Assembly: GCA_031253625.1 (NCBI GenBank) | Contig: JAIRVZ010000092.1 | Coordinates: 1 to 64,000, forward strand | Source: Dysgonamonadaceae bacterium | GTDB lineage: Bacteria > Bacteroidota > Bacteroidia > Bacteroidales > Azobacteroidaceae | DNA: 64,000 nt | Direction: 5' to 3' | Shown: piece after piece, positions 1 through 64,000 of the stretch | Layout: each line of letters opens with the position of its first letter | How positions within the stretch are numbered: position 1 is the stretch's first letter | Translations under genes and position numbers: made by a program | The notes under the pieces: model-generated | Database searches by the model: none | Seen by the model: the letters and a program-made list of their open reading frames with translations, nothing else | Told to the model about the DNA's origin: nothing

Positions 1-7
1 GGAGAAC

Positions 8-370
8 TTGGATGCTTTGATAAAAAAATGCGAAACAATGACATCTGTGGATATAAGCGTTGTACGCACGAAAAATCCACAAACAAAAGAATTAGAACGG
101 GAAATGATTAATATTACTATCAAAGGAGACGCTGCATTGATAAACGAATTTGTTGCAGCATTTAAAAAAGATGAAAAAAATGCAATTAAAGCTATTGAAG
201 ATAAAAAAGGAGGACGAATAAAATCTTTGTTTTACACGTTTGAAAATACTACTTATTCTTTAACTTTTGGAGAAATGGATTTTAGTGCTACCGGTTTTTA
301 TAACGAAAAAGAGGGATTTGCTTCTTTAAGTAAAATAACAACTTCCAAAGAGAAAAATAACTCAAAATAA
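8..370 (+). CDS. hypothetical protein
   Basis: Complete ORF; no family recognised. Confidence 0.6.
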   Translation: MDALIKKCETMTSVDISVVRTKNPQTKELEREMINITIKGDAALINEFVAAFKKDEKNAIKAIEDKKGGRIKSLFYTFENTTYSLTFGEMDFSATGFYNEKEGFASLSKITTSKEKNNSK

Positions 371-418
371 AAATCTGCTCGGGAGCGTTTCCCGAAATTT
401 GAATGTTTTCATTTTAAG

Positions 419-463
419 AAAAGTAGCAAAAACTTTGCAAATTGCAAAGTTTTTGCTACTTTT
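419..463. promoter_or_regulatory. 45-bp perfect palindrome overlapping a -7-like TACTTTTG box (457-464) upstream of higBA; candidate operator
   Basis: Arms 419-440 and 442-463 are exact reverse complements around centre 441. Confidence 0.6.
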
Positions 464-485
464 GCGTCAATATTAATCAAGTCTT

Positions 486-779
486 ATGGAAATTCGTAAT
501 AAAGAATTACTGAGTAAATATGCAACCAAACATGCTAATGCGAGGAATGCCCTGCAACATTGGATTAATTTTGTAGAAGAAGTCGAATGGAAATCACATA
601 ATGAACTTAAACTGGATTTTCCTTCTGCTGATTATGTTGGAAATGAACGATATGTGCTCAATATACAAGGAAATAATCACAGATTAGTGGCAATTGCCGT
701 ATTTATTGAGGATTATTTAAAAATTCGTTTTATAGGTACTCATGCTGAATATGACAAAATAGATTGTAAAACTATTTAA
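486..779 (+). CDS. higB: HigB-type (RelE superfamily) mRNA interferase toxin
   Basis: 97 aa; NARNALQHWI...FPSADYV...NNHRLVAIAVF...IRFIGTHAEYDKID is typical of HigB; followed by an HTH protein. Confidence 0.85.
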   Translation: MEIRNKELLSKYATKHANARNALQHWINFVEEVEWKSHNELKLDFPSADYVGNERYVLNIQGNNHRLVAIAVFIEDYLKIRFIGTHAEYDKIDCKTI

Positions 780-791
780 TACAGAAAAATT

Positions 792-1208
792 ATGATAAAA
801 AAATTTCAAGATATTACTGTTGTTAAAGACAGAAAGCTTTTTGATGAAATGGCTGAATATGAAGAAAACTTGATTCAAGAAGCGACTTTTAATGGGGCTT
901 TGGCAGAGCAAGGCGCAGACAATGAATATACAAGAGAAATAGGTAGAGTAGGCCGTATGTTGGCAAATTACGAAAGTACCTACATGACATTCAAATATTT
1001 GAAATTTAAGTCACCTTTAGCTATCAGTATTGAAAAAGAATTAGCCAGCCGTTCACTCAAACAACGCGAAGCTGCCGAAATGCTGAACATAAAAGAATCT
1101 ACTTTCAGTCAAATAATTCGCGGAAAACGTCCGGTTTCTATGCAAATGGCCAAACGATTGTATAAGGTATTCAATATCGATCCTAAGTTAATATTAGAAT
1201 ATGCTTGA
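792..1208 (+). CDS. higA: HigA-type antitoxin, XRE-family HTH
   Basis: C-terminal HTH LKQREAAEMLNIKESTFSQIIRGKRPVS; directly downstream of higB. Confidence 0.85.
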   Translation: MIKKFQDITVVKDRKLFDEMAEYEENLIQEATFNGALAEQGADNEYTREIGRVGRMLANYESTYMTFKYLKFKSPLAISIEKELASRSLKQREAAEMLNIKESTFSQIIRGKRPVSMQMAKRLYKVFNIDPKLILEYA

Positions 1209-1326
1209 AATTTAAATTGTGAGTTTTTTTGAAAGAAATTACATCCTTTGCAACCAAATGGATAGTTGCTTACGTCTAATGAATGAGTTCAAAAATTATT
1301 TATCACATTTTTAAAATTTAAGAATT

Positions 1327-1752
1327 ATGTCAACTATTGATTTTAACAATCTTCTTCCAGCTATTTTAACTCTTACGATGCCGTTCCTTTTTGTCATAGC
1401 AATTACATGGATCAAGAGTAATGAGAAGCAGAAACAGCAGCAATTGAAAGCCGATTTGTATGCTAAGGCCATAGAAAACGGACAATCCGTACCGTCAGAC
1501 TGGCTTGTAGAGCCTCAAAAAGACAAAAAGAATAACGCACTAAATACCGGTATTCTCTGTATGGCGATAGGTATCGGACTTGCTTTATTTTTTTGGATAA
1601 TGTCTATTGTCTTTACTCAAATGGGAGCAACAGTATCGGCTGTTTTTAAAGGAGTTGCATCAACGGGTATTATCCCATTTTTAATTGGAATTGCTTTTGT
1701 GATTATTCATTTTATCGAAAAGAAAAAAGCTGCGAATAAAGATGCACAATGA
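1327..1752 (+). CDS. small membrane protein (DUF6249-like)
   Basis: Two to three hydrophobic segments; overlaps the start of a sigma factor gene. Confidence 0.6.
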   Translation: MSTIDFNNLLPAILTLTMPFLFVIAITWIKSNEKQKQQQLKADLYAKAIENGQSVPSDWLVEPQKDKKNNALNTGILCMAIGIGLALFFWIMSIVFTQMGATVSAVFKGVASTGIIPFLIGIAFVIIHFIEKKKAANKDAQ

Positions 1753-2272
1753 GGCATGGTTTATATCGCGCATAGCACTGTTGGGCGACCGGAAAGCTTT
1801 TTCACAATTGGTGGAGGTTTACCAGTCGCCTATCAGGCGTTTCTTCCTCAACCTGACCGGTGGTGACGAGGAACTAAGTAAAGATTTGTCACAAGATACA
1901 TTCGTTAAGGCTTGGCTGAGTATCGGTTCGTTTCGAGCGGCAGCAAAATTTTCCACTTGGCTTTATCGCATTGCTTACAATATTTTCTACGATTATTATC
2001 GTGCAAAAAAGCCGACAGCAGAAATAAACGTAGAAATAGTAAGCGACCGGATAGCCGACAATACATCCGACAAGGATTTTAGCATGGATTTTGTACAGGC
2101 GTTAACTGTTCTTAAAGAAGATGAGCGTACAGCCATGTTATTGTTTTACATGGAAGATCAAACAATAGATAAGATTTCAAAAATCATGAATTGTCCGGTA
2201 GGTACTGTTAAATCACATCTGCACAGAGGAAAAGAAAAATTGTCAGGATATTTAAAAAGTTACAAAATATGA
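1742..2272 (+). CDS. RNA polymerase ECF-type sigma factor
   Basis: Region 2 LSQDTFVKAWLSIGSFRAAAKFSTWLYRIAYNIFYDYYR and region 4 CPVGTVKSHLHRGKEKL. Confidence 0.92.
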   Translation: MHNEAWFISRIALLGDRKAFSQLVEVYQSPIRRFFLNLTGGDEELSKDLSQDTFVKAWLSIGSFRAAAKFSTWLYRIAYNIFYDYYRAKKPTAEINVEIVSDRIADNTSDKDFSMDFVQALTVLKEDERTAMLLFYMEDQTIDKISKIMNCPVGTVKSHLHRGKEKLSGYLKSYKI

Positions 2273-2592
2273 ATGATCAGGATTTCAAAAAAATATTTGA
2301 GGCTCACAAAGTAGACATTCCCGATAATGGCTTTTCAAAACGTGTCATCAATCAATTGCCCGAACGAAAGAATATTTTGCCACAAATAGTAATGGTTACG
2401 TTTATAATGGTTGGCTTGGTGCTTGTGTTTGTCTTACAAGGTTTCACTCCCATGTTAGAACAGTTATACAATTTAGCAATCTCGATTAGCCGCATGCAGA
2501 TGCCGTCTCCGGTTTCCATTACTGTTTATCTTGGTGTATTGGCATTATTGGGCATTATCGGTTATTCGATAATGCAAGCCGATGCGGAATAG
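2269..2592 (+). CDS. membrane protein translationally coupled to the sigma factor (possible anti-sigma)
   Basis: 4-bp overlap with the sigma factor gene; two TM segments. Confidence 0.55.
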   Translation: MNDQDFKKIFEAHKVDIPDNGFSKRVINQLPERKNILPQIVMVTFIMVGLVLVFVLQGFTPMLEQLYNLAISISRMQMPSPVSITVYLGVLALLGIIGYSIMQADAE

Positions 2593-2601
2593 CCTTACTG
2601 C

Positions 2602-4323
2602 TTAGTTAGGTTTGCTCTCTAACGAGAGCAGCTTTTCTGCTTTTACCAATGCTTCATTGATATTACTACAGATATTGTCTTTCCCTATTTTATCGGCAAA
2701 TCCGGATTTATTCAGCATGTTTTTGATTTTGTCATTTACTCCCGATAAAACCAATTGAATGCCTTCTTTAGTGGAGAGTCGATACAGGCTTTCTAAGTTG
2801 CGTAACCCCGTTGAATCCATAAAAGGAACTTTACGCATACGAATGATACGAACTTTGGGTTTTTCTCCTCCGATTTGTTTCATGCTTTCGTCGAATTTAT
2901 TGGCGATTCCGAAGAAGAAAGGGCCATCAATTTCGTAGACTTCTATCCCTTTGGATAAAATCAGCTTGTCGTTATCGGCTGTTTTTTCGGCATCAGTTTC
3001 CATATTCAACTCATCGGTAATAACAGAAATATTTGAAGATTCCGATACCCTGCGCATAAATAACAGCATGGCGAATAATAACCCTATTTCAATGGCGATA
3101 GTTAGGTCAAAAATGACAGTAAGGAAAAAAGTTACAAGTAATACAATTACATCTGATTTTGGATTTTTAAGAATGGAGCGGAATGTACGCCACTCGCTCA
3201 TATTATAAGATACGATAATTAAAACTCCTGCCAAACAAGCCATTGGAATATGCTTTGCCAACGGAACCAAAAACAGCAAAATCAATAATAATACAATCGC
3301 ATGAATTATTCCTGCAATAGGCGTACGCCCTTTGTTGTTGATATTGGTCATTGTGCGAGCGATTGCTCCTGTTGCGGGAATACCTCCGAAAATCGGCGTT
3401 ACTACGTTAGCTACTCCTTGGGCAATTAATTCTGTGTTTGAATTATGCTTGTCTCCTGTTACGCCATCTGCAACTGTTGCCGAAAGTAAGGATTCTATAG
3501 CACCAAGCATAGCAATCGTGAATGCCGAAGGGAGTACTAATCTGATTGTTTCCATATTCATTTTTCCGAAAAATAGGAAATCGGGCGCCGGGAAAGAAGA
3601 ACTTATATCAAAATTATCGCCAATGGTTTTAATATTTGTAATCCCAAAATGGTTCTTGAGAAAATAAACCGCTATTGTCATAACAACAATGGCAATCAAA
3701 GAGCCGGGAATTTTCTTTATAAATTTGGGAGAATATATAATAATCAAAATACTTAACGCTCCTACGATTACCGACCAAATATTAACGGTAGATGCTGCTT
3801 CCCCGTAAGCAATCCATTTGGAAACGAAATCGGCCGGAATTGTTGTCATGGTCAACCCGAATAAATCTTTCATTTGGGTTGTGAATATGGTTAAGGCGAT
3901 TCCGCTCGTAAATCCGACGATAATAGGGTAAGGCATAAACTTGATAATCGTACCTAACTTTAAAACTCCCATCAGAATCAACATAATACCGGCAATAACG
4001 GTTGCAATGGCCAATCCTTCGATGCCGAATTGTTGTATAATTCCGTATACGATAACGATAAATGCTCCGGTAGGTCCTCCGATTTGAACGGAGCTTCCGC
4101 CCAGAAAAGAAATAATAAATCCGGCAATGATAGCTGTTATCAATCCTTTTTCAGGACTTACTCCCGAAGCAATCCCGAAAGCAATAGCTAAAGGTAGGGC
4201 AACAATACCTACAATAACACCTGCCATCAAATCGGAAATAAATTTTTCTTTGGAATAATTCTTCAGGGAAGTGAATAATTTCGGCTTGAAATCGAAATAC
4301 GATTTAGGATTTGAGAAAGTCAT
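2602..4323 (-). CDS. SulP family inorganic anion transporter with STAS domain
   Basis: DLMAGVIVGIVALPLAIAFGIASGVSPEKGL and a C-terminal STAS domain. Confidence 0.95.
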   Translation of the reverse strand: MTFSNPKSYFDFKPKLFTSLKNYSKEKFISDLMAGVIVGIVALPLAIAFGIASGVSPEKGLITAIIAGFIISFLGGSSVQIGGPTGAFIVIVYGIIQQFGIEGLAIATVIAGIMLILMGVLKLGTIIKFMPYPIIVGFTSGIALTIFTTQMKDLFGLTMTTIPADFVSKWIAYGEAASTVNIWSVIVGALSILIIIYSPKFIKKIPGSLIAIVVMTIAVYFLKNHFGITNIKTIGDNFDISSSFPAPDFLFFGKMNMETIRLVLPSAFTIAMLGAIESLLSATVADGVTGDKHNSNTELIAQGVANVVTPIFGGIPATGAIARTMTNINNKGRTPIAGIIHAIVLLLILLFLVPLAKHIPMACLAGVLIIVSYNMSEWRTFRSILKNPKSDVIVLLVTFFLTVIFDLTIAIEIGLLFAMLLFMRRVSESSNISVITDELNMETDAEKTADNDKLILSKGIEVYEIDGPFFFGIANKFDESMKQIGGEKPKVRIIRMRKVPFMDSTGLRNLESLYRLSTKEGIQLVLSGVNDKIKNMLNKSGFADKIGKDNICSNINEALVKAEKLLSLESKPN

Positions 4324-4412
4324 TTTTGCTTTATATTATTAAAATAAAGCCGCAAAAGTACAAAAAAATTAATCTGTGTGCTATCTTTGTGCGTTCAAAA
4401 TGTGAGTAGATT

Positions 4413-5786
4413 ATGACAATCGATTCAAATTCACAGGTGCATCCCTATAAAGTATTATTTGTACTTTGCGCATCATCATTTCTTGTCCCTTTTATGGGTT
4501 CTTCCCTTAATTTGGCATTACCGGAAATCGGTGAGGCATTTTCGTTCAAAGCGGTCACTCTCACTTGGATGTCTACGGCTTATTTGATGTCGTCGGCCAT
4601 CTTTCAGATTCCGTTTGCACGTTTAGCCGATTTAATTGGAAGAAGAAAGATTTTTGAATGGGGAGTTTTAATTTTCTCTACATCGACTTTCCTTGCCGGA
4701 GTTGCTCCTACAGGGCTCATTATTCTTACCTTACGTGTTATAGCCGGATTAGGAAGTGCGATGATATTTGGAACAGCTACGGCCATTTTAACTTCCACTT
4801 TTTCTCCTGCCCAACGAGGTAAAGCTTTAGGAATTAACACCGCTGTCGTATATTCATCATTAGCTGCCGGACCATTTTTAGGAGGATTATTCACACATTA
4901 CTGGGGTTGGCAAAGCATATTTTTTATTTGCGGTTCTTTCGGCTTAGTAGTTATCGTACTCTCCCGTTTGATTTTGCGCAAAGAATGGATTGAATCTAAG
5001 GGGGAGAAATTCGACTATGTAGGAAGCGCAATCTATGCTTTGGGCCTTTTCAGCTTGATTTACGGATTTACCAAACTTCCACAAATTATGGGTTTTATAT
5101 GGCTATTTGTAGGAATTGTTTCGTTTTCGTTTTTTGTGTTTTATGAAAAAAATTATAAAGCGCCGGTTTTTAATGTTCGTCTTTTTAGCGGTAATCGTGT
5201 TTTTGCTCTCTCCTCTTTAGCTGCATTGATAAATTATGCCTCCACAGCAGCAGTTGCTTTTATGTTAAGTTTATATTTGCAGTATATAAAAGGATTCGAC
5301 TCTCGCCAAGCCGGTTTAGTGTTAATCTCTCAGGCATGTATACAATCGATTTTTTCATTGGCTTCTGGAAAATTGTCCGACAAAATCGCACCTTCGACAC
5401 TGGCGACATTGGGAATGTGTTTTTGCTTTGCCGGATTATCCGGACTGTGTTTCATTAACATAGAAACACCTGTATATATCTTGATAATTTTATTATTCAT
5501 GTTGGGTATAGGATTTGGGATTTTCTCATCTCCCAACACCAATGTCATCATGGGTTCTGTGGAGAAAAAATATTACGGACAAGCCTCAGCCACAACCGGA
5601 ACAGTGCGCCTCACAGGACAAGCCTTCAGTATGGGTATTGCAGGAATGGCAATCGCGCTACAAGTCGGGAATCAACAGATCGAACCTTCGCTCTATCCCG
5701 CCTTTCTTCAAAGTGTGCGCATTACATTTATTGTATTTGCTGCCCTTTCTATTGTTGGGATTTTCGCTTCGTGGAAGCGAAAATGA
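4413..5786 (+). CDS. MFS transporter (DHA2-like)
   Basis: RLADLIGRRKIFEWGV motif; 12-14 TM pattern. Confidence 0.9.
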   Translation: MTIDSNSQVHPYKVLFVLCASSFLVPFMGSSLNLALPEIGEAFSFKAVTLTWMSTAYLMSSAIFQIPFARLADLIGRRKIFEWGVLIFSTSTFLAGVAPTGLIILTLRVIAGLGSAMIFGTATAILTSTFSPAQRGKALGINTAVVYSSLAAGPFLGGLFTHYWGWQSIFFICGSFGLVVIVLSRLILRKEWIESKGEKFDYVGSAIYALGLFSLIYGFTKLPQIMGFIWLFVGIVSFSFFVFYEKNYKAPVFNVRLFSGNRVFALSSLAALINYASTAAVAFMLSLYLQYIKGFDSRQAGLVLISQACIQSIFSLASGKLSDKIAPSTLATLGMCFCFAGLSGLCFINIETPVYILIILLFMLGIGFGIFSSPNTNVIMGSVEKKYYGQASATTGTVRLTGQAFSMGIAGMAIALQVGNQQIEPSLYPAFLQSVRITFIVFAALSIVGIFASWKRK

Positions 5787-5957
5787 TAACAGGAAAATTT
5801 ACCATGCTTAAATTAAAGAACAATTTGTGTCAATTTTTTTAAATCATTTATTATATTTGATGCCATAAATCATAAATAGATTTATTCATTGCGCATATTT
5901 CAGCTGTCAGTGGCGGACAGAGCAGCGGGAATTTGGAAACTTTTAAAAATAATTAAT

Positions 5958-6851
5958 ATGGACAATTCCGAAAAAAAGATTAATCCAAGAAAAGCAATAT
6001 TTGCATTCTTGCTCTCGGCAATTGTGCCCGGGTTGGGACAACTTTATAATGGACAACTTAAAAAAGCATTAATTTTCTCACTTGGCACATTAACATATTC
6101 ACTTGGCATCAATATACTTGGACTTAAAATTCATTTTTGGATATATGTTATAGCATTAGCCGTACTTGTGATATTGCGATTGTTCATTGCCATAGAAGCG
6201 ACTGTTACTGCAAATAAGAGTAAAGAATACGAGTTGAAAAGTTACAATAAATGGTATGTGTATTTACTATCAATAGTAATATGGTATTTTACTGTTTCTA
6301 TGTTTGAGCGCATTGCAAGTGAGACTCAATACATAATATCAATTGTTCGCTCAAATTCGGGATTTCCAACTGTTGTTGCGGGGGATTATATTTTGGGCGA
6401 TTATGGTTTTTATAATTCTCAAGAACCAACTTACGGCGATTTGGTCATACTCTCAATGCCTAATGGAGAAAGATATATTTATCGAATTATTGGAATGCCC
6501 AATGATACATTGAGTATAGAAAATCAATTAGTTAAGTATAATGACAAAGAATTGTCTTCTAAGTTAATATCCACATTGTTTTATGAAAAATATGAAATGG
6601 AGGAGTTTGTTGAAATTTTGCCGAATGGAGTTGAATACAAATTCGTGAGAAGTAAAACGCCCTTTTTTCAAGAAAATGACACAATAGAAGAAATAATTGT
6701 TCCAAATAATTCTTATTTTCTATTAGGAGACAATCGTAATTTTTCATTCGACAGTCGATTTATTGGGTTCGTACAAAGAGAGCAAATCCAAGGGAAACTT
6801 GTATCAATATATTTCAGTAAAGATTTAAAAAGAATAAATGAAAGTTTGTAA
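5958..6851 (+). CDS. lepB: signal peptidase I family protein
   Basis: Likely start at MDNSEKK inside ORF 5889-6851; YLLGDNRNFSFDSRFIGFV is the conserved SPase I box. Confidence 0.85.
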   Translation: MDNSEKKINPRKAIFAFLLSAIVPGLGQLYNGQLKKALIFSLGTLTYSLGINILGLKIHFWIYVIALAVLVILRLFIAIEATVTANKSKEYELKSYNKWYVYLLSIVIWYFTVSMFERIASETQYIISIVRSNSGFPTVVAGDYILGDYGFYNSQEPTYGDLVILSMPNGERYIYRIIGMPNDTLSIENQLVKYNDKELSSKLISTLFYEKYEMEEFVEILPNGVEYKFVRSKTPFFQENDTIEEIIVPNNSYFLLGDNRNFSFDSRFIGFVQREQIQGKLVSIYFSKDLKRINESL

Positions 6852-6974
6852 AAAACACAGCAAATCACTGACAGCTAACAGGTGGAATTCTATGTTTCGG
6901 AGGCGATTGTATCGCCGTCGATTAAGGCAGTCGTTTTCAACAAAATAATAAAAACACATTAATTTTTCTTTATT

Positions 6975-9607
<2,633 letters not shown>

Positions 9608-9636
9608 TTATGAGATTACAAAAAATCCAAGTCTGC

Positions 9637-10665
9637 TTATTTGTGAAGAATTTTCAGGGCTTTTTTTCGAATTTTTTCAGGAATTAATTTCCTTCGAAGA
9701 CGTATCCAATACCCTAATTTGTCATTGTGGATGTGAGCCATATTTCTATATAAGCCACATTGATAGCAAGGAGAATCTTTGCACACTCCTTGTCCCATAA
9801 GCATTTTTTTTGATTGTATTACTATTTCGGTGTTCAATGCTTTTTCCAAACCAATGTCAAAGACATTAACGTTAAAATCTTTCCAACAATTGACACAGCA
9901 ACCAAAAAGACGACCATCCCAATTAATTTGAGGCCTTTCGAAAAAATCGATACAAGGCATCTGCTCTGATCCGTCTTTGTTTATAACCGTCTGATAATCA
10001 TCCCTCTTTAGTATTTCCTCATTTTTGGTAATATAGCCATCCCATGATTTTCTAAAAACAATAGAAACATTTAAAGATGCAGCAGTTGTTATGGCACTCT
10101 GTATTTCTGTTTCAAAATCATTAGTTTCCATAATCACATACTTCCACCCAAGCAAAGGAAATTCGCTATTGTATTTCTTTTTATATTCATTCAACTTTTT
10201 AATATTATCAATTACAGCATCAAAATTACCTTTTCTCCTGTATTTTGAATAAATCTCTTGAGAGGCTCCATCAATTGCAACAACTACTCCTCTAAATTGG
10301 TATTTTACCAACGATTCTAATATTTCGTCGGAAACATGATTGAAATTCACACCTCCATCTGCATACAATATTACATCGTGCTGATATGCATATTCAATTA
10401 TTTTTAATAAATCTTTATTGAGGAATATTTCTCCACTGTTCGAAAGTTCAATCTCTTTGACATAAGGATTTTTATCCAAAAAATTTACAAAGTCAGAATA
10501 TTTCAAATAACCGGCTCCGTGAGCAGCATAGTTTTCTTTTCGCATATAACAGGATACACAATCTAACTGACATAAAGTAGACGCATCTAACCTGACCTCA
10601 GTTGGCAGCACATTAAGAGGAGGCATTTTTTTAGGAGACAAAAACGTACTTTTTCTTTTAACCAT
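9637..10665 (-). CDS. radical SAM / SPASM domain protein
   Basis: CQLDCVSC (CxxxCxxC) and C-terminal cysteine clusters. Confidence 0.88.
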   Translation of the reverse strand: MVKRKSTFLSPKKMPPLNVLPTEVRLDASTLCQLDCVSCYMRKENYAAHGAGYLKYSDFVNFLDKNPYVKEIELSNSGEIFLNKDLLKIIEYAYQHDVILYADGGVNFNHVSDEILESLVKYQFRGVVVAIDGASQEIYSKYRRKGNFDAVIDNIKKLNEYKKKYNSEFPLLGWKYVIMETNDFETEIQSAITTAASLNVSIVFRKSWDGYITKNEEILKRDDYQTVINKDGSEQMPCIDFFERPQINWDGRLFGCCVNCWKDFNVNVFDIGLEKALNTEIVIQSKKMLMGQGVCKDSPCYQCGLYRNMAHIHNDKLGYWIRLRRKLIPEKIRKKALKILHK

Positions 10666-10860
10666 GATTTATTTTAATGTATTTTACTAATTACGTGACA
10701 ATATTGTTACAAAAAACATGGCATCACATAATAACAAAGATACAATAATTATTTCAGAATTGCAAAAATATTTCAGTTTGAAGAAATATTTGGCAAGCAA
10801 GCCGGAATATATTATTTTTGAGGCGATTTCGATGTATGCAAATCTGTTAATTGCAATAAA

Positions 10861-11991
10861 ATGAAGATACAACAAGTTGATTTAACGACACAATATCTCC
10901 GTATTCAGAAAGAAATGGATGAGGCTGTCCTGCAATGTATCCGTTCCGGAGCGTATATTAATGGAGCGGAAGTAGGTATTTTTGCTCAAAATTTAGCCGG
11001 ATACACGGGAGCGCAATATGTTATTCCTTGTGCAAACGGAACAGATGCTTTGCAAATAGCTTTGATGGCGTTGGATTTGCAGCCCGGTGATGAAGTGATT
11101 GTTCCGGCATTTACATACGTTGCGTCGGCAGAAGTTATTGCTTTGCTCAAGCTTGTTCCAGTACTTGTTGATGTCGATTTCGAAACATTCAATATGGATG
11201 TTGAAAAGTTCAAAAAAGCCATAACAAATAAGACAAAAGCGGTTATCCCCGTACATTTATTCGGACAAACTTGCGATATGCAACCTATTTTAGAAATCTG
11301 CAAATTGCATAAAATAGCCGTTGTAGAAGATAATGCTCAAAGCATTGGTTCTGTTTATACTTTTTCTGACGGACAGAAATTACAGGCGGGAACAATGGGA
11401 GACATTGGTACACTTTCATTTTTTCCTGCTAAAAACTTAGGTTGTTATGGTGATGGAGGAGCAATGTTGACTAACAATGAAACATTGGCAGGCAAACTTA
11501 AAATGATTGCCTCTCATGGTCAATCCCGTAAATATTATCATGATGTAGTGGGATGCAATTCTCGTTTAGATACATTGCAAGCTGCTATTTTAAATGTGAA
11601 ATTGAAATATTTGAGCGATTTTATTGAGGCTCGTCAACAGGCAGCTACATACTATAACGAGCAGTTACAAGAGTTGTCTGGTTGTATTGTTTTGCCTGCG
11701 GTTGCTGATTATTCGACTCATGTTTATCATCAATATACCATCCGTTTAAAAGAAGGGAAAAGAGACGAGTTGAAACAATTTTTGTATGAAAAGAATATTC
11801 CTTCGATGATTTATTATCCGTTACCGCTTCATCATCAAAAAGCGTTTAAAGATATTATCCGGGTTGGGAGCGACTTGAGCCAATCGGAACAACTCTCTCA
11901 ATCGGTATTGTCGTTGCCCATGCATACGGAATTAAACAAAGAGCAACAAGATTATATTATTGACTCGATTAAGCAATTTTTTAACAGATAA
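10861..11991 (+). CDS. DegT/DnrJ/EryC1/StrS family PLP-dependent aminotransferase
   Basis: [27 protein letters not shown]. Confidence 0.95.
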
Positions 11992-12002
11992 ATTTTATCC
12001 GA

Positions 12003-12577
12003 TGATTTCAATTCAAATTCATCCTACAGCGGTTGTCGACGAAGGTTGTCAAATCGGAAATGGAACAAAGATTTGGCATTTCTCGCACATAATGACGAAG
12101 GCAGTTATTGGAAATAATTGCAATATCGGTCAGAATGTTGTTGTTTCTCCGGAGGTGGTGTTAGGCAATAACGTGAAAGTACAAAATAATGTATCTATTT
12201 ACACAGGTGTTTTGTGCGAAGATGATGTATTTCTCGGCCCTTCCTGTGTATTCACTAATGTTGTTAATCCCCGGAGTTTCATTTCCCGGAAAGAAGAATA
12301 CAAGCAAACCTTAGTAAAAAAAGGGGCAAGTATAGGAGCCAATGCTACCATTATTTGCGGATGCACTATCGGTGAATATGCAATGATTGGTGCAGGTGCT
12401 GTCGTAACCAAAGATGTTGCTCCGTATGCTTTAATCGTTGGAAATCCCGGACAACAAATCGGGTGGATAAGTCAATCGGGATACCGGTTGGATTTTGATT
12501 CCAATGGCATTGCTGTTTGTGAAGAAAGTGGAGAAAAATACAGATTCCAAGATGGCAAAGTGCACAGAATGGAATAA
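12003..12577 (+). CDS. hexapeptide-repeat acyltransferase (WbpD/WlbB-like sugar N-acetyltransferase)
   Basis: Left-handed beta-helix repeats [13 protein letters not shown]...; start [15 protein letters not shown]. Confidence 0.9.
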
Positions 12578-12583
12578 AACAAA

Positions 12584-12618
12584 AAAACTGCCGAAAGTTT
12601 TGTTCAATCGGCAGTTTT
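12584..12618. terminator. Bidirectional intrinsic terminator hairpin
   Basis: AAAACTGCCGA ... TCGGCAGTTTT between convergent genes. Confidence 0.8.
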
Positions 12619-12631
12619 GTTATTGACTTAG

Positions 12632-13408
12632 TTAAAAATAAATCTTAAGTCCTAAAGAAAAATCTAAACGAGAATAATTATTATCTCCCTTGTCAACAAA
12701 TTCTTCCGTTTCTTTTTTGGAAGTCTTTACTTTTACCTCATTAAATGAAAGATAATAATAGCCGATGTCGAATCCTAAGGCAATATTTTTATTCAGTAGA
12801 TATTCTATACCTAATCCGCCAAAAGCACCAAAAGTATTACCTTTACTTAATGTCCGAAAAGGGAAATCTTTAGGAGGATACATACTGTAACCATCATAAA
12901 AATAGCCATCCAAATTCAATTCTCCTCTGTAATGAGCATAACCACCCGATAGTGTTAACGAATATGCGAAAGGAGAATCTCCAATAAATGAACGGATATG
13001 AACAGAAGGACCTACAAAATGAACGTAATCAGTAGCTTTGGTTTCTAATGCCAAATTTGAGAAACCTGAAGTCCCCGAAACATTCAAATGCTTTTCCAGA
13101 TTTCCATTAGCGGTGAAGAATGAATATTTTATTCCCAATCCTACATTTTTATTGATGAGATAATGAATATCGGCACCGCCTTGTATCCCATTTTTGAGGT
13201 CATTAGACATCTCCTTTACTATTTTATCTATTGTTTCACCAAATCCTGTTGCAGTCACTGTATTTTTTTCTGCAGAAGTTAAATATCCTAAACCTCCGGA
13301 AACGTTCAGTCGCCACTTGGCAGCAAATTCATTATCCTGAGCATAGCTGTTACCGGAATAGCAGATTAATAGTGATAGCAATAAACTGCTGAAAAGAAAC
13401 TGTTTCAT
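12632..13408 (-). CDS. outer membrane beta-barrel protein
   Basis: Signal peptide MKQFLFSSLLLSLLICYSGNSYAQ; aromatic C-terminal end LGLKIYF. Confidence 0.8.
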   Translation of the reverse strand: MKQFLFSSLLLSLLICYSGNSYAQDNEFAAKWRLNVSGGLGYLTSAEKNTVTATGFGETIDKIVKEMSNDLKNGIQGGADIHYLINKNVGLGIKYSFFTANGNLEKHLNVSGTSGFSNLALETKATDYVHFVGPSVHIRSFIGDSPFAYSLTLSGGYAHYRGELNLDGYFYDGYSMYPPKDFPFRTLSKGNTFGAFGGLGIEYLLNKNIALGFDIGYYYLSFNEVKVKTSKKETEEFVDKGDNNYSRLDFSLGLKIYF

Positions 13409-13463
13409 AATACTAAGTGTTAATAATTTATATTGTGCGAATATAGAACATTTTTTAAACATA

Positions 13464-14993
13464 TTATGCTTTAATCAGCTTGTATTTCGGAACCAATGTT
13501 TTCATTACCGACCAACCGATAAGGTAAGCCACAGCACAGAAACAGAACATGATAAAATATCCGGCAGGTTTGCCTTCAAATCCTAAAAATTGCATGGGCA
13601 TTCTCACATATTCCGCACCTTTTTCAAGAAGTTCTTTTGTCATTTCTACCACTTTCCCATCTACAATTGTGGTTCCTGATGCATAAGTAAACAGTTTACC
13701 GGCAGAAAACTGAAGAAAGAAAGAACCCAATCCACCTGCCATACCACCTATGCCAATAACCGTTGCTACTGCTCCTTTGGGGAACATATCACCGATGGTG
13801 TTAAAGAGGTTTGCGCTCCATGATTGATGCGCTGCGCCTGCCAAAGCAATAAGGATGACAGGAAGCCATGCAGCATTTTGCCCCAACGAAGGCTCAAAAT
13901 AGTTTGCCAAAGGCTGAACAACGAGTACCAAAAGTGGAACAAAGGCAAATATAAGCATTGCTTTCATACGCGCCGCATAAGGATTTTGTCCCGAACGATT
14001 GATAAATATAGTAGGTAATTTTCCCCCATAAATCGAAAGGAAAGTAACTATGGCATAAAGCGTGAAAATCAGCACTTGTCCAAGTCCCTGTGTTGTCTTG
14101 ATGTCAAATTGTGCTCTGAGATAAAGAGGAACCCAAAATAGGAAGAACCACCATACACCGTCGGTCATAAATTTCCCGAAAGCAAACGACCATGTTTGTT
14201 TATATTTGAAACATTGTCCCCACGAAAGCTTTTTCTCGTTTTCTTGCTCTGTTTTTATTACTTTTTCTTCCGCTTTGTCTTGCTCAATATACTCAAGTTC
14301 TACTTCATTTACACGTTCGCTTTTAGAGGGTTCATCATAGAGGAAAACCCAGAAACCCATCCAAATGAAACCTAAAGCTCCGATAATAATAAATGCCATT
14401 TCCCAGCCGAATGCCTTTGCCAAAGGAGGAATAGCAAACGGTGCCGCCAATGCGCCTACAGATGCACCGGCATTCCAAATGGAAGTAGCAAAAGCACGGT
14501 CCTTCTTTGGAAAATATTCGGTAGTAGTTTTAATAGCAGCAGGGAAATTACCCGATTCTCCCAAAGCCAATATACAACGTGCTACGATAAATGTCCACAG
14601 ACCTACGGTAGATATTACAAGCGCTACATCTCCGGTAGCTTTAGCAAGTTCAGCGGCACTTCCAAGTCCTACCCACCATTCTGTGACAACTCCGCAAAAA
14701 GCATGCAAACATGCACCTACCGACCATACACCGATAGCCCAAAGGAATCCTTTTTTAGTTCCCAGCCAATCCACTAAACGACCTGCAAACAGATAACACA
14801 CGGCATAAAACAGCGAAAATATAGCTGTAATCAAACCGTATACTTTATCGTCAAAATGGAATTCCGGCCTGATGAATTCATCCCAAGTGAGCGTAAGCAC
14901 CTGCCGGTCGAGATAGTTAATCGTGATGGTGGCGAAAAGTAAAATTACAATCGTCCATCTGAAATTAGTCATTTTCTGATTAGTTTTGTTCAT
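13464..14993 (-). CDS. MFS transporter, probable hexuronate transporter
   Basis: NYLDRQVLTLTWDEF; RCILALGESGNFPAAIKTTTEYFPKKDRAFATSIWNAGASVGA. Confidence 0.9.
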   Translation of the reverse strand: MNKTNQKMTNFRWTIVILLFATITINYLDRQVLTLTWDEFIRPEFHFDDKVYGLITAIFSLFYAVCYLFAGRLVDWLGTKKGFLWAIGVWSVGACLHAFCGVVTEWWVGLGSAAELAKATGDVALVISTVGLWTFIVARCILALGESGNFPAAIKTTTEYFPKKDRAFATSIWNAGASVGALAAPFAIPPLAKAFGWEMAFIIIGALGFIWMGFWVFLYDEPSKSERVNEVELEYIEQDKAEEKVIKTEQENEKKLSWGQCFKYKQTWSFAFGKFMTDGVWWFFLFWVPLYLRAQFDIKTTQGLGQVLIFTLYAIVTFLSIYGGKLPTIFINRSGQNPYAARMKAMLIFAFVPLLVLVVQPLANYFEPSLGQNAAWLPVILIALAGAAHQSWSANLFNTIGDMFPKGAVATVIGIGGMAGGLGSFFLQFSAGKLFTYASGTTIVDGKVVEMTKELLEKGAEYVRMPMQFLGFEGKPAGYFIMFCFCAVAYLIGWSVMKTLVPKYKLIKA

Positions 14994-15029
14994 GATATTA
15001 AATATTAATGATAATTGACTTAACAGTAA

Positions 15030-15698
15030 TTATTTACGAACTTGATTGATAATTGCAAATACATTTTTACACAGTTGCGTAATTTTTCCCCATTCTTTAG
15101 CAGCCAACACATCGGCAGGAAAAAGATTGGAACCCATGCCTACGCAAGTAACTCCCGCATCGAACCATGATTTCAGATTCGCCTCTTCGGGTTTAACGCC
15201 TCCGGTTACCATCAGCATAGACCAAGGCATCGGTGCTTTCAGTCCTTTTACAAAGTTAGGTCCTAAAACGTCGCCCGGAAATACTTTGCAAATATCGCAT
15301 CCCATTTCTTGAGCAAAACCAACTTCCGAAACAGAACCACATCCGGGAGAGTAAGGAATAAGCCTCCTGTTAGCTACTTTAGCAATTTCGGGGTTAAACA
15401 AAGGCCCGACGATAAAATTGGCTCCCAACTGAATATAGAGCGCAGCGGTTGGCGCATCTACAATAGAGCCTATACCCATAATCATTTCGGGACATTCTTT
15501 AGCCGCAAATTTTACTAATTCTCCGAAAACTTCGTGAGCAAATTCGCCTCTGTTTGTAAATTCAAAGGCTCTCACACCACCTTCGTAGCAGGCTTTCACT
15601 ACATTTTTTGCAATTTCTACATCTTTATTGTAGAAAACAGGAACCATTCCTGTGGTCGCCATAGCGTTTAAAACTTGTATTTTATTAAATCGTGCCAT
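15030..15698 (-). CDS. eda: 2-dehydro-3-deoxyphosphogluconate (KDPG) aldolase family protein
   Basis: [36 protein letters not shown]; uronate operon context. Confidence 0.92.
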
Positions 15699-15710
15699 AA
15701 TTTATTTTTT

Positions 15711-16152
15711 ATAAGTGAAAAACGAAAAGTGAAAAGTGAAAAATTATTTTTTGTCTTTTTTATTATTTTCTTTAGCGGTCTTAATAGAAGATACTAAGAT
15801 ATAGATTAATTCAGAGCAGTCTGAAGTACATAGAATCATCAATATATTTAGTATCAAATAATAGAGAAATCCAATAATCAGATTCATTAGCCTCTTTAAG
15901 AGAGATACTCAATTTATGGATAAAATCATCTTTGCTTTGTCCAAATTCAGCTTCTCTGATTAAGGCTCCAATTGCGGTTCCACTGCGAAGCACTTGTTTA
16001 GAAAGCACATACTCGCTTTTTTCTTTTTGTAAGTATTGAGCCAATTTAACTACTCTAATAGCAAAAGAATAACTTTTTGTTTTCAGTATAGAATCTGTCT
16101 TATTATACATAAAATCTTAATTTTTCACTTTTCACTTTTCGTTTTTCACTTA
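15711..16152. repeat. Perfect 35-bp terminal inverted repeats bracketing a four-helix-bundle ORF
   Basis: ATAAGTGAAAAACGAAAAGTGAAAAGTGAAAAATT at 15711-15745; exact reverse complement at about 16118-16152. Confidence 0.85.
15744..16110 (-). pseudogene. four-helix-bundle protein (23S rRNA intervening-sequence/avd-like family), apparent C-terminal frameshift
   Basis: IRVVKLAQYLQKEKSEYVLSKQVLRSGTAIGALIREAEFGQSKDDFIHKLSISLKEANESDYWI; the tail ELIYILVSSIKTAKENNKKDKK continues in another frame after the premature stop at 15811. Confidence 0.75.
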
Positions 16153-16932
16153 TTTAGGTTGTTTGCCAATATAAGCCAAAATTCCTCCATCTACATAAAG
16201 GATGTGACCATTTACGAAATCAGATGCTGCGGATGCCAAGAACACTGCCGGGCCTTGCAAATCGTCAGTTGTCCCCCAACGGCCGGCCGGAGTTTTGGCA
16301 ATGATAAAATCATTGAAAGGATGTCCGGGCTCACGCAAAGGGGCCGTTTGAGGCGTTGCAATGTAACCGGGGCCAATGCCGTTTACTTGGATATTGTGTT
16401 CTGCCCATTCGCAAGCCAAGTTTTTAGTAAGCATTTTCAAACCTCCTTTAGCTGCGGCATAAGCAGAAACGGTTTCGCGACCCAATTCGCTCATCATAGA
16501 ACAAATATTGATAATTTTACCTCCACCGTTTTCGATCATTCCGGGAGCAACAGCTTTAGAAACGATGAATGGTCCAACCAAGTCTATATCAATAACCTGA
16601 CGGAAATCTTTAGCAGTCATTTCAATTGCAGGAATACGTTTAATGATTCCGGCATTGTTTACGAGAATATCGACAGTACCGACTTCCAACGCAATCCGGG
16701 CAACCATTTCGTAGACTTGTTCTTCGTTGGTTACGTCGCAAACATATCCATGTGCTTTGATTCCTTCCTCTTTATAGGCTGCAATGCCTTTTTGTACTAA
16801 TTCGGCATTGATGTCGTTGAAGACAATCGTTGCGCCTGCACCGTGAAGTGCTTCGGCAATAGCCATTCCGATACCATAAGAGGCACCGGTTATCAAGGCT
16901 ACTTTTCCTTTTAATGAAAATTGATTAAGCAT
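16150..16932 (-). CDS. SDR family oxidoreductase (gluconate 5-dehydrogenase / KduD-like)
   Basis: TGASYGIGMAIAEAL, NNAGI, YAAAKGGLKMLTK; operon context. Confidence 0.9.
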   Translation of the reverse strand: MLNQFSLKGKVALITGASYGIGMAIAEALHGAGATIVFNDINAELVQKGIAAYKEEGIKAHGYVCDVTNEEQVYEMVARIALEVGTVDILVNNAGIIKRIPAIEMTAKDFRQVIDIDLVGPFIVSKAVAPGMIENGGGKIINICSMMSELGRETVSAYAAAKGGLKMLTKNLACEWAEHNIQVNGIGPGYIATPQTAPLREPGHPFNDFIIAKTPAGRWGTTDDLQGPAVFLASAASDFVNGHILYVDGGILAYIGKQPK

Positions 16933-17015
16933 ATTTTCGAGTTATTATTAATTTTATTTCAACAAATTTGTGCGTCAGCTATCCTCCTTTGGAGGGGGAT
17001 AAGGGCGTACAATAA

Positions 17016-18056
17016 TTATCTTGAAACCCTTCCCGAACCGTCACCACCCATCAGGCTTTCTACTTCGGAAACAGAAACGAGGTTGAAATCGCCATAAATG
17101 GTATGTTTCAAGCAGGAGGCAGCAACTGCAAATTCCAATGCTTTTTGGTCGTTGGAAGGATAAGAAATCAATCCGTAAATCAGTCCACCCATAAAAGAGT
17201 CGCCACCACCTACGCGGTCAACAATATGGGTAATATCATAACGTTTGGATTGATATAATTTTCCGTCGGCATACAAGCAACCGCCCCAAGTGTTGTGGTT
17301 GGCATTGATTGAGCCACGCAAAGTGATGATTACTTTTTTCGCACGAGGGAATTTTTTCATCATCTGTACGCAAACCGATTCAAATTCAGCGGCATCGACT
17401 TCTCCGCCTGTGTGAGCAACATCGAATCCTTTGGGTTTGATGCCGAAAACTTTTTCAGCATCTTCTTCATTTCCAAGGATCACATCGCAACCTTCTACCA
17501 AAGCAGGCATAACTTCAGATGCCGATTTGCCGTATTTCCAAAGATTTTTGCGATAATTCAAATCTGTAGAAACCATTACACCCATTTCGTTGGCAATTTT
17601 AATGGCCTCCAAACAAGCATCGGCAGCACCTTGCGAAAGTGCAGGAGTAATACCGGTCCAATGGAACCACTGTGCATCTTTGAAGATTTCTCGCCAGTTT
17701 ACCATACCCGGTTGAATTTCAGCGATAGAAGAGTCAGCACGATCGTAAACCACTTTCGATGCACGAGCAACTGCACCTGTTTCAAGGAAATAAATACCTA
17801 CGCGATTGCCTCCGCGAATGATATTGTTTACTCCAACATTATATTTACGCAAATCGGAAATACACCATTCTGCAATGTCGTTTTTAGGCAAACGGGTTAC
17901 AAAATCAGTCGGGATGCCATAGTTTGACAACGACACGGCAACATTGGCCTCTCCTCCACCAAATGTGGCATTTAGATTGTTTGACTGAATAAATCTTTGA
18001 TAACCGGGAGTTGCCAAACGGAGCATAATCTCCCCAAAAGTTACAACTTTTTTCAT
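17016..18056 (-). CDS. kdgK: PfkB-family sugar kinase, probable 2-keto-3-deoxygluconate kinase
   Basis: FGEIMLRL, DRVGGGDSFMGGLIYGL; context. Confidence 0.88.
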   Translation of the reverse strand: MKKVVTFGEIMLRLATPGYQRFIQSNNLNATFGGGEANVAVSLSNYGIPTDFVTRLPKNDIAEWCISDLRKYNVGVNNIIRGGNRVGIYFLETGAVARASKVVYDRADSSIAEIQPGMVNWREIFKDAQWFHWTGITPALSQGAADACLEAIKIANEMGVMVSTDLNYRKNLWKYGKSASEVMPALVEGCDVILGNEEDAEKVFGIKPKGFDVAHTGGEVDAAEFESVCVQMMKKFPRAKKVIITLRGSINANHNTWGGCLYADGKLYQSKRYDITHIVDRVGGGDSFMGGLIYGLISYPSNDQKALEFAVAASCLKHTIYGDFNLVSVSEVESLMGGDGSGRVSR

Positions 18057-19463
18057 TTAGAAATTAAAGAAATTTTTAGCATTATAATAAGATACATTTT
18101 CTACTAATTTGCCGATAAATGTCAATTCGGATACTGGTAATAAACCTTGTTCCACATCATTTCCAATCAGATTACAAAGAATACGACGGAAATATTCGTG
18201 ACGCGGATAAGAGATAAAACTGCGCGAGTCGGTCAACATGCCTACAAAACGACTCAGCAAACCAAGAACCGACAACGAATTCATTTGTGCCTCCATTCCA
18301 GTTTTTTGGTCTAAGAACCACCAACCCGAACCGAATTGAATTTTTCCGGCCACCGAACCGTCTTGAAAGTTTCCAATCATCGTAGCAATCAACTCGTTGT
18401 CGCGAGGATTGAGATTATAAATAATTGTTTTTGTCAGTTTATTTTCCGTATCCAAGCGATTCAGGAATTTCGACATGTTTTTCGCAACTGTGAAATCTCC
18501 GATAGAATCAAAACCGGTATCTGCTCCTAATTGTTTGAACAGGCGAGTATTGTTGTTACGGATAGTTCCGTAGTGAAGTTGTTGTGTCCAACCTTTTTCC
18601 CAATCCATAACGGCAAATTCAACCATCATGGCTGATTTGAATTTCAGGATTTCTTCGTTCGACAATTTTTTGCCGCCATACACTTTATTGAATATCGCTT
18701 CAATTTCTGCTTCGGTATAATCTTCTGCATAAAATTCTTCGATTCCGTGGTCGGATAATTTACATCCTACCGATGCGAAGAAATCGTGACGCACGCGAAG
18801 TGCTTGTAACAAATCGGCAAAATTACTGATGGAAACACCCGAAGCTTCGGATAATTTCTCAACGTAAGCGCGGAAATCGGCAGGGATTTCTACCGCCATC
18901 GCTTTATCCGGACGCCAAGTAGGAAGTACTTTTACGCTGAATCCTTCGTTTTTCAATGCAATATGATGTTCCAAAGAATCTACAGGGTCGTCAGTCGTGC
19001 AAACAGACTCCACGTTGTAGTGTTTCATCAAACCGCGGGCAGAAAATTCGGGAGTACGCAATTTCGCGGTACATTCGTCATAAATTTCTTTAGCTGTTTC
19101 GGGTTTAAGGACTTTAGTTACACCAAAAGCAGATTTCAATTCTAAATGTGTCCAATGATACAATGGGTTACGCATGGTGTAAGGAACTGTTTCTGCCCAT
19201 TTTTCAAATTTTTCCCAGTCGCTTGTATCTTTTCCAGTGCAAAAACGTTCGGCGACACCATTAGTACGCATGGCACGCCACTTGTAATGGTCGCCTTCCA
19301 ACCAGATTTGGCCAAGGTTATCAAACTTACGATCTTTTGCGATATGCTCCGGATTCAAATGACAATGATAGTCGATGATCGGTAATCTTTTAGAATGTTC
19401 GTGATAAAGAAATTGTGCTGTCTCCGTTTGCAAAACGAAGTTGTCGTCCATGAATGTTTTCAT
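18057..19463 (-). CDS. uxaC: glucuronate isomerase
   Basis: MDDNFVLQTETAQFLYHEHSKRLPIIDYHCHL; full-length UxaC. Confidence 0.97.
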   Translation of the reverse strand: MKTFMDDNFVLQTETAQFLYHEHSKRLPIIDYHCHLNPEHIAKDRKFDNLGQIWLEGDHYKWRAMRTNGVAERFCTGKDTSDWEKFEKWAETVPYTMRNPLYHWTHLELKSAFGVTKVLKPETAKEIYDECTAKLRTPEFSARGLMKHYNVESVCTTDDPVDSLEHHIALKNEGFSVKVLPTWRPDKAMAVEIPADFRAYVEKLSEASGVSISNFADLLQALRVRHDFFASVGCKLSDHGIEEFYAEDYTEAEIEAIFNKVYGGKKLSNEEILKFKSAMMVEFAVMDWEKGWTQQLHYGTIRNNNTRLFKQLGADTGFDSIGDFTVAKNMSKFLNRLDTENKLTKTIIYNLNPRDNELIATMIGNFQDGSVAGKIQFGSGWWFLDQKTGMEAQMNSLSVLGLLSRFVGMLTDSRSFISYPRHEYFRRILCNLIGNDVEQGLLPVSELTFIGKLVENVSYYNAKNFFNF

Positions 19464-19480
19464 ACTTATAAAAATTTTAT

Positions 19481-19563
19481 AAGTGAAAAACGAAAAGTGA
19501 AAAGTGAAAAAATATTTTTAGCGCAATTAAATTTTTCACTTTTCGTTTTTCACTTTTCACTTA
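19481..19563. repeat. Solo GTGAAAAACGAAAAGTGAAAA inverted repeat (hairpin)
   Basis: Same motif as the repeats at 15711/16118, here with a short loop and no ORF. Confidence 0.8.
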
Positions 19564-20403
19564 TTTAAGTTTGTCTGCTGTAAATGTATCCATATCATTG
19601 TAATCTAAATTCTCGCCACACATTGCCCAAATGAAAGTATAATTACTTGTTCCGGCAGCGGAGTGAATCGACCAAGAAGGAGAAATCACAGCTTGCTCGT
19701 TGCCCATAAAAATATGGCGAGTCTCTTGTGGTTCGCCCATAAAGTGGCAAACAGCCTGTTCTGCAGGTACTTTGAAATAAAAATAAGCCTCCATACGACG
19801 AGAATGCGTATGAGGAGGCATCGTATTCCAAGCACTTCCCGGTTGAATTTCGGTCATACCCATTTGTAATTGGCAACAAGGCAATATTTCGCTCAAAATC
19901 AACTGATTCAAGATACGCTTGTTACAAGTTTCCGCAGCACCCAAATCTTTTACTCTTCTCATTTCGGAAGTGATTTTTGCCGAAGGATAAGCAACGTGAG
20001 CGGGAGAAGACGCAATATAATACTTGGCAGGATTCGCCTTATCATTACTTTTGAAAACAACTTCTTTCGCACCACGACCGACATAAAGTGCATCTTTGAA
20101 AGTCATCGGAAAATCTTTGCCATCTACCGTAACCACACCGTTGCCTTCTATACAAACTACGCCTACCTCGCGACGTTCGCAGAAATATTCGGAACGGATT
20201 AAATCGACGGTTTCTAATTTCAGAGCCTCGTTTACAGGAAGAATTCCTCCAATAATCAAGCGATCATTGTGCGTATAAGTCAATAATACTTCGTCGGCAG
20301 CAAATAATTTTTCGACTAAAAATTCTTTACGCAATTGTGTTGTGTCGTAATGTTTCACGTCGTTGGGATGCGTTCCCCAACGTTCTTCAATCGTTGTTTT
20401 CAT
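19561..20403 (-). CDS. kduI: 5-dehydro-4-deoxy-D-glucuronate isomerase
   Basis: RWGTHPNDVKHYDTTQLRKEFLVEKLF; MPPHTHSRRMEAYFYF. Confidence 0.97.
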   Translation of the reverse strand: MKTTIEERWGTHPNDVKHYDTTQLRKEFLVEKLFAADEVLLTYTHNDRLIIGGILPVNEALKLETVDLIRSEYFCERREVGVVCIEGNGVVTVDGKDFPMTFKDALYVGRGAKEVVFKSNDKANPAKYYIASSPAHVAYPSAKITSEMRRVKDLGAAETCNKRILNQLILSEILPCCQLQMGMTEIQPGSAWNTMPPHTHSRRMEAYFYFKVPAEQAVCHFMGEPQETRHIFMGNEQAVISPSWSIHSAAGTSNYTFIWAMCGENLDYNDMDTFTADKLK

Positions 20404-20619
20404 TTTTAACTTTCAACTCTCCACTTATTTAATCTTGTTAAAACTTCATCAATTACTTAGTGCGGCAAAGATAGCTAAAATAACAATGGCCTACTATACT
20501 TCAAGTCTTCTTTGAGGTTATCACGACACAAATATAATACAATATTTTCGAACTGTGTGCGTAAACAGTTGAAATATGTTCGACTATGGAATTTTGTTGG
20601 TGCGAGTATGGGAGCGGAG

Positions 20620-21159
20620 TTATATTTTACTTTTTGTTATCAAATCAAATTTAAATAGTGATGTTATGTTATTTTTAAAATCAACCGGACTTTCCTGTTT
20701 ATAGATAGTCATTGGAATAATTCTATCAACAGAATCCTTATGATCAATAAAAATTCTACTAACGCCATGATGGATTATTCCGCCAGGAGTTTGTAGACTA
20801 TCTTTTTCTATAATCCATTCAGATAAATACGAGTCTGTTTGAAAAAAATCTTTTTTACTCCTTTTGGTTAATTCAAAAGCAATTTGATAGCAACAACAAG
20901 ATGTATCAACAACTGAAATTTCCTTCCCCGATTCATCCAATGCAAAACGCCAACATCTTTCTAACCATGCTTTTTCAATAGGAAAAGTTAAAGAATCATT
21001 AAAGGAATGAATGTTTTTTATTTGATACTCTTTAATAAATACATTTCTTTCTTTTGATTCTTGAATATCCTTTGAAACACCCATTTGTCCTTTGTAATCA
21101 ATGTTACATGCACTCATTAAAAGAATAAAAACTGTGATTGTATTTAAATATTTTTTCAT
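20620..21159 (-). CDS. lipoprotein, third gene of module 1 (candidate immunity/partner)
   Basis: Lipobox FILLMSAC; ATGA overlap with the upstream gene. Confidence 0.6.
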   Translation of the reverse strand: MKKYLNTITVFILLMSACNIDYKGQMGVSKDIQESKERNVFIKEYQIKNIHSFNDSLTFPIEKAWLERCWRFALDESGKEISVVDTSCCCYQIAFELTKRSKKDFFQTDSYLSEWIIEKDSLQTPGGIIHHGVSRIFIDHKDSVDRIIPMTIYKQESPVDFKNNITSLFKFDLITKSKI

Positions 21160-21827
21160 TTTTTTTCTTCATTTGGATTTTCCGGCAATGTCGGAATGAT
21201 TTTTTCTTTATTGTTATTCTCAATCTGATTAAACCTGCTATTGGGAGTTGAGGGAAGAGATCCCTTAATACCATCATCGCTATCTACATAAATATACCCG
21301 GGGTCTAAACCCACCGCTTTTAATCCTTCAGAGACAACATCGGCACAATTATTGAATATAGCATTGTACCAACTTTTTGCGGATTCAAGTGATTTAGATT
21401 TTGCAGCATCATCTTGTATAGCATCTGTTGAAAATCGAACATTTTGAGTGTATCCTCCAGATAATCCATCATTGAAAAATTCATTTATTGTTTTAAATTT
21501 CTTATCTGAAGATAAAGATGGACCACCCGTTAACTCATTAGAATACCACTGATCTTTTTGCCTTCCATCTTTTGAGATATACGTCCATCCTGTTTTATCA
21601 TTCCCAACTAAAATTGCCGTGTGTCCATGATTTTTTCCTGCACTTTGTGCTCCATTGGGATTATTAATGACAACAATATCTCTTCCATCGGGATCAATCG
21701 CATTAATGGGATTATTCGCACAATAAGCATACGGTGAAATAGGATAATATCCATGTGCCAAATTTACTGAAAATAAAAATGCAATGCAAATGATTGCAAT
21801 AGTAACAAAAAATTGTTTTGTTTTCAT
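21156..21827 (-). CDS. secreted protein: signal peptide + minimal RHS-core tip + C-terminal papain/NlpC-like domain
   Basis: SPYAYCANNPINAIDPDGRD follows the signal peptide; HGHTAILVGNDKTGWTYIS ... NNCADVVSEGLKAVG. Confidence 0.65.
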   Translation of the reverse strand: MKTKQFFVTIAIICIAFLFSVNLAHGYYPISPYAYCANNPINAIDPDGRDIVVINNPNGAQSAGKNHGHTAILVGNDKTGWTYISKDGRQKDQWYSNELTGGPSLSSDKKFKTINEFFNDGLSGGYTQNVRFSTDAIQDDAAKSKSLESAKSWYNAIFNNCADVVSEGLKAVGLDPGYIYVDSDDGIKGSLPSTPNSRFNQIENNNKEKIIPTLPENPNEEKK

Positions 21828-21850
21828 AACTTCAAAATTTTAAATGTTTT

Positions 21851-22939
21851 TTATTCTGTTTGTAATTTTATTGTTTGTTTTCTCTTTGCCTCTTCTCCAA
21901 CTTTATCAAGTTTATTGCTTAACTCTTCACTCATTTGTTCCCAACCCAACCGTTCCAATTCGGTAGAAATCTCTTTCAATTTACTTTCAAGAAATAAAGT
22001 ATATTCATCTATCACATATTCATTATACGCTAAATATTTCATATAGACTACTTCGAGAGATTTTCCTTTAATTATAAGTGCTTTAGGATGTTGAGGATAA
22101 TATTCTAATGATTTATTGACACATAACCATGTAAAATCGTCATAAACCCGATATTTATTCCAATATCCGAATGCAAGGTCAGCAAGTTGAGAGGCAACTG
22201 TTTCCTTTGCAGTCAAAGGATGAAGATAAATCTTATTTTCAATCGCCTTTTCGGTTATTTCAAAGTTTTCTTTAATCCAAAATTCAGGGGTCAGTTGATG
22301 TGTTGTAAGTTCTACGTTTACCCAATCTTCAGGGAAAAAATTATCTTCATCACGATAGCGGATAAATACATGCTGAGGTGCGTATGTAATGTATGCTTCC
22401 GCATCAATAGCCTCGGCAAGCACTCTGTAATACATGGGCAGAGAGCGACATTGCCCGCTGTGTGTCTGCATAACACCGGTTACAAATTGCTTGGTAAAAT
22501 CCTCTGTTGCTTCAGTATCGTTAAAATTGTATGTAAATGGTTTATAACCATTGCCGGAATAAGGGCGGAAAAAATATTCAATAAGTGCCAAATTTTTAGC
22601 AGTCTTGTATTTTTCCATTTGATTTGCCCTTATAAATCTTTTGACGAAGTTAGCGGCAGAATCTATCGTATTACAATATTTTTCATAATTCAGTTTTCCA
22701 TCGAGATAAGCCCATTCGGCAAGAAAAACAGCACGTTTGATGCTCAAAGATTGCTTACCGTCGAGCATATCGGATATTTCGAGATATGCGGCATTATATA
22801 ATGAACTTTGTGTTTCTATTTGAACACCATCAGTGAGTTCCGGTGGAATTGATGCTTGCGCTTGCGCATTGCTGACAAATGTTACTAAGATAAAGCTTGT
22901 TGTGTAAACTGCTACTAAAAATTTCTTTAATATATTCAT
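21851..22939 (-). CDS. exported transglutaminase-like protein (module 1)
   Basis: THSGQCRSLPMYYRVLAEA, APQHVFIRYRDEDN, WVNVELTTHQ fit a Cys-His-acid triad; paralog of 58830-59930. Confidence 0.7.
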   Translation of the reverse strand: MNILKKFLVAVYTTSFILVTFVSNAQAQASIPPELTDGVQIETQSSLYNAAYLEISDMLDGKQSLSIKRAVFLAEWAYLDGKLNYEKYCNTIDSAANFVKRFIRANQMEKYKTAKNLALIEYFFRPYSGNGYKPFTYNFNDTEATEDFTKQFVTGVMQTHSGQCRSLPMYYRVLAEAIDAEAYITYAPQHVFIRYRDEDNFFPEDWVNVELTTHQLTPEFWIKENFEITEKAIENKIYLHPLTAKETVASQLADLAFGYWNKYRVYDDFTWLCVNKSLEYYPQHPKALIIKGKSLEVVYMKYLAYNEYVIDEYTLFLESKLKEISTELERLGWEQMSEELSNKLDKVGEEAKRKQTIKLQTE

Positions 22940-22992
22940 AGTAATGACTCTTTATAAAATTAATAGACAAAAAAAAGCGGACTTAAATATCC

Positions 22993-23104
22993 GCTTTATG
23001 AGGTCTTCGACTACCTGTTATTTCAAATAAGTAAATCCGCATTGCTACGGCATTTATACTTATTCTCGAAATAACCTTTTGAAAGTGTCGAAGTTTCATA
23101 AAGC
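22993..23104. other. Long imperfect inverted repeat / structured element upstream of module 1
   Basis: GCTTTATGAGGTCTTCGAC ... GTCGAAGTTTCATAAAGC plus an inner pair GTTATTTC...AAGTAAAT / ATTTATACTT...GAAATAAC. Confidence 0.6.
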
Positions 23105-23265
23105 AAGAATATAGCAAAACGCTATTTTATATATGTCTTATATAGTGCTTATTAGCACTGAATTTGTTTTTATATCATAATGTCATTGATTATTTATGTA
23201 AAGTGCAAATGTATTATTTTTTTCTTCACAAAACACATTCTCATTGTAATTTCTTTAAGTCTATA

Positions 23266-23517
23266 TTATTTACCAGCGAGCACATTTGCGTGATTTGTGA
23301 GTTCTACCCACCACGTCGGGCTCATAGTAAAAGCATTACTTCCTGCTTCAAGCAAAAGGGGGTCGAATTCGACCCCTTTGAATTCAGGATTGTTTATTTT
23401 TTCCCAAAGTCCCAAAAACTCAATGGTAGTACGAATACGCAACTAATTTTTAACGACATCTTTCGGCTCAACGAGATTTTTACGTCTCGCAATGTCGGTT
23501 ATGCAGATATAATTCTG
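23266..23517 (-). pseudogene. KilA-N domain protein remnant
   Basis: Manual translation: QNYICITDIARRKNLVEPKDVVKN*LRIRTTIEFLGLWEKINNPEFKGVEFDPLLLEAGSNAFTMSPTWWVELTNHANVLAGK*. Confidence 0.8.
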
Positions 23518-23520
23518 TTT

Positions 23521-24087
23521 TTAAAGTTTTTGTTCTATCACTTTAGGGAAAAACTCATATTCCAGCGCATGTACTTTTTCTGCCACATCATCAGGCGTAT
23601 CGGTCGGTAAAACTTCGCATTGGGCTTGAAATATGATTTGCCCTTCGTCGTAGTTCTCATTGACGTAGTGAATGGTTATCCCCGATTCCTTTTCTTTGGC
23701 AACGACTACAGCCTCGTGCACATGAGAACCATACATGCCTTTTCCTCCGAATTTGGGTAAAAGCGCCGGATGGATATTGATAATTTTGTTGGGATATGCT
23801 TGCAATAAATTTTCCGGGACTTTCAGAAGGAATCCGGCTAAAATGATGAAATCGATTGACTGTTCTTTTAAGAACTCCAATACTTTTCCGCTTTCAAAAT
23901 CGGATTTCTTGAATGTATAAGAAGAAACTCCCAAGTTTTTAGCACGTTCATGCACATAGGCATCTTCCTTATTACTTATAATCACCGGAAAACAAACATC
24001 TTTATTGTTTTTAGAGCGAAAATACCTGATGATATTTTCTGCGTTTGAGCCTGAACCTGAAGCCAAAATAGCAACACTTTTCTTCAT
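23521..24087 (-). CDS. purN: phosphoribosylglycinamide formyltransferase
   Basis: VAILASGSGSNAENII; INIHPALLPKFGGKGMYG. Confidence 0.96.
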   Translation of the reverse strand: MKKSVAILASGSGSNAENIIRYFRSKNNKDVCFPVIISNKEDAYVHERAKNLGVSSYTFKKSDFESGKVLEFLKEQSIDFIILAGFLLKVPENLLQAYPNKIINIHPALLPKFGGKGMYGSHVHEAVVVAKEKESGITIHYVNENYDEGQIIFQAQCEVLPTDTPDDVAEKVHALEYEFFPKVIEQKL

Positions 24088-24229
24088 TTTTTTACATTTT
24101 TAATGCACAATTTTCATCTTTATGTGCAATTTTTTCTTAAAATCTTTTCTTATTTCAATAATAATGCTTTCCTTTGCAGTGCAAAAATAGAAACTTATTC
24201 TTTATTTTACTAACTAAAAATTAAAAGTT

Positions 24230-24466
24230 ATGTCTGACATTGCATCAAGAGTAAAAGCTATCATCGTTGATAAACTTAGCGTAGAAGAATCTGAAGTAAC
24301 TAACGAAGCAAGCTTTACTAATGACTTGGGAGCTGATTCTTTAGACACAGTTGAATTGATTATGGAATTCGAAAAAGAATTCGGAATTTCTATTCCAGAT
24401 GATCAAGCCGAAAAAATCGGAACTGTAGGTAACGCAATCGCTTATATCGAAGCTAACGCTAAGTAA
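24230..24466 (+). CDS. acpP: acyl carrier protein
   Basis: [22 protein letters not shown]. Confidence 0.98.
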
Positions 24467-24488
24467 GTAAATCTCTTATTTTACCTTT

Positions 24489-25751
24489 ATGGAATTAAAA
24501 AGAGTAGTTGTAACGGGTCTGGGAGCCATTACTCCTCTGGGAAATGACGTGGAATCCACATGGAATGCCATGCTCGAAGGAAAAAGTGGGGCCGGACCCA
24601 TTACTTTATTTGATGCATCGAAATTTAAAACACAATTCGCGTGTGAAGTGAAAGGATTTGATCCTTCTACCTATTTCGACCGCAAAGAATTGAAAAAATT
24701 CGATAGATACTCGCTATTCGCAGTAGCTTCGGCAAAAGAAGCTATCGAAGATGCCAATTTTGACATGGAAAAAGAAGACAAAGACAGAATTGGTGTAATA
24801 TTTTCTTCCGGAATTGGTGGTATCGGTACATTTGAACAAGAAGTGGGTAATTATTACCTGCACGAAGAAATAGGACCTAAAATCAATCCGTTTTTTATCC
24901 CGAAAATGATCAGCGATATCGCTGCCGGTCATATTTCGATGATGTACGGTTTCAGGGGTCCCAATTTTGGTACGGTTTCGGCTTGCGCTTCATCTACTAA
25001 CGGAATTATTACAGGTTTCGACTTGATCCGCTTGGGAAAAGCCAACGCTGTTATAACCGGAGGAGCCGAAGCGGCAATTACTCCTGCCGGAATAGGCGGA
25101 TTCAATGCTTTGACTGCTTTGTCTACAAGAAACGATTCTCCGGAAACAGCTTCTCGCCCATTCAGCAAAAGTCGCGATGGCTTTGTAATGGGAGAAGGAG
25201 GTGTTTGTATTGTTCTCGAAGAAATGGAACATGCTTTAGCTCGTGGAGCTAAAATCTATGCCGAAGTAGTCGGAGGCGGAATGTCGGCCGATGCTTATCA
25301 CCTCACAGCCTCTCATCCAGAAGGATTAGGTGCTATGTTGGTCATGCGCAACGCATTGGAAGATGCCGGAATGAAACCCGAAGAAATCGACTATATCAAC
25401 GTGCATGGAACTTCTACTCCGGTAGGCGACCCATCCGAATGTAAGGCTATCAAGGAAGTATTTGGAGAACATGCCTACGATCTCAATATCAGTTCAACTA
25501 AATCCATGACCGGACACATGTTGGGTGCAGCAGGAGCAGTTGAAGGAATGGCTTGTATTTTGGCTGTTCAAAACAATGTTGTTCCTCCTACAATTAATCA
25601 CGAAGAAGGAGACGACGATCCAGAAATTGATAACAAACTCAATTTTACTTTCAACAAAGCGCAAAAGCGTAAAGTAGATGCTGCTCTTTCCAATACATTT
25701 GGATTTGGTGGGCATAATGCTTGTGTAATTGTCAAAAAATTTACAAAGTAA
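24489..25751 (+). CDS. fabF: beta-ketoacyl-ACP synthase II
   Basis: VVVTGLGAITPLGNDVESTW; SACASSTNGI. Confidence 0.98.
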   Translation: MELKRVVVTGLGAITPLGNDVESTWNAMLEGKSGAGPITLFDASKFKTQFACEVKGFDPSTYFDRKELKKFDRYSLFAVASAKEAIEDANFDMEKEDKDRIGVIFSSGIGGIGTFEQEVGNYYLHEEIGPKINPFFIPKMISDIAAGHISMMYGFRGPNFGTVSACASSTNGIITGFDLIRLGKANAVITGGAEAAITPAGIGGFNALTALSTRNDSPETASRPFSKSRDGFVMGEGGVCIVLEEMEHALARGAKIYAEVVGGGMSADAYHLTASHPEGLGAMLVMRNALEDAGMKPEEIDYINVHGTSTPVGDPSECKAIKEVFGEHAYDLNISSTKSMTGHMLGAAGAVEGMACILAVQNNVVPPTINHEEGDDDPEIDNKLNFTFNKAQKRKVDAALSNTFGFGGHNACVIVKKFTK

Positions 25752-25757
25752 ATTTTA

Positions 25758-26606
25758 TTGATTTACGATTTAATGTTCAAAATAACACTTAATAAAATAA
25801 GGCTCTTTCGAAACAAGAAGAAAGGGTCTTATTTTGTTTTCTACAAAATCTTAGGCTTTTTCCCCGGAGATATCCGGTTCTACGAAGAGGCACTGCGACA
25901 CAAATCATGCCGAGAAACCGAATCCGGAAAGTGTATCAATAACGAACGATTGGAGTTTTTAGGTGATGCGATCTTGGATGCAGTCGTAGCTGATATTGTT
26001 TTTAAAAAATTCAAGCACAAAAGCGAAGGATTTTTAACCACTACTCGCTCGAAAATCGTACAACGCGAATCTTTGGATTATATCGCCACTGAGCTTGGTC
26101 TTCATAAACTTATCATATCTTCAACTCGAATCAATACACAAAAAAGTCATATCTTGGGAAATGCTTTTGAGGCATTAATAGGTGCGATATACTTGGATAA
26201 AGGCTACAAAACAACCTATAAATTTATCGAAACCCAAATCATAGAGCGTTATCTTAATATTGAAAAATTAGCGAAGAAAGAGATTAATTTCAAATCCAAA
26301 CTACTCGAATGGAGCCAAAAATACAGAGTGGAGTTAGAGTTTGAGTTAATCGAAAGTTTCAAAGACGCAGATTATTACCCAATATTCCAAACACAGGTAA
26401 AATTGAACGGATTATTAGCCGGTGTTGGAATTGGCAACTCAAAAAAAGCGGCTCATCAAGTCGCTTCCGAAATGGCTTTGAAAAAATTACGGAAAGAACA
26501 CGATTTTGCCGAAAAAGTAAAAGCCAAAAGCCGTAAAGCAGAATCACATTTTCTTCCCGCGATTATTTTCCCTGAATTTTTCCCTTTTCTTCAGGACAAA
26601 ATATAA
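25758..26606 (+). CDS. rnc: ribonuclease III
   Basis: NNERLEFLGDAILDAVVADIVFKKF; dsRBD at the C-terminus. Confidence 0.95.
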   Translation: MIYDLMFKITLNKIRLFRNKKKGSYFVFYKILGFFPGDIRFYEEALRHKSCRETESGKCINNERLEFLGDAILDAVVADIVFKKFKHKSEGFLTTTRSKIVQRESLDYIATELGLHKLIISSTRINTQKSHILGNAFEALIGAIYLDKGYKTTYKFIETQIIERYLNIEKLAKKEINFKSKLLEWSQKYRVELEFELIESFKDADYYPIFQTQVKLNGLLAGVGIGNSKKAAHQVASEMALKKLRKEHDFAEKVKAKSRKAESHFLPAIIFPEFFPFLQDKI

Positions 26607-26777
26607 AACAACAATACAAACTAACGTAACGACAATGGTAGTAATCCATTGCGTATAGGTTACTTGGGGCATTCGTTCGGGAAATGCATAAATGGCAATA
26701 GCGATTAAGTATAATAACAAGGCGGCAGGAAGTCCTATTGATCTTTTAATTTTCATAAACATAATAATTAACAGCAC
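26544..26777 (-). CDS. small two-TM membrane protein
   Basis: Hydrophobic profile; overlaps the 3' end of rnc. Confidence 0.5.
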   Translation of the reverse strand: MLLIIMFMKIKRSIGLPAALLLYLIAIAIYAFPERMPQVTYTQWITTIVVTLVCIVVLYFVLKKREKFRENNRGKKM

Positions 26778-26835
26778 TCAAAGGTAATCAAATATTTCAC
26801 TTACCTTTGTAGTCGAATTGTATTTTATCCATAAA

Positions 26836-27945
26836 ATGAACATTGCAGCCTTAGTTTCAGGAGGAGTCGACAGTTCTGTCGTTGTTCACCAGCTTAAAGA
26901 AGCGGGGTACGATCCGACTATTTTCTATATCAAAATAGGGATGGAGGATGAACACGGATATATTGATTGCCCTTCGGAAGAAGATATTGAGATTACAACT
27001 TACATTGCCAAAAAATATGGTTGCCGTATGGAAGTCGTGTCGTTGCACGAAGAATATTGGGAAAATGTAGTGAATTATACGATTGATGCTGTTAAACGTG
27101 GCTTGACTCCCAATCCCGATATGATGTGTAACAAACTGATTAAATTTGGTTGCTTTGAGCAAAAATGGGGACACGCCTTTGATAAAATTGCAACCGGACA
27201 TTATGCGAATACGACTGATATAAACGAGAAAACATGGCTTTCGACTGCTGCCGATAAAGTAAAAGACCAAACTTATTTTTTGGGACAAGTCAATTACCTG
27301 CAAGTTTCTAAACTGATGTTTCCCATCGGACATTTGCAAAAGAGCGAAGTCCGGGAAATCGCTGCCCGTGAAGGCTTACCCAGCGCACAACGCAAAGACA
27401 GTCAGGGCATTTGTTTCCTTGGAAAAATCAACTACAACGATTTCATCAAAAGATATTTAGGTGAACGTCCCGGAAAGATTGTCGAATTTGAAACCGGCAA
27501 AGTGGTGGGCAAACACAAGGGATATTGGTTTCACACCATCGGACAACGCAAGGGCTTGGGGTTGAGTGGAGGGCCTTGGTTCGTGATTAAAAAAGACATC
27601 CATCGCAATATCGTGTATGTTTCAAACGGATATGACCCCGAAACACAATACGGCAAGGTCGTTAATTTGCAGGGATTTCAATTTATTACCGAAGATATTT
27701 GGAGTGAATTTGACGGAGAAAAACAAATTGCTTTCAAAATTCGCCATACACCCGACTTTACATTCGGAACAATCAAAAAGATAGGCGACTTGTATAGAAT
27801 CGATTCCGAAGATAAGATTCAGGGAATTGCATCGGGACAATTCGCTGTAATTTATGATACGAAATGTAATTTATGTATTGGTAGCGGAATGATTATCGAT
27901 ACCACTCCGAATACATCAGATAATTCTTCGCAATCTTTTGATTGA
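26836..27945 (+). CDS. mnmA: tRNA-specific 2-thiouridylase
   Basis: [34 protein letters not shown]. Confidence 0.96.
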
Positions 27946-28405
27946 TTTCTTTCGATTGTTCAGGATCGACTTTTTTAACGAATTTGGCGGGCACTCCGGC
28001 ATAAATAGAACCTGCCTCTACTTGTGTGCCACTCAATACGACAGAGCCGGCAGCAATGATAGCTCCTTCACCTATTACAGCATGATCTAACACCACAGAG
28101 CCTATTCCAATCAATGCGCCATTTTCGATTTTAGCGCCATGTATGGTTACATTATGACCGATAGAAACATCATCTCCGATAATCGCTACCGATTTTTCGT
28201 ATAATGTATGTACAACGCTTCCGTCTTGAATATTCACACGATCGCCGATTCTAATGGAGTTAACATCTCCCCTCAACACCACACCATACCAAATGCTGCA
28301 ATCATCGCCAATGATTACATCACCGATAATTGCAGCATTTTCAGCTAAAAAAACATTTTTCCCTATTTGAGGAGTAAATCCTCTGACTGATCTAATTAGC
28401 GCCAT
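27893..28405 (-). CDS. gamma carbonic anhydrase family protein
   Basis: Hexapeptide repeats; [34 protein letters not shown]. Confidence 0.93.
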
Positions 28406-28455
28406 TATTTGAACAAAAATATAAATACGCTACAAAGGTATATAAACTTTCGTAT

Positions 28456-28854
28456 TTATTTATTTTCTTCCGGACTTGCCGGTGTAATCACATTGCCTTT
28501 GACGCGTAAGACAATAACATTGGGCGTACCATTAGATGTTACCGTCAATGATTTGTCGAACATCCCTCTTGATGCAGCATTGTAGGTTGCACTTACATAG
28601 CCTTTTTTCCCCGGCTTTATAGGTTCCTTAGTCCAACCTGAAGACGTACAACCACAGGACGCGCGTACACTTTCAATTACCAACACTTCTTTCCCCGTGT
28701 TTTTGAATTCGAATGAATAAGTTTGGGGAGTTCCCTGAACTATTTCTCCAAAATCATGTGTTGTTTTGTTAAATACAATTGTTGAATCTTTTTGTTGCGC
28801 TTGAGCAACTGCCAATACCATAAGAGCTACAGCTAAAAATAAAATCCTTTTCAT
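28456..28854 (-). CDS. DUF1573 domain protein
   Basis: THDFGEIVQGTPQTYSFEFKNTGKEVLVIESVRASCGCT. Confidence 0.95.
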   Translation of the reverse strand: MKRILFLAVALMVLAVAQAQQKDSTIVFNKTTHDFGEIVQGTPQTYSFEFKNTGKEVLVIESVRASCGCTSSGWTKEPIKPGKKGYVSATYNAASRGMFDKSLTVTSNGTPNVIVLRVKGNVITPASPEENK

Positions 28855-29051
28855 AAGACATTTTTTTTAAGTTTATATTTCGATGCAAAGTTCTTATCAA
28901 AATCTTTATCCTGCAAGATTCTTTCTACAAATGTTGGTAGAATAAATCTCAAATTTTATATTGGATAGTCAAAACAATGTTAAAAAAAACAGAGATAATA
29001 ATTTGACGTTTAATTTTCGGCAATAAAAGATAAAGATATTATATTTGTAGT

Positions 29052-30083
29052 ATGTTTTTACAAAAAAAATCCATCATATTCTTTCACCTTCCTTTGACCG
29101 GAATGTTTTTACTGTTAATTATGCAGTCTATCTGGCTGTATAGCAGTTATCAATTGGCATACAAACAATTTACTGCCGATATAGAAAGAGCATTTAAAGA
29201 TGCTCGTGAAAAAGAACAAACTTATCGTATTCCCATACACGATATTGTGGATCCGGGCGCTGTAACTATCGAAAGTTGCGGTACTGAAGAAATATTGATC
29301 ATCCGTAAATGTACATCAGATACAATTATTTATGATAATCTTTCAGGGATCTCTTTAGAAACATTCATCAATCAAGCCTTTTCTAAATTGCGGGAGGATA
29401 TTGTACCCTTGAATATTCATTGTTTGGCCGATTTGTTTGCCGGAGCACTTCATGATAAAAACATGCCGGTCACCTTTGTTATTGAGCGGTTTAACAAAAC
29501 GAGCGGTGAAGTATTTGAACATTCAGACTTGCAAATAACAAGTAAAGCGACTTATGTATTTTTTTCCGACATTTCGAAAACTGAAGCGTTTCGGGTAACC
29601 TTACATTTTTCTCCGGCAATCGTGTTTCGGCAAATAAGCGGTACGGTTTTCAGTACTTTCTGTATATTAATTGCTGTTATGTTATGTTTCGGAGTTATAT
29701 TATATTCCGTCAACCATACGGGAAAACAAAAAAAATCTTCCTCTTTCACAATCGCTCAAAATGAAAACAGTACTCCTATACAAAACAAAATATTCCAAAT
29801 CGGCAAATACGTTTTTGACCCTGATAAAAACGAATTACAATACTGCGATGAAATCATTCAACTTAACAAGAAAGAAAATGCAATTTTATTGGCATTATGT
29901 TCCCGGCAAGGCAGTATGGTAGAAAGGAATTCTTTATTGATTGACAATTGGGGAGATAACGGGATTATTTATTCCCGCAGCTTAGATACTTATATTACTA
30001 CATTGCGCAAATATCTGAAACAAGATTCTTCAATACAAATTGTAACAGTTAAAGGTGTAGGATATAAGCTTGCAGTCAATTGA
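29052..30083 (+). CDS. membrane-tethered winged-helix (OmpR/PhoB-type) regulator
   Basis: N-terminal TM, periplasmic segment, second TM, then wHTH IQLNKKENAILLALCSRQGSMVERNSLL...LDTYITTLRKYLKQD...VKGVGYKL. Confidence 0.8.
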   Translation: MFLQKKSIIFFHLPLTGMFLLLIMQSIWLYSSYQLAYKQFTADIERAFKDAREKEQTYRIPIHDIVDPGAVTIESCGTEEILIIRKCTSDTIIYDNLSGISLETFINQAFSKLREDIVPLNIHCLADLFAGALHDKNMPVTFVIERFNKTSGEVFEHSDLQITSKATYVFFSDISKTEAFRVTLHFSPAIVFRQISGTVFSTFCILIAVMLCFGVILYSVNHTGKQKKSSSFTIAQNENSTPIQNKIFQIGKYVFDPDKNELQYCDEIIQLNKKENAILLALCSRQGSMVERNSLLIDNWGDNGIIYSRSLDTYITTLRKYLKQDSSIQIVTVKGVGYKLAVN

Positions 30084-30126
30084 GGTTAGGTTTCTCACTA
30101 CGTTCGAAATGACGTCGCAACAGATT

Positions 30127-30166
30127 AAAAAGAGGCTGTCTAAAAAGTTAGGCAGCCTCTTTTTAA
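30127..30166. terminator. Intrinsic terminator hairpin
   Basis: AAAAAGAGGCTGTCTAA ... TTAGGCAGCCTCTTTTT. Confidence 0.85.
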
Positions 30167-30181
30167 AACTACGAAAAAAGT

Positions 30182-31012
30182 TTATTTCATTGCTTTTACT
30201 GCTTTGCCATCACTCATCATCATGATGTAAGCACCTTTTTCAGGAGCAGCAGAAAGTTTTCTACCTAAAATGTCGAAATAAACACCGGTAGGAGTAGCAT
30301 CACCAACTTTGATAGCTTTATCACTTGATGGCGGCCAAAGATCATCTGGTGCTTTCCAGTTTACAAGTTGATTGCCTTCGCTGTCTTCAACAATAATTTG
30401 CAGCATGTAGAAAGCATTCCAACCGCCACCACCGCGGATACCAAGGCTACCTATATTATCACCGGGTGCATTGTCTTCCATTTTAAAGTTAACAACATGA
30501 GTATATACTCCGTCCAACTTATAACCTGTGTTGAAGAAATTAGCGGAAACACCTGCAGCAGGGATATTACCAGCTTCGGATACATCAATTGAGAATCTAC
30601 CGTGACCATTGCCACCGGTGCCATCGGTGGGATCACCGGGAGTACCTGCACCATTTACACCTTCACCAAACATACCGGCTACGAAAGGTTCGCCCCAGTT
30701 CGATCCATAGCCGTTGCTTGAAATCCAACGAACGCGCATTTGATTACCTGCACCGGTTGCCAAAAATGTGAATCTCAATGTGTATTCTCCATCTTTCACC
30801 GGAGTAAAAGCTGTAACATCATCATCATTTTGTGAAAATGGCCACACGCTGAAGTCGGCACCCAACATAATGTTTGCTCCGAACCAACCTGGGAGGTAGT
30901 TTTCATCATAAACATACACACCTTCAACTTCATCCGAAGGTTCCAAAAGAATTTGTGCAAAAGCACCAAAGCTCATAACAAGAGCTGCTAAAATAAGTAC
31001 AGTTTTTTTCAT
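30182..31012 (-). CDS. secreted protein with Bacteroidales-type C-terminal tail
   Basis: Signal peptide; TGVYFDILGRKLSAAPEKGAYIMMMSDGKAVKAMK. Confidence 0.7.
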   Translation of the reverse strand: MKKTVLILAALVMSFGAFAQILLEPSDEVEGVYVYDENYLPGWFGANIMLGADFSVWPFSQNDDDVTAFTPVKDGEYTLRFTFLATGAGNQMRVRWISSNGYGSNWGEPFVAGMFGEGVNGAGTPGDPTDGTGGNGHGRFSIDVSEAGNIPAAGVSANFFNTGYKLDGVYTHVVNFKMEDNAPGDNIGSLGIRGGGGWNAFYMLQIIVEDSEGNQLVNWKAPDDLWPPSSDKAIKVGDATPTGVYFDILGRKLSAAPEKGAYIMMMSDGKAVKAMK

Positions 31013-31156
31013 GACTAAAAAAAATTTTAATAATTAATAAAAATTAAGTTTTAAATTATCGCTACAAATGTACATAGACTATACTGAAAAAACAAATAAC
31101 CTTTGAGTAATTTTTTTCGTTTTTGTAACTAACATTTTCAAGAATGTTACAATTAT

Positions 31157-31185
31157 GTGAGTTCTCTCTTTTCGAGAGAACTCAC
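31157..31185. terminator. Hairpin (12-bp perfect stem) 3' of the EF-G paralog
   Basis: GTGAGTTCTCTC TTTTC GAGAGAACTCAC; no strong T-tract. Confidence 0.5.
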
Positions 31186-31220
31186 TGACGCATCTTGAGA
31201 TTCCTCACTACGTTCGGAAC

Positions 31221-33383
31221 TTAGTCTTTCTCAGCCTCTTTTTGAGCCTCGTATTCTTTCAACAGTTTGTCTTGAACATCTGTCGGAACGAGTTCGTAAG
31301 CTGCGAATTTCATATTGAAAGAGGCACGACCTCCGGTAAGAGAACTCAAAGAAGTCGAGTAGTTACTCATTTCTTTCAAAGGAACCTTAGCCATCAGTTT
31401 TTCGTAACCTTTTTCAGACGACATACCCATAATCATGGCGCGACGACCTTGCAAGTCACCCATCACGTCTCCCATATAATCGGCAGGAAGTGATACTTCA
31501 ACATCGTAAATCGGCTCCAATACTTTAGGACCTGCATTTTTGAATGCTTCGCTGAATGCGTTACGTCCGGCCAACATGAATGAGATTTCGTTTGAGTCTA
31601 CCGGGTGCATTTTACCGTCGTAGACGATTACACGCACGTCGCGAGCATAAGAACCGGTCAAAGGACCTTGCTCTATACGTCCCATGATACCTTTCAATAT
31701 GGCAGGTAAGAAACGGGCATCGATAGAACCTCCTACGATACTGTTCACGAATACAAGTTTTCCGCCCCAATCGAGGTTAATTTCTTGTACATCACGTGCT
31801 TGTATTTTGAATTCTTGTCCGTTGAATCTGTATATTTCTGGCATCGGCATACCTTCTTGGTAAGGCTCAACGATTAAGTGAACTTCACCGAATTGTCCGG
31901 CACCACCTGATTGTTTTTTGTGGCGATAATCTGCACGAGCAGCTTTTGTGATGGTTTCCCGGTAAGGAATCTTCGGTTCGAGGAATTCGATAAGCAGTTT
32001 ATCGTTATTTTCAATTCTCCATTTCAACGTTTTGAGGTGGAATTCTCCTTGTCCCGAAACAATCATTTGTTTCAACTCTTTCGATTGTTCTACGAGCCAT
32101 GTTGGGTCTTCGGCACGCATACGGGTAAGGATTTCACTCAATTTTTCAGCGTCAGCCTCGTTGGCGGCTTTAATAGCTCTGCGGTATTTCGGATTCGGGT
32201 ATTTGATAAAATCAAATTTATTATCCACGCTTTTTCCATTCAAAGTGTGACCTGTGTTCACATCTTTCAATTTAACAGTTGCACCTATATCTCCGGCTTT
32301 CAGTTCTTCGACTTCCATACGGTTTTGTCCGGCAACCACAAATAATTGAGAAATACGTTCTTTCGAACCTCTGTCTTCATTCAACATATCATCTCCCGAT
32401 TTAACGGTTCCCGACATTACTTTGAAATAAGAAACGCGACCGATATGAGGTTCTACGGTTGTTTTGAATATAAACATGCTTGTCGGTGCACTTGAATCCG
32501 GTTTGATTTCTTTTCCTTCGGTATTTTTGTAAGGTTCCATTTTGCAAATGCAAGGAACAATATCTCCAAGAACTCCTAATGCACGGTCTACACCCATGTT
32601 GTGTCCTGCGCTTACGCACAATACCGGGAATATGCCTCTCTCAACTAAGCCTTTACTAATACCTTCACGCATTTCTTCTTCGGTAAGAGAGCCATCGTTG
32701 AAGAATTTTTCCATCAAAGCCTCATCGCTTTCTGCAGCAGCTTCTATCAATGCTTGTTGGTATTCTTCCGCTTTAGCCTGTTCTCCTGCCGGGATGTCAA
32801 GTACTTCGGCAGTTCCACCTTCAGATTTCCACTTGTACATTTTCATTGCCAATACATCAATAACAGCATTGAAAGCTGCTCCGGTAGCAACAGGATATTG
32901 GATAGGCACTACTTTCGTACCAAAAGTTTCTTTTAATTGAGTTACAACATTATCGTAGTCACACTTGTCATGTTCAAGTTGGTTAATCATAAAGATTACC
33001 GGCTTGTTGAATTGTTCGGCATACCGGAACATATTGATAGTACCTACTTCAATTCCATACTGTCCATTGATAAGCATAAGGGAAGTATCGGTAACATTCA
33101 TTGCCGAAACAGCGCCGCCGACAAAGTCGTCCGAACCCGGACAGTCAATAAAATTGAGCTTGCGTCCTTTCCACTCTACGCTGAAAATGGTTGAAAACAC
33201 CGAATAACCATACTCTTTTTCTACCGGAAAATAGTCGCTAACTGTGTTTCCGTTATCTACACTTCCTCTGCGTTTTATGATCCCACCCTCGAAAAGCATT
33301 GCTTCCGCGAGAGTGGTTTTCCCTGAGCCGGAACTACCGATAATAGCGATGTTCCTAATTTCATCTGTTTGATAAACTTTCAT
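31221..33383 (-). CDS. elongation factor G-like protein (EF-G paralog)
   Basis: IIGSSGSGKTTLAEAMLF; FIDCPGSDDFVGG; EF-G domains IV-V. Confidence 0.92.
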   Translation of the reverse strand: MKVYQTDEIRNIAIIGSSGSGKTTLAEAMLFEGGIIKRRGSVDNGNTVSDYFPVEKEYGYSVFSTIFSVEWKGRKLNFIDCPGSDDFVGGAVSAMNVTDTSLMLINGQYGIEVGTINMFRYAEQFNKPVIFMINQLEHDKCDYDNVVTQLKETFGTKVVPIQYPVATGAAFNAVIDVLAMKMYKWKSEGGTAEVLDIPAGEQAKAEEYQQALIEAAAESDEALMEKFFNDGSLTEEEMREGISKGLVERGIFPVLCVSAGHNMGVDRALGVLGDIVPCICKMEPYKNTEGKEIKPDSSAPTSMFIFKTTVEPHIGRVSYFKVMSGTVKSGDDMLNEDRGSKERISQLFVVAGQNRMEVEELKAGDIGATVKLKDVNTGHTLNGKSVDNKFDFIKYPNPKYRRAIKAANEADAEKLSEILTRMRAEDPTWLVEQSKELKQMIVSGQGEFHLKTLKWRIENNDKLLIEFLEPKIPYRETITKAARADYRHKKQSGGAGQFGEVHLIVEPYQEGMPMPEIYRFNGQEFKIQARDVQEINLDWGGKLVFVNSIVGGSIDARFLPAILKGIMGRIEQGPLTGSYARDVRVIVYDGKMHPVDSNEISFMLAGRNAFSEAFKNAGPKVLEPIYDVEVSLPADYMGDVMGDLQGRRAMIMGMSSEKGYEKLMAKVPLKEMSNYSTSLSSLTGGRASFNMKFAAYELVPTDVQDKLLKEYEAQKEAEKD

Positions 33384-33542
33384 TGATATTTATATTTAAA
33401 ATTAATAATTTATAAAAGTGCCGCGCAAGATAGGAATAATTGTTTTAAAAAGCAATTTTGCATATTATATTATTAAACATACATTAGGATAAATCTAAAA
33501 AAAATCTTACCTTAGCAGTTGATAAACTAACTTATCGACACA

Positions 33543-35342
33543 ATGACACATAAATATAACTGCCTGCTTAGATATTTAAGTTTTCTGTTCGTTTGCTTTG
33601 TCTATTTGACAACCATTTACGGTCAAAACAGCGATTTCCGACATAAAAAAGATTCACTCCTAAAAGCAATTGCATCAACACAAGGCGAGGAAAAATTAAA
33701 ACTGTACCGCAATATAGGAAATAAATTAGAAGAAAGCATGGATTTCTCAGACGAAGAAGTCGATTTAATGCTACAATACACAAGCGACTTTATCCGCGAA
33801 GCACGCAAACAACAAAATAAAAAATACGAATGTGATGCATACGAAGCAGAACTTCGTAATTTGTATAATTTCTCAAGAATAGATGAATTTGAGCGAAAAG
33901 CAAACGAATATCTACTTTTCTGTAAAAAAAATGGTTTTCAGAGAAATTACTATTATGTCTATTCATTTTTATTGTCAACATCCAATTTGAATGGGATAGA
34001 AGGAATCAAAAAAATGTATGAGGAAGCGAAACAAGAAAATTGTTTATATGGAATAGCTGAAGCCTCCGTAAAAATAGCATCGTTATATTATGAAGAAAAA
34101 CGTTTTGATGAAGCCGAGAAATACTTTCGAGAAACCATAACCAATGCTTCAAAATTGATTAAAGAAAACCCCAACGAAGTGGTTAATTATTACTTAATAT
34201 CGAACGGATACGACGGATTGATAGAATCTTTGCTCGCTCAAAAGAAAATCAACAATTGTACTTCCTTAATGTCTGATTGGAAAAAATACGCGATTGATTT
34301 TGAAAAAACTTTCAATATTCCTTACCCTTATTTAACATATTACTATAAGGCTTGTGCCGCCATTTGCATCAAAAAAGAAAAATATGACGAAGCCGAGTTA
34401 TATTGTGATTCCATGAAATTATTAACAACATCTCACATAGAAGAAGGTTTTATATGGGATCTCAAAGCTACTATTTGTGAGAAACGCGGGGAGTATGAAT
34501 GTGCCATCGACTGGCTTAATAAAAGCATTGAATACAACACTAATGTCGGACAATTAACTTATACGGTTGGCTTATTAAATCAAAAGGCACGCATATTAAG
34601 TGAAATGGGACGTGCAAAAGAATCGTATTCGGTTTCTGACAGTGCATTTCAACTCAACGACTCTCTCCGCTTGGCACAAAACAACCTCCAACTCGACGAA
34701 GTGCGCACTCGATATGAGGTTGATAAATACATTGCCGAAAAAGAACACAATTTCAACTATCTCCTTTTTGCCATCAGTGGCTGCATCCTGTTGGCAATCG
34801 CTCTTGGAATATGGATATATCTTAATCGAAAAATTAGCAAAAAGAATCGCACATTAGCGCAACAAATCAAAGAATTGACTACCCAACATGAAGAGCAAAT
34901 CAATGAAATGCTTACAAAAACCTCATTTTTACCTCATTCTCTTAACGAAACAACCTCAGTAGCCGACAGCGACCTATGTATCGAAAGCCGCATAGATAAA
35001 TTGTGTATCACTATCCGCGACTTTTTGTTCAAAGATAAAATTTACCGTAACTCTAACATTACTCAAGAGACTGTGATTAAAACGTTAGGCACAAACAAAG
35101 ATATATTTTCCAAAGCCTTTAATTCATGCTTCAAAATGCGATTCAAAGATTACGTCAACTTCCTTCGCATGAAAGATGCCATACACTTGCTCGAACATTC
35201 CGACTTGTCGATAGAAGAAATTTCCGAGTTGGCAGGATTTGGAACTGTGCAAACTTTCAGAAGGCAATTTAACGAAGAGTACAACATGGCTCCAAAAGAT
35301 TATAGGAGTTCGATTAAAAAGAATAATAATTTACCGCTATAA
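33543..35342 (+). CDS. TPR-containing membrane-anchored AraC-type regulator
   Basis: TPR-like repeats, TM (FAISGCILLAIALGIWIYL), C-terminal HTH SIEEISELAGFGTVQTFRRQFNEEYNMAPKDYR. Confidence 0.88.
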   Translation: MTHKYNCLLRYLSFLFVCFVYLTTIYGQNSDFRHKKDSLLKAIASTQGEEKLKLYRNIGNKLEESMDFSDEEVDLMLQYTSDFIREARKQQNKKYECDAYEAELRNLYNFSRIDEFERKANEYLLFCKKNGFQRNYYYVYSFLLSTSNLNGIEGIKKMYEEAKQENCLYGIAEASVKIASLYYEEKRFDEAEKYFRETITNASKLIKENPNEVVNYYLISNGYDGLIESLLAQKKINNCTSLMSDWKKYAIDFEKTFNIPYPYLTYYYKACAAICIKKEKYDEAELYCDSMKLLTTSHIEEGFIWDLKATICEKRGEYECAIDWLNKSIEYNTNVGQLTYTVGLLNQKARILSEMGRAKESYSVSDSAFQLNDSLRLAQNNLQLDEVRTRYEVDKYIAEKEHNFNYLLFAISGCILLAIALGIWIYLNRKISKKNRTLAQQIKELTTQHEEQINEMLTKTSFLPHSLNETTSVADSDLCIESRIDKLCITIRDFLFKDKIYRNSNITQETVIKTLGTNKDIFSKAFNSCFKMRFKDYVNFLRMKDAIHLLEHSDLSIEEISELAGFGTVQTFRRQFNEEYNMAPKDYRSSIKKNNNLPL

Positions 35343-35609
35343 CTTGCTAATTTTCAACACAACGTCAAAATGTTCTTTTTTTTGGCAGTTTTGTTCCATT
35401 GTTTTTCTCCCTATCTTTTACTTTTGCTACCGTTTCCGGCAATCCTTTATCTTATATGATGTGTGTCCAGTTTGTGAAAACAAGACAAGCAGGTCTTTTG
35501 TGAAAAAAGGCTCCTTATGTTTCGGGTTTCCCGAGTTATCTTAAATTATTGTGTATGTATCTAAGGATAAAGGAGGTCGGAATAATAATGTATTCATTTT
35601 TTAATTTTA

Positions 35610-36947
35610 TTGTTTATGTCAAAAACGTATTTATTCAGAATTTGGTTATTCATTACCTTAGGTTTTGTAGCCATCACATTCACATCTTGTGACGAAAGTT
35701 ATCCCTACGAAAACCCATACAACCCAAACAATCCAAATAATGTAACAGGTGTAGTAATCAATGGTGTAGAATGGGCAACTTGTAATGTTAATACTCCCGG
35801 TACTTTCGCTGCTAAACCCGAAGATTTCGGACTGTTTTACCAATGGAATCTCAAAAAAGCGTGGCCGGTTAGCGGAGATATAACGGGTTGGAATACAATT
35901 GCGCCAGGAGGCTCCACTTGGGAAAAAGACAACGACCCCAGTCCTGCAGGTTGGCATGTACCGACTTTTGATGAAATTAGTTCATTGTTAGACACCGAAA
36001 ACGTAACAAATGAATGGGTAACTCAAAAAGGCGTAACCGGAAGTCGCTTTACCGACAAAGCTACCGGCAACTCCATTTTTCTACCTGCCGCAGGATGGCG
36101 ATACCATAATGTCGGTACGTTCATTTATGCAGGTATGAGTGGTAACTACTGGAGCAGTTCTACTTTTGACTTTGACGATCCTGATATTGTTGATGCGTAC
36201 TATCTTGGGTTCTCCAATTTTGATGGTATAGATCTTGGCTACGGTCTTGGGGATCTTGGCTACAGCTGTGATGTGGACTTCTGTGAGCGTATCTGTGGCT
36301 ATTGCGTTCGCAGTGTTCGTGATACTAAAGTCGACCAAACAGATACAGATACAGATGCAATAGTAAAAGTAGTAAACGTAGAAATCAATGGCATAAAATG
36401 GGCAACTCACAACTTGAATACTACCGGTACTTTCACTAATAAACCTGAAGATTTTGGAATGCTTTACCAATGGAACCGTAAAAAAGGATGGCCTGCTACT
36501 CGTGACGATATAGTTGGTTGGGATGATAGTACACCCGAAGGCGTAACATGGGAAACCGTTAATGACCCTTGCCCGGCTGGTTATCGCGTTCCGACTCATG
36601 AAGAAATAAAAACTTTGTTTGAAATCGAAAAAGTAACAGCCGAAGCTGCTATCCTAGAAGGTGTAACAGGTATAAAATTTACCGATATTACTACTAAAAA
36701 CTCCATCTTCTTCCCTGCGGCTGGTTATCGCTCCGGAAATACGTGGTTCGACTCTACCTATAGAATAAATCGCAACTACAACTACCACGGTGCTTATTGG
36801 AGTAGTACGGAATATGAATATGATAGAATCAGCGCGTACGGTTTTTACTTCTCTTTCAATTATATGGGCACCGCGCTCGATTATGTGAACAAGGACAGCG
36901 ATGAATTCAAGAAGGTCGCGAGATCTATCCGTCCAGTGGCAGAATAA
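35610..36947 (+). CDS. lipoprotein with two tandem FISUMP-type domains
   Basis: Lipobox ITFTSC; two copies of (V)EINGIKWATxNLNTxGTF...YQWNxKKxWP...DPxPAGxxVPTxxEI. Confidence 0.85.
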   Translation: MFMSKTYLFRIWLFITLGFVAITFTSCDESYPYENPYNPNNPNNVTGVVINGVEWATCNVNTPGTFAAKPEDFGLFYQWNLKKAWPVSGDITGWNTIAPGGSTWEKDNDPSPAGWHVPTFDEISSLLDTENVTNEWVTQKGVTGSRFTDKATGNSIFLPAAGWRYHNVGTFIYAGMSGNYWSSSTFDFDDPDIVDAYYLGFSNFDGIDLGYGLGDLGYSCDVDFCERICGYCVRSVRDTKVDQTDTDTDAIVKVVNVEINGIKWATHNLNTTGTFTNKPEDFGMLYQWNRKKGWPATRDDIVGWDDSTPEGVTWETVNDPCPAGYRVPTHEEIKTLFEIEKVTAEAAILEGVTGIKFTDITTKNSIFFPAAGYRSGNTWFDSTYRINRNYNYHGAYWSSTEYEYDRISAYGFYFSFNYMGTALDYVNKDSDEFKKVARSIRPVAE

Positions 36948-37046
36948 GTGTATTCACTAAGGATAAAAGAAGTCAATCTCAACCAATTCATTTTTGAACT
37001 GGTTTGGATTGACTCTTTAATAAATGTCCCGAAAAAGATAATGTGA

Positions 37047-38381
37047 TTAAATAACCCCTTGCGCCATCATGGCTTTCGCCACTTTCATAAAGCCGGCAAC
37101 ATTGGCACCTTTCACATAATTAACATATCCGTTGGCTTGTTTGCCATAAGTAACACATGCATCATGGATGTTATTCATGATTTGGTGTAATTTAGCATCA
37201 ACCTCTTCGGAAGTCCAAGAAATGTGCATAGCGTTTTGTGTCATTTCCAAACCAGAAGTAGCAACACCACCGGCGTTAACCGCTTTACCCGGACCGAACA
37301 TTACTTCGTTTTCAATGAAGAAATCGACAGCTTCGGCAGTACAGCCCATATTTGAAATTTCTGCAACAACAGTTACCTTATTGTTTACGAGATTTTTTGC
37401 ATCTTCCAGATTTAATTCATTTTGGATCGCACAAGGCAAAGCGATGTCGACTTTTTGCTGCCAAGGTCTTTTTCCGGGGAAAAATTCAACGCCATATTTT
37501 TCGGCATAAGGAGCCACAATATCTTCTCCCGAATTACGCAATTCGAGCATATAATCGATTTTTTCTCCTGAAACTCCATTCGGATCGTAAACATATCCAT
37601 CGGGGCCAGAGATAGTAACGACTTTGGCTCCCAGTTCAACAGCTTTGAGAGCAGCTCCCCAAGCTACATTGCCAAATCCGGAAATGGCAACCGTTTTTCC
37701 TTTGATGTCGATGCCTTTATTTTTCAACATTTGATGTACAAAATACAATCCTCCGAATCCGGTGGCTTCAGGACGGATTAACGAGCCGCCAAAGTCTAAG
37801 CCTTTCCCTGTGAATGTTCCGGTATTTTCACGTGCTAATTTTTTGTACATGCCATACATATAACCGACTTCGCGAGCGCCTACTCCTATATCGCCTGCCG
37901 GGACATCGGTATCGGGGCCGAGATGTCTCCACAATTCCAACATGAAAGATTGAGAGAAACGCATGATCTCGGCATCAGATTTTCCTTTGGGACTAAAATC
38001 TGAACCTCCTTTTCCACCACCCATAGGCAAGGTAGTTAGTGCATTTTTAAAAGTTTGTTCAAATCCCAAAAATTTCAATCCCGAAAGATTTACCGAGGCA
38101 TGGAATCTGATTCCTCCTTTGTATGGACCGATGGCATTGTTGAATTGTACGCGGTAACCGATATTCACTTGCACTTTTCCTTTGTCGTCTACCCAAGGAA
38201 CTTTAAAAGTAAATACACGGTCGGGCTCAACCAAACGCTCAATAATACTTGCCTTTTCAAATTCGGGATGTTGATTATAGACATCTTCAATAGAGATGAG
38301 TACTTCTTTAACTGCTTGTAGGAATTCGAGTTCGCCCGGATGCCGAGCTTCAAGAGCTGATAAAATCTGTTCTGTTTTCAT
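37047..38381 (-). CDS. gdhA: NADP-specific glutamate dehydrogenase
   Basis: PYKGGIRFHASVNLSGLKFLGFEQTFKNALTTLPMGGGKGG. Confidence 0.97.
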   Translation of the reverse strand: MKTEQILSALEARHPGELEFLQAVKEVLISIEDVYNQHPEFEKASIIERLVEPDRVFTFKVPWVDDKGKVQVNIGYRVQFNNAIGPYKGGIRFHASVNLSGLKFLGFEQTFKNALTTLPMGGGKGGSDFSPKGKSDAEIMRFSQSFMLELWRHLGPDTDVPAGDIGVGAREVGYMYGMYKKLARENTGTFTGKGLDFGGSLIRPEATGFGGLYFVHQMLKNKGIDIKGKTVAISGFGNVAWGAALKAVELGAKVVTISGPDGYVYDPNGVSGEKIDYMLELRNSGEDIVAPYAEKYGVEFFPGKRPWQQKVDIALPCAIQNELNLEDAKNLVNNKVTVVAEISNMGCTAEAVDFFIENEVMFGPGKAVNAGGVATSGLEMTQNAMHISWTSEEVDAKLHQIMNNIHDACVTYGKQANGYVNYVKGANVAGFMKVAKAMMAQGVI

Positions 38382-38441
38382 ATTGATTGATATTAGGATT
38401 TAATTTTGCAAACATATAGAAGTTTTCCCTGTAAAAGAAAT

Positions 38442-39584
38442 TTATTCGTCTTTTTCTTTCTTTTCTTTTGGAGATTGATTTGTTATTATTCGGTTGGCTA
38501 ATAAAATGGTATTTTTCAATACGTTATATTCCATTTCGAAACATTCGGCAAAGACTCCTTTATTCAAGTTTTCTTCGATATGTTTTTCTGTCCACCATTT
38601 TCCTTCTCTGAAATTTGCAGTTTCGATTTGTTGAGATGATGGTATTTGAACCGTATATAAGTGGACTAACCCGTGCATTGATGGCTGTTTACAAATATGT
38701 TTGAAAACAAGCTTTCCATGTAAGTTATTAAGTCCTACTTTTTCTTGTAAAATATGATTTACAGTTTCATCTAAAGTATGCCCGTATCTGACAAAACTTT
38801 CGAGAGGAAAATCAAGCTTATCGGGTTCAATTATGTTATTTGAAGCACGTTTACTCAAGTACAATAAATTGTTGTGAATTAGAGCAATTCTTACAAAAGG
38901 ATGCAAAAATCGTTTGTCGGAAGAGAAACTCACACTATGCGCAATTTTTCCGATTACATTTCCATTTTCACTAACTATCGGCAACCATTTTTCTGTCCGA
39001 AGTATAACCACTCGAATATATCCATAGATTGTGACTATAAATACTAAAGACATATTCAATTGTGAGAATAAAAAGTGTGTCAGTCCGGGAGTTTGGTATT
39101 GAACAAAGTAGAATTTATAGAAGAAAACAATTACAAGATGGATTGTAAAAATATATTGACATAATTTGGCTATTAGGAAATATTCATTCAGACGAATAGA
39201 CAAATTCGCCCTTTTCTTTTTGTTTTCTCGAATAAGTCTGTTTCTGATTCTTTTTTCAAAAAAACGGATAATCCAAAGAAAAGCAACTATGATTACTTGG
39301 AAAAACAATACGCCATATTTTATATATTCTCCGATAAGAGGTCGAAGTCCCGACAATATTAAAAAAGCAATTATAGTAACGGCCAATACGATTGGGAAAT
39401 AGGTATTTTTAAGACTGATATTCGACAGATTAAAGAAGAAGTATATATAGTAGAAAGAGACAGCAAACATCAGCGCAACTGCAATTTCCAAATGAGAAAA
39501 TGAAGTTACCAAAGCAATAATAACAAAGGTTATTAATATTAGGTTATACAGAATCTTTAATCGAGAAATTTTCTTTTTGTTCAT
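38442..39584 (-). CDS. polytopic membrane protein with degenerate Nudix-like C-terminal domain
   Basis: Six or so TM segments, then WLPIVSENGNVIGKIAHS ... RYGHTLDETVNHILQEKVGL. Confidence 0.55.
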   Translation of the reverse strand: MNKKKISRLKILYNLILITFVIIALVTSFSHLEIAVALMFAVSFYYIYFFFNLSNISLKNTYFPIVLAVTIIAFLILSGLRPLIGEYIKYGVLFFQVIIVAFLWIIRFFEKRIRNRLIRENKKKRANLSIRLNEYFLIAKLCQYIFTIHLVIVFFYKFYFVQYQTPGLTHFLFSQLNMSLVFIVTIYGYIRVVILRTEKWLPIVSENGNVIGKIAHSVSFSSDKRFLHPFVRIALIHNNLLYLSKRASNNIIEPDKLDFPLESFVRYGHTLDETVNHILQEKVGLNNLHGKLVFKHICKQPSMHGLVHLYTVQIPSSQQIETANFREGKWWTEKHIEENLNKGVFAECFEMEYNVLKNTILLANRIITNQSPKEKKEKDE

Positions 39585-40423
39585 TACCTTTGTAAAAAAT
39601 CTATTGAATGATAAGAAGAACGCACCAGTGGAGCGCTTCTTACGTTTTTAAATCCTTTTTCTTCTGCAATTATCCTGTACTCATTGAATATGTCCGGATG
39701 TATATATTCAGATACGGGAATATTCTTGCGAGAAGGTTGCAAATATTGCCCTATTGACAACAGCTTACAATTATAACACAATAAGTCGTCAAAAAGTTCT
39801 AAGATTTCATGTTTTTTTTCTCCCAAGCCTAACATTATTCCGGATTTGGTTGCTATTCCGGATGAAGCGATATGTGCCAAAACGGATAAACTCGTATCAT
39901 AATTGGCTACACTTCGGACAGTTGGAGTCAATCGTTTGACGGTTTCCATATTGTGGGAAATTATTTCGGGTTGTTCACGGATAATCAAATCTAACAGTTT
40001 TTTGTTGCCTCTAAAGTCGGGGATTAATACTTCCATTGTTACGGAAGGATTTACGGATTTGATTGTCCGAATGGTTTCTGCCCAATGTCCGGCACCATAA
40101 TCCGGCAAATCATCTCTATCGACAGAGGTGATTATTACATGTTTCAATGTCATTTCTTTAACAGATTCGGCTATACGTGCAGGTTCTTGCCGGTCGAGCG
40201 GAAGTGGTTTTCCGGTTTGGGTGTTACAGAATTTACATGAACGTGTACAAATGTCGCCTGCAATCATAAATGTTGCGGTTCCTTTGTTCCAACATTCTCC
40301 CAAATTGGGGCATTTACCACTTTGGCAGATGGTATGTAATTTGTTTCCTTGTATGATTTTCCCTGTGGTTGCGAAAGTAGCGTTGTTACCGAGGGAAATT
40401 TTTAACCAATCCGGCTTACGCAT
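39584..40423 (-). CDS. lipA: lipoyl synthase
   Basis: CPNLGECWNKGTATFMIAGDICTRSCKFC. Confidence 0.97.
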   Translation of the reverse strand: MRKPDWLKISLGNNATFATTGKIIQGNKLHTICQSGKCPNLGECWNKGTATFMIAGDICTRSCKFCNTQTGKPLPLDRQEPARIAESVKEMTLKHVIITSVDRDDLPDYGAGHWAETIRTIKSVNPSVTMEVLIPDFRGNKKLLDLIIREQPEIISHNMETVKRLTPTVRSVANYDTSLSVLAHIASSGIATKSGIMLGLGEKKHEILELFDDLLCYNCKLLSIGQYLQPSRKNIPVSEYIHPDIFNEYRIIAEEKGFKNVRSAPLVRSSYHSIDFLQR

Positions 40424-40424
40424 A

Positions 40425-40583
40425 TCAAGTTATTTTATCAATGAAGAAGCAGCCGATAATGTTTACTGCCAATGTACCCAATGGAAAATTAGTTTTTGTT
40501 TTGGTTTGTATAAGTAGAGATAACAGGTAACGAAAAACACCACCGAAAAAGCTCCCAATTCCGATTATAAAAACTAATTTCAT
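40425..40583 (-). pseudogene. N-terminal fragment of a FluC/CrcB fluoride channel
   Basis: Manual translation: MKLVFIIGIGSFFGGVFRYLLSLLIQTKTKTNFPLGTLAVNIIGCFFIDKIT* (about half a normal CrcB). Confidence 0.8.
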
Positions 40584-41285
40584 TTATTTTTCAAATGTAA
40601 AAGTCGTAAATTCTCTTTCTACCAATCCGTCGCCTGTTTTACTTTTAACGATTTCAATTTGTGTATCCGAACCAACAATTTTGAATTGTGTTGTATCGAT
40701 AAGTTGTTCTATTTTTTCGTTGTCGTAGAGGGTAAAACCGAATTGTGTCTGCGGTTGCCGTTTCATATAATTTTCTTGACAAAAAGTAATGTTTAGTATT
40801 CCCTTTGGCTTTATTACACGATACAACTCGGACATAAGAAAATTAGGGTTAGCCCAAAAATAAATGGTATTTACAGTAAAAATCCTGTCAAAATAATTGT
40901 CAACAAAAGGAATGTTTAGTCCGTTATACAGATGGAAAGTGGCTTGTTGCCTATCAACAAATTGTTGGTTTATCCGCTTCGCTTCTTTGTTCATCAGTTC
41001 AGATATATCAAGTCCGTGATAGGTCAGATTGTTCTTTTGTTTAAGCACATAAGGAAGATGCGCACAGTTGCCGTGTCCAAGTTCCAAAATACTACCGTTG
41101 TCAAGTAAGTTTAGCCGGTCTATTGAATGAAGTGTCATACTGATGTTCGTTTCATTCATCAAATCCGAAACCTCAACGCCTTTGATTCCGTTGGGGCATC
41201 TTAATTGTGATGCCAATTCCTGAAGTTCTTGATCTGTTTGTTTGTGTTTGCTATCTGCCGCCATTTTTTGTCCGCTGTTATCCAT
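40584..41285 (-). CDS. class I SAM-dependent methyltransferase
   Basis: GSILELGHGNCAHLPYVL; FDRIFTVNTIYFW. Confidence 0.9.
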   Translation of the reverse strand: MDNSGQKMAADSKHKQTDQELQELASQLRCPNGIKGVEVSDLMNETNISMTLHSIDRLNLLDNGSILELGHGNCAHLPYVLKQKNNLTYHGLDISELMNKEAKRINQQFVDRQQATFHLYNGLNIPFVDNYFDRIFTVNTIYFWANPNFLMSELYRVIKPKGILNITFCQENYMKRQPQTQFGFTLYDNEKIEQLIDTTQFKIVGSDTQIEIVKSKTGDGLVEREFTTFTFEK

Positions 41286-41322
41286 TTGTTCTCGTTCACT
41301 TCATTTAATTTACTCACATTTA

Positions 41323-43524
41323 TTAAAATTTTATGTCCTTTAAGGCATCATTCTTTAATTCTTCATTCAAGAAGTTAGTCATTCTCGTATACAAGTGGAA
41401 TCTCGTTTTACTTCCTAATAAACTGTGATTTTTGCCCGAATAAATTTGCATATCGAATTGTTTTCCAGCATTCACAAGAGCATCAGAGTAATACATGGTG
41501 TTTTGAAAATGCACATTATCATCGGAAGTTCCGTGAATTAACAGTAAATTTCCTTGCAATTTGTCAGCTAATCGAATGGCCGAAGCGTTTGCATATCCTA
41601 TATAGTTTTCATTCGGAGTGCGCATATATCTTTCGGTATAAATGGTATCGTAGAATTTCCAATCGGTTACGGGAGCAACAGCAATTCCTGCTTTGAAGAT
41701 GCCGTTTCCTTTACTCATCGCCATTAAGGTATTGTAACCGCCATAACTCCATCCCCAAATGGCTATTTTGTTTTTATCAACGTAGGGTTGAGATGCCATA
41801 TAGTTGGCTACGGTTATCTGGTCTTCCGTTTCGTATGTGCCCAAATTCAGATAAAGACTTTTGCCGAATTCTTGTCCGCGAGCACCGGTTCCTCTGCCGT
41901 CGACACAAACAACAACATATCCTATGGAAGATAAATAATGTTCCCAGTTGAAATTAAAACGGTCGAGTACTGTTTGACTGCCGGGGCCGCTGTATTGATA
42001 CATAACGACAGGGTATTTATTAGAGGCAGAAAAACTTAACGGTTTCACTATCCATCCGTTTAACTCGGTTCCTTCGGTATTTTTTACCGTAAAAAATTCT
42101 TTGGGAACAAATTTACTGTTCGCTAACATGTCTTTCAACGCTTGATTGTCTTCCAAAACAAGCAGTTCTTTTCCTTTAGAACTTTCGTCGATGGTTGTAA
42201 CGGTTGGAGTTGCAATACTTGAATAACTATTGATAAAATATTTGAATCCTGAACCGAATTCGGCTGTGTTGGTTCCTTGCTTTTGAGATAATTTGGTTTT
42301 GTTTCCTTTGAAACCAACCTTATAAATCGCTCTACTAAGGGGGCTTTCTTCTGCCGATTGGTAATAAACGCATTGTGCCGTAGGGTCGATACCGTAACAA
42401 GCAGTTACATCCCATTGTCCGGAAGTCAGTTGTTTTTGTAAAATTCCGGCAGGAGAATAGAGATAAATGTGCATATAACCATCTTTTTCGCTCAGATAAA
42501 CAAAATTATCATTGGAGAACGATATGTATTTCAGGAAATCCGATTCGATGTAGTATTTATTCTCATCTTTCAAAATCAATTTGGCAACTGTCGATTTTGG
42601 ATTGGCATAATACATACTGAAGATGTTTTGCGTTCGATTCAACGTCATTACAGCCAATTGTTCCGGATTCGTTGTGAATTTAATACGTGGAATATAATCT
42701 TCCGCAGCAATAGGGATATTCATTCTTTTAATATCCTTTGTGTCGACGCTGTAAGAATAACAGGCAACAATTGAGTTTTTTTGTCCTGCTTTGGGATATT
42801 TGAAAGCCGCAACATCGGGATACAAAGAAACATTGTCGAAAATCTGCATGAGAAATACCGGAACCTGACTTTCGTCGAATTTCACAAATGCAAGCATTTT
42901 GCTGTCGGGCGACCAAGACATCAAGTTCGTTGTGTAGAATTCTTCTTCATACACCCAATCGGTAATGCCATTCAGGATTTTCCCGAATTCGCCATCTTTG
43001 GTAATTTGAGATTCAGTATCGTAATCAAACTTTTTCAACCAAATATCGTTGTCTCTTACAAAAGCGCACATTCTTCCGTCGGGTGAAAAGGTAGGAATCA
43101 TTAATTTTCCCGGAGTATCGGAAAGCGGTTTCAAGAAATTACGTCTCACATCGTAGTCGTATAAATCTGCCTCCCACGAGCGACGGTAAATATATTCTTT
43201 GTTTGTCCAAACGATGATGCGATGTCCGGTAGAACTGATGATATAACCTTCGATGGCATCTAATTTGGTTTCTCTGACGGTGTTTACATCAAATAATACT
43301 CCAGTTTCTTTTCCCGTTTTGTAAGCATACTGCAAGATTTTTGTACCGTCTTTGCTCAACATGGAATAATGTTCCCCATCGGGCATAGGTTGGATTCCTT
43401 TTACCTCTTGCGGGAAAAACTTACCATCGGTAATATCTTTCAGATTGATGGGCAGATTCCCGTTTTGAGCGGTTGAAATTTGGAGAAACAAACAAGATAG
43501 AATTGTAAGAATGATGTATTTCAT
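41323..43524 (-). CDS. S9 family (DPP4-like) peptidase
   Basis: IWGWSYGGYNTLMAM; N-terminal beta-propeller. Confidence 0.96.
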   Translation of the reverse strand: MKYIILTILSCLFLQISTAQNGNLPINLKDITDGKFFPQEVKGIQPMPDGEHYSMLSKDGTKILQYAYKTGKETGVLFDVNTVRETKLDAIEGYIISSTGHRIIVWTNKEYIYRRSWEADLYDYDVRRNFLKPLSDTPGKLMIPTFSPDGRMCAFVRDNDIWLKKFDYDTESQITKDGEFGKILNGITDWVYEEEFYTTNLMSWSPDSKMLAFVKFDESQVPVFLMQIFDNVSLYPDVAAFKYPKAGQKNSIVACYSYSVDTKDIKRMNIPIAAEDYIPRIKFTTNPEQLAVMTLNRTQNIFSMYYANPKSTVAKLILKDENKYYIESDFLKYISFSNDNFVYLSEKDGYMHIYLYSPAGILQKQLTSGQWDVTACYGIDPTAQCVYYQSAEESPLSRAIYKVGFKGNKTKLSQKQGTNTAEFGSGFKYFINSYSSIATPTVTTIDESSKGKELLVLEDNQALKDMLANSKFVPKEFFTVKNTEGTELNGWIVKPLSFSASNKYPVVMYQYSGPGSQTVLDRFNFNWEHYLSSIGYVVVCVDGRGTGARGQEFGKSLYLNLGTYETEDQITVANYMASQPYVDKNKIAIWGWSYGGYNTLMAMSKGNGIFKAGIAVAPVTDWKFYDTIYTERYMRTPNENYIGYANASAIRLADKLQGNLLLIHGTSDDNVHFQNTMYYSDALVNAGKQFDMQIYSGKNHSLLGSKTRFHLYTRMTNFLNEELKNDALKDIKF

Positions 43525-43582
43525 ATAATTTGGAAAAATGATAGTTTACAGGTACAAACGTAGTCATTTTAAAGCAATTTAT

Positions 43583-44857
43583 TTACATTTCGATGTCCCA
43601 AATTCCTGTAGCCCGTTCCAATTCAATTAAAGCAGCAGCACGTCCATACAGTGTTTCGTTATAATTCACCTGAACGTCGTTATAAGTACGCTGAGCATTA
43701 AGCACTTCCAATATGCTTGTTTCCCCCTGCTGATAGCTATGAACTTTTTTCTGTAAGATTGTTTCTGCAGAGTTCAACAATCTTGTATTGAATTGGTCAA
43801 CTTGTTGGCAAGTAGCCATATACTTGTGATAAGCTTGTATTACATCCGATTTGATTTGTAATTTTGTGGCCTCATAATCGGCTTCACTTTGGAGCAAAGC
43901 TAATTTGGATACATTTAATATTCCTTTGTTTGCATTTGAAAATCTCAAAGGAACACCAACACTTCCCGAAAAACTTGTATATGCAGGAGCAGAAGCCATT
44001 GTATTGCGAATTTTTGAAAAGCGGGTGACTTCTATATTAAGGTCCAAATCGACTACTCGGTTTGCTTGTGTTAATTTCAGGTTATTTTGCGAAACTTCCT
44101 TGGATTTGAGAGCGACTTGCAAGTCGGTCCGATTGTCTTGAGCGGTTGTTATTAATGATAATAAATCAAATTCGCGTTTGAAATATTTTAATTCTCCGGA
44201 TAAAGAATCCGGGAATTGCATTTCTTTATCTCCTTGCATGAGCGCTAATTGGATTAAAGCATCTCGTAAATCACTTTTACTCCCCAACACATCATTAAAC
44301 ATGATGTTCGCTTCTAATCTCGATTGATGGGCGTCTACTTCTTTGATATGCCCTGATTTAAAACGAACACTGTCGGCATAAGCCAAATCAGCCATGTGTT
44401 GGTAAGAAGATTTTTGTATTTCAAACAGTTGTTTTTGTTTGAGCACCAATAAATAAACCAATGTGGCATCTGCTCGTAAATTCCGGAAATAATCTTCCAA
44501 TTGAACATCGGCCAAATCAGCTTCGCTTTGTGCTACTTTTATTCTTGCTTTGCGCTTTCCTCCCAATTCAAGATTATATTCCAGTCCAACTGCATAATTA
44601 TAACCCATTAGCATATCCCAGTTCTGATTGTTAGCACCTTCTAAAATCAAGTTCGGGTCGGGGAAAACTTTGGCAGCTATAACATTGGCTTTGGCAATAT
44701 CCACATTGTATTTTTCTACAAGGTAATTGATATTACTTTTTTTGACATTTTCCAGATATTCGTTAAATGTCAGGATTTTTTCCTGTGCGTAAGAAGTTAT
44801 CGGCCAAAAATAGAGGGTCAATAATACAATTGTTGCAAAACGGAATATAGTCTTCAT
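43583..44857 (-). CDS. TolC family outer membrane efflux protein
   Basis: Paired coiled-coil repeats; SILEVLNAQRTYNDVQVNYNETLYGRAAALIELERATG. Confidence 0.93.
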   Translation of the reverse strand: MKTIFRFATIVLLTLYFWPITSYAQEKILTFNEYLENVKKSNINYLVEKYNVDIAKANVIAAKVFPDPNLILEGANNQNWDMLMGYNYAVGLEYNLELGGKRKARIKVAQSEADLADVQLEDYFRNLRADATLVYLLVLKQKQLFEIQKSSYQHMADLAYADSVRFKSGHIKEVDAHQSRLEANIMFNDVLGSKSDLRDALIQLALMQGDKEMQFPDSLSGELKYFKREFDLLSLITTAQDNRTDLQVALKSKEVSQNNLKLTQANRVVDLDLNIEVTRFSKIRNTMASAPAYTSFSGSVGVPLRFSNANKGILNVSKLALLQSEADYEATKLQIKSDVIQAYHKYMATCQQVDQFNTRLLNSAETILQKKVHSYQQGETSILEVLNAQRTYNDVQVNYNETLYGRAAALIELERATGIWDIEM

Positions 44858-44868
44858 TTTATTAATTG

Positions 44869-46422
44869 CTAAAATCCGAAATCTATATCTTCAATTTCTT
44901 CAACTTTTTCAAAGTTGGGAAGTTTCGCAACCCCTTGCTCTACATCCGCTATTACGCGAATGGCCTTTTGTGGATGTACCGGACATATATATTCGCACCC
45001 ACCGCAACCAATACAAATATCTGGTGTTACCAGTGGTATTCGCAAAGAGTCTTTATACGGAACCATCTTTACGGCCTGCGTAGGACAGTGTTCGGAACAC
45101 GCTCCGCAATCCGTTTCGAATCTATAAACAATACACAGTTCTTTTTCAAAATGAGCAATACCTATTTGCGTTTGCATTTTCTCTTTTTTAGTCAAAGTTC
45201 TCAACGCTCCATTTGGACAAACTTCCGAGCATATTGTACATCTATAATTGCAATATCCATGTTTAAACACCAATCTTGGTTTCAATAAAAAGTCAAGACC
45301 ATACTCTAACCCGGCCGGCTGGATAATTTGATTGGGACATTTTGCCACGCAAAGATGACATGCCGTACATTTTTCGTTGAATCGTTTCAGATTTACGGCT
45401 CCCGGAGGCAAAATGAGTATCGGTTTAGAACCGTTGCTTTGTTTACTTCCGCAGCTGTGCAAAATAGGTGCTGTTGCCAAAATAGTTCCACTTAATGCCA
45501 AAAACGAACGACGGGATTCTAATGTTGTTTGAATCTCCGTTTTTTCGACAGTCTGTTTTTTGAAAACAGGAGCAAAGCGATAATGGATGGCATTTCTTTT
45601 TTTACAAGAAGATAAACAGTTGAAACAACCCACACAACGCGACATGTCGACCGTTTGCTCTTTGCTGTTAATACATTCGGCTTTGCAAGTCCGTTCGCAT
45701 AATCCACAGTTATTACAGGTTTCTTTATCGAAAGAAATTCTGAATAACGAATAACGGGAAAACAGGCTTAACAACCCTCCTACAGGACAAAGCGTATTAC
45801 AAAACAGTCGTCCTCTGATAACCGACAATATACCGAACAGCAAAAATATAGCAATCGAAGCTATCAATGCCGCAGTCGTAACATTATAAATACTAACATG
45901 ATATAACGCATAATTATCTTTAGCCATCAAATGGTCGGCCAATAAATTATTGCCGAAAATAACGACAGGGCGGAAAAGATTCGCTGCCATACGACCGAAA
46001 TTACTATATGGGTCTAAGTATAGCAATAAATGTGTACTTCCGAATAAAAGCAAGACGGTGGCAAGTCCTAATAATGAATAACGCAAAATATTAGACGGTT
46101 TATAATAAGAAAATCTACGTTTGCGTTTGTTTTTTTTCAAATGTCCTCGTTTTGAAAAACGGATGAATATATCTTGAAAAATTCCTGCCGGACAGATAAA
46201 AGAACAATAAACCCGTCCGAAGAAAAACGTTAACAACAACAGGAAAATAACGACAAGCACACTTCCCGCCAAAATTGCCGGAACCAATTGCAAATGCAGT
46301 ACTCCGTGAATTTTTGTTGGCAACAAATTTTTGAAATCAACAAAAAAGAGAGTTATTAATAAAATAAAGAATAAAGCGGTGATTACACGCAAATTTTTAA
46401 GCTTATTCATGATTGGAGACAA
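44869..46422 (-). CDS. polytopic 4Fe-4S ferredoxin-type protein (NapH/NosR-like)
   Basis: Multiple CxxCxxCxxxC clusters; FGRVYCSFICPAGIFQD. Confidence 0.9.
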   Translation of the reverse strand: MSPIMNKLKNLRVITALFFILLITLFFVDFKNLLPTKIHGVLHLQLVPAILAGSVLVVIFLLLLTFFFGRVYCSFICPAGIFQDIFIRFSKRGHLKKNKRKRRFSYYKPSNILRYSLLGLATVLLLFGSTHLLLYLDPYSNFGRMAANLFRPVVIFGNNLLADHLMAKDNYALYHVSIYNVTTAALIASIAIFLLFGILSVIRGRLFCNTLCPVGGLLSLFSRYSLFRISFDKETCNNCGLCERTCKAECINSKEQTVDMSRCVGCFNCLSSCKKRNAIHYRFAPVFKKQTVEKTEIQTTLESRRSFLALSGTILATAPILHSCGSKQSNGSKPILILPPGAVNLKRFNEKCTACHLCVAKCPNQIIQPAGLEYGLDFLLKPRLVFKHGYCNYRCTICSEVCPNGALRTLTKKEKMQTQIGIAHFEKELCIVYRFETDCGACSEHCPTQAVKMVPYKDSLRIPLVTPDICIGCGGCEYICPVHPQKAIRVIADVEQGVAKLPNFEKVEEIEDIDFGF

Positions 46423-46547
46423 TTCAAATTTGATTTTTTAATTGCATAAATGATTATATGTCTGCAAAGTTAATGCTTTATTTTGAAATTTGTTTATTTG
46501 ATAAAAAGCCGTACATTTGCCCGGTATCAAAAAACAACGAATATTCT

Positions 46548-48131
46548 ATGAAACATTTACTTTTAGCATTAGCTCTCGTTTGTTCAACTTATTCTTTTGG
46601 GCAAAAAACAAATTTACCGATTTCAGTTTCAGCGAAAATCGCAGGAAAAAATCTCCAAAACGAACAGGATATAATAGGAACGGAATACGCATTTCCTGAC
46701 ATAATATACAAAACATTCCTCGATACTGTTTCCGGTCTCCTAACTGTTCAGTTGAGAGGAACAAGTAAAAATGAGAAATGGCTAAATAACACCGGACATA
46801 TCTTACAATACGACCTCAATGAGCAAAAATTAATGTGGAGCAAAAAAATTGCTTATCTAACAAGCGAATTGCTACAAGCCGAAAATGTAATGATTTATAT
46901 GGTTCACAATAAATTCGGCAGTAAAAGTTCGTCTTTAGATATTTATACCGGCAAGGAATTATGGAAATCAAATCATACTATTTATCACATCGATCCTATC
47001 AACAGAATCGGAGTAGGATATAAACCAAATATTGGGTTTAACTCAAAAAATAAATTAGAAGGCATTGATTTAGATAATGGAAATGCCTTGTGGAAGATGA
47101 ATTTAAATCGTGAATATGGTTGGAACGATGCTTTTCATATCAATGATTCGACTTTAATCGTGGTTGCTTCCGGATTGCACTCAATAAATATCCTAAACGG
47201 AGATGGTTGGGACTATGAGGCAATAACCGGCGTGAAAGATTATACAGGCACTGTGGCAGCAGCAGCCATCGGTCTTGCCGCAGGGTTACTTACCGGAACT
47301 TTTCTTATACCAACAGGGTATGATCTCGTTAGTGATTTGGGTTCAAATGTGCTGATGGATGACCTTGATTTTTATTTTTCCTCTAAAGAAAAATTAGTAA
47401 GAATCGATAAACAAACCGGAGAGATTATTTGGGAACAGCCTCTTCCTAAAGATTTAACCGGTAAATCGACTATTTTTATAGAAGATGATAGAATATTCAT
47501 GATTAACGAAGGCATTGCCTTTGTGGGAAATCGACAGGTCAGTTTCGGAGGTCCTTTCATCGCAGCTTTTGATAGAGAAACCGGCAAGCAAATATTTATG
47601 GCCACAACAGGCGTAAAAAAAGACCCGATTCTCAGTTACCAATTAACGGGGAATGAAATTCTTTTAGCATTCAAAGATCGATTAACAAAATACACCAAAG
47701 AAACCGGCCAATTTATCATGGAAAGAAATTTTCATAAAAATGAATTTGGAGAACTGAAATATTTCATTGGAAACCAAGCATTTGTAGTTAATGAAAATGA
47801 TGAATTTGTTTCTTTGTCGCAAACCGATACAACTAAAATTTTCGTTTTAACCAACAAAGACAATGTACTGGTTCTGAACAATCAATTAGATATTACGCAT
47901 ACAATCGCACAAAAAGACTTAAATATCTGCTATCTAAAAACCGAAAAATCCAAATTTATAACCAAAGATGAAGGCGACAATAACGAATATAAAACATGGA
48001 TAATCGACAATTCGGGAAAGAAAATTGCTGAAATAGAAACAAGTCCGTCCTCTTTTTTGATTGATAAAATCCTATACAACCAGCAAAAAAATAAATTTAT
48101 TGTGATTGATTTGGCAGAAGTAATCGATTAA
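46548..48131 (+). CDS. secreted PQQ-like beta-propeller protein
   Basis: Signal peptide MKHLLLALALVCSTYSFG; repeated RIDKQTGEIIWEQPLP-type blades. Confidence 0.75.
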   Translation: MKHLLLALALVCSTYSFGQKTNLPISVSAKIAGKNLQNEQDIIGTEYAFPDIIYKTFLDTVSGLLTVQLRGTSKNEKWLNNTGHILQYDLNEQKLMWSKKIAYLTSELLQAENVMIYMVHNKFGSKSSSLDIYTGKELWKSNHTIYHIDPINRIGVGYKPNIGFNSKNKLEGIDLDNGNALWKMNLNREYGWNDAFHINDSTLIVVASGLHSINILNGDGWDYEAITGVKDYTGTVAAAAIGLAAGLLTGTFLIPTGYDLVSDLGSNVLMDDLDFYFSSKEKLVRIDKQTGEIIWEQPLPKDLTGKSTIFIEDDRIFMINEGIAFVGNRQVSFGGPFIAAFDRETGKQIFMATTGVKKDPILSYQLTGNEILLAFKDRLTKYTKETGQFIMERNFHKNEFGELKYFIGNQAFVVNENDEFVSLSQTDTTKIFVLTNKDNVLVLNNQLDITHTIAQKDLNICYLKTEKSKFITKDEGDNNEYKTWIIDNSGKKIAEIETSPSSFLIDKILYNQQKNKFIVIDLAEVID

Positions 48132-48167
48132 AACACCCGACTCAACCAAAATAAATACTAAACTATA

Positions 48168-49139
48168 TTAAAGTCTAATCCGTTTAATATTTAACTTCTC
48201 TAAATCGGTTGTTCCTAATTGGTGAGATTCTCCTTTTCCGATATGCCCAACATCTTCCAATAGCATTTTTTCTACTTGATTGAAAAACTGCACGGCAGCC
48301 GTATCCGCAGCTACAATATCGGGAGAGATTATCAACGTTTTTAATATAGAAACATCATCTATGCTTTTTCCTTGCGGGCCATTTCGACGCATTACGCGAT
48401 AAGCATCGATAACATTAAGTACAGGTTTTTTCTCCCATGTACAAGAATCAGCGATACATTGTTGCAGGTCGTTTCCATGGAAAAATCCACGGTCCCAAAC
48501 AATTCCCATATAGTTTTTCATGGCGATGGTCATTTTGGCTCCGCCATGGTTTTTCAATATCGGAACGTTAATCCATACGTCAGCATCAAGCAACGCCTCG
48601 TGAATTTTTGTTTCCTTCAAATTGATGCCTCGAGGTAAAGTAACATCTTTATAATATCTTTCGTCATTACCCGGAATCATCGTGCCACCCGCAGCTTTTA
48701 CGGCATCTTCTATGCCGCTATTTTTATAGCATTTAATCCAGTTATCGCAAGTATGATCAAATACAATGACTTTCGATGCGCCTGCTGCTAAGCATTTTTT
48801 CACCAATGCACCGACTAAAATAGGATTGGTATTTGCAGCATATTCGGGTTTACGATCCCATCCGATATTTGGTTTAACGACAACGCTTTGTCCTTTTTTA
48901 ATGTATTGTTCTATTCCGCCCAAAGTTTCTAAAGCTTTATTAAGCATAACATCGGGTTCTCCGCCCATTACGGCAACTAAATCGGGAACTGATTCTACCG
49001 TTAATTCGTCACTAACTAACGATTCTTGTAATTTATCGAAATTCAACGATTGTTTTTCTCTTTTACAACTCGAAAAACCTAATGTAGAAGCCGCAACTCC
49101 GGCTACAATTCCTTTCCTTAAAAAATCACGACGTTTCAT
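48168..49139 (-). CDS. DUF362 domain protein
   Basis: Twin-Arg-like leader; VVVKPNIGWDRKPEYAANTNP; ILKNHGGAKMTIAMKNYMGIV. Confidence 0.9.
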   Translation of the reverse strand: MKRRDFLRKGIVAGVAASTLGFSSCKREKQSLNFDKLQESLVSDELTVESVPDLVAVMGGEPDVMLNKALETLGGIEQYIKKGQSVVVKPNIGWDRKPEYAANTNPILVGALVKKCLAAGASKVIVFDHTCDNWIKCYKNSGIEDAVKAAGGTMIPGNDERYYKDVTLPRGINLKETKIHEALLDADVWINVPILKNHGGAKMTIAMKNYMGIVWDRGFFHGNDLQQCIADSCTWEKKPVLNVIDAYRVMRRNGPQGKSIDDVSILKTLIISPDIVAADTAAVQFFNQVEKMLLEDVGHIGKGESHQLGTTDLEKLNIKRIRL

Positions 49140-49167
49140 ATTTTTTATTTTTTTGGTTGTTTTAGAA

Positions 49168-49572
49168 TTAAATTATCCATGGGTATTTAAAACAATCTTC
49201 GTTATATAAAGCATAATCGGCATTGCCATTAACTGCAAAAGTTTTTACTGACTTAGCCTCTTTCTCTAAAAGAGATTTGGCATAATTCAACGTACTTCCG
49301 GTCTTTACTCTATCTTCGACAAGTAATATTGTTTTATCTTTAAAATCAAAATCAATTGGAGCAATTAACTTTGGCGATTCGTATTTCGGTTTTTGATTCG
49401 GGTCGCGCAAGTTGATTTTCAACAATTGAATCTCCGTATCCAGCCGCTGATTTAAAATAGCGGCAGGAATAATACCTCCATTCGCAATAGCTACAATCAA
49501 ATCGAATTTTTCTTCAAATTGAATATTGCGGAAACGGTTTAATACTCCTTCAAACGTTTTCATATTTTTCAT
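49168..49572 (-). CDS. phosphoribosyltransferase family protein
   Basis: DLIVAIANGGIIPA; KTILLVEDRVKTGSTL. Confidence 0.88.
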   Translation of the reverse strand: MKNMKTFEGVLNRFRNIQFEEKFDLIVAIANGGIIPAAILNQRLDTEIQLLKINLRDPNQKPKYESPKLIAPIDFDFKDKTILLVEDRVKTGSTLNYAKSLLEKEAKSVKTFAVNGNADYALYNEDCFKYPWII

Positions 49573-49603
49573 TGGATTCCGAACGTAGTGAGGAATCTAA
49601 CAA

Positions 49604-50116
49604 TTATTTATCCGCAATCAATCGAAGTAACAAGTAACCGCCGAAAAGTTGAAGTAACATTCCCGGAATACCCAAACGGAAATCCTGAACAGCTGCATAG
49701 AAATCTTTAACGATTGCCCATTCTACCAAAGTGCCGACAAACTGATAATCCAAAATGACAACCAAAAGGGTAAGGAGAGAAACTACTCCTGTTTTCTTGG
49801 AAATCATAGACGCTGCGACAGCCAACAAAACAGACTTGGTCAGGATAATTGGCAACATTCCGGCTACCGGCATGCCAAACAACCAATGATTGGCTAAAGG
49901 AGAAAGTACCGCAGTCAATAATCCGACAGATAATCCGTATTTATAGGCGGCAATGAGTGTAAAAAAATAAATTGGTAACCAAACAAATCCACCTTGAGGT
50001 AACAAGTGACACAGTTGCGGTAATGCCAAATTGCCGATAATGAAAAGAGTTGCAAAAAGATAGGCTTTTATATCAGCCAATCCATACGCGCGAGTTTTAA
50101 TGTTTGCTGTAATCAT
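49604..50116 (-). CDS. ECF transporter S component-like membrane protein
   Basis: Polytopic; LPQGGFVWLPIYFFTLIAAYKYGLSVGLLTAVLSPLANHWLFGMP. Confidence 0.8.
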   Translation of the reverse strand: MITANIKTRAYGLADIKAYLFATLFIIGNLALPQLCHLLPQGGFVWLPIYFFTLIAAYKYGLSVGLLTAVLSPLANHWLFGMPVAGMLPIILTKSVLLAVAASMISKKTGVVSLLTLLVVILDYQFVGTLVEWAIVKDFYAAVQDFRLGIPGMLLQLFGGYLLLRLIADK

Positions 50117-50152
50117 GATGATAAATTTTTATTGTTTTTTTAATGAATTTCT

Positions 50153-50248
50153 ACCCCTAAATCCCCTAAAGGGGACTTTAACTTCTGAAAAAACCGAAAC
50201 AATTAAAATATTTTACACGCCAAAGTCCCCTTTAGGGGATTTAGGGGT
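50153..50248. repeat. 27-bp perfect inverted repeat (intergenic hairpin)
   Basis: ACCCCTAAATCCCCTAAAGGGGACTTT at 50153-50179; exact reverse complement at 50222-50248. Confidence 0.9.
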
Positions 50249-50276
50249 AAAAAGTGAAGGGCAAATGTAGTATAAA

Positions 50277-52148
50277 TTAATTAAAATTCAAATCAAAACC
50301 TCCGAAAATAACAATTCCGGGCATTGGGAAACCATAATTAATTTCGTAATTCGTATTGGTTAGGTTTTCTCCACTAACAAACAAAGAAACCATTTTTGCC
50401 GCTTTGTAAGTCAGTCTTGCATTCAGCAAAGCATAATTTCCTTTCTTATTTTTTTCGATAGAAGTATATAAATCTCCTACATATTGGAAATCGGGAGAGA
50501 AAACAAATCGTTTTATTTCCCAATCAATATTCAAAAACGCTTTGTGCTTAGGAGCGGCAAGTAAAGGCGTATCGGTATCTAAAAAGCTGTAATTGCCGTT
50601 CAACTTCAGATTCGAAAACATCTTGTATTCGACAGATAATTCAAATCCTTTGTTGATAAAAGAGCCGGTATTGACATTTTTCGGTCGACCATCGATCATG
50701 TCCATTTGAATCATATTCTTACCATTGATGTAAAAAGCTGTTAACTCACAGTTTAGCTTATTACCGAAAAGCTGTTGCAAATAAGAGATTTCATAATTGA
50801 ACATTGATTCCGGTCTCAAATCCGGATTGGCTTGTTGATACATATACAAATCCCTGATATTAGGACTTCTAAATCCTTTTGAAACAGATGCTTTGAAACC
50901 GGTATTTTTCGATAAAGAATAAGTTGCCCCCAACTGTGGAGTCCATTCGTTTCCGTATAATTCATTTATTTCCAACCGGATTCCGGCATTGACCGATAAT
51001 TTTCCGGCTATGGTTTGTTCAGTCAGCAGGTATATGCCCAATTCATCAACGCTTTTGTTTACGATATTGCCGGTATGATGATTGTGTATCGTATCGTTCC
51101 AAGCGCGACCGCCCCATTGTTTATAATCCACTCCGGCAGTGATTGAATTATTTTCGAAAAAGCGGAAAGTTTCGTAAATCGAACCTCCTGCACTGTAATC
51201 TCTTGAGTTAAAAAGGAAAACTTGTAAAGGGTCAGGTTTAGGTTTATTGGCCATATATCCATTGTTGATTTCATGTCGCCCCCAATTGTAAAATGCCTGA
51301 ATCGCTCCCGATATTTTTTCATATTTCTTTTCAATAGAAAAAGAATAAGTAGTACGCAAAGCATCTACCCGGCCGTCGAGTATTGGATCCTGTGTAGTTC
51401 CCGGATTCCGGCTATCAATATGAGTAATAAGCGTGCCGGCAGAAACTTTCCAATTTTCAGACAAATCATAAGCTATCTTCACAGAACCATTCGTTGTGTT
51501 GAATGCCGAATTATCGCGGTGTCCATCTGTTCTGTCGCGATTGATAGAGGCAAAAGCACCGATTTTTTCTTCTTTACCCCATACATTTGCCATATATTTT
51601 TGAGTGTTATACGAACCATACATTACTCTTCCTCTTCCGTAAAGACCTTCTTTTTGAGGTCTGTGGGTAATTATATTAATTGCTCCGCCCATGGCACCCG
51701 AACCATAAAGTAAAGATGCCGGACCTCGCGTTACTTCCACTTTTTCCGCATCGGAAATCGAATAAGTATCGGGCAGACCATGACCAAAAATTCCTGCCCA
51801 TTGCGGCTGCCCGTCAAAAAGCATCAACACTTTGTTGCCTCCACCGACACCACGGATGTTAACGATTCCGGCAGAGCCTCCCGACAATCCAAAACCGGTA
51901 ACACCGCGCTGTGTTACAAAGAGTCCGGGCACAAGTTCTGTCAACAGCGGAAGAACAGCCGATTCATAACTGCTTTTCAACGTTTGATTATCAAGAACGG
52001 TAATTGTAGTAGATTCCGGCAGAGGTTTTCCTGCCGAAGTATTGCTTTGACCAATAATCTTAACTGTATCTACCGATAATGTGATTTGGGAAAATATTTG
52101 GGCGCTAATTCCTAATAAGCTTATTAATATCCAAATTCGCAAACGCAT
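50277..52148 (-). CDS. TonB-dependent receptor
   Basis: Plug domain (VNIRGVGGGNKVLMLFDGQPQW) and beta-barrel. Confidence 0.95.
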   Translation of the reverse strand: MRLRIWILISLLGISAQIFSQITLSVDTVKIIGQSNTSAGKPLPESTTITVLDNQTLKSSYESAVLPLLTELVPGLFVTQRGVTGFGLSGGSAGIVNIRGVGGGNKVLMLFDGQPQWAGIFGHGLPDTYSISDAEKVEVTRGPASLLYGSGAMGGAINIITHRPQKEGLYGRGRVMYGSYNTQKYMANVWGKEEKIGAFASINRDRTDGHRDNSAFNTTNGSVKIAYDLSENWKVSAGTLITHIDSRNPGTTQDPILDGRVDALRTTYSFSIEKKYEKISGAIQAFYNWGRHEINNGYMANKPKPDPLQVFLFNSRDYSAGGSIYETFRFFENNSITAGVDYKQWGGRAWNDTIHNHHTGNIVNKSVDELGIYLLTEQTIAGKLSVNAGIRLEINELYGNEWTPQLGATYSLSKNTGFKASVSKGFRSPNIRDLYMYQQANPDLRPESMFNYEISYLQQLFGNKLNCELTAFYINGKNMIQMDMIDGRPKNVNTGSFINKGFELSVEYKMFSNLKLNGNYSFLDTDTPLLAAPKHKAFLNIDWEIKRFVFSPDFQYVGDLYTSIEKNKKGNYALLNARLTYKAAKMVSLFVSGENLTNTNYEINYGFPMPGIVIFGGFDLNFN

Positions 52149-52259
52149 AAGTTATGTTTTCTTAAATTGACTTATTTTTTACAAAAAAACCCACATACTA
52201 TTGGATACAAGTACGTGGGGTCTATCATGTTTTTACCGTCTGTTGTTTCTATCTTTTCG

Positions 52260-52346
52260 CGGAAGCGGGGGGATTCGAACCCCCGGTACAGTTACCCGTA
52301 CGTCAGTTTAGCAAACTGGTGGTTTCAGCCACTCACCCACACTTCC
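52260..52346 (-). tRNA. tRNA-Ser(GCT)
   Basis: 87-nt class II tRNA; GGAAGTG/CGCTTCC acceptor; anticodon loop TTGCTAA; long variable arm. Confidence 0.95.
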
Positions 52347-52448
52347 AAGACTCTTTTGATCTTTGTTTTTGCAAACAGCGGTGCAAATATAGAAGATTCT
52401 TTCGAACTTATCAAAGTTTTCAAAGACTATTTTTTATAACTTTGCACT

Positions 52449-53489
52449 ATGAAAAAGAAAAGAAAGGTTTGGACTATTATCGCTGCGTCTTTAGCATCAG
52501 TCATTTTGGCTATAGGAAGTTCTTATATCTATGTGTATAAAAAATACATGTCGCCTTTTTTCAATGTCAAACAAACCGTATACGTCTATGTGAATGACAA
52601 CAAAGATTACAACGATTTATTATCGCAACTGCAATCGGTTGCTCATATAAAAGATGTGAATATATTTGACAAGATTGCCGGAACCATGAAATATCCCGAC
52701 AATATGCGAACCGGACGTTATGCGGTAACTCCCGACATGACTTGTAAACAACTGTTGCAAAACCTCAGAAACGGGAATCAGGCACCTTCTCGCATCACGT
52801 TTAATAATATCAGATTAAAGGAAGATTTGGCTAAACGCATCAGTGAACAATTAATGTTCAGCGAAGGAGAATTGTATCAACAATTAAACGATTCTGCCGT
52901 TTGCGCTCAATTCGGATTCGACACCAATACGATTCTTTGTATGTTTATCCCTAATACTTACGAGATGTACTGGAATATTCCTGTCGAAAAATTTATAAAA
53001 AAAATGAAATCGGAGTATGATAAATTTTGGACTCCCGAACGCATCGAAAAAGCACAGGAAATCCCATTAACTCCCATACAAGTATCTATTGTAGCATCTA
53101 TCGTGGAAGAAGAAACCGCTGCAAATTCGGAATTTTCAACTGTTGCCGGATTGTATATCAATCGCTTAAAACGAGGCATGCTACTCCAAGCCGACCCGAC
53201 GGTAAAATATGCTGTGGGAGATTTTTCGCTTAAAAGGATTTTGTTTGTACATCTTGAAAAGGATTCTCCTTACAACACATACAAATACGCAGGATTGCCT
53301 CCCGGGCCTATCAGAATCCCATCTATTCGGGGCATCGATGCTGTGTTAAATCATGCACAACACAACTATATTTATATGTGTGCAAAAGAAGATTTTTCGG
53401 GTAAGCATAACTTTGCAACTACCTTGTCGGAACACAATACCAATGCAGCTAAATATCAAGCTGCACTAAACCGGAATAAAATCAAATAA
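52449..53489 (+). CDS. mltG: endolytic transglycosylase MltG
   Basis: ASIVEEETAANSEFSTVAGLYINRLKRGMLLQADPTVKYA. Confidence 0.96.
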   Translation: MKKKRKVWTIIAASLASVILAIGSSYIYVYKKYMSPFFNVKQTVYVYVNDNKDYNDLLSQLQSVAHIKDVNIFDKIAGTMKYPDNMRTGRYAVTPDMTCKQLLQNLRNGNQAPSRITFNNIRLKEDLAKRISEQLMFSEGELYQQLNDSAVCAQFGFDTNTILCMFIPNTYEMYWNIPVEKFIKKMKSEYDKFWTPERIEKAQEIPLTPIQVSIVASIVEEETAANSEFSTVAGLYINRLKRGMLLQADPTVKYAVGDFSLKRILFVHLEKDSPYNTYKYAGLPPGPIRIPSIRGIDAVLNHAQHNYIYMCAKEDFSGKHNFATTLSEHNTNAAKYQAALNRNKIK

Positions 53490-53527
53490 AATTACTTAAT
53501 ACTGAAAACTATTAAAATCGAAACATT

Positions 53528-55006
53528 ATGAGAACGACATTAATACTCATTTTTTCGCTGGTCGGATGTATGTATACCGCGTTGCACGCTCAAGAAGAAG
53601 AAAGATACTACGGAGGAGTCGTATTGAATGATTCTATATACGAATTGATTCCGAAAAAACCTGTTTTGCTCACGCGAAGTTATGAGATACTGCCGGCAAG
53701 TCATTCTTTAAGGAACTATTGTCCTACTGTAGGAGCTCAGGGAAGATATAGTACTTGTACGAGTTGGGCTTCTGCCTACGCTGCGCGTACTATTTCCGAA
53801 GCGGTAATTAATAATTGGCAAAGTACCCAGTCATCAGCAGAGGCATTTTCCCCATTGTTTGTTTACTCTTTGTCGAGAGGAGAGAACAGTGGAAATTGTC
53901 AGACCGGTATCTATTTAGATGCAGCATTTCAAACTTTAAAGACAAGAGGAGCAGCAAAATATCGTGATTTCAGTTATGATTGTACATCGCATGTTTCTAT
54001 TCCGAGTGAATTGTATCCCAAGGCACAGTCTAATGTCATAGATAATTATTTCGCTTTATTTTCCGCAAAAGATTCTCACGAGAAGAAAATTATTACTACA
54101 AAAAAATCCATTTCCGAAAACCGGCCGGTGGTCGTATCTATGGCAAATTATATTTCCTTTCAAAAAAACAATGAGGAAGTTTGGAGCGGAACCGCAGATG
54201 TTATGGATGGCTATCATGCCATGTGTGTGGTCGCTTACGACAACAATAAAGACGGCGGTGCTTTCTTGTTTATGAACAGTTGGGGGCCACGTTGGGGAGA
54301 TAACGGATTTAAGTGGGTAAGGTATTCCGATTTCAGTAAATATGTAAATTATGCGATGGAGATGTATGTGAAGAAAAAAACAACAACACCTCAAACTACC
54401 CCTTCGGTAACTCACCCAACTCCGACTCCAAAGCCAACTCCGGTTACTACCCAATCGGCACAAACGGAATTGAACAATTTGGCAGGAGAATTGAATTTTG
54501 TTCTATCTACCGGACAAAAGATGCGTCCTCGATTGTATAACGCCAATCGGAATCCTTATTATGTGCTGGAAGGAAGTTATATTTCCGGAACTCGGTATCG
54601 CTTGTATGTGTCCAACCATGAACCGGCATACGTGTATATCATAGGCTCTGATTTAACAAATGCAGTTTCCAAAGTTTTTCCTCCGCACGACCAAGTCAGT
54701 GCGGCATTGGTTTACCAGTCAAATGAAATGGCTATTCCGGATGAAAAATGGCATATCCAAATGGACAATACAACAGGCAAAGATTATGCTTGTGTACTCT
54801 ATTCTCGCGATGAATTGCCTATTAACGAAATTGTGCACAGAATAAAAGCCGAATCCGGTTCATTTATTGAAAAAATCAATAAAGTATTAGCAGATAAAAT
54901 AGTGCCGGCAAAGGATATTAAATACGACTATTCTGCGATTAGATTCAGTGTAAAAAATACGGACAAAACCGTTGTTCCTATTATCATAGAAATTGACCAC
55001 CGATAA
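53528..55006 (+). CDS. C1 (papain-like) family peptidase, secreted
   Basis: TVGAQGRYSTCTSWASAYA; YHAMCVVAYDNNK; FLFMNSWGPRWGDNGF. Confidence 0.93.
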   Translation: MRTTLILIFSLVGCMYTALHAQEEERYYGGVVLNDSIYELIPKKPVLLTRSYEILPASHSLRNYCPTVGAQGRYSTCTSWASAYAARTISEAVINNWQSTQSSAEAFSPLFVYSLSRGENSGNCQTGIYLDAAFQTLKTRGAAKYRDFSYDCTSHVSIPSELYPKAQSNVIDNYFALFSAKDSHEKKIITTKKSISENRPVVVSMANYISFQKNNEEVWSGTADVMDGYHAMCVVAYDNNKDGGAFLFMNSWGPRWGDNGFKWVRYSDFSKYVNYAMEMYVKKKTTTPQTTPSVTHPTPTPKPTPVTTQSAQTELNNLAGELNFVLSTGQKMRPRLYNANRNPYYVLEGSYISGTRYRLYVSNHEPAYVYIIGSDLTNAVSKVFPPHDQVSAALVYQSNEMAIPDEKWHIQMDNTTGKDYACVLYSRDELPINEIVHRIKAESGSFIEKINKVLADKIVPAKDIKYDYSAIRFSVKNTDKTVVPIIIEIDHR

Positions 55007-55033
55007 AGAATAACAAATTTTAAACATATAAAG

Positions 55034-55981
55034 ATGAAAAAAATCAGCACATTATTAACCGGTTTTCTTATGATGTTTTTTGCTGCTTCTGCGCAAATAT
55101 CTGATATCGAATTACGTGAAACATTGGATTTAATAAATAAAGACAGTCTTAGTCACACAGTGCAGTGTATGGAGAACTTTGAATCGCGACGATGTAATAA
55201 AACCATTGGTCACAACAAAAAAGTTGCCCAATATTTGGTAGATCGCCTAAAAGCGTATGGTATTGAAAATGCCCGCATTGACTCTTTTGTGGTATCAATT
55301 CCGAATCATTGGTTAGCAGGCCCGGTAAATCAATATATGTATAATGTATTGGGAACCTTGAAAGGCACAGGAGAAACCGATTCTACCGTGATTATCGGTG
55401 CGCATTTGGATGCCATCTCTTTTACAGGAACGCGTCCGGATTTTATTCTCGCAGAAACCGCGCCCGGCGCCAATGATAATGCTTCCGGTTGTGCCGTGAT
55501 GATTGAAATGGCACGAATTATCTACGAAAATAATTTAAAACCGTATCACAATATTGATTTTATGGCTTATGATGCGGAAGAGATCGGCTTATTGGGCTCT
55601 TACTACGATGCAGGAAAAAGACGTGCAGCAAACGAAAATATCATTGTAATGTTGAATAACGATGTGGTGGCTTATGAGCCGGAAGAAGATTGGGGGATAT
55701 ACCTTGTCGGACATAGTAATGCATTAGATGTTATAGAAAAAGCAGAACAAGCACTGATAGATTACACCATTGTTTCTCCGTTTTTTGCAGCCCTTGATAC
55801 TGAAAGTAGCGACAACTATCCTTATTACAAAAAAGATTATAAAGCTATTCGCTTTGTCGGGAAAAATTACAGTGCGTTTCCTCATTCTGAGAATGACCAT
55901 TCAGAAATTTTGAATTTTGAATTTTGCCGGCAAATTGCAAGAATGAATTTCGTTTTGCTTGCACATTACGCTGTTTTTTAA
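55034..55981 (+). CDS. M28 family metallopeptidase, secreted
   Basis: VIIGAHLDA; PGANDNASGCAVMIEMA; DFMAYDAEEIGLLGS. Confidence 0.93.
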   Translation: MKKISTLLTGFLMMFFAASAQISDIELRETLDLINKDSLSHTVQCMENFESRRCNKTIGHNKKVAQYLVDRLKAYGIENARIDSFVVSIPNHWLAGPVNQYMYNVLGTLKGTGETDSTVIIGAHLDAISFTGTRPDFILAETAPGANDNASGCAVMIEMARIIYENNLKPYHNIDFMAYDAEEIGLLGSYYDAGKRRAANENIIVMLNNDVVAYEPEEDWGIYLVGHSNALDVIEKAEQALIDYTIVSPFFAALDTESSDNYPYYKKDYKAIRFVGKNYSAFPHSENDHSEILNFEFCRQIARMNFVLLAHYAVF

Positions 55982-57069
55982 TCCTTTTGGTTCAACTCAT
56001 CCAACGGACTTCTAACATTCCTCAACTGGCGATTACCCACTTTAGCATAAATCTGGGTAGTTTTTATATCTCTGTGTCCCAGTAGCTTTTGGATAAAAGT
56101 CATGTCGGTTCCACATTCCAACAAATGCGTAGCATAACTATGCCGTAAGCCATGAATTCCCACCGATTTATTGATTTTCGCTTTTTGCATGGCATTTTTA
56201 AAAACAGCCTGTACACTGCGAATAGCATATTGTCCGCCATATTGACCCTCAAACAGGTATATTTTAGGACGATAAGCCCGATAATAATTTCGCAAATCAT
56301 CGAGAATGCTTTCGGGTAAATTTACATATCTATCCTTTTTCCCTTTCGCATTTTCGATATGTACCATCATTCGACTGCTGTCGATATTGGTAATTTTCAG
56401 ATTCACAATTTCGCTAACACGCAAACCCATTCCGTAGCACAATTTAAGCATCAACAAATGTTTCGGATTTTCAACTTGAGCAAAAATCCTCACAATATCT
56501 TTCTTGCCGATAACTTTAGGAAGCTGTGATTTCTTTTGTGGGCGGGGAATTTCCTCAAAGAAAATCTTCTCACGATGCAGCACTTGCTCAAAGTAAAATT
56601 TTACGGCGTTCATTCGACTATGAATAAGGTTTTCCGAAAATTTTAACTTTGTTATGCAATACAAAAAATAAGACCGTAAACGTTCAGGTGTCAATGTATC
56701 TACAGATGTACCTTTAAGCAAATAGAGTAATTGTGAAAATTCGGCACAGTAAATTCTAATGGTGCTTGGACTGTATGCTTTGAGCAAAAGCAATTCATGC
56801 ATTCGTTTGAGTGCAACAAGATTTACCGGATGAATTTGACTAATAACGGCTTTCCCCATTTCCGTTTTAGGCATCAAGCCAATTTCATTTCTAATGGCAC
56901 TACTATCGGGCAAATACCAACATTTTTTAGAAGAGCTCCACTTAGCTGTAGGAACCTTTTCCTTCAATTCATTTTTTAATAAAAGATTGTAGGGGAAATG
57001 CACAAAAATAACATTTTTATTTTGGTATTCGCCTGTCAAGAATTGGTAATTTTGATGGTTAAATGACAT
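55978..57069 (-). CDS. tyrosine recombinase/integrase with extra N-terminal domain
   Basis: GMGLRVSEIVNL, HGLRHSYATHLLECG, LGHRDIKTTQIYAKV, C-terminal VRSPLDEL; start taken at MSFNHQ. Confidence 0.92.
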   Translation of the reverse strand: MSFNHQNYQFLTGEYQNKNVIFVHFPYNLLLKNELKEKVPTAKWSSSKKCWYLPDSSAIRNEIGLMPKTEMGKAVISQIHPVNLVALKRMHELLLLKAYSPSTIRIYCAEFSQLLYLLKGTSVDTLTPERLRSYFLYCITKLKFSENLIHSRMNAVKFYFEQVLHREKIFFEEIPRPQKKSQLPKVIGKKDIVRIFAQVENPKHLLMLKLCYGMGLRVSEIVNLKITNIDSSRMMVHIENAKGKKDRYVNLPESILDDLRNYYRAYRPKIYLFEGQYGGQYAIRSVQAVFKNAMQKAKINKSVGIHGLRHSYATHLLECGTDMTFIQKLLGHRDIKTTQIYAKVGNRQLRNVRSPLDELNQKD

Positions 57070-57136
57070 ACGCATTTCTAAATATAAATTTTTACAAACA
57101 TACATAAAAACGAGGTAATATTATAATGATTTTTCA

Positions 57137-57165
57137 TTTGAAAAACAGTTTTTTAATTACTTTTG
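57137..57165 (+). promoter_or_regulatory. Bacteroidota-type promoter reading toward the cassette array (Pc-like)
   Basis: TTTG (57137-57140), 17 nt, TACTTTTG (57158-57165). Confidence 0.5.
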
Positions 57166-57346
57166 CAAAAACAGTGTTCAAATAGACAAACTCTAATATG
57201 CGTATTTTGTATAGTCAAAATTTGTATTGACGTAACAATTACAATACAAGACACGAGACATACAAAAATACTAACAGCTAATAAACAGCGACTTATATGG
57301 AGATTTATCATAAAAACACAGAAAAAAACATGCGTCAATTTAACTC

Positions 57347-57353
57347 GTTAGCC
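57347..57353 (+). other. GTTAGCC: candidate attI/left boundary of unit 1
   Basis: Exact reverse complement of GGCTAAC at 58477-58483. Confidence 0.5.
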
Positions 57354-57426
57354 GTCATGCGGGGGCGACAGTGCAGTGGACAAAGAAGTGAAGATTGAAA
57401 AAATGTAATTATATAAATTAAAAAGT

Positions 57427-58437
57427 ATGAAATCATTAGAAATTGAAGGTTATATTTTTAACCCTGTCATTCCAGAAGAGAAAGTATCTGTAACTAATAT
57501 TGATGTATATTATGGATATACTGATGTGATAATAAAAAGGAAATTAGTAGAACAATTAAAAACTATTCCTGAATTAGGGCGGGAACTTGTCAATTTGCCT
57601 AGTGGAATTAAAATACAACTACCTTATGTAGAAATTGGGATAAGAATAAATTCTGTTAAATTTAATAACCTTAAAGCATTCGTTGTTGAAGATAACTACT
57701 ATGATTTAGTATTGGGAAAAAGTGCCATTTCAGAACTTTTTGATTTTGAAAATATTCAAGTTTCAAATAGGAAAAAAGAAAGTAAGGAATTATTATCAAT
57801 AAGAATTCATTCAGTAGACAATTCTTATAAGATTTTAAATGTTGAAAATTTTCTACGAGAAAGTAGAAGACTTTTCAATGTATCAATGATTATTGAAGGA
57901 GAAATTGAAGTAAACACATTAGAAGATATTGATAATGTAATTGATAATGAAATCGGTATTCCTGAAAATAAAAAATTACAATTATCTTGGATTGAGGAAG
58001 GCTCAATTTGGATTACATTGAAATCAACAGCAAAGTCTCTATTTTCTTTCGGAAAAATGCTTGTTGGTGGTAAATCCTCAATATTGGAAGAAAAATTTTA
58101 TGAAGCAAAGAAAAATAAAATTGAAAGTGAAACTCTACAAGAACTACTACCACAAATTATAGAAGAAAGGAAAGCGGAAAAAGAAAAATTTACAGCAGAA
58201 CACCGCCACGAAACAAACAAGATATGGAGAGAAGAAATGAAAGAGCAGATTTCTTTTTTAGATGAAATGATTACCAAGACTATCAAACCCGAACTTGCTT
58301 TAAAATTGATAGAAAAGAAAAATGAAATCATAGAAACATTATGCAATCAAAATATGCTACCAGAGATAATAAATATGCCTGATAAACAAATGCTTGGAGA
58401 TAATCCTCGAAATTTGCCCATAATCTACGAAGAATAA
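57427..58437 (+). CDS. hypothetical protein, unit 1 ORF; N-terminus resembles a degenerate retropepsin-like fold
   Basis: Complete ORF; AFVVEDNYYDLVLGKSAISELFDF resembles the second half of clan AA proteases, DTG triad absent. Confidence 0.65.
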   Translation: MKSLEIEGYIFNPVIPEEKVSVTNIDVYYGYTDVIIKRKLVEQLKTIPELGRELVNLPSGIKIQLPYVEIGIRINSVKFNNLKAFVVEDNYYDLVLGKSAISELFDFENIQVSNRKKESKELLSIRIHSVDNSYKILNVENFLRESRRLFNVSMIIEGEIEVNTLEDIDNVIDNEIGIPENKKLQLSWIEEGSIWITLKSTAKSLFSFGKMLVGGKSSILEEKFYEAKKNKIESETLQELLPQIIEERKAEKEKFTAEHRHETNKIWREEMKEQISFLDEMITKTIKPELALKLIEKKNEIIETLCNQNMLPEIINMPDKQMLGDNPRNLPIIYEE

Positions 58438-58476
58438 AAAACTTTAAACGAAATTAAACCAGAAAATGCACGAACG

Positions 58477-58604
58477 GCTAACGAGCGGTTTCACGCAAGC
58501 GGGGGTGTATGCCCGCAGAAAGTTTTGTGGGAATTTGGAAGTTTATCGCCCGCCCGAACATTTGTGAAACCCCCGCCTGCGTGAAGCCGCCACCACGTAT
58601 GCAA
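58477..58604 (+). repeat. attC-like inverted repeat 1
   Basis: GCGGTTTCACGCAAGCGGGGGT (58486-58507) pairs with ACCCCCGCCTGCGTGAAGCCGC (58570-58591), 20/22; flanked by GGCTAAC and GTATGC. Confidence 0.6.
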
Positions 58605-58829
58605 GCGGTGCGCAAAATTTTCGGGCGACTTAGCTACGTTTGACAGTTTTGCTCTTTGATTAACTTTTGCAAATTGCTGTAAATCATAAAATTAAAAGAA
58701 AAACAAATACAATTGAAAGTTAAATATAAATGTTAAAAATCATATGAAAAGTTCCTTTTTTTGGTTTTTTATTTGAAAATATCTATTTTTGAAAAAAATA
58801 TTGCGAATTGCTTAAAAATCGTGTAGTTT

Positions 58830-59930
58830 ATGGATAGTTTTGTCATACAATTTGTGGAAACCAAATGGAAATATTGTTTGGTCGCTACCTTTTGTGTGCT
58901 TTCACTTTCCGTTGTTAACGGTCAAACAATAGATACCAAAATCCTGCCGGGACTTACTGGTGGCGTTCAAATAGAAACACAAAGTCCGTTATATAATGCT
59001 GCATTTCTCGAAATTTCCGATATGCTTGACGACAAGCAGCCTTTGAGCATCAAACGTGCTGTTTTCCTTACGGAATGGGCTTACCTTGATGGAAAGTTGG
59101 ACTATGAGGAATTTTGTAAAACGATAGACAATGCTGCTGATTTTATCGAAAAATTCATAAAGGCAAACGGAATGGAAAAATACAAGACCGCCAAAAACAT
59201 GGCGCTTATCGAATATTTTTTCCGCCCTTATTCGGGTAACGATCATAAGCCTTTTATATACGATTTTAGCGATGTTGAAGGAATCGAAGATTATACTAAA
59301 CAATTTGTAAGCAAAGTTATGCAAACACACTCAGGGCAATGCCGTTCTTTGCCAATGTACTATAGAGTGCTTGCTGAAGCTGTCGATGCTGAAGCATACA
59401 TCGCATACGCACCACGCCATGTATTTATCCGCTATCGTGATGAAGATAATTTTTACTCTGAAGAATGGGTAAATGTAGAGCTTACAACACATCAATTAGT
59501 CCCTGAATTTGCGATTAAAGAAGGTTTTGAAATAACCGAAAAAGCGATTGAAAATAAACTTTATCTTCATCCGCTGACTGCAAAGGAAACGGTTGCTGTT
59601 CAACTTGCCGACCTTGCATTTGGATATTGGGCTAAATATAAGTTTTGTGACGATTTTACATGGCTATGCGCTAACAAATCGTTAGAATATTATCCTCAAC
59701 ATCCCAAAGCTCTTGCAACTAAAGGAAATTATCTCGAATCGGCTATTATAAAACGTTTGGCATACAACGGATATGGCATTGATGAGCAGATTCTATTTCT
59801 TGAAAGCCAATTGAAAATGGTTTCCGAACAGTTGGAACATTTGGGTTGGGAAGATATGAGTGAAGAGTTGGAAGCTGAACTCAATAAGGTTGGCGAAGAC
59901 GTAAAGAGAGAACAAGAAGAAAAATTTTAA
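58830..59930 (+). CDS. exported transglutaminase-like protein (module 2)
   Basis: Clear paralog of 21851-22939; same THSGQCRSLPMYYRVLAEA / APRHVFIRYRDEDN / WVNVELTTHQ motifs. Confidence 0.7.
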   Translation: MDSFVIQFVETKWKYCLVATFCVLSLSVVNGQTIDTKILPGLTGGVQIETQSPLYNAAFLEISDMLDDKQPLSIKRAVFLTEWAYLDGKLDYEEFCKTIDNAADFIEKFIKANGMEKYKTAKNMALIEYFFRPYSGNDHKPFIYDFSDVEGIEDYTKQFVSKVMQTHSGQCRSLPMYYRVLAEAVDAEAYIAYAPRHVFIRYRDEDNFYSEEWVNVELTTHQLVPEFAIKEGFEITEKAIENKLYLHPLTAKETVAVQLADLAFGYWAKYKFCDDFTWLCANKSLEYYPQHPKALATKGNYLESAIIKRLAYNGYGIDEQILFLESQLKMVSEQLEHLGWEDMSEELEAELNKVGEDVKREQEEKF

Positions 59931-59962
59931 ACAAAATAAAAGACAATAAAAATTTAGATATT

Positions 59963-60781
59963 ATGAGAACAAGACAATTTTTTATCACTACTGCAATGAT
60001 TTGCATTGCATTTTTATTTTCAACAAATTCAGCATACAGCTTTCCTTGGCAAAGTCCGTATGCACACGCAGCAAATAATCCGATTAGGTATGTTGATGTA
60101 AATGGGGATAGTATATCGTTCTCCTATCAGTATAATGCAAATAATGAGTTGACAGGAGTAACAATGAATGTTACGGGTAAAGTCATTAATGTTTCTTCCA
60201 ACTCGAAAGTAAATATGCAGGCTGCTGCAAATCGAATTTCCAATCAAATAGCATCTTCTTTTAGTGGAAATGTAAATGGTGTTTCATTTTCAACGAATGT
60301 AAATTTATCTGTTGCTAATTCTATGGATGATGTCGCAGACAGCGACCATGTATTTGCCTTAGCTGATATGGGAAGTATTGCAACACCAGATGGGAGTAGA
60401 ACTCCTAATGGTGGGTCAAATATGATGGGAGGAAAAGTTGCTTTTATAGATGTAGATTATTTTTCAGGACCTTGGGATACATCATTTGGAGATACAGGAC
60501 CAAGAACTGCAGGTCATGAATTTGGTCACTTGGCAAATTTATCTCATGTAACAGGAGGCTCAAATTTAATGATTCAGGGAGCCGGAAATTCTTGGGGCTC
60601 TTTTGGGGCAACAAAAATTAATAATGGTCAATTAAAATCAATCCACGGGTCATATATAGGTGGATATTTGAATTTAGGTAGTAATTATGAGTTAATTCCT
60701 AGAGTTAATCCTACAACAGGAAGGATAGAAATGAAAGCAATGCCTAATAGAGGAGGAGTAAAATCAGTAATAAAATACTGA
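59963..60781 (+). CDS. secreted protein: signal peptide + minimal RHS-core tip + metzincin-like zinc protease domain
   Basis: SPYAHAANNPIRYVDVNGDSI after the signal peptide; HEFGHLANLSH (HExxHxxxxxH), then SNLMIQG. Confidence 0.7.
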   Translation: MRTRQFFITTAMICIAFLFSTNSAYSFPWQSPYAHAANNPIRYVDVNGDSISFSYQYNANNELTGVTMNVTGKVINVSSNSKVNMQAAANRISNQIASSFSGNVNGVSFSTNVNLSVANSMDDVADSDHVFALADMGSIATPDGSRTPNGGSNMMGGKVAFIDVDYFSGPWDTSFGDTGPRTAGHEFGHLANLSHVTGGSNLMIQGAGNSWGSFGATKINNGQLKSIHGSYIGGYLNLGSNYELIPRVNPTTGRIEMKAMPNRGGVKSVIKY

Positions 60782-60782
60782 A

Positions 60783-61466
60783 ATGACAAGATTGACATAC
60801 ATATTTGTTCTTTTTATTATAATTCTGACAGGTTGTAATAAGTATTTTAAGCCTACTGGTATCATTGACAGGACAGAGGAGTTTTCTGGTAAAAACATTT
60901 GGGTTTCCTTAAACGACAAAGAGAGGATAGATGGTTATACAAGAATTGGAAATTCTATATTTGGAGGAGAAATTGCTTGTAACATAGAGCCGCTAAAAAA
61001 TATTGATACTGAAACTTTTCAAGTCTTGGCAGGTACGCAATACGCAAAAGACAAGAATAATGTTTATTATCCAATAGAAATTCCTTGCATTGATTTTGTT
61101 GACTGTAGCGTTTGTTTTTATGATAGAATAATTGTAGAAGGAGCCAATCCAATAGATTTTGAATATTTAGACAAAGATTATGCAACAAGTGGTAATATAG
61201 TTTTTTTTCGAGGAGAATTATTAAAAGGTGCTGATGGTGAAACATTTAAAGTAATCGAAGGCCCAAGATATTTCTACTTTGCAACAGATAAAAACAATGT
61301 ATATAAGCACAACAAAATCGTAAAAGATGCAGACCCTTCTACTTTTTATTATGATGACACCGACTCAAGAAATGTAATTTCAGAAATTTTCGATAAATAT
61401 ATAATTGGAGACAAGAATAATAAATGGGAATACTTGCCTCCTGATGAAATGAAAAAGATAGAGTAG
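60783..61466 (+). CDS. DKNYY-like lipoprotein (candidate immunity/partner, module 2)
   Basis: Lipobox IIILTGC; repeated DKNNVYYP / DKNNVYKH; 1-nt gap from the upstream stop. Confidence 0.65.
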   Translation: MTRLTYIFVLFIIILTGCNKYFKPTGIIDRTEEFSGKNIWVSLNDKERIDGYTRIGNSIFGGEIACNIEPLKNIDTETFQVLAGTQYAKDKNNVYYPIEIPCIDFVDCSVCFYDRIIVEGANPIDFEYLDKDYATSGNIVFFRGELLKGADGETFKVIEGPRYFYFATDKNNVYKHNKIVKDADPSTFYYDDTDSRNVISEIFDKYIIGDKNNKWEYLPPDEMKKIE

Positions 61467-61739
61467 ATATAACTTTGAAGTACTTTTGTTTCTCATAACA
61501 GACAGAATTTATTGATAGATAGTTGGCTTTCGCCATGTTCGCTTTGCGAACACCGCACCGCCAACCCATGCCCCAAAATGGCTGCGCCATTTTTCGGCTC
61601 TGCCCACCCCCCACCCAAATACATTTGGCTTTGCTCACTTTGACAGTTTTGTGACAATTTCAGAGGACTTTGTTCGGCTATATTTGGAAATTTAGCACTT
61701 CGATTGACATTCCTCATTTTTACGCTAAAAAAATCGCCA

Positions 61740-61870
61740 GCATACAACGTGCAGTTTGGCAAAATGGCGGGCTTGTCTCGTCCGAAATTTTGTTTATATT
61801 TGTAGCGGTAGCTCTCGTCCGAGCGGTGGTGGAAACCCGCCACTTCGCCAAGCTGCTGCTCCGTTGTATG
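61740..61870 (+). repeat. attC-like inverted repeat 2
   Basis: GCATACAAC ... CGTTGTATG; GCAGTTTGGCAAAATGGCGGG pairs with CCCGCCACTTCGCCAAGCTGC, 18/21. Confidence 0.65.
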
Positions 61871-62013
61871 TAATGCGCGGGCAACCGAGCAGTAGTGCAA
61901 CTTTGAAGCGAAAAAACTGAAAATTTTGTACGAAAAAATATTTTTCGTGTTTTATTGGGAAGAAAAACGAAAAAAGATTGTATCTTTGCAAATTATAATT
62001 GTGAATATGTCAT

Positions 62014-63387
62014 ATGGAGTTATCAACAAACAATAATAATTCAGAAAAAGAATTATTCCAATCATTAAGTCAGAGTTATTCGGAGATTTTACCACCGAAT
62101 AAAGAGACTTTGTTGTTGATAGTTTGGTTGTATAAAAAAGTTGAAAATGGCTCTATTGCAGAAGAATTTGATGAAAAAGACTTTTATGATACATTTGACG
62201 AAGTAAAAGATTTTTTGCAGATTGAGAAAGATAAAAATGTGGAATTAATTTCTCAAAAAATTAGCAATCATTTTTATCAAACAGGAAGCGTTGGAAATAA
62301 ACATTTTATGTGTTTAACTATATATGCAAAGAATCTTTGCCGACTTTTGATAGATGAAATTCAACCTGAATTGGTAAAATTGGAGTTATATCATACTTTC
62401 AAAAGAACATTACCATTACAAGATGAGGATTTGAGAGATATAGAAACACTCAAATATTGGTATGACAAGCATTTTCTGCCTGCAAGAAATGAAATTTATA
62501 AACATATCGAACAACTACACAACGACGTTTCTGAAAAAATATCGGAATTAACGGTACTTTTGAAAAAGAATAACGATAATCCGAAAGAGCAAATAGAATC
62601 TTACGGAAGAATTTTTGAAGACCTCGCTCAAAGAGTTCAAGGTATAATTAGTGCCTTGGATTACAAAGATGAAACTTTGCGAAAAGTAAAATCCTCAAAA
62701 AATGTATTTTTGACTAATCGGGAAGATTTTGAAAAATACAATCATATCCAAGAAGAAGTCGAATTATTTTTTAATAGCATTGACAGACGAGTTTCTTCGA
62801 TAAGTGATAAAATTCAATTAGCCTCAAAACGATTGAGAAACTTATTGGATACTTTGAAACATAAACAACAATTTAAAATCAACATAGAAAAATTGTTGTT
62901 GTTTTTATTGCAGAGTAGCAAAAGAGAGAAAAAAGGCAGTAAACCTGATTTTGAAATTATTGTGCACGAAAAACTGAGAAACAAGTGTCTGTCGTTTATT
63001 CCGACAAAATTTGTTTCAATTCCAAAATTAGACTTTCAAGTACAGAACAAAATTGAGCCACAACAAACGAAATACGATAAACAACACGAACAAGCAGAAA
63101 GAAACAAAGGACTTGCTTTGCTCGAAATACAAGAATCTACCGCAAAATGGCTTGACGAAATAAATCAGCATTTGCTTTCCAATGAAATTTTGGAGTACGA
63201 CAAATGGTTTGATAAAATTATTGAGAAAGAAAATAATTTGGAAGTTCCTATCAAAGTTTGTTTTGGTTTGATTGATGAACATAATAACTCAAATGACAAG
63301 CAAATAACTATCGAAAAAAAGAAAATCAGTAAAAATAATCACGATTTATCATTATGGAAAATGCAAATACAGAATATCAATTCTTAA
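62014..63387 (+). CDS. MukF/kleisin-like protein (Wadjet JetA- or MksF-like)
   Basis: N-terminal winged-helix-like region, long coiled coil; overlaps a MukE/JetB-like gene. Confidence 0.5.
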   Translation: MELSTNNNNSEKELFQSLSQSYSEILPPNKETLLLIVWLYKKVENGSIAEEFDEKDFYDTFDEVKDFLQIEKDKNVELISQKISNHFYQTGSVGNKHFMCLTIYAKNLCRLLIDEIQPELVKLELYHTFKRTLPLQDEDLRDIETLKYWYDKHFLPARNEIYKHIEQLHNDVSEKISELTVLLKKNNDNPKEQIESYGRIFEDLAQRVQGIISALDYKDETLRKVKSSKNVFLTNREDFEKYNHIQEEVELFFNSIDRRVSSISDKIQLASKRLRNLLDTLKHKQQFKINIEKLLLFLLQSSKREKKGSKPDFEIIVHEKLRNKCLSFIPTKFVSIPKLDFQVQNKIEPQQTKYDKQHEQAERNKGLALLEIQESTAKWLDEINQHLLSNEILEYDKWFDKIIEKENNLEVPIKVCFGLIDEHNNSNDKQITIEKKKISKNNHDLSLWKMQIQNINS

Positions 63388-64000
63388 ACTCGGACGATGC
63401 AATAAAATATTTTGCTGATGCAGATATTGCCCTAAAACAAGGGCGGCACATTCAGAATTATGGCAACGATACACAGATATTTTATTTCATAGATGAATAT
63501 TTCGATAAAGGACTTGAAGAATATTACGCCATTTTTTGGTTGATGAAATTAACCAAAGATTCAAATGATAATGAGCGTTTTTATTATCTCGAACCACCCG
63601 AAGGTAGCAGAGCGAAATTTGGGAATCGGTTTAAAGAATTAGAGGGTGAAAAAATAATTTTTGCCATTCTTTTGTTGAATTTGGAGAAAGAAAAGTATTT
63701 TGAAGAAAAAGAATTTTCGTGGCAGGAACTTGAACAAATCTTCAAAGAAAGTGAAAACAAAACCCTTTGGAAAAAATTGTTGTTTGGCAAAGACAAAGAA
63801 AACTATACACCAACGGAAGAACAAAATGTAAAAAAGAAAGTAAGGCAAATTTTGAGTGATTTTGAAAAATTGGGTTGGATTGTTATGAAAAGTGAAGATG
63901 AAATGCAATTTGACATATTGCCAAGTATCGCCCGAATTGGTCGACTTTATGCTGATGTAATCAATAATATTGAAACAATAGAAGAATTTTTAAGCAATGA
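63354..64000 (+). CDS. MukE-like (JetB/MksE-like) protein, truncated by window end
   Basis: ATG at 63354 inside the previous ORF; LKQGRHIQNYGNDTQIFYFIDEYFDKGLEEYYAIFWLMKL ... LSDFEKLGWIV...FDILPSIARIGRLYADVI; no stop before the window end. Confidence 0.5.
   Translation, partial: MENANTEYQFLNSDDAIKYFADADIALKQGRHIQNYGNDTQIFYFIDEYFDKGLEEYYAIFWLMKLTKDSNDNERFYYLEPPEGSRAKFGNRFKELEGEKIIFAILLLNLEKEKYFEEKEFSWQELEQIFKESENKTLWKKLLFGKDKENYTPTEEQNVKKKVRQILSDFEKLGWIVMKSEDEMQFDILPSIARIGRLYADVINNIETIEEFLSN

What the first reader, a model, noticed from the sequence alone, without database searches (positions are those of the whole stretch)
20620..22939. Module 1: paralogous three-gene module with a different enzyme domain
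SEEN: same gene order. First proteins are close paralogs. The middle proteins share the leader (MKTKQFFVTIAIICIAFLFSVNLAHG vs MRTRQFFITTAMICIAFLFSTNSAYS) and the SPYAxxANNPIxxxDxxG tip, but diverge completely afterwards: HGHTAILVG...NNCADVVSEG looks papain/NlpC-like, not a metzincin. The third genes are unrelated lipoproteins. Module 1 has an ATGA overlap between genes 2 and 3. INFERENCE: constant front end with a variable effector/partner pair is the hallmark of a polymorphic toxin-immunity system, here with a dedicated transglutaminase-like protein. I know of no description of this combination.
Basis: partly seen in the sequence, partly recalled or inferred. Interest (0 to 1): 0.85.

Follow-up and report, generated by a model that had tools for sequence, protein, structure and literature searches.

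The report
Toxin-immunity cassette with dedicated transglutaminase-like enzyme
These three genes look like a small exportable bacterial weapon (a conserved carrier fused to a swappable toxin, plus its antidote) nearly always accompanied by a transglutaminase-like enzyme, a widespread arrangement in Bacteroidota that I could not find described.

Summary
Module 1 (minus strand) is a transglutaminase-like (TG) gene, a secreted Rhs-tip protein and a lipoprotein gene. The same genome holds three more such modules. The TG family occurs across Bacteroidota: 162 of 180 non-redundant TG genes have a short Rhs-tip protein within 4 kb on the same strand, and 15 of the other 18 lie at contig ends. The tip proteins share a front (signal peptide, often a roughly 90-residue domain, Rhs tip) and carry about 50 families of C-terminal domain, including known toxins (Toxin-JAB1, Peptidase_M91, metzincins, TNT, Ntox21, Ntox33, TseH, Tox-REase-7). 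Downstream genes co-vary with the toxin: 25 of 104 toxin-homologous pairs share a partner family, against 14 of 4649 others. Partner localisation fits toxin type: cytosol-type toxins have partners without signal peptides. Module 1's toxin (permuted NlpC/P60, TseH-like) and its lipoprotein also recur together as an ordinary Rhs cassette elsewhere. The TG keeps a conserved Cys-His-Asn and is fused to the toxin carrier in two genomes. The polymorphic toxin-immunity reading is well supported; that the TG matures, releases or exports the toxin is inferred. No description found in open-access papers: a new variant of a known kind.

The parts
21851..22939 (-). Module 1 gene 1: exported transglutaminase-like (Transglut_core2 + TPR) protein, 362 aa, predicted Cys-His-Asn enzyme (C164 at 22450-22448, H190 at 22372-22370, N208 at 22318-22316, E210)
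   Evidence: Transglut_core2 E 7.5e-4, below Pfam cut-off; C, H, E invariant and N in 174/177 of aligned TG proteins; AlphaFold model pLDDT 92, TG-like plus TPR fold, best match menin Z 16.7
21156..21827 (-). Module 1 gene 2: signal peptide + Rhs tip + variable toxin domain, 223 aa
   Evidence: TIGR03696 Rhs_assc_core E 6.6e-5; toxin domain cluster T2 with L078, L081, L084, L108
21684..21737 (-). Rhs tip SPYAYCANNPINAIDPDG (residues 31-48), conserved junction before the toxin domain
   Evidence: P32, Y33, P40 invariant in 102 tip proteins, S31, N39, D45, G48 nearly so
21156..21683 (-). Toxin domain, predicted permuted NlpC/P60 (TseH-like); H69 at 21623-21621 and C161 at 21347-21345
   Evidence: H69, N160 and C161 invariant in A9; hhalign of A9 to L108 97.4%, L108 hits TseH E 9.6e-30; only PDB match of A9 at E<=10 is the cysteine hydrolase 6v98, E 1.2
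20620..21159 (-). Module 1 gene 3: lipoprotein (LLMSAC lipobox), predicted immunity protein, ATGA-coupled to gene 2
   Evidence: Homologue (35% over 106 aa, E 9e-14) sits next to the same toxin domain in an Rhs cassette of another genome, L232:6854-7384
58830..59930 (+). Module 2 gene 1: TG-like paralogue, 366 aa, 72% identical to module 1's
59963..60781 (+). Module 2 gene 2: signal peptide + Rhs tip + metzincin-like toxin domain (HEFGHLANLSH)
   Evidence: Reprolysin_3 E 0.0018, below cut-off; cluster T1 with six other loci
60783..61466 (+). Module 2 gene 3: DKNYY lipoprotein, predicted immunity protein
   Evidence: PF13644 E 1.7e-19; lipobox ILTGC in sequence

Best explanation
A polymorphic toxin-immunity cassette. 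Gene 2 is a Sec-exported, shell-less Rhs toxin: a constant front (signal peptide + Rhs tip) carrying an exchangeable toxin domain, here a permuted NlpC/P60 (TseH-like) hydrolase expected to attack envelope lipid or peptidoglycan. Gene 3 is its cognate lipoprotein immunity protein, which protects the producer's periplasm. Gene 1 is a dedicated exported cysteine enzyme of the transglutaminase/papain fold that works on the constant front, most likely cutting or transamidating it so that the toxin is matured, released from or attached to the cell surface. Shown by comparative data: constant front with variable toxin, co-varying partner, near-obligate TG linkage, conserved TG catalytic residues, TG-carrier fusion. 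Inferred: toxicity, immunity, TG substrate and reaction, route across the outer membrane, target cell.
For: 162 of 180 TG genes have a short Rhs-tip gene within 4 kb on the same strand; 15 of 18 exceptions lie at contig ends. The reverse also holds: at least 28 of about 31 full-front matches in 393 genomes of the order are at TG loci. 50 toxin clusters in 106 carriers with partner co-variation. Known toxin families among the C-termini: Toxin-JAB1 11, Peptidase_M91 10, metzincins, Ntox21, Ntox33, TNT, TseH, Tox-REase-7, Tox-MPTase3, Tle3; Rhs_assc_core in 100 of 102. Partners are exported or lipoproteins in 88 of 98 against 36% of background ORFs. All five carriers with cytosol-type toxins (Ntox21 x2, Ntox33, Tox-REase-7, TNT) have a partner without a signal peptide, p about 4e-6. 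Tandem partner copies, typical of immunity genes. Module 1's toxin-lipoprotein pair recurs as a plain Rhs cassette and the toxin domain also caps a 2823-aa Rhs protein. TG fused to front + tip + toxin in L085 and L086. TG clade tracks front type: the five short-front modules form one clade, SH-aLRT 97, while toxin families cross TG clades.
Against: No toxicity or immunity data. 79 of 104 toxin-homologous pairs do not share a detectable partner family, so co-variation is real but incomplete at BLAST sensitivity. Among the TG loci of module 1's toxin class only two (L081, L084) share a partner family with each other, and module 1's own partner recurs only in the Rhs cassette L232. The fold of the module 1 toxin could not be predicted (pLDDT 47), and the TseH match without L108 is weak (E 1.2). 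No direct evidence that the TG acts on the carrier; it could be a chaperone, or crosslink another surface protein. How a Sec-exported toxin crosses the outer membrane is unexplained: no T6SS (0 of 21 genomes); T9SS SprA is present but also in 94% of background genomes.
Confidence: 0.75

Rival explanations
1. The same toxin-immunity cassette, but the TG is not a maturation enzyme: it is a non-catalytic or binding scaffold (chaperone or surface anchor), as proposed for inactive transglutaminase domains of Rhs toxins and as menin is in animals.
For: The TPR-like helical half suits protein binding; the overall fold is closest to menin, a scaffold; Zhang et al. 2012 (PMC3482391) propose anchoring for inactive TG domains.
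Against: Cys, His and Glu invariant and Asn 174/177 across about 177 divergent proteins; a pure scaffold need not keep them, and the published anchoring TGs had lost catalytic residues.
Confidence: 0.25
2. The TG (or TG pair) is a dedicated export device, functionally like MafA for MafB: it carries the Sec-exported toxin across the outer membrane rather than processing it.
For: Same logic of one conserved exported accessory gene beside signal-peptide toxins; MafA is required for MafB secretion (PMC7738311). Most loci have two TG paralogues, B and C types, which could form a complex. No T6SS in TG genomes.
Against: The model is a soluble TG + TPR protein without an outer-membrane or channel feature; catalytic residues are conserved.
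Confidence: 0.2
3. Decayed Rhs remnants: orphan Rhs-CT and immunity pairs displaced from a full-length rhs gene, with the TG a chance or hitch-hiking neighbour.
For: Carriers keep only the Rhs tip; orphan tip cassettes without leader are common in the order; the own genome also has full-length Rhs genes.
Against: Carriers have their own signal peptide and conserved front, uniform lengths (front 116-157 aa, toxin 190-233 aa), intact frames in most loci, and TG linkage far above chance; the front is not found in ordinary Rhs orphans.
Confidence: 0.04
4. Not a weapon: a periplasmic housekeeping enzyme and its lipoprotein inhibitor or partner, for instance for envelope remodelling, brought in by the TG operon.
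For: Several domains are hydrolases that could remodel the envelope.
Against: About 50 unrelated domains on one front including nucleases and an NADase-type toxin, tandem partner copies, and patchy distribution (23 of 393 genomes of the order).
Confidence: 0.04

Closest known systems
Rhs polymorphic toxins (Rhs core + C-terminal toxin + immunity gene)
   Same: Rhs core end directly before an exchangeable C-terminal toxin, cognate immunity gene next; module 1's toxin-lipoprotein pair and toxin domain occur on ordinary Rhs proteins too
   Different: No Rhs repeats or shell: carriers are about 220-400 aa with a signal peptide and only the tip; companion TG gene
Toxins with N-terminal 'inactive transglutaminase' domains (Zhang et al. 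2012, PMC3482391)
   Same: A TG domain associated with Rhs-type polymorphic toxins
   Different: There the TG is fused ahead of Rhs arrays and has lost catalytic residues; here it is usually a separate gene, keeps Cys-His-Asn, and the carrier has no Rhs array
MafA-MafB-MafI of Neisseria (PMC7738311, PMC4287609)
   Same: Signal-peptide polymorphic toxin with conserved exported accessory gene upstream and immunity gene downstream
   Different: MafA is an outer-membrane protein and a different family from the TG; MafB front (DUF1020) is not the front found here
TANFOR polymorphic toxins of Bacteroidetes (PMC7073777)
   Same: Polymorphic toxins almost confined to Bacteroidetes, most with a periplasmic signal peptide
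   Different: Large proteins with a TANFOR domain; that paper does not mention transglutaminase; no TANFOR match in 102 carriers
McjB and LapG, TG-fold cysteine proteases
   Same: TG-fold enzymes that act on exported proteins: McjB processes McjA (PMC10318531); LapG, a periplasmic TG-like protease (own knowledge), is a fold match here (Z 8.3)
   Different: Different subfamilies (McjB is Transglut_core3), not part of a toxin-immunity locus of this kind
Menin (MEN1)
   Same: Best solved-structure match: TG-like + TPR arrangement, Z 16.7 over 255 residues
   Different: 5-7% identity, no Pfam Menin hit; human menin lacks the catalytic Cys (PMC10318531)

Membership tests
Polymorphic toxin system | Conserved N-terminal region with variable C-terminal toxin domain | tested here: met
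   106 carriers, 50 toxin clusters, many curated toxin domains
Polymorphic toxin system | Adjacent immunity gene co-varying with the toxin | tested here: met
   25/104 versus 14/4649 pairs; shuffles mean 0.84, max 8 of 2000; localisation concordance
Polymorphic toxin system | Toxin domain shared with other delivery architectures | tested here: met
   Module 1 domain on a 2823-aa Rhs protein and in an Rhs orphan cassette
Polymorphic toxin system | Toxin kills or inhibits, immunity protein neutralises | not testable with these tools
   needs experiment
Rhs protein | Rhs/YD repeats forming a shell | tested here: not met
   223-aa protein; only the last 19 positions of the 76-position Rhs core model match
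Rhs protein | Rhs core tip before the toxin | tested here: met
   TIGR03696 in 100 of 102 carriers at E<=0.01; module 1 itself below the curated cut-off
Inactive-TG Rhs toxins (Zhang 2012) | TG domain with lost catalytic residues, fused ahead of Rhs repeats | tested here: not met
   C, H, E invariant, N 174/177; TG a separate gene, no Rhs repeats
Maf system | Accessory protein is MafA | tested here: not met
   Accessory is Transglut_core2 / TG fold
TANFOR toxin | N-terminal TANFOR domain (TIGR02542) | tested here: not met
   No such match among 102 carriers in the NCBIfam scan
T9SS substrate | C-terminal T9SS sorting domain | tested here: not met
   No sorting-domain family among 102 carriers in the NCBIfam scan; SprA in 46/46 TG genomes but 233/247 background
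T6SS effector | Genome encodes a T6SS sheath (VipB/TssC) | tested here: not met
   0 of 21 TG-positive genomes with PF05943
TseH / permuted NlpC-P60 | His before Cys in a permuted core, profile match | tested here: inconclusive
   H69, C161 invariant; hhalign 97.4% to L108, partly through the shared tip, and L108 is TseH E 9.6e-30; profile without L108 matches 6v98 only at E 1.2
Transglut_core2 superfamily | Sequence match and TG fold with catalytic residues | tested here: met
   29 of 39 members match PF13369, best E 2.4e-5; TglA, PNGase, TGase and LapG among fold matches. The window protein itself is below the curated cut-off
Menin | Sequence homology to PF05053 | tested here: inconclusive
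   No Pfam Menin match shown but fold match Z 16.7 well above the next rows, about 10; Foldseek E only 0.035

The most novel reading that the evidence does not exclude
A previously undescribed Bacteroidota delivery class: signal-peptide, shell-less Rhs-tip toxins whose export or maturation depends on one or two dedicated, catalytically intact TG + TPR enzymes with a menin-like fold. If so, it is a new Sec-dependent toxin route, and it offers a bacterial, catalytically intact structural counterpart of the animal protein menin.
Probability: 0.3. Interest if true: 0.86.

Novelty: new variant of a known kind. Interest (0 to 1): 0.73.

Why it matters
It defines a recognisable, phylum-wide class of polymorphic toxin (TG family, front and partner) that annotation leaves as unknown or 'Rhs core' fragments, and it hands over about 50 toxin and more than 100 partner families, many without a Pfam name. 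It makes two open questions testable: how Bacteroidota without T6SS deliver small Sec-exported toxins, and what Transglut_core2-type enzymes, whose function is listed as unknown (PMC10318531), act on.

Tried and rejected
AlphaFold of the module 1 toxin (8 sequences) gave pLDDT 47 and was not used. T9SS linkage by SprA was uninformative (94% background). Sequence-only PDB searches with the TG profile gave only TPR and VPS28-like hits. PHROGs and PADLOC gave nothing for the module proteins. Rfam found only the tRNA-Ser in the window, so the structured stretch upstream of module 1 has no known family. A viral fold search gave one hit below E 0.001, to a Solivirus protein, not followed. The first toxin clustering merged families through leftover tip residues and was redone with a consistent cut. 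L075's apparent short front is a broken long front, so it was not counted as short. Ten literature searches in open-access PMC found no description of TG + Rhs-tip modules; subscription papers and preprints were not covered.

Full report
CHECK OF THE OBSERVATION. The first two are 23 bases apart, the last two overlap by ATGA. The second module is at 58830-61466 on the plus strand. First genes: 72% identity. Middle genes: 28 of the first 48 residues identical, then no clear resemblance. Third genes: unrelated apart from lipoprotein signal peptides. The middle protein's tip is recognised by the Rhs core model.

OWN GENOME. The window lies in a 3.1-Mb draft genome of the same family as 'Candidatus Azobacteroides sp. 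Mp193P4bin3' (G193; its contigs appear under that name). The TG gene has six copies: the two window modules, and two further loci each reading TG - tip protein - partner - TG (C41, C97). Their tip proteins share a front of about 118 residues, but one ends in an unassigned domain and the other in a metzincin-like one. So the genome holds four modules with one front logic and four different toxin-partner pairs. Full-length Rhs genes elsewhere in the genome are not among the six TG places.

THE FAMILY. With profiles of the TG I found it in 23 of 393 genomes of the order, 8 of 395 of a phylum sample, and 172 confirmed places among GTDB species genomes, 79 loci fetched, including Dysgonomonas, Bacteroides nordii, Aquimarina, Tenacibaculum, Chryseobacterium, Chitinophaga and Balneola. 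Of 180 non-redundant strong TG genes, 162 have a short Rhs-tip ORF within 4 kb on the same strand; 15 of the other 18 are within 2.5 kb of a sequence end, leaving three real exceptions. Conversely, searching 393 genomes with the front alone, matches to the full front were confined almost entirely to TG loci (at least 28 of about 31). One carrier (G263) had no TG on its contig stretch, one match (G240) was an ordinary Rhs fragment and one (G193:C83) was not inspected. Ordinary Rhs genes matched only the tip.

ANATOMY. The carriers are a signal peptide, usually a domain of about 90 residues (consensus NPFKKFGYKKKVLTLSKGKYKEFFDNDSIVQIGSVLLNTKTKKIVGFVEEDT...), the Rhs tip, and a C-terminal domain of rather uniform size: front 116-157 and toxin 190-233 aa between the 10th and 90th percentiles. 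Window modules lack the extra front domain. A tree of 81 TG proteins has three groups: a solo type (window), and the two paralogues, long and short, of the dual modules. The five modules with the short front form one clade, SH-aLRT 97. In 91 of 92 dual modules the nearest front is also from a dual module, and toxin families cross between solo and dual types. The TG thus goes with the front, not with the toxin.

VARIABLE END AND PARTNER. After a consistent cut, 106 carriers fall into 50 toxin clusters. Of 104 toxin-homologous pairs 25 also have a homologous partner; of 4649 non-homologous pairs only 14 do; 2000 shuffles gave a mean of 0.84 and a maximum of 8. Pfam finds Toxin-JAB1 in 11, Peptidase_M91 in 10, matrixin or reprolysin types, Ntox21, Ntox33, TNT, TseH, Tox-REase-7, Tox-MPTase3, cell-wall hydrolase and lipase-like domains. 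First partners carry a signal peptide, membrane segment or lipobox (simple heuristic) in 88 of 98 cases, against 167 of 467 other ORFs of like size. The ten exceptions include all five carriers with Pfam-recognised cytosol-type toxins (Ntox21 twice, Ntox33, Tox-REase-7, TNT), p about 4e-6, or 4e-5 if the near-duplicate is removed. Partner genes are tandemly repeated at several loci (L075, L080, L084, L127). These are the marks of immunity genes.

MODULE 1 IN PARTICULAR. Its toxin domain has relatives in L078 (54%), L081, L084, L108 and, outside TG loci, in three other genomes of the order. In L232 it sits in an ordinary Rhs orphan cassette, and the next gene is a lipoprotein 35% identical over 106 aa to module 1 gene 3 (E 9e-14). 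In L231 it ends a 2823-aa Rhs protein. So this toxin-immunity pair travels between delivery systems. The domain has an invariant His (residue 69) before an invariant Cys (161), the order of permuted NlpC/P60 enzymes. Its relative L108 is a TseH-family protein (E 9.6e-30); profile comparison of the others with L108 gives 97.4%, partly through the shared tip; the only solved structure matched is the cysteine hydrolase 6v98, weakly. Permuted members of this superfamily, TseH included, are reported to have phospholipase activity (PMC12994826). Envelope damage from the periplasm fits a lipoprotein immunity protein. The fold prediction of the domain failed, so its class rests on motifs and profiles.

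THE TG PROTEIN. In about 177 aligned proteins Cys, His and Glu are invariant and Asn is kept in 174: a Cys-His-Asn set. 29 of 39 members match Transglut_core2 and some match TPR. The AlphaFold model is confident (pLDDT 92). The best solved match is menin (Z 16.7, 255 residues, 5-7% identity), followed by TglA (Z 10), PNGase, a TGase and LapG (Z 8.3). Menin is a TG-like + TPR scaffold whose human form lacks the catalytic Cys, and Transglut_core2 function is unknown (PMC10318531). No sequence link to menin was found, so this is a fold resemblance only. In L085 and L086 the TG, front, tip and two different toxins form one polypeptide, good evidence that TG and carrier work together.

MECHANISM. 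Shown by comparison: modular toxin carrier, co-varying partner, near-obligate companion enzyme with conserved active site. Inferred: the carrier goes through Sec; the TG cuts or transamidates its front, maturing, releasing or anchoring the toxin; the toxin acts in the envelope (module 1) or, in other modules, the cytosol of competitors; the partner protects kin. TG-fold precedents are McjB, which processes an exported antimicrobial precursor (PMC10318531), and LapG (own knowledge: releases a surface adhesin). MafA is the precedent for a dedicated export partner (PMC7738311). The outer-membrane step is unknown; T6SS is absent from the 21 TG genomes tested, and T9SS presence is uninformative.

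COMPARISON AND NOVELTY. It meets the comparative tests of a polymorphic toxin system. It is not an Rhs protein proper (no repeats), not the inactive-TG Rhs toxins of Zhang et al. 2012 (active residues kept, separate gene), not Maf, not TANFOR. Ten searches of open-access papers found no description. I rate it a new variant of a known kind.

LIMITS. ORFs were called mechanically, signal peptides by a simple rule, homology by BLAST. Loci share ancestry, so pair counts are not independent, and the genome sample was drawn with the TG as bait except. No function was tested.

Noticed in passing
L027:2015-9884 (contig C89 from near the window end onward; module 2 lies upstream): Module 2 is followed by a multi-gene cluster (ORFs L027:2015-8134, by gene order like a Wadjet/Jet-type set, but without PADLOC hits) and then an AbiEi-AbiEii pair; the long ORF of the cluster looks split in two.
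   Followed up: partly
window 55978-57105: A tyrosine-recombinase-like gene lies about 1.7 kb upstream of module 2, with a 336-aa ORF (57427-58437) having a weak aspartyl-protease-like hit between them; module 2 may sit in an island.
   Followed up: no
window 22974-23091, minus strand: Upstream of module 1 is a stretch with several inverted repeats, one a terminator-like stem (AAAGCGGATATTTAAGTCCGCTTT + T run) just before the TG gene; no Rfam family.
   Followed up: partly
L085:682-2757 and L086:614-2668: Single polypeptides joining TG, front domain, Rhs tip and two different toxin domains.
   Followed up: yes
L007:3157-4014: A PDC-S15-type candidate defence protein next to the C41 toxin module, with a further defence-like ATPase/PHP protein at L007:12387-15056.
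   Followed up: no
L061:5578-6397 and L110:8281-9981: Apparently broken modules: a carrier interrupted before the toxin end (L061) and a TG split in two ORFs (L110), suggesting ongoing gain and loss.
   Followed up: no
window 21851-22939 (TG model m7888583923b0): The TG-like protein's fold is closest to human menin (Z 16.7) among solved structures despite 5-7% identity.
   Followed up: partly

Follow-up and report, generated by a model that had tools for sequence, protein, structure and literature searches.

The recombinase and its array

The window (the whole stretch of DNA analysed, 64,000 nucleotides) ends in a tyrosine recombinase gene, with an attI-like site next to it and an array of units closed by attC-like sites (Table 1). 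An earlier note on this DNA, made from the letters alone, had placed the recombinase correctly on the minus strand. The contig is 71,898 bp long and the array continues past the window; the downstream extension that the note had proposed to search yielded the third attC-like site.

Table 1. Features of the window and of its continuation (C89)
Feature	Position	Strand	Remarks
Integrase, 375 aa tyrosine recombinase	55978..57105	-	Pfam Phage_integrase 1e-34, SAM_4 2e-9
Integrase N-terminal domain, ~60 aa	56881..57060	-	beta-beta-alpha-beta-beta-alpha
attI-like site	57331..57349	+	TGCGTCAATTTAACTCG^TT; between integrase and unit 1
Unit (cassette) 1	57348..58597	+	1250 bp; single main gene; TTAGCC at the left pairs with GGCTAA of its R''
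Unit 1 ORF, 336 aa	57427..58437	+	weak retropepsin-like match
attC-like site 1	58474..58604	+	model R1, 77.8 bits, E 1.8e-18; in site alignment A1
Unit 2	58598..61863	+	3266 bp, three genes; degenerate left core CG^TATGC
Unit 2 ORF a, transglutaminase-like	58830..59930	+	match below cutoff
Unit 2 ORF b, secreted	59963..60781	+	weak: Rhs-like stretch, HExxH (HEFGH) metallopeptidase-like motif
Unit 2 ORF c, DKNYY family protein	60783..61466	+	Pfam 1.7e-19
attC-like site 2	61740..61870	+	model R1, 72.9 bits, E 3.9e-17
Unit 3	61864..64000, ends C89:70031	+	8168 bp, first 2.1 kb in window; closed by site 3
Unit 3, MksF-position ORF	62014-63387	+	
Unit 3, MksE	from 63354	+	
attC-like site 3	C89:69908-70038		6 kb beyond window; 73.6 bits

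The two-arm repeats of about 130 bp and the GTTAGCC boundary ahead of unit 1 (57347-57353) described in that note were both confirmed, and as single strands sites 1 and 2 are predicted to fold more stably than shuffled sequences (z -1.7 to -3.4). Its pairing of GTTAGCC (57347) with GGCTAAC (58477) also held. The second pairing, GTATGC (58597) with GCATAC (61740), is present and imperfect: the junction reads CG^TATGC where the unit's own site predicts CG^TTGTATGC, and 'TTG' appears to have been lost from it. The boundary of unit 3, TTGTATG (61864), has its partner in R'' of site 3 (CATACAA), and at a fourth, truncated site CCTACAACG pairs with CGTTGTAGG. Boundary pairing is hence found in 4/4 units of the contig.

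No relatives of unit 1 or its ORF were found in 247 genomes of the order. The view of unit 2 as an effector module is suggested by weak or sub-cutoff matches to ORFs a and b together with the DKNYY protein of ORF c, possibly a partner or immunity protein. After MksE, unit 3 carries MksB (split, in two frames), a TOPRIM-position ORF, DUF6088 and AbiEii; the clear MksE favours the anti-plasmid system that had been proposed, and the split MksB weakens it. Large multi-gene cassettes do occur here (units 2 and 3), but they are unusual for the family, in which cassettes have a median length of 728 bp and one main gene. With a degenerate core in unit 2, no relative of unit 1 for comparison and a split MksB, the array in the window may be partly decayed.

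A family of covarying attC-like sites

Plain BLAST with one attC against its own genome returned the query as the sole match, because the stems are conserved and the letters are not; a covariance model was therefore required, and R1 was made from 44 sites from Bacteroidota loci. The 19-bp stem of these sites is 93.9% paired, with a covariation of 0.674 compared with 0.167 ± 0.015 after shuffling (0/500 shuffles) and 0.03-0.11 in slid-stem controls. An A.C mismatch at columns 26:117 occurs in all 44 sites and is a candidate mark of the strand, and energetically there was no clear preference for the bottom strand (mean -1.0 kcal/mol, 30/44 sites). The core letters conserved are AAC and GTTR only. 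An Rfam search returned tRNA only.

Of the 138 sites at 47 integrase loci, 135 are oriented away from the integrase; 67 of these lie upstream of it and 68 downstream. In integrons the left boundary of a cassette derives from its own attC core. Over 89 successive cassettes of the present family, the left end of the unit agreed with the 5' core of the site that closes it at 5.63 of 7 positions, compared with 2.91 ± 0.14 on permutation (maximum 3.36 in 2000) and 3.14 for the wrong site. Most of the low scores resemble mis-parsed cores (CGTCA, CGTAA) and are included in this mean. Chance is excluded as the source of the pairing at the level of the family.

A family consensus for attI, TGCGTATATTT, lies just before the integrase-proximal junction with two mismatches or fewer in 30 of 36 loci, a level of agreement seen at 0.6% of random positions. 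The window attI-like site has a further copy on contig C82. The motif often contains TATATTTG, which resembles the Bacteroidota -7 box (TAnnTTTG), and TAnnTT[G/A/T] is matched directly ahead of the junction in 15 of the 36 loci; attI may act as a promoter.

An integrase without the IntI insertion

The catalytic residues of the integrase (R229, K254/K256, H318, R321, H344 and Y353) fall in invariant columns of the integrase alignment. Its N-terminal domain, with invariant F37, W56, W63 and R72, was seen in this integrase clade and not in the IntI references; it is DUF5710-like in 28 of 41, and a PDB fold search with it gave no match (best E 0.72).

A classical but unannotated integron, with a divergent IntI and ordinary attC sites, would display identical cassette logic. 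The integron integrase 2A3V is moreover the top PDB match of the window integrase, alike in sequence and fold, and the SPLD C-terminus is comparable to the SPL tail of IntI. However, about 35 IntI residues are skipped in the 2A3V alignment and true IntI sequences do have this insertion, in line with the earlier caveat that it is missing here; the TIGR02249 score is 189 bits against a cut-off of 265; and in the tree the family forms its own clade, separate from the IntI sampled (three IntI rows only). The sites also depart from the classical kind. GTTRRRY is fitted by only 3/119 cores, so that a second caveat, concerning non-canonical cores, was justified, and RYYYAAC by 9/136, while R1 found no match at the class 2 integron cassettes (dfrA1, sat2, aadA1) in plasmid L142. 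A classical IntI integron is hence unlikely.

Cassettes shared as exact units, and tet(X)

Three assemblies (L072, L101 and L110) have in common a 1435-bp cassette that is 97-98% identical, and in the comparisons with L072 the homology stops within 3 bp of the boundary. A tet(X2) cassette is 100% identical between Sphingobacterium and Empedobacter plasmids, where the neighbours differ and the identity ends within 2 bp. On these alignments cassettes appear to be mobile as exact units between contexts.

In Acinetobacter, a truncated relative of the integrase is followed by an attI-like junction at which tet(X3)/tet(X5) are located. This relative is the 'xerD' (tpnF) of the tet(X) literature and shows 45.6% with the window integrase in residues 135-372. 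On L127 and L142, the two Acinetobacter plasmids, R1 found no attC 3' of tet(X5)/tet(X3); the 3' end of the unit is lost, and the left boundary is therefore the sole evidence there.

Two 894-bp cassettes (L070 and L091) were considered as one shared cassette and rejected: they are 84.6% alike, and they were omitted from the boundary evidence because their homology runs 28 bp beyond the left end.

Distribution in Bacteroidota

Sites were found in 142 of 297 Bacteroidota genomes. Calling the integrase at E <= 1e-50, 79 genomes have both sites and integrase, 63 sites only, 11 the integrase only and 144 neither, giving an odds ratio for co-occurrence of 16 with relatedness ignored. Arrays occur in Flavobacteriaceae, Weeksellaceae, Cytophagales, Sphingobacteriales and Bacteroidales, run in one direction and extend up to at least 70 kb. 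Large arrays adjoin the integrase in G097 and G226, and G322 has about 19 clustered sites without a family integrase. Repeats scattered over the genome or lacking a recombinase, which the earlier note held would tell against an integron, do both occur; isolated repeats nevertheless mark the end of a unit, and an attI-like target often lies ahead of that unit.

The many genomes with sites and no close integrase, and the name 'XerD' given in the literature to the tet(X)-linked enzyme, would suit a model where host XerC/XerD move the cassettes as pdif-like modules and the neighbouring integrase is uninvolved. We consider this very improbable. Hairpins of ~130 nt with covarying stems are unlike 28-bp dif-like sites, the arrays are anchored beside the integrase, whether they lie upstream or downstream of it, the integrase co-occurs with the sites, and in the tree its family sits outside the Bacteroidota Xer clade.

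Scarcely credible is the view that the palindromes are other intergenic repeats (REP/BIME-like, terminators or MITEs) with the recombinase a bystander: REP and MITE repeats are common in bacteria, and sites do lie outside integrase loci and in the 63 genomes without a close integrase, but pairing with the start of the own unit, uniform orientation away from the integrase and unit-precise presence in unrelated contexts would all be unexpected, and isolated sites often end a unit behind an attI-like target.

Discussion

We conclude with high confidence that the locus belongs to an integron-like gene-cassette capture platform of Bacteroidota, with an integrase branch and recombination sites of its own. 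What the sequences show directly is the architecture and orientation, the covariation of the stem, the pairing at boundaries, the attI motif, the unit-precise sharing between genomes and the co-occurrence of sites and integrase. Of the 'Bacteroidota integron or integron-analogue with atypical attC' in the earlier note, it is the analogue that proved right, as the cassette logic, the orientation of the sites, the attI, the mobility of exact units and the co-occurrence with the integrase show.

In the mechanism we propose, the integrase would recombine the attI beside its own gene (core around TGCGTATATTTGAG^TT) with the attC-like sites of circular cassettes, each usually one gene plus a terminal imperfect palindrome of 130 nt with cores ...NNAAC[A/G] and CG^TTRNN. 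We infer both that the window integrase catalyses this exchange and where it cuts, namely at CG^TT or within about 3 bp. On insertion, the 3' half of the core would form the first bases of the cassette, hence the match between these bases and the 5' half of the site that closes it. If IntI is a guide, attC probably recombines in folded, single-stranded form, and the 19-bp covarying stem with its strictly conserved A.C mismatch could mark the strand. Solitary cassettes are also present at attI-like targets in other parts of the genome.

A broader reading seems likely to us, though held less firmly: that this is a second, phylum-wide type of integron. In its integrase clade the IntI insertion would have been lost or been absent from the start, an unrelated N-terminal domain would help to read folded sites, and the core code would be different. 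Cassettes would be inserted at an attI equipped with a promoter box and at attI-like places on the chromosome, and the system would have packaged tet(X) and other Bacteroidota resistance genes before these reached Acinetobacter and Enterobacterales.

Present in close to half of the Bacteroidota genomes sampled, an integron-like system would be a driver of gene exchange in soil, water and gut that has so far been missed. Among the cassettes on related plasmids is tet(X), a gene for resistance to last-resort tetracyclines; the system would account for the unexplained 'xerD' next to tet(X), and offers a candidate, testable origin of tigecycline-resistance cassettes. It also provides a natural comparison for finding which integrase parts are required to read folded single-strand sites.

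Comparison with known systems

Integrons are regarded as mainly proteobacterial, and we found no earlier account of the present system in the open literature. The IntegronFinder 2.0 survey names only Salinibacter ruber M1 as having a complete Bacteroidetes integron (PMC9024848); the phylum is shared, but the arrays found here from Flavobacteriaceae to Bacteroidales are unreported there. An integron-like subgroup of simple tyrosine recombinases has been defined by catalytic fold (PMC8138268), the feature by which our integrases also group; in part of that account, at least, the subgroup is linked only to integrons and such sites or cassettes are undescribed. The 'xerD' (tpnF) adjoining tet(X3), tet(X5) and tet(X14) has been reported as a recombinase of unknown role, with cassette sites undescribed beside it (PMC7473080, PMC8635130). 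It resembles the present system as an integrase relative next to a cassette of the Bacteroidota system and differs in being truncated, at 222 aa, in both Acinetobacter plasmids.

Xer/dif mobile modules differ in having 28-bp dif-like sites where the units described here are bounded by ~130-nt palindromes. With classical integrons (class 1-3 and Vibrio superintegrons) the system shares an integrase-proximal attI, a one-directional array, single-gene cassettes ending in a folding palindrome, left boundaries from the cassette's own core, and the existence of orphan arrays and secondary sites. In contrast to them, the Bacteroidota integrase is without the IntI insertion and carries a different domain at its N-terminus, the cores are CG^TTRNN rather than GTTRRRY, the stems show conserved mismatches as candidate marks rather than demonstrated extrahelical bases, attI carries the TGCGTATATTT motif, and the system is Bacteroidota-wide.

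The locus and its boundaries

The earlier note had described a minus-strand recombinase, plus-strand units and closing palindromes, and direct reading of the sequence found all of these in place. The window takes up positions 1-64,000 of contig C89 (71,898 bp), and reading was continued past the end of the window.

Features of the locus and of the plasmid tet(X) units (^ marks a cassette junction)
Feature	Position	Strand	Basis or remark
Integrase	55978-57105	-	direct reading of sequence
Integrase-proximal junction (attI)	57347/57348	+	direct reading; TGCGTCAATTTAACTCG^TT
Unit 1, one gene, closed by palindrome	palindrome 58474-58604	+	direct reading
Unit 2, three genes, closed by palindrome	palindrome 61740-61870	+	direct reading
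Unit 3, running out of the window; third palindrome	C89:69908-70038	+	contig read beyond window
Fourth palindrome, truncated	close to end of C89		contig read beyond window
tet(X2) and left boundary of tet(X3)/tet(X5)	L127:5353 (NZ_CP044520.1), L142:7838, L139:7001-8328, L140:7001-8328, L141:2290-2425		

An integron cassette, once inserted, starts with the 3' part of its own core. The earlier note had claimed such pairing for the two complete units; on C89 the initial bases of all four units are complementary to the 5' core of the palindrome that closes the same unit, the match in unit 2 being imperfect (CG^TATGC versus the expected CG^TTGTATGC), where three bases seem to have been lost. Over 89 successive pairs of sites, the seven bases after TT match their own downstream core at 5.63 positions, as against 2.91 ± 0.14 with permuted partners (maximum 3.36 in 2000) and 3.14 with the core of the preceding site. 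This comparison is free of search bias because the previous site fixes the junction positions. We know of no repeat class besides a cassette recombination site that predicts such pairing, and at the level of sequence we regard it as the decisive test for integron-type cassette logic.

Unit 3 codes for MksE and, downstream of the Mks genes, for DUF6088 and AbiEii; MksF, MksB and a TOPRIM-like protein were assigned by position. The possible anti-plasmid system of the array is partly supported, MksE being clear, but MksB of this condensin-like operon is split into two frames (L119:8997-10232 and 10367-12307, the whole corresponding to C89:63997-67307); either the gene is really broken or the assembly is wrong at this point. 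As for the proposed effector module, the genes of unit 2 are no more than suggestive of a secreted enzyme and its partner. The sole Rfam match in the window is a tRNA gene (52260-52346, minus strand).

The attC-like and attI-like sites

Relatives of the integrase at 50-79% identity occur at 80 loci, nearly all in Bacteroidota. The sites were first found by a simple scan for GC-rich arms, as palindromes of 100-117 bp with a common layout (...CTAACA, arm, ~50-nt loop, arm, ...CGTTAG). In an alignment of 44 of them, stem pairing is 93.9% (64.0 expected from 500 shuffles) and stem covariation 0.674 (0.167 expected), falling to 0.06 when the partner is slid by one base, statistics that have some positive selection built in because the sites were picked by their arms. 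An A.C mismatch at columns 26:117, which was not a selection criterion, is present in 44/44 sites. A covariance model of 44 sites from Bacteroidota loci (R1) later detected sites in plasmids outside its building set.

We sought attI between the integrase and the first site by means of the predicted boundary. The conserved integrase-proximal junction reads TGCGTATATTTGAG^TT, and an 11-base motif (≤2 mismatches, within 24 bases) accompanies 30 of 36 distinct junctions versus 0.6% of random positions. Within the attI motif, TATATTTG resembles the Bacteroidota -7 promoter box, and by this likeness attI may hold the cassette promoter. On contig C82 of the home genome there is a copy of attI next to the 26 residues that remain of a second integrase gene.

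Searching with R1 gave ~138 sites in 47 loci. All but three are directed away from the integrase (135 sites, 67 on its upstream and 68 on its downstream side); the gene can thus have either orientation, and the array still reads away from it. Cassettes are short (median 728 bp), and 78/86 have their longest reading frame on the cassette strand. The cargo includes adenylyltransferase, Arr, beta-lactamase-family and MerT proteins together with several defence families.

Cassette mobility and tet(X)

Evidence for mobility comes from cassettes of other assemblies and of plasmids, not from the window's own units, which offered no comparison with relatives. One cassette of 1435 bp is shared, at 97-98% identity, by a Bacteroidetes MAG, Flavobacterium enshiense and Flavobacterium sp. 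SM15. In the comparisons against L072, one of these three assemblies, homology ends within 3 bp of the predicted cassette boundaries and the neighbours differ; between the other two (L101 and L110) it runs ~76 bp further left, where the preceding sites have similar right arms, and ~30 bp further right. Likewise, Sphingobacterium faecium pWB8 and Empedobacter brevis pSE1-3 share a tet(X2) unit without a single difference (100% over 1332 bp); the homology ends within 2 bp of the unit's boundaries, and the neighbours differ. Its closing site scores 112 bits with R1, and its boundary TTATGTGCC pairs with the core GGCACATAA of that site.

The Acinetobacter plasmids with tet(X3) and tet(X5) have the same left boundary, after ...GGCGTATAGCCACTTG^TTATGTGCC, and it is preceded by a truncated relative of the family integrase. 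From this position tet(X) is placed as a first cassette in these plasmids; R1 found no closing site after tet(X3)/tet(X5). The 'xerD' next to tet(X) has been left unexplained (PMC7473080, PMC8635130, PMC11194056), and the cassette boundaries at tet(X2) and left boundaries at tet(X3)/tet(X5) give it a role. Further sites in pWB8 and pSE1-3 surround blaOXA-347, estT, floR and erm(F), and also lnu(H) and arr, each a candidate cassette. On a plasmid of Chryseobacterium there are five sites together with an integrase. The L128 plasmid array is interrupted by genes for an IS110-family transposase (16203-17204) and a group II intron reverse transcriptase (18669-19985); elements of both types target attC sites in classical integrons.

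Distribution and isolated sites

Of 297 Bacteroidota genomes, 142 have sites and 90 have the integrase (E <= 1e-50); 79 have the two together, which gives an odds ratio of 16 (p 6e-21), statistics that ignore the relatedness of the genomes. Arrays that keep to one strand and start beside the integrase reach ~25 sites over 37 kb (G097) and ~20 sites over 73 kb (G226); a further genome, G322, has ~19 clustered sites and no family integrase. The integrase is also present in bins from termite guts that bear the labels Treponema, Lachnospiraceae or Oscillospiraceae (L047, L111, L113, L114), by either transfer or mis-binning.

Isolated sites are common, and 8 of 20 tested close a unit with its boundary behind an attI-like motif (≤2 mismatches); the boundary search takes the best match, so what counts as information is that the boundary coincides with the motif. 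Two such units in the home genome lie behind TGCGTATATTTGC[G/A]AG^TT, and one of the two has a hisG-like gene on one side and a hisD-like gene on the other, both recognised by eye. One chromosome (G073) carries ~30 scattered solitary sites; upstream of several there is a longer common sequence, AGTTG..ACAAGAAG..GCGTATATTAGC, possibly a target used repeatedly for integration. Two attC-like sites of the home genome (L119:16783, at the end of C89, and L130:2237, on C82) break off at an identical point, AACGAGCGG, and then read AATTCTATGTTTCCC before unrelated sequence, possibly through an element that has these sites as its target.

Relation to classical integrons

By sequence and fold the closest solved structure to the integrase is the integron integrase 2A3V. 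The IntI-specific insertion is missing, as the earlier note had cautioned. A C-terminal SPLD tail, present in 75/85 family integrases, is much like the SPLS of IntI. The N-terminal domain is DUF5710-like, had no match among solved folds and might, as a guess, help to read folded sites. In the tree the family forms one clade, and the integrases of tet(X) and of plasmids are among its neighbours; it stands apart from Bacteroidota Xer and from three IntI, the only IntI rows, so that deeper branching order is not settled by it.

An IntegronFinder 2.0 survey names one complete Bacteroidetes integron (PMC9024848). No earlier description of the present system appeared in the literature searched, which left out preprints and most subscription papers, and priority is uncertain. 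The proposal of an integron-analogue agrees with these data: the system works as an integron does, and it lies outside the classical IntI family, since two of the features that define that family, the insertion and the canonical core sequences, were looked for and found lacking.

What the first reader, a model, noticed from the sequence alone, without database searches (positions are those of the whole stretch)
58830..61466. Module 2: transglutaminase-like protein + RHS-tip metzincin + DKNYY-like lipoprotein
SEEN: three tightly spaced genes. The middle product has a signal peptide fused directly to a ~20-aa RHS-core end motif (SPYAHAANNPIRYVDVNGD), with no RHS repeats, then HEFGHLANLSH and a likely Met-turn (NLM). 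The third has a lipobox and DKNNVY repeats. KNOWN: RHS-core ends usually precede swappable toxin domains. INFERENCE: a Sec-exported effector with a lipoprotein partner or immunity factor and a processing enzyme, inside an integron-like unit.
Basis: partly seen in the sequence, partly recalled or inferred. Interest (0 to 1): 0.85.

Follow-up and report, generated by a model that had tools for sequence, protein, structure and literature searches.

The report
Transglutaminase-linked minimal-RHS toxin–immunity module
This is one copy of a widespread and apparently unnamed bacterial weapon cassette, in which a constant transglutaminase-like gene travels with a secreted protein made of a signal peptide, the last scrap of an RHS toxin shell and an exchangeable toxin (here a zinc protease), followed by a matching protector gene; it is useful because it shows RHS-type toxins can work without, or split from, their shell.

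Summary
The three genes are as described. The middle protein is a signal peptide joined to a ~20-aa RHS-core tip and a metzincin-type C-terminus. The module is real and recurrent.

A second copy lies in the same window (20620-22939, minus strand). It has a 73%-identical transglutaminase-like (TG) gene and the same signal-peptide/tip start, but an unrelated C-terminus and partner. In public genomes, 74 of 79 TG loci carry an adjacent signal-peptide/RHS-tip gene (62 of 63 with enough downstream sequence), usually within 50 nt, then a small secreted or lipoprotein partner. One hundred C-termini fall into 57 unrelated clusters, including named toxin domains. Partners are related only when toxins are (21/86 versus 0/4,100 pairs). 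The TG Cys/His/Glu triad is invariant in 185 proteins, and TG–tip–toxin fusions exist.

In Rhizobiaceae, TG sits where an RHS toxin gene is split: a shell protein that stops before its tip, TG, then a signal-peptide tip-toxin and, in most, a partner gene.

Best reading: a polymorphic toxin–immunity module whose carrier is reduced to the RHS tip plus a catalytic TG. What TG does is inferred. DKNYY is not a dedicated immunity family, and the integron setting is circumstantial. New variant of a known kind.

The parts
58830..59930 (+). Transglutaminase-like (TG) secreted protein, 366 aa; constant gene of the module; C171, H197, E217 invariant
   Evidence: model pLDDT 83, weak TG-fold matches
59963..60781 (+). 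Exported RHS-tip effector, 272 aa (signal peptide + RHS tip + variable C-terminus)
59963..60040 (+). Signal peptide of the effector (MRTRQFFITTAMICIAFLFSTNSAYS)
   Evidence: sequence inspection; same start in the second module
60053..60109 (+). RHS-core tip SPYAHAANNPIRYVDVNGD, the constant/variable junction; DPxG degenerated to DVNG
60110..60778 (+). Variable C-terminal toxin domain, metzincin-like
60515..60547 (+). Zinc-binding motif HEFGHLANLSH (residues 185-195)
   Evidence: invariant H185, E186, H189 in A7
60563..60571 (+). Probable Met-turn NLM (residues 201-203)
   Evidence: NLM/NIM/NFM in homologues
60783..61466 (+). Partner lipoprotein, DKNYY family (PF13644), putative immunity protein
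   Evidence: caveat
21851..22939 (-). Second copy of the module: TG-like protein, 73% identical
21156..21827 (-). Second copy: signal peptide + RHS tip (57% identical over 51 aa) with an unrelated C-terminus
20620..21159 (-). Second copy: unrelated lipoprotein partner
58478..58602 (+). attC-like imperfect palindrome upstream of the module; 8 further copies or part-copies in the genome
61741..61871 (+). attC-like imperfect palindrome downstream of the module (ATACAACG...CGTTGTAT)
55978..57105 (-). Tyrosine recombinase near the array, between XerA/C/D and IntI; lacks the stretch equivalent to the IntI insertion

Best explanation
The three genes are one cassette of a polymorphic toxin-immunity system whose carrier has shrunk to a signal peptide and the last ~20 residues of an RHS core, accompanied by a constant secreted transglutaminase-fold enzyme. 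Shown by comparison: TG, signal peptide and RHS tip are the constant part; the C-terminus after the tip is swapped at will, and the same C-terminal families also occur on real RHS proteins; the next gene changes with the toxin. Inferred: all three products pass the inner membrane by Sec; the metzincin domain digests proteins in the periplasm or at the surface of competitor cells; the DKNYY lipoprotein blocks it in the producer and its kin; and the catalytically intact TG acts on the tip (cutting it, or transferring the tip-toxin onto a carrier or surface protein), replacing the job that a full RHS shell and its own cleavage do in ordinary RHS toxins.
For: A second module in the same window has a constant TG/tip but a different toxin and partner. 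Own-genome loci C41 and C97 have near-identical first ~115 aa and unrelated C-termini. 74/79 TG loci have an adjacent tip gene, 62/63 with >=1.5 kb downstream; 96 direct TG-to-tip adjacencies, 92 within 50 nt; among distant ORFs in the same loci 7/138. Reverse search: by hand count, 26 of 30 near-full-length N-module matches lie on a contig with a TG match nearby. TG-tip-toxin fusions. 100 C-termini in 57 clusters, with Toxin-JAB1, Peptidase_M91, Ntox21, Ntox33, Tox-REase-7 and Hydrolase_2 hits. Partner covaries with toxin, 21/86 versus 0/4,100 pairs, and 79/96 partners look secreted versus 154/448 other ORFs. TG triad C/H/E in 185/185. Window metzincin homologues end true RHS proteins with a lipoprotein-like gene downstream. 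Cassette duplication with a TG-end scar. Split RHS/TG/tip-toxin genes in Rhizobiaceae.
Against: No toxicity, immunity, secretion or enzyme activity was tested. No secretion route across the outer membrane is identified. The exact toxin/partner pair here is seen once, and DKNYY elsewhere is not toxin-linked. The metzincin model is only moderate (pLDDT 67). Same-toxin pairs may partly reflect related loci, which would inflate the covariation. The TG survey scan selected on a pattern containing the catalytic Cys, so Cys conservation is partly by construction (His and Glu are not).
Confidence: 0.8

Rival explanations
1. A housekeeping or nutritional secreted protease with its own lipoprotein inhibitor, like the metzincin/potempin pairs of Tannerella; the RHS tip is a fossil and TG a bystander.
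For: The fold resembles secreted metzincins (snapalysin, MMPs, fragilysin); a potempin-metzincin complex is among the PDB matches (8b2n); the partner is a lipoprotein.
Against: The protease is only one of 57 unrelated C-termini on the same carrier, including nuclease and cell-wall-hydrolase types; TG and tip are the constant parts, present with non-protease effectors.
Confidence: 0.1
2. Orphan RHS C-terminal cassettes (reserve toxins) that merely gained a signal peptide and are not deployed.
For: Tip-plus-toxin ORFs without RHS repeats are common beside RHS genes (short open frames with tip-only matches).
Against: Tight operonic link to TG in nearly every locus, a conserved ~75-aa N-module specific to these loci in most members, conserved secretion signals, and fusions to TG.
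Confidence: 0.07
3. TG is not a processing enzyme but a peptide-binding scaffold (menin-like TG plus TPR-like helices) that holds the tip-toxin during export. This is a rival about one step only, compatible with the toxin-immunity reading.
For: Structure matches include menin (TG-like domain plus TPR) with TM up to 0.44; helical C-terminal half; Zhang et al. 2012 propose binding/anchoring for inactive TG domains in RHS toxins (PMC3482391).
Against: The Cys-His-Glu triad is invariant in all 185 TG proteins of both length classes and retained in Rhizobiaceae at ~25% identity, which argues for catalysis.
Confidence: 0.3

Closest known systems
Polymorphic toxin systems with RHS carriers (Zhang et al. 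2012, PMC3482391)
   Same: Constant exported N-terminus, RHS-core tip, swappable C-terminal toxin domains, adjacent immunity-like gene, several shared toxin families
   Different: No RHS repeats or shell here; effectors are ~220-400 aa; a separate TG gene is part of the module
Inactive-transglutaminase N-terminal domains of RHS toxins (Zhang et al. 2012)
   Same: Secreted transglutaminase-fold domain linked to RHS toxins; fused TG-tip-toxin forms exist here too
   Different: Theirs are fused, followed by RHS repeats and have lost catalytic residues; these are mostly separate genes with an intact C/H/E triad
MafA/MafB of Neisseria (as described in PMC3482391)
   Same: Constant partner gene upstream of a secreted toxin with constant N-terminus and variable C-terminus
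   Different: MafA is a lipoprotein, MafB-N an unrelated domain restricted to Neisseria; no TG and no RHS tip
TANFOR polymorphic toxins of Bacteroidetes (PMC7073777)
   Same: Bacteroidota, Sec signal, variable C-terminal toxins, downstream immunity genes
   Different: Large TANFOR/Fn3 carriers; no TG, no RHS tip
Metzincin peptidases (snapalysin, MMP, fragilysin folds)
   Same: HExxHxxxxxH, Met-turn-like NLM, predicted fold
   Different: Carried as an exchangeable domain behind an RHS tip; Asn where most metzincins have Gly in HExxHxxGxxH

Membership tests
Polymorphic toxin system | Constant N-terminal part with variable C-terminal domains | tested here: met
   Modules 1 and 2; 100 C-termini in 57 clusters
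Polymorphic toxin system | Adjacent immunity gene that changes with the toxin | tested here: met
   Covariation 21/86 versus 0/4,100 pairs; protection itself not tested
Polymorphic toxin system | C-termini include recognised toxin domains | tested here: met
   Toxin-JAB1, M91, Ntox21, Ntox33, Tox-REase-7
Polymorphic toxin system | Toxicity and contact- or secretion-dependent delivery | not testable with these tools
   needs bench work
RHS toxin | Tandem RHS/YD repeats forming a shell | tested here: not met
   272-aa ORF with a single ~20-aa tip; PF05593 below cut-off
RHS toxin | Core-end tip with DPxG | tested here: inconclusive
   SPY...NNP...D-V-N-G: tip present, Pro of DPxG replaced
Inactive-TG RHS toxins (Zhang 2012) | Loss of catalytic residues | tested here: not met
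   C/H/E in 185/185
Inactive-TG RHS toxins (Zhang 2012) | TG fused upstream of RHS repeats | tested here: not met
   Separate gene in the window; the fusions found (L032, L194) carry a tip but no repeats in the sequence read
Transglutaminase-like superfamily | Pfam profile over cut-off | tested here: not met
   PF13369 E = 0.0076, 16.2 bits versus 23.5
Transglutaminase-like superfamily | Cys-His-acid triad and fold | tested here: met
   Triad; PNGase, menin and 3isr among the top Foldseek matches but none with E below 0.001
Metzincins | HExxHxxGxxH/D and Met-turn | tested here: met
   HEFGHLANLSH (Asn for Gly) and NLM; conserved in homologues
Metzincins | Metzincin fold | tested here: inconclusive
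   pLDDT 67; top PDB matches all metzincins, best E = 8e-4, TM by target up to 0.57
DKNYY family PF13644 | Pfam profile over cut-off | tested here: met
   E = 1.7e-19, 71 bits versus 25
DKNYY as dedicated immunity family | Linked to toxins elsewhere | tested here: not met
   No RHS tip or HExxH gene in the other DKNYY loci read
TANFOR toxins | TANFOR domain | tested here: not met
   No NCBIfam model at E <= 1 for the three proteins
Integron cassette | Flanking attC sites | tested here: inconclusive
   attC-like palindromes 58478-58602 and 61741-61871; copies elsewhere ~0.9-1.1 kb apart; no functional or model-based attC test
Integron cassette | Integron integrase with IntI-specific insertion | tested here: not met
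   Residues ~214-247 of IntI4 (2a3v) have no counterpart in the alignment; TIGR02249 189 bits versus 265 cut-off

The most novel reading that the evidence does not exclude
The TG/tip genes are a split-RHS toxin class: the toxin with its RHS tip is exported as its own small protein, and a dedicated transglutaminase covalently joins (or trims and hands over) it to a carrier, which is an RHS shell in Rhizobiaceae and something else in Bacteroidota. Delivery would then be assembled after export by an enzyme rather than encoded as one giant protein.
Probability: 0.2. Interest if true: 0.88.

Novelty: new variant of a known kind. Interest (0 to 1): 0.72.

Why it matters
It defines a compact toxin-immunity operon found across Bacteroidota and in Rhizobiaceae, whose constant gene (a catalytic TG) is easy to search for and whose variable gene gives a large set of unassigned small toxin domains with their partners. 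It also makes a mechanistic question testable: what the RHS tip does when the RHS shell is gone, and whether an enzyme can replace the covalent link and self-cleavage of ordinary RHS toxins. The Rhizobiaceae genes, where TG sits at the point where an RHS gene is split, are a natural experiment for this.

Tried and rejected
Single-sequence scan of genome contigs with the window TG found nothing; an alignment-based scan did. Viral contigs gave only two loci, one of which (L115) has the same gene layout as a Dysgonomonas chromosomal locus (L076), and phage records none, so phage origin is not supported. PADLOC has no model for the three proteins. PDB sequence searches were uninformative for the middle protein and TG. 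DKNYY as a general immunity family was tested and not supported. The upstream 597-aa genes next to TG in Alistipes loci were checked as possible shells; their conserved part looks like a GspE-type ATPase (my reading of the sequence), so they are unrelated. A Rhizobiaceae-centred genome survey was not possible because only G handles are accepted as centres. Paper searches found no description of a separate TG gene linked to short RHS-tip toxins, but only open-access papers are held.

Full report
WHAT IS THERE. The window carries three closely packed genes on the + strand: a 366-aa secreted transglutaminase-like (TG) protein (58830-59930), a 272-aa exported protein (59963-60781) and a 227-aa lipoprotein (60783-61466), with gaps of 32 and 1 nt. 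The middle protein joins a signal peptide directly to SPYAHAANNPIRYVDVNGD, which is the end of an RHS core, and then to a domain with HEFGHLANLSH and NLM. Pfam gives sub-threshold Reprolysin_3 for the middle protein, sub-threshold Transglut_core2 for the first, and a clear DKNYY hit for the third. A strict RHS-tip pattern occurs twice in the window's six frames and never in 100 Markov-resampled windows.

THE SECOND COPY IN THE SAME WINDOW IS THE KEY CONTROL. On the minus strand at 20620-22939 lies another module: TG 73% identical over 349 aa; a middle protein 57% identical over its first 51 aa (signal peptide plus tip) and unrelated after that; and a lipoprotein with no meaningful similarity. 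At DNA level the two modules align at 81% over about 1.09 kb (window 58947-60029, TG plus signal peptide) and then stop. The same genome has two more loci (contigs C41 and C97) where the first ~115 aa of the effector are nearly identical and the C-termini differ completely. This constant-then-variable pattern is the signature of polymorphic toxins.

SURVEY. An alignment of TG proteins (A2) found 247 encoding stretches in GTDB species genomes, of which the best 79 loci were kept. By record title they are nearly all Bacteroidota (Alistipes, Flavobacterium, Chitinophaga, Thermoflexibacter, Dysgonomonas and others), with a few Balneola/Balneolaceae and one labelled Chlorobiota. In 394 genomes of the window's order, 24 have TG at E <= 1e-10. 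Of the 79 loci, 74 have a signal-peptide/RHS-tip gene beside TG (62 of 63 where at least 1.5 kb lies downstream); there are 96 direct TG-to-tip adjacencies, 92 of them within 50 nt, and only 7 of 138 distant ORFs in the same loci have a tip gene within four genes. In the reverse direction, a search with the tip N-terminal module gave, by my hand count, 30 near-full-length matches, 26 of them on a contig with a TG match nearby, whereas tip-only matches are in ordinary RHS proteins and orphan cassettes. Layouts are TG-TG-tip-partner, TG-tip-partner-TG and TG-tip-partner. TG is fused to tip plus toxin in at least two genomes read in full (G048, G767), with a third likely (G141). In most members about 75 extra residues, matching no Pfam family, lie between signal peptide and tip; the window's form has lost them. 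In G013 (contig of Candidatus Symbiothrix Hs463_bin48, L104, the same GTDB family as the window) a second tip-toxin/partner pair has been added together with a 94-aa repeat of the end of TG, a trace of cassette insertion by recombination.

TOXINS AND PARTNERS. One hundred distinct C-termini fall into 57 clusters. Recognised families among representatives include Toxin-JAB1, Peptidase_M91, Ntox21, Ntox33, Tox-REase-7, Hydrolase_2 (cell-wall hydrolase) and Reprolysin-like peptidases; partners include DUF4279, LRR and DKNYY proteins. Partner genes start a median of 1 nt after the effector; 79 of 96 look secreted by a crude hydrophobicity test versus 154 of 448 other ORFs. Partners belong to the same cluster in 21 of 86 pairs with the same toxin cluster and in 0 of 4,100 pairs with different toxin clusters. 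Shared ancestry of loci may inflate the first figure, but the zero in the second is what a toxin-immunity relation predicts.

THE WINDOW'S TOXIN. Its nearest relatives are effectors of TG operons in Thermoflexibacter, a TG fusion (G767), and the C-termini of genuine RHS proteins in two other genomes (G708, G689), each of these two followed by a short gene with a lipoprotein-like start. The aligned set keeps HExxH in all members, and most keep a third His/Asp ligand and an N-[LIF]-M turn. The AlphaFold2 model is moderate (pLDDT 67, core strands and helices 80-93), but Foldseek's top PDB matches are all metzincins: fibroblast collagenase (E = 8e-4), snapalysin, archaemetzincin, MMPs and fragilysin. 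So this domain is an exchangeable metzincin that moves between RHS and TG-linked carriers at the tip.

THE TG PROTEIN. Cys171, His197 and Glu217 are present in all 185 TG proteins longer than 250 aa. The genome scan selected on a pattern around the Cys, so His and Glu are the unbiased part; Rhizobiaceae TGs at about 25% identity keep all three (by eye). The model (pLDDT 83) has a TG-like core and a helical, TPR-like C-terminal half; the best but weak matches are PNGase, menin and a Cytophaga cysteine-protease-like structure. Zhang et al. 2012 (PMC3482391) described catalytically inactive TG domains fused in front of RHS repeats and suggested anchoring. The present family differs in being separate, catalytically intact and without RHS repeats.

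RHIZOBIACEAE: A SPLIT RHS TOXIN. A plasmid search with the window TG found five distant relatives. In Neorhizobium petrolearium and Rhizobium lentis, TG overlaps by 4 nt the end of a TcdB/RHS protein that stops right after RYYDPAFGRF(I/V)PKDD, without tip or toxin. TG is followed by a signal-peptide protein that begins with (A)(R/K)F(I/V)SPDTMDP...GTNRY...NDPINKSD.NGH and then carries a toxin-like region, and by a partner-like gene. In ordinary relatives (Rhizobium sp. TAL182, R. etli Mim1) the same stretch is continuous in one protein: RYYDPAFGRFISPDDWD...GTNRYSYSENDPVNKSDPNGH. In R. leguminosarum Norway and Mesorhizobium L-2-11, TG is again followed by a signal-peptide tip gene; in Mesorhizobium a stop follows the tip. 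TG is thus found at the point where an RHS gene has been cut in two, which ties TG to the tip and suggests that it acts there.

MECHANISM. Shown by comparison: the module, its constant and variable parts, toxin/partner covariation, and the TG-tip link. Inferred: Sec export of all parts; protein digestion in a competitor's envelope; protection by the lipoprotein; a catalytic role of TG on the tip (cleavage or transfer). Not known: how the effector crosses the outer membrane and enters a target.

SETTING. The module sits between two attC-like palindromes (58478-58602, 61741-61871). The first has eight further copies or part-copies in the genome, some 0.9-1.1 kb apart, one downstream on the same contig. 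A tyrosine recombinase lies at 55978-57105; it resembles IntI4 and XerA/C/D but has no counterpart to IntI4 residues ~214-247. An integron-like cassette is plausible but unproven; module 1 was not examined for such sites.

NOVELTY. No paper found in the open-access library describes this operon. It is a new variant of polymorphic toxin systems; the split-RHS/TG-assembly reading would be a larger departure and is given separately with its probability.

Noticed in passing
62014-64000 and on (contig C89, locus L186:7015-13134): Next unit after the downstream attC-like site: an MksBEF-like condensin operon (MksE PF21980 hit); the MksB-like gene appears as two ORFs (411 and 646 aa), so it may be frameshifted or split. 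PADLOC gives no match for these genes.
   Followed up: partly
L186:13149-14884 (contig C89, beyond the window): DUF6088 gene followed by AbiEii (PADLOC E = 1.7e-86), a toxin-antitoxin/abortive-infection pair, then another attC-like site at C89:69914-70032: the array seems rich in conflict genes.
   Followed up: partly
57427-58437: 336-aa ORF between the recombinase and the first attC-like site, with weak retroviral-type aspartyl protease similarity (gag-asp_proteas E = 0.016); function unknown.
   Followed up: no
58478-58602 and copies at contigs C44, C74, C82, C100, C17, C89:69914: Dispersed attC-like palindrome family, AACGAGCGG...CCGCCACCACGTT, at several chromosomal places, mostly single.
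   Followed up: partly
L214, L215, L216, L217 (Rhizobiaceae/Phyllobacteriaceae plasmids): RHS/TcdB genes that end before the tip, with TG and a signal-peptide tip-toxin downstream; in Mesorhizobium L216 a stop codon follows the tip, leaving a 77-aa ORF.
   Followed up: partly
L033:7197-7481: 94-aa ORF repeating the end of the TG-A gene between two toxin cassettes, a likely scar of cassette duplication; a similar TG-end fragment lies at L194:745-1026.
   Followed up: no
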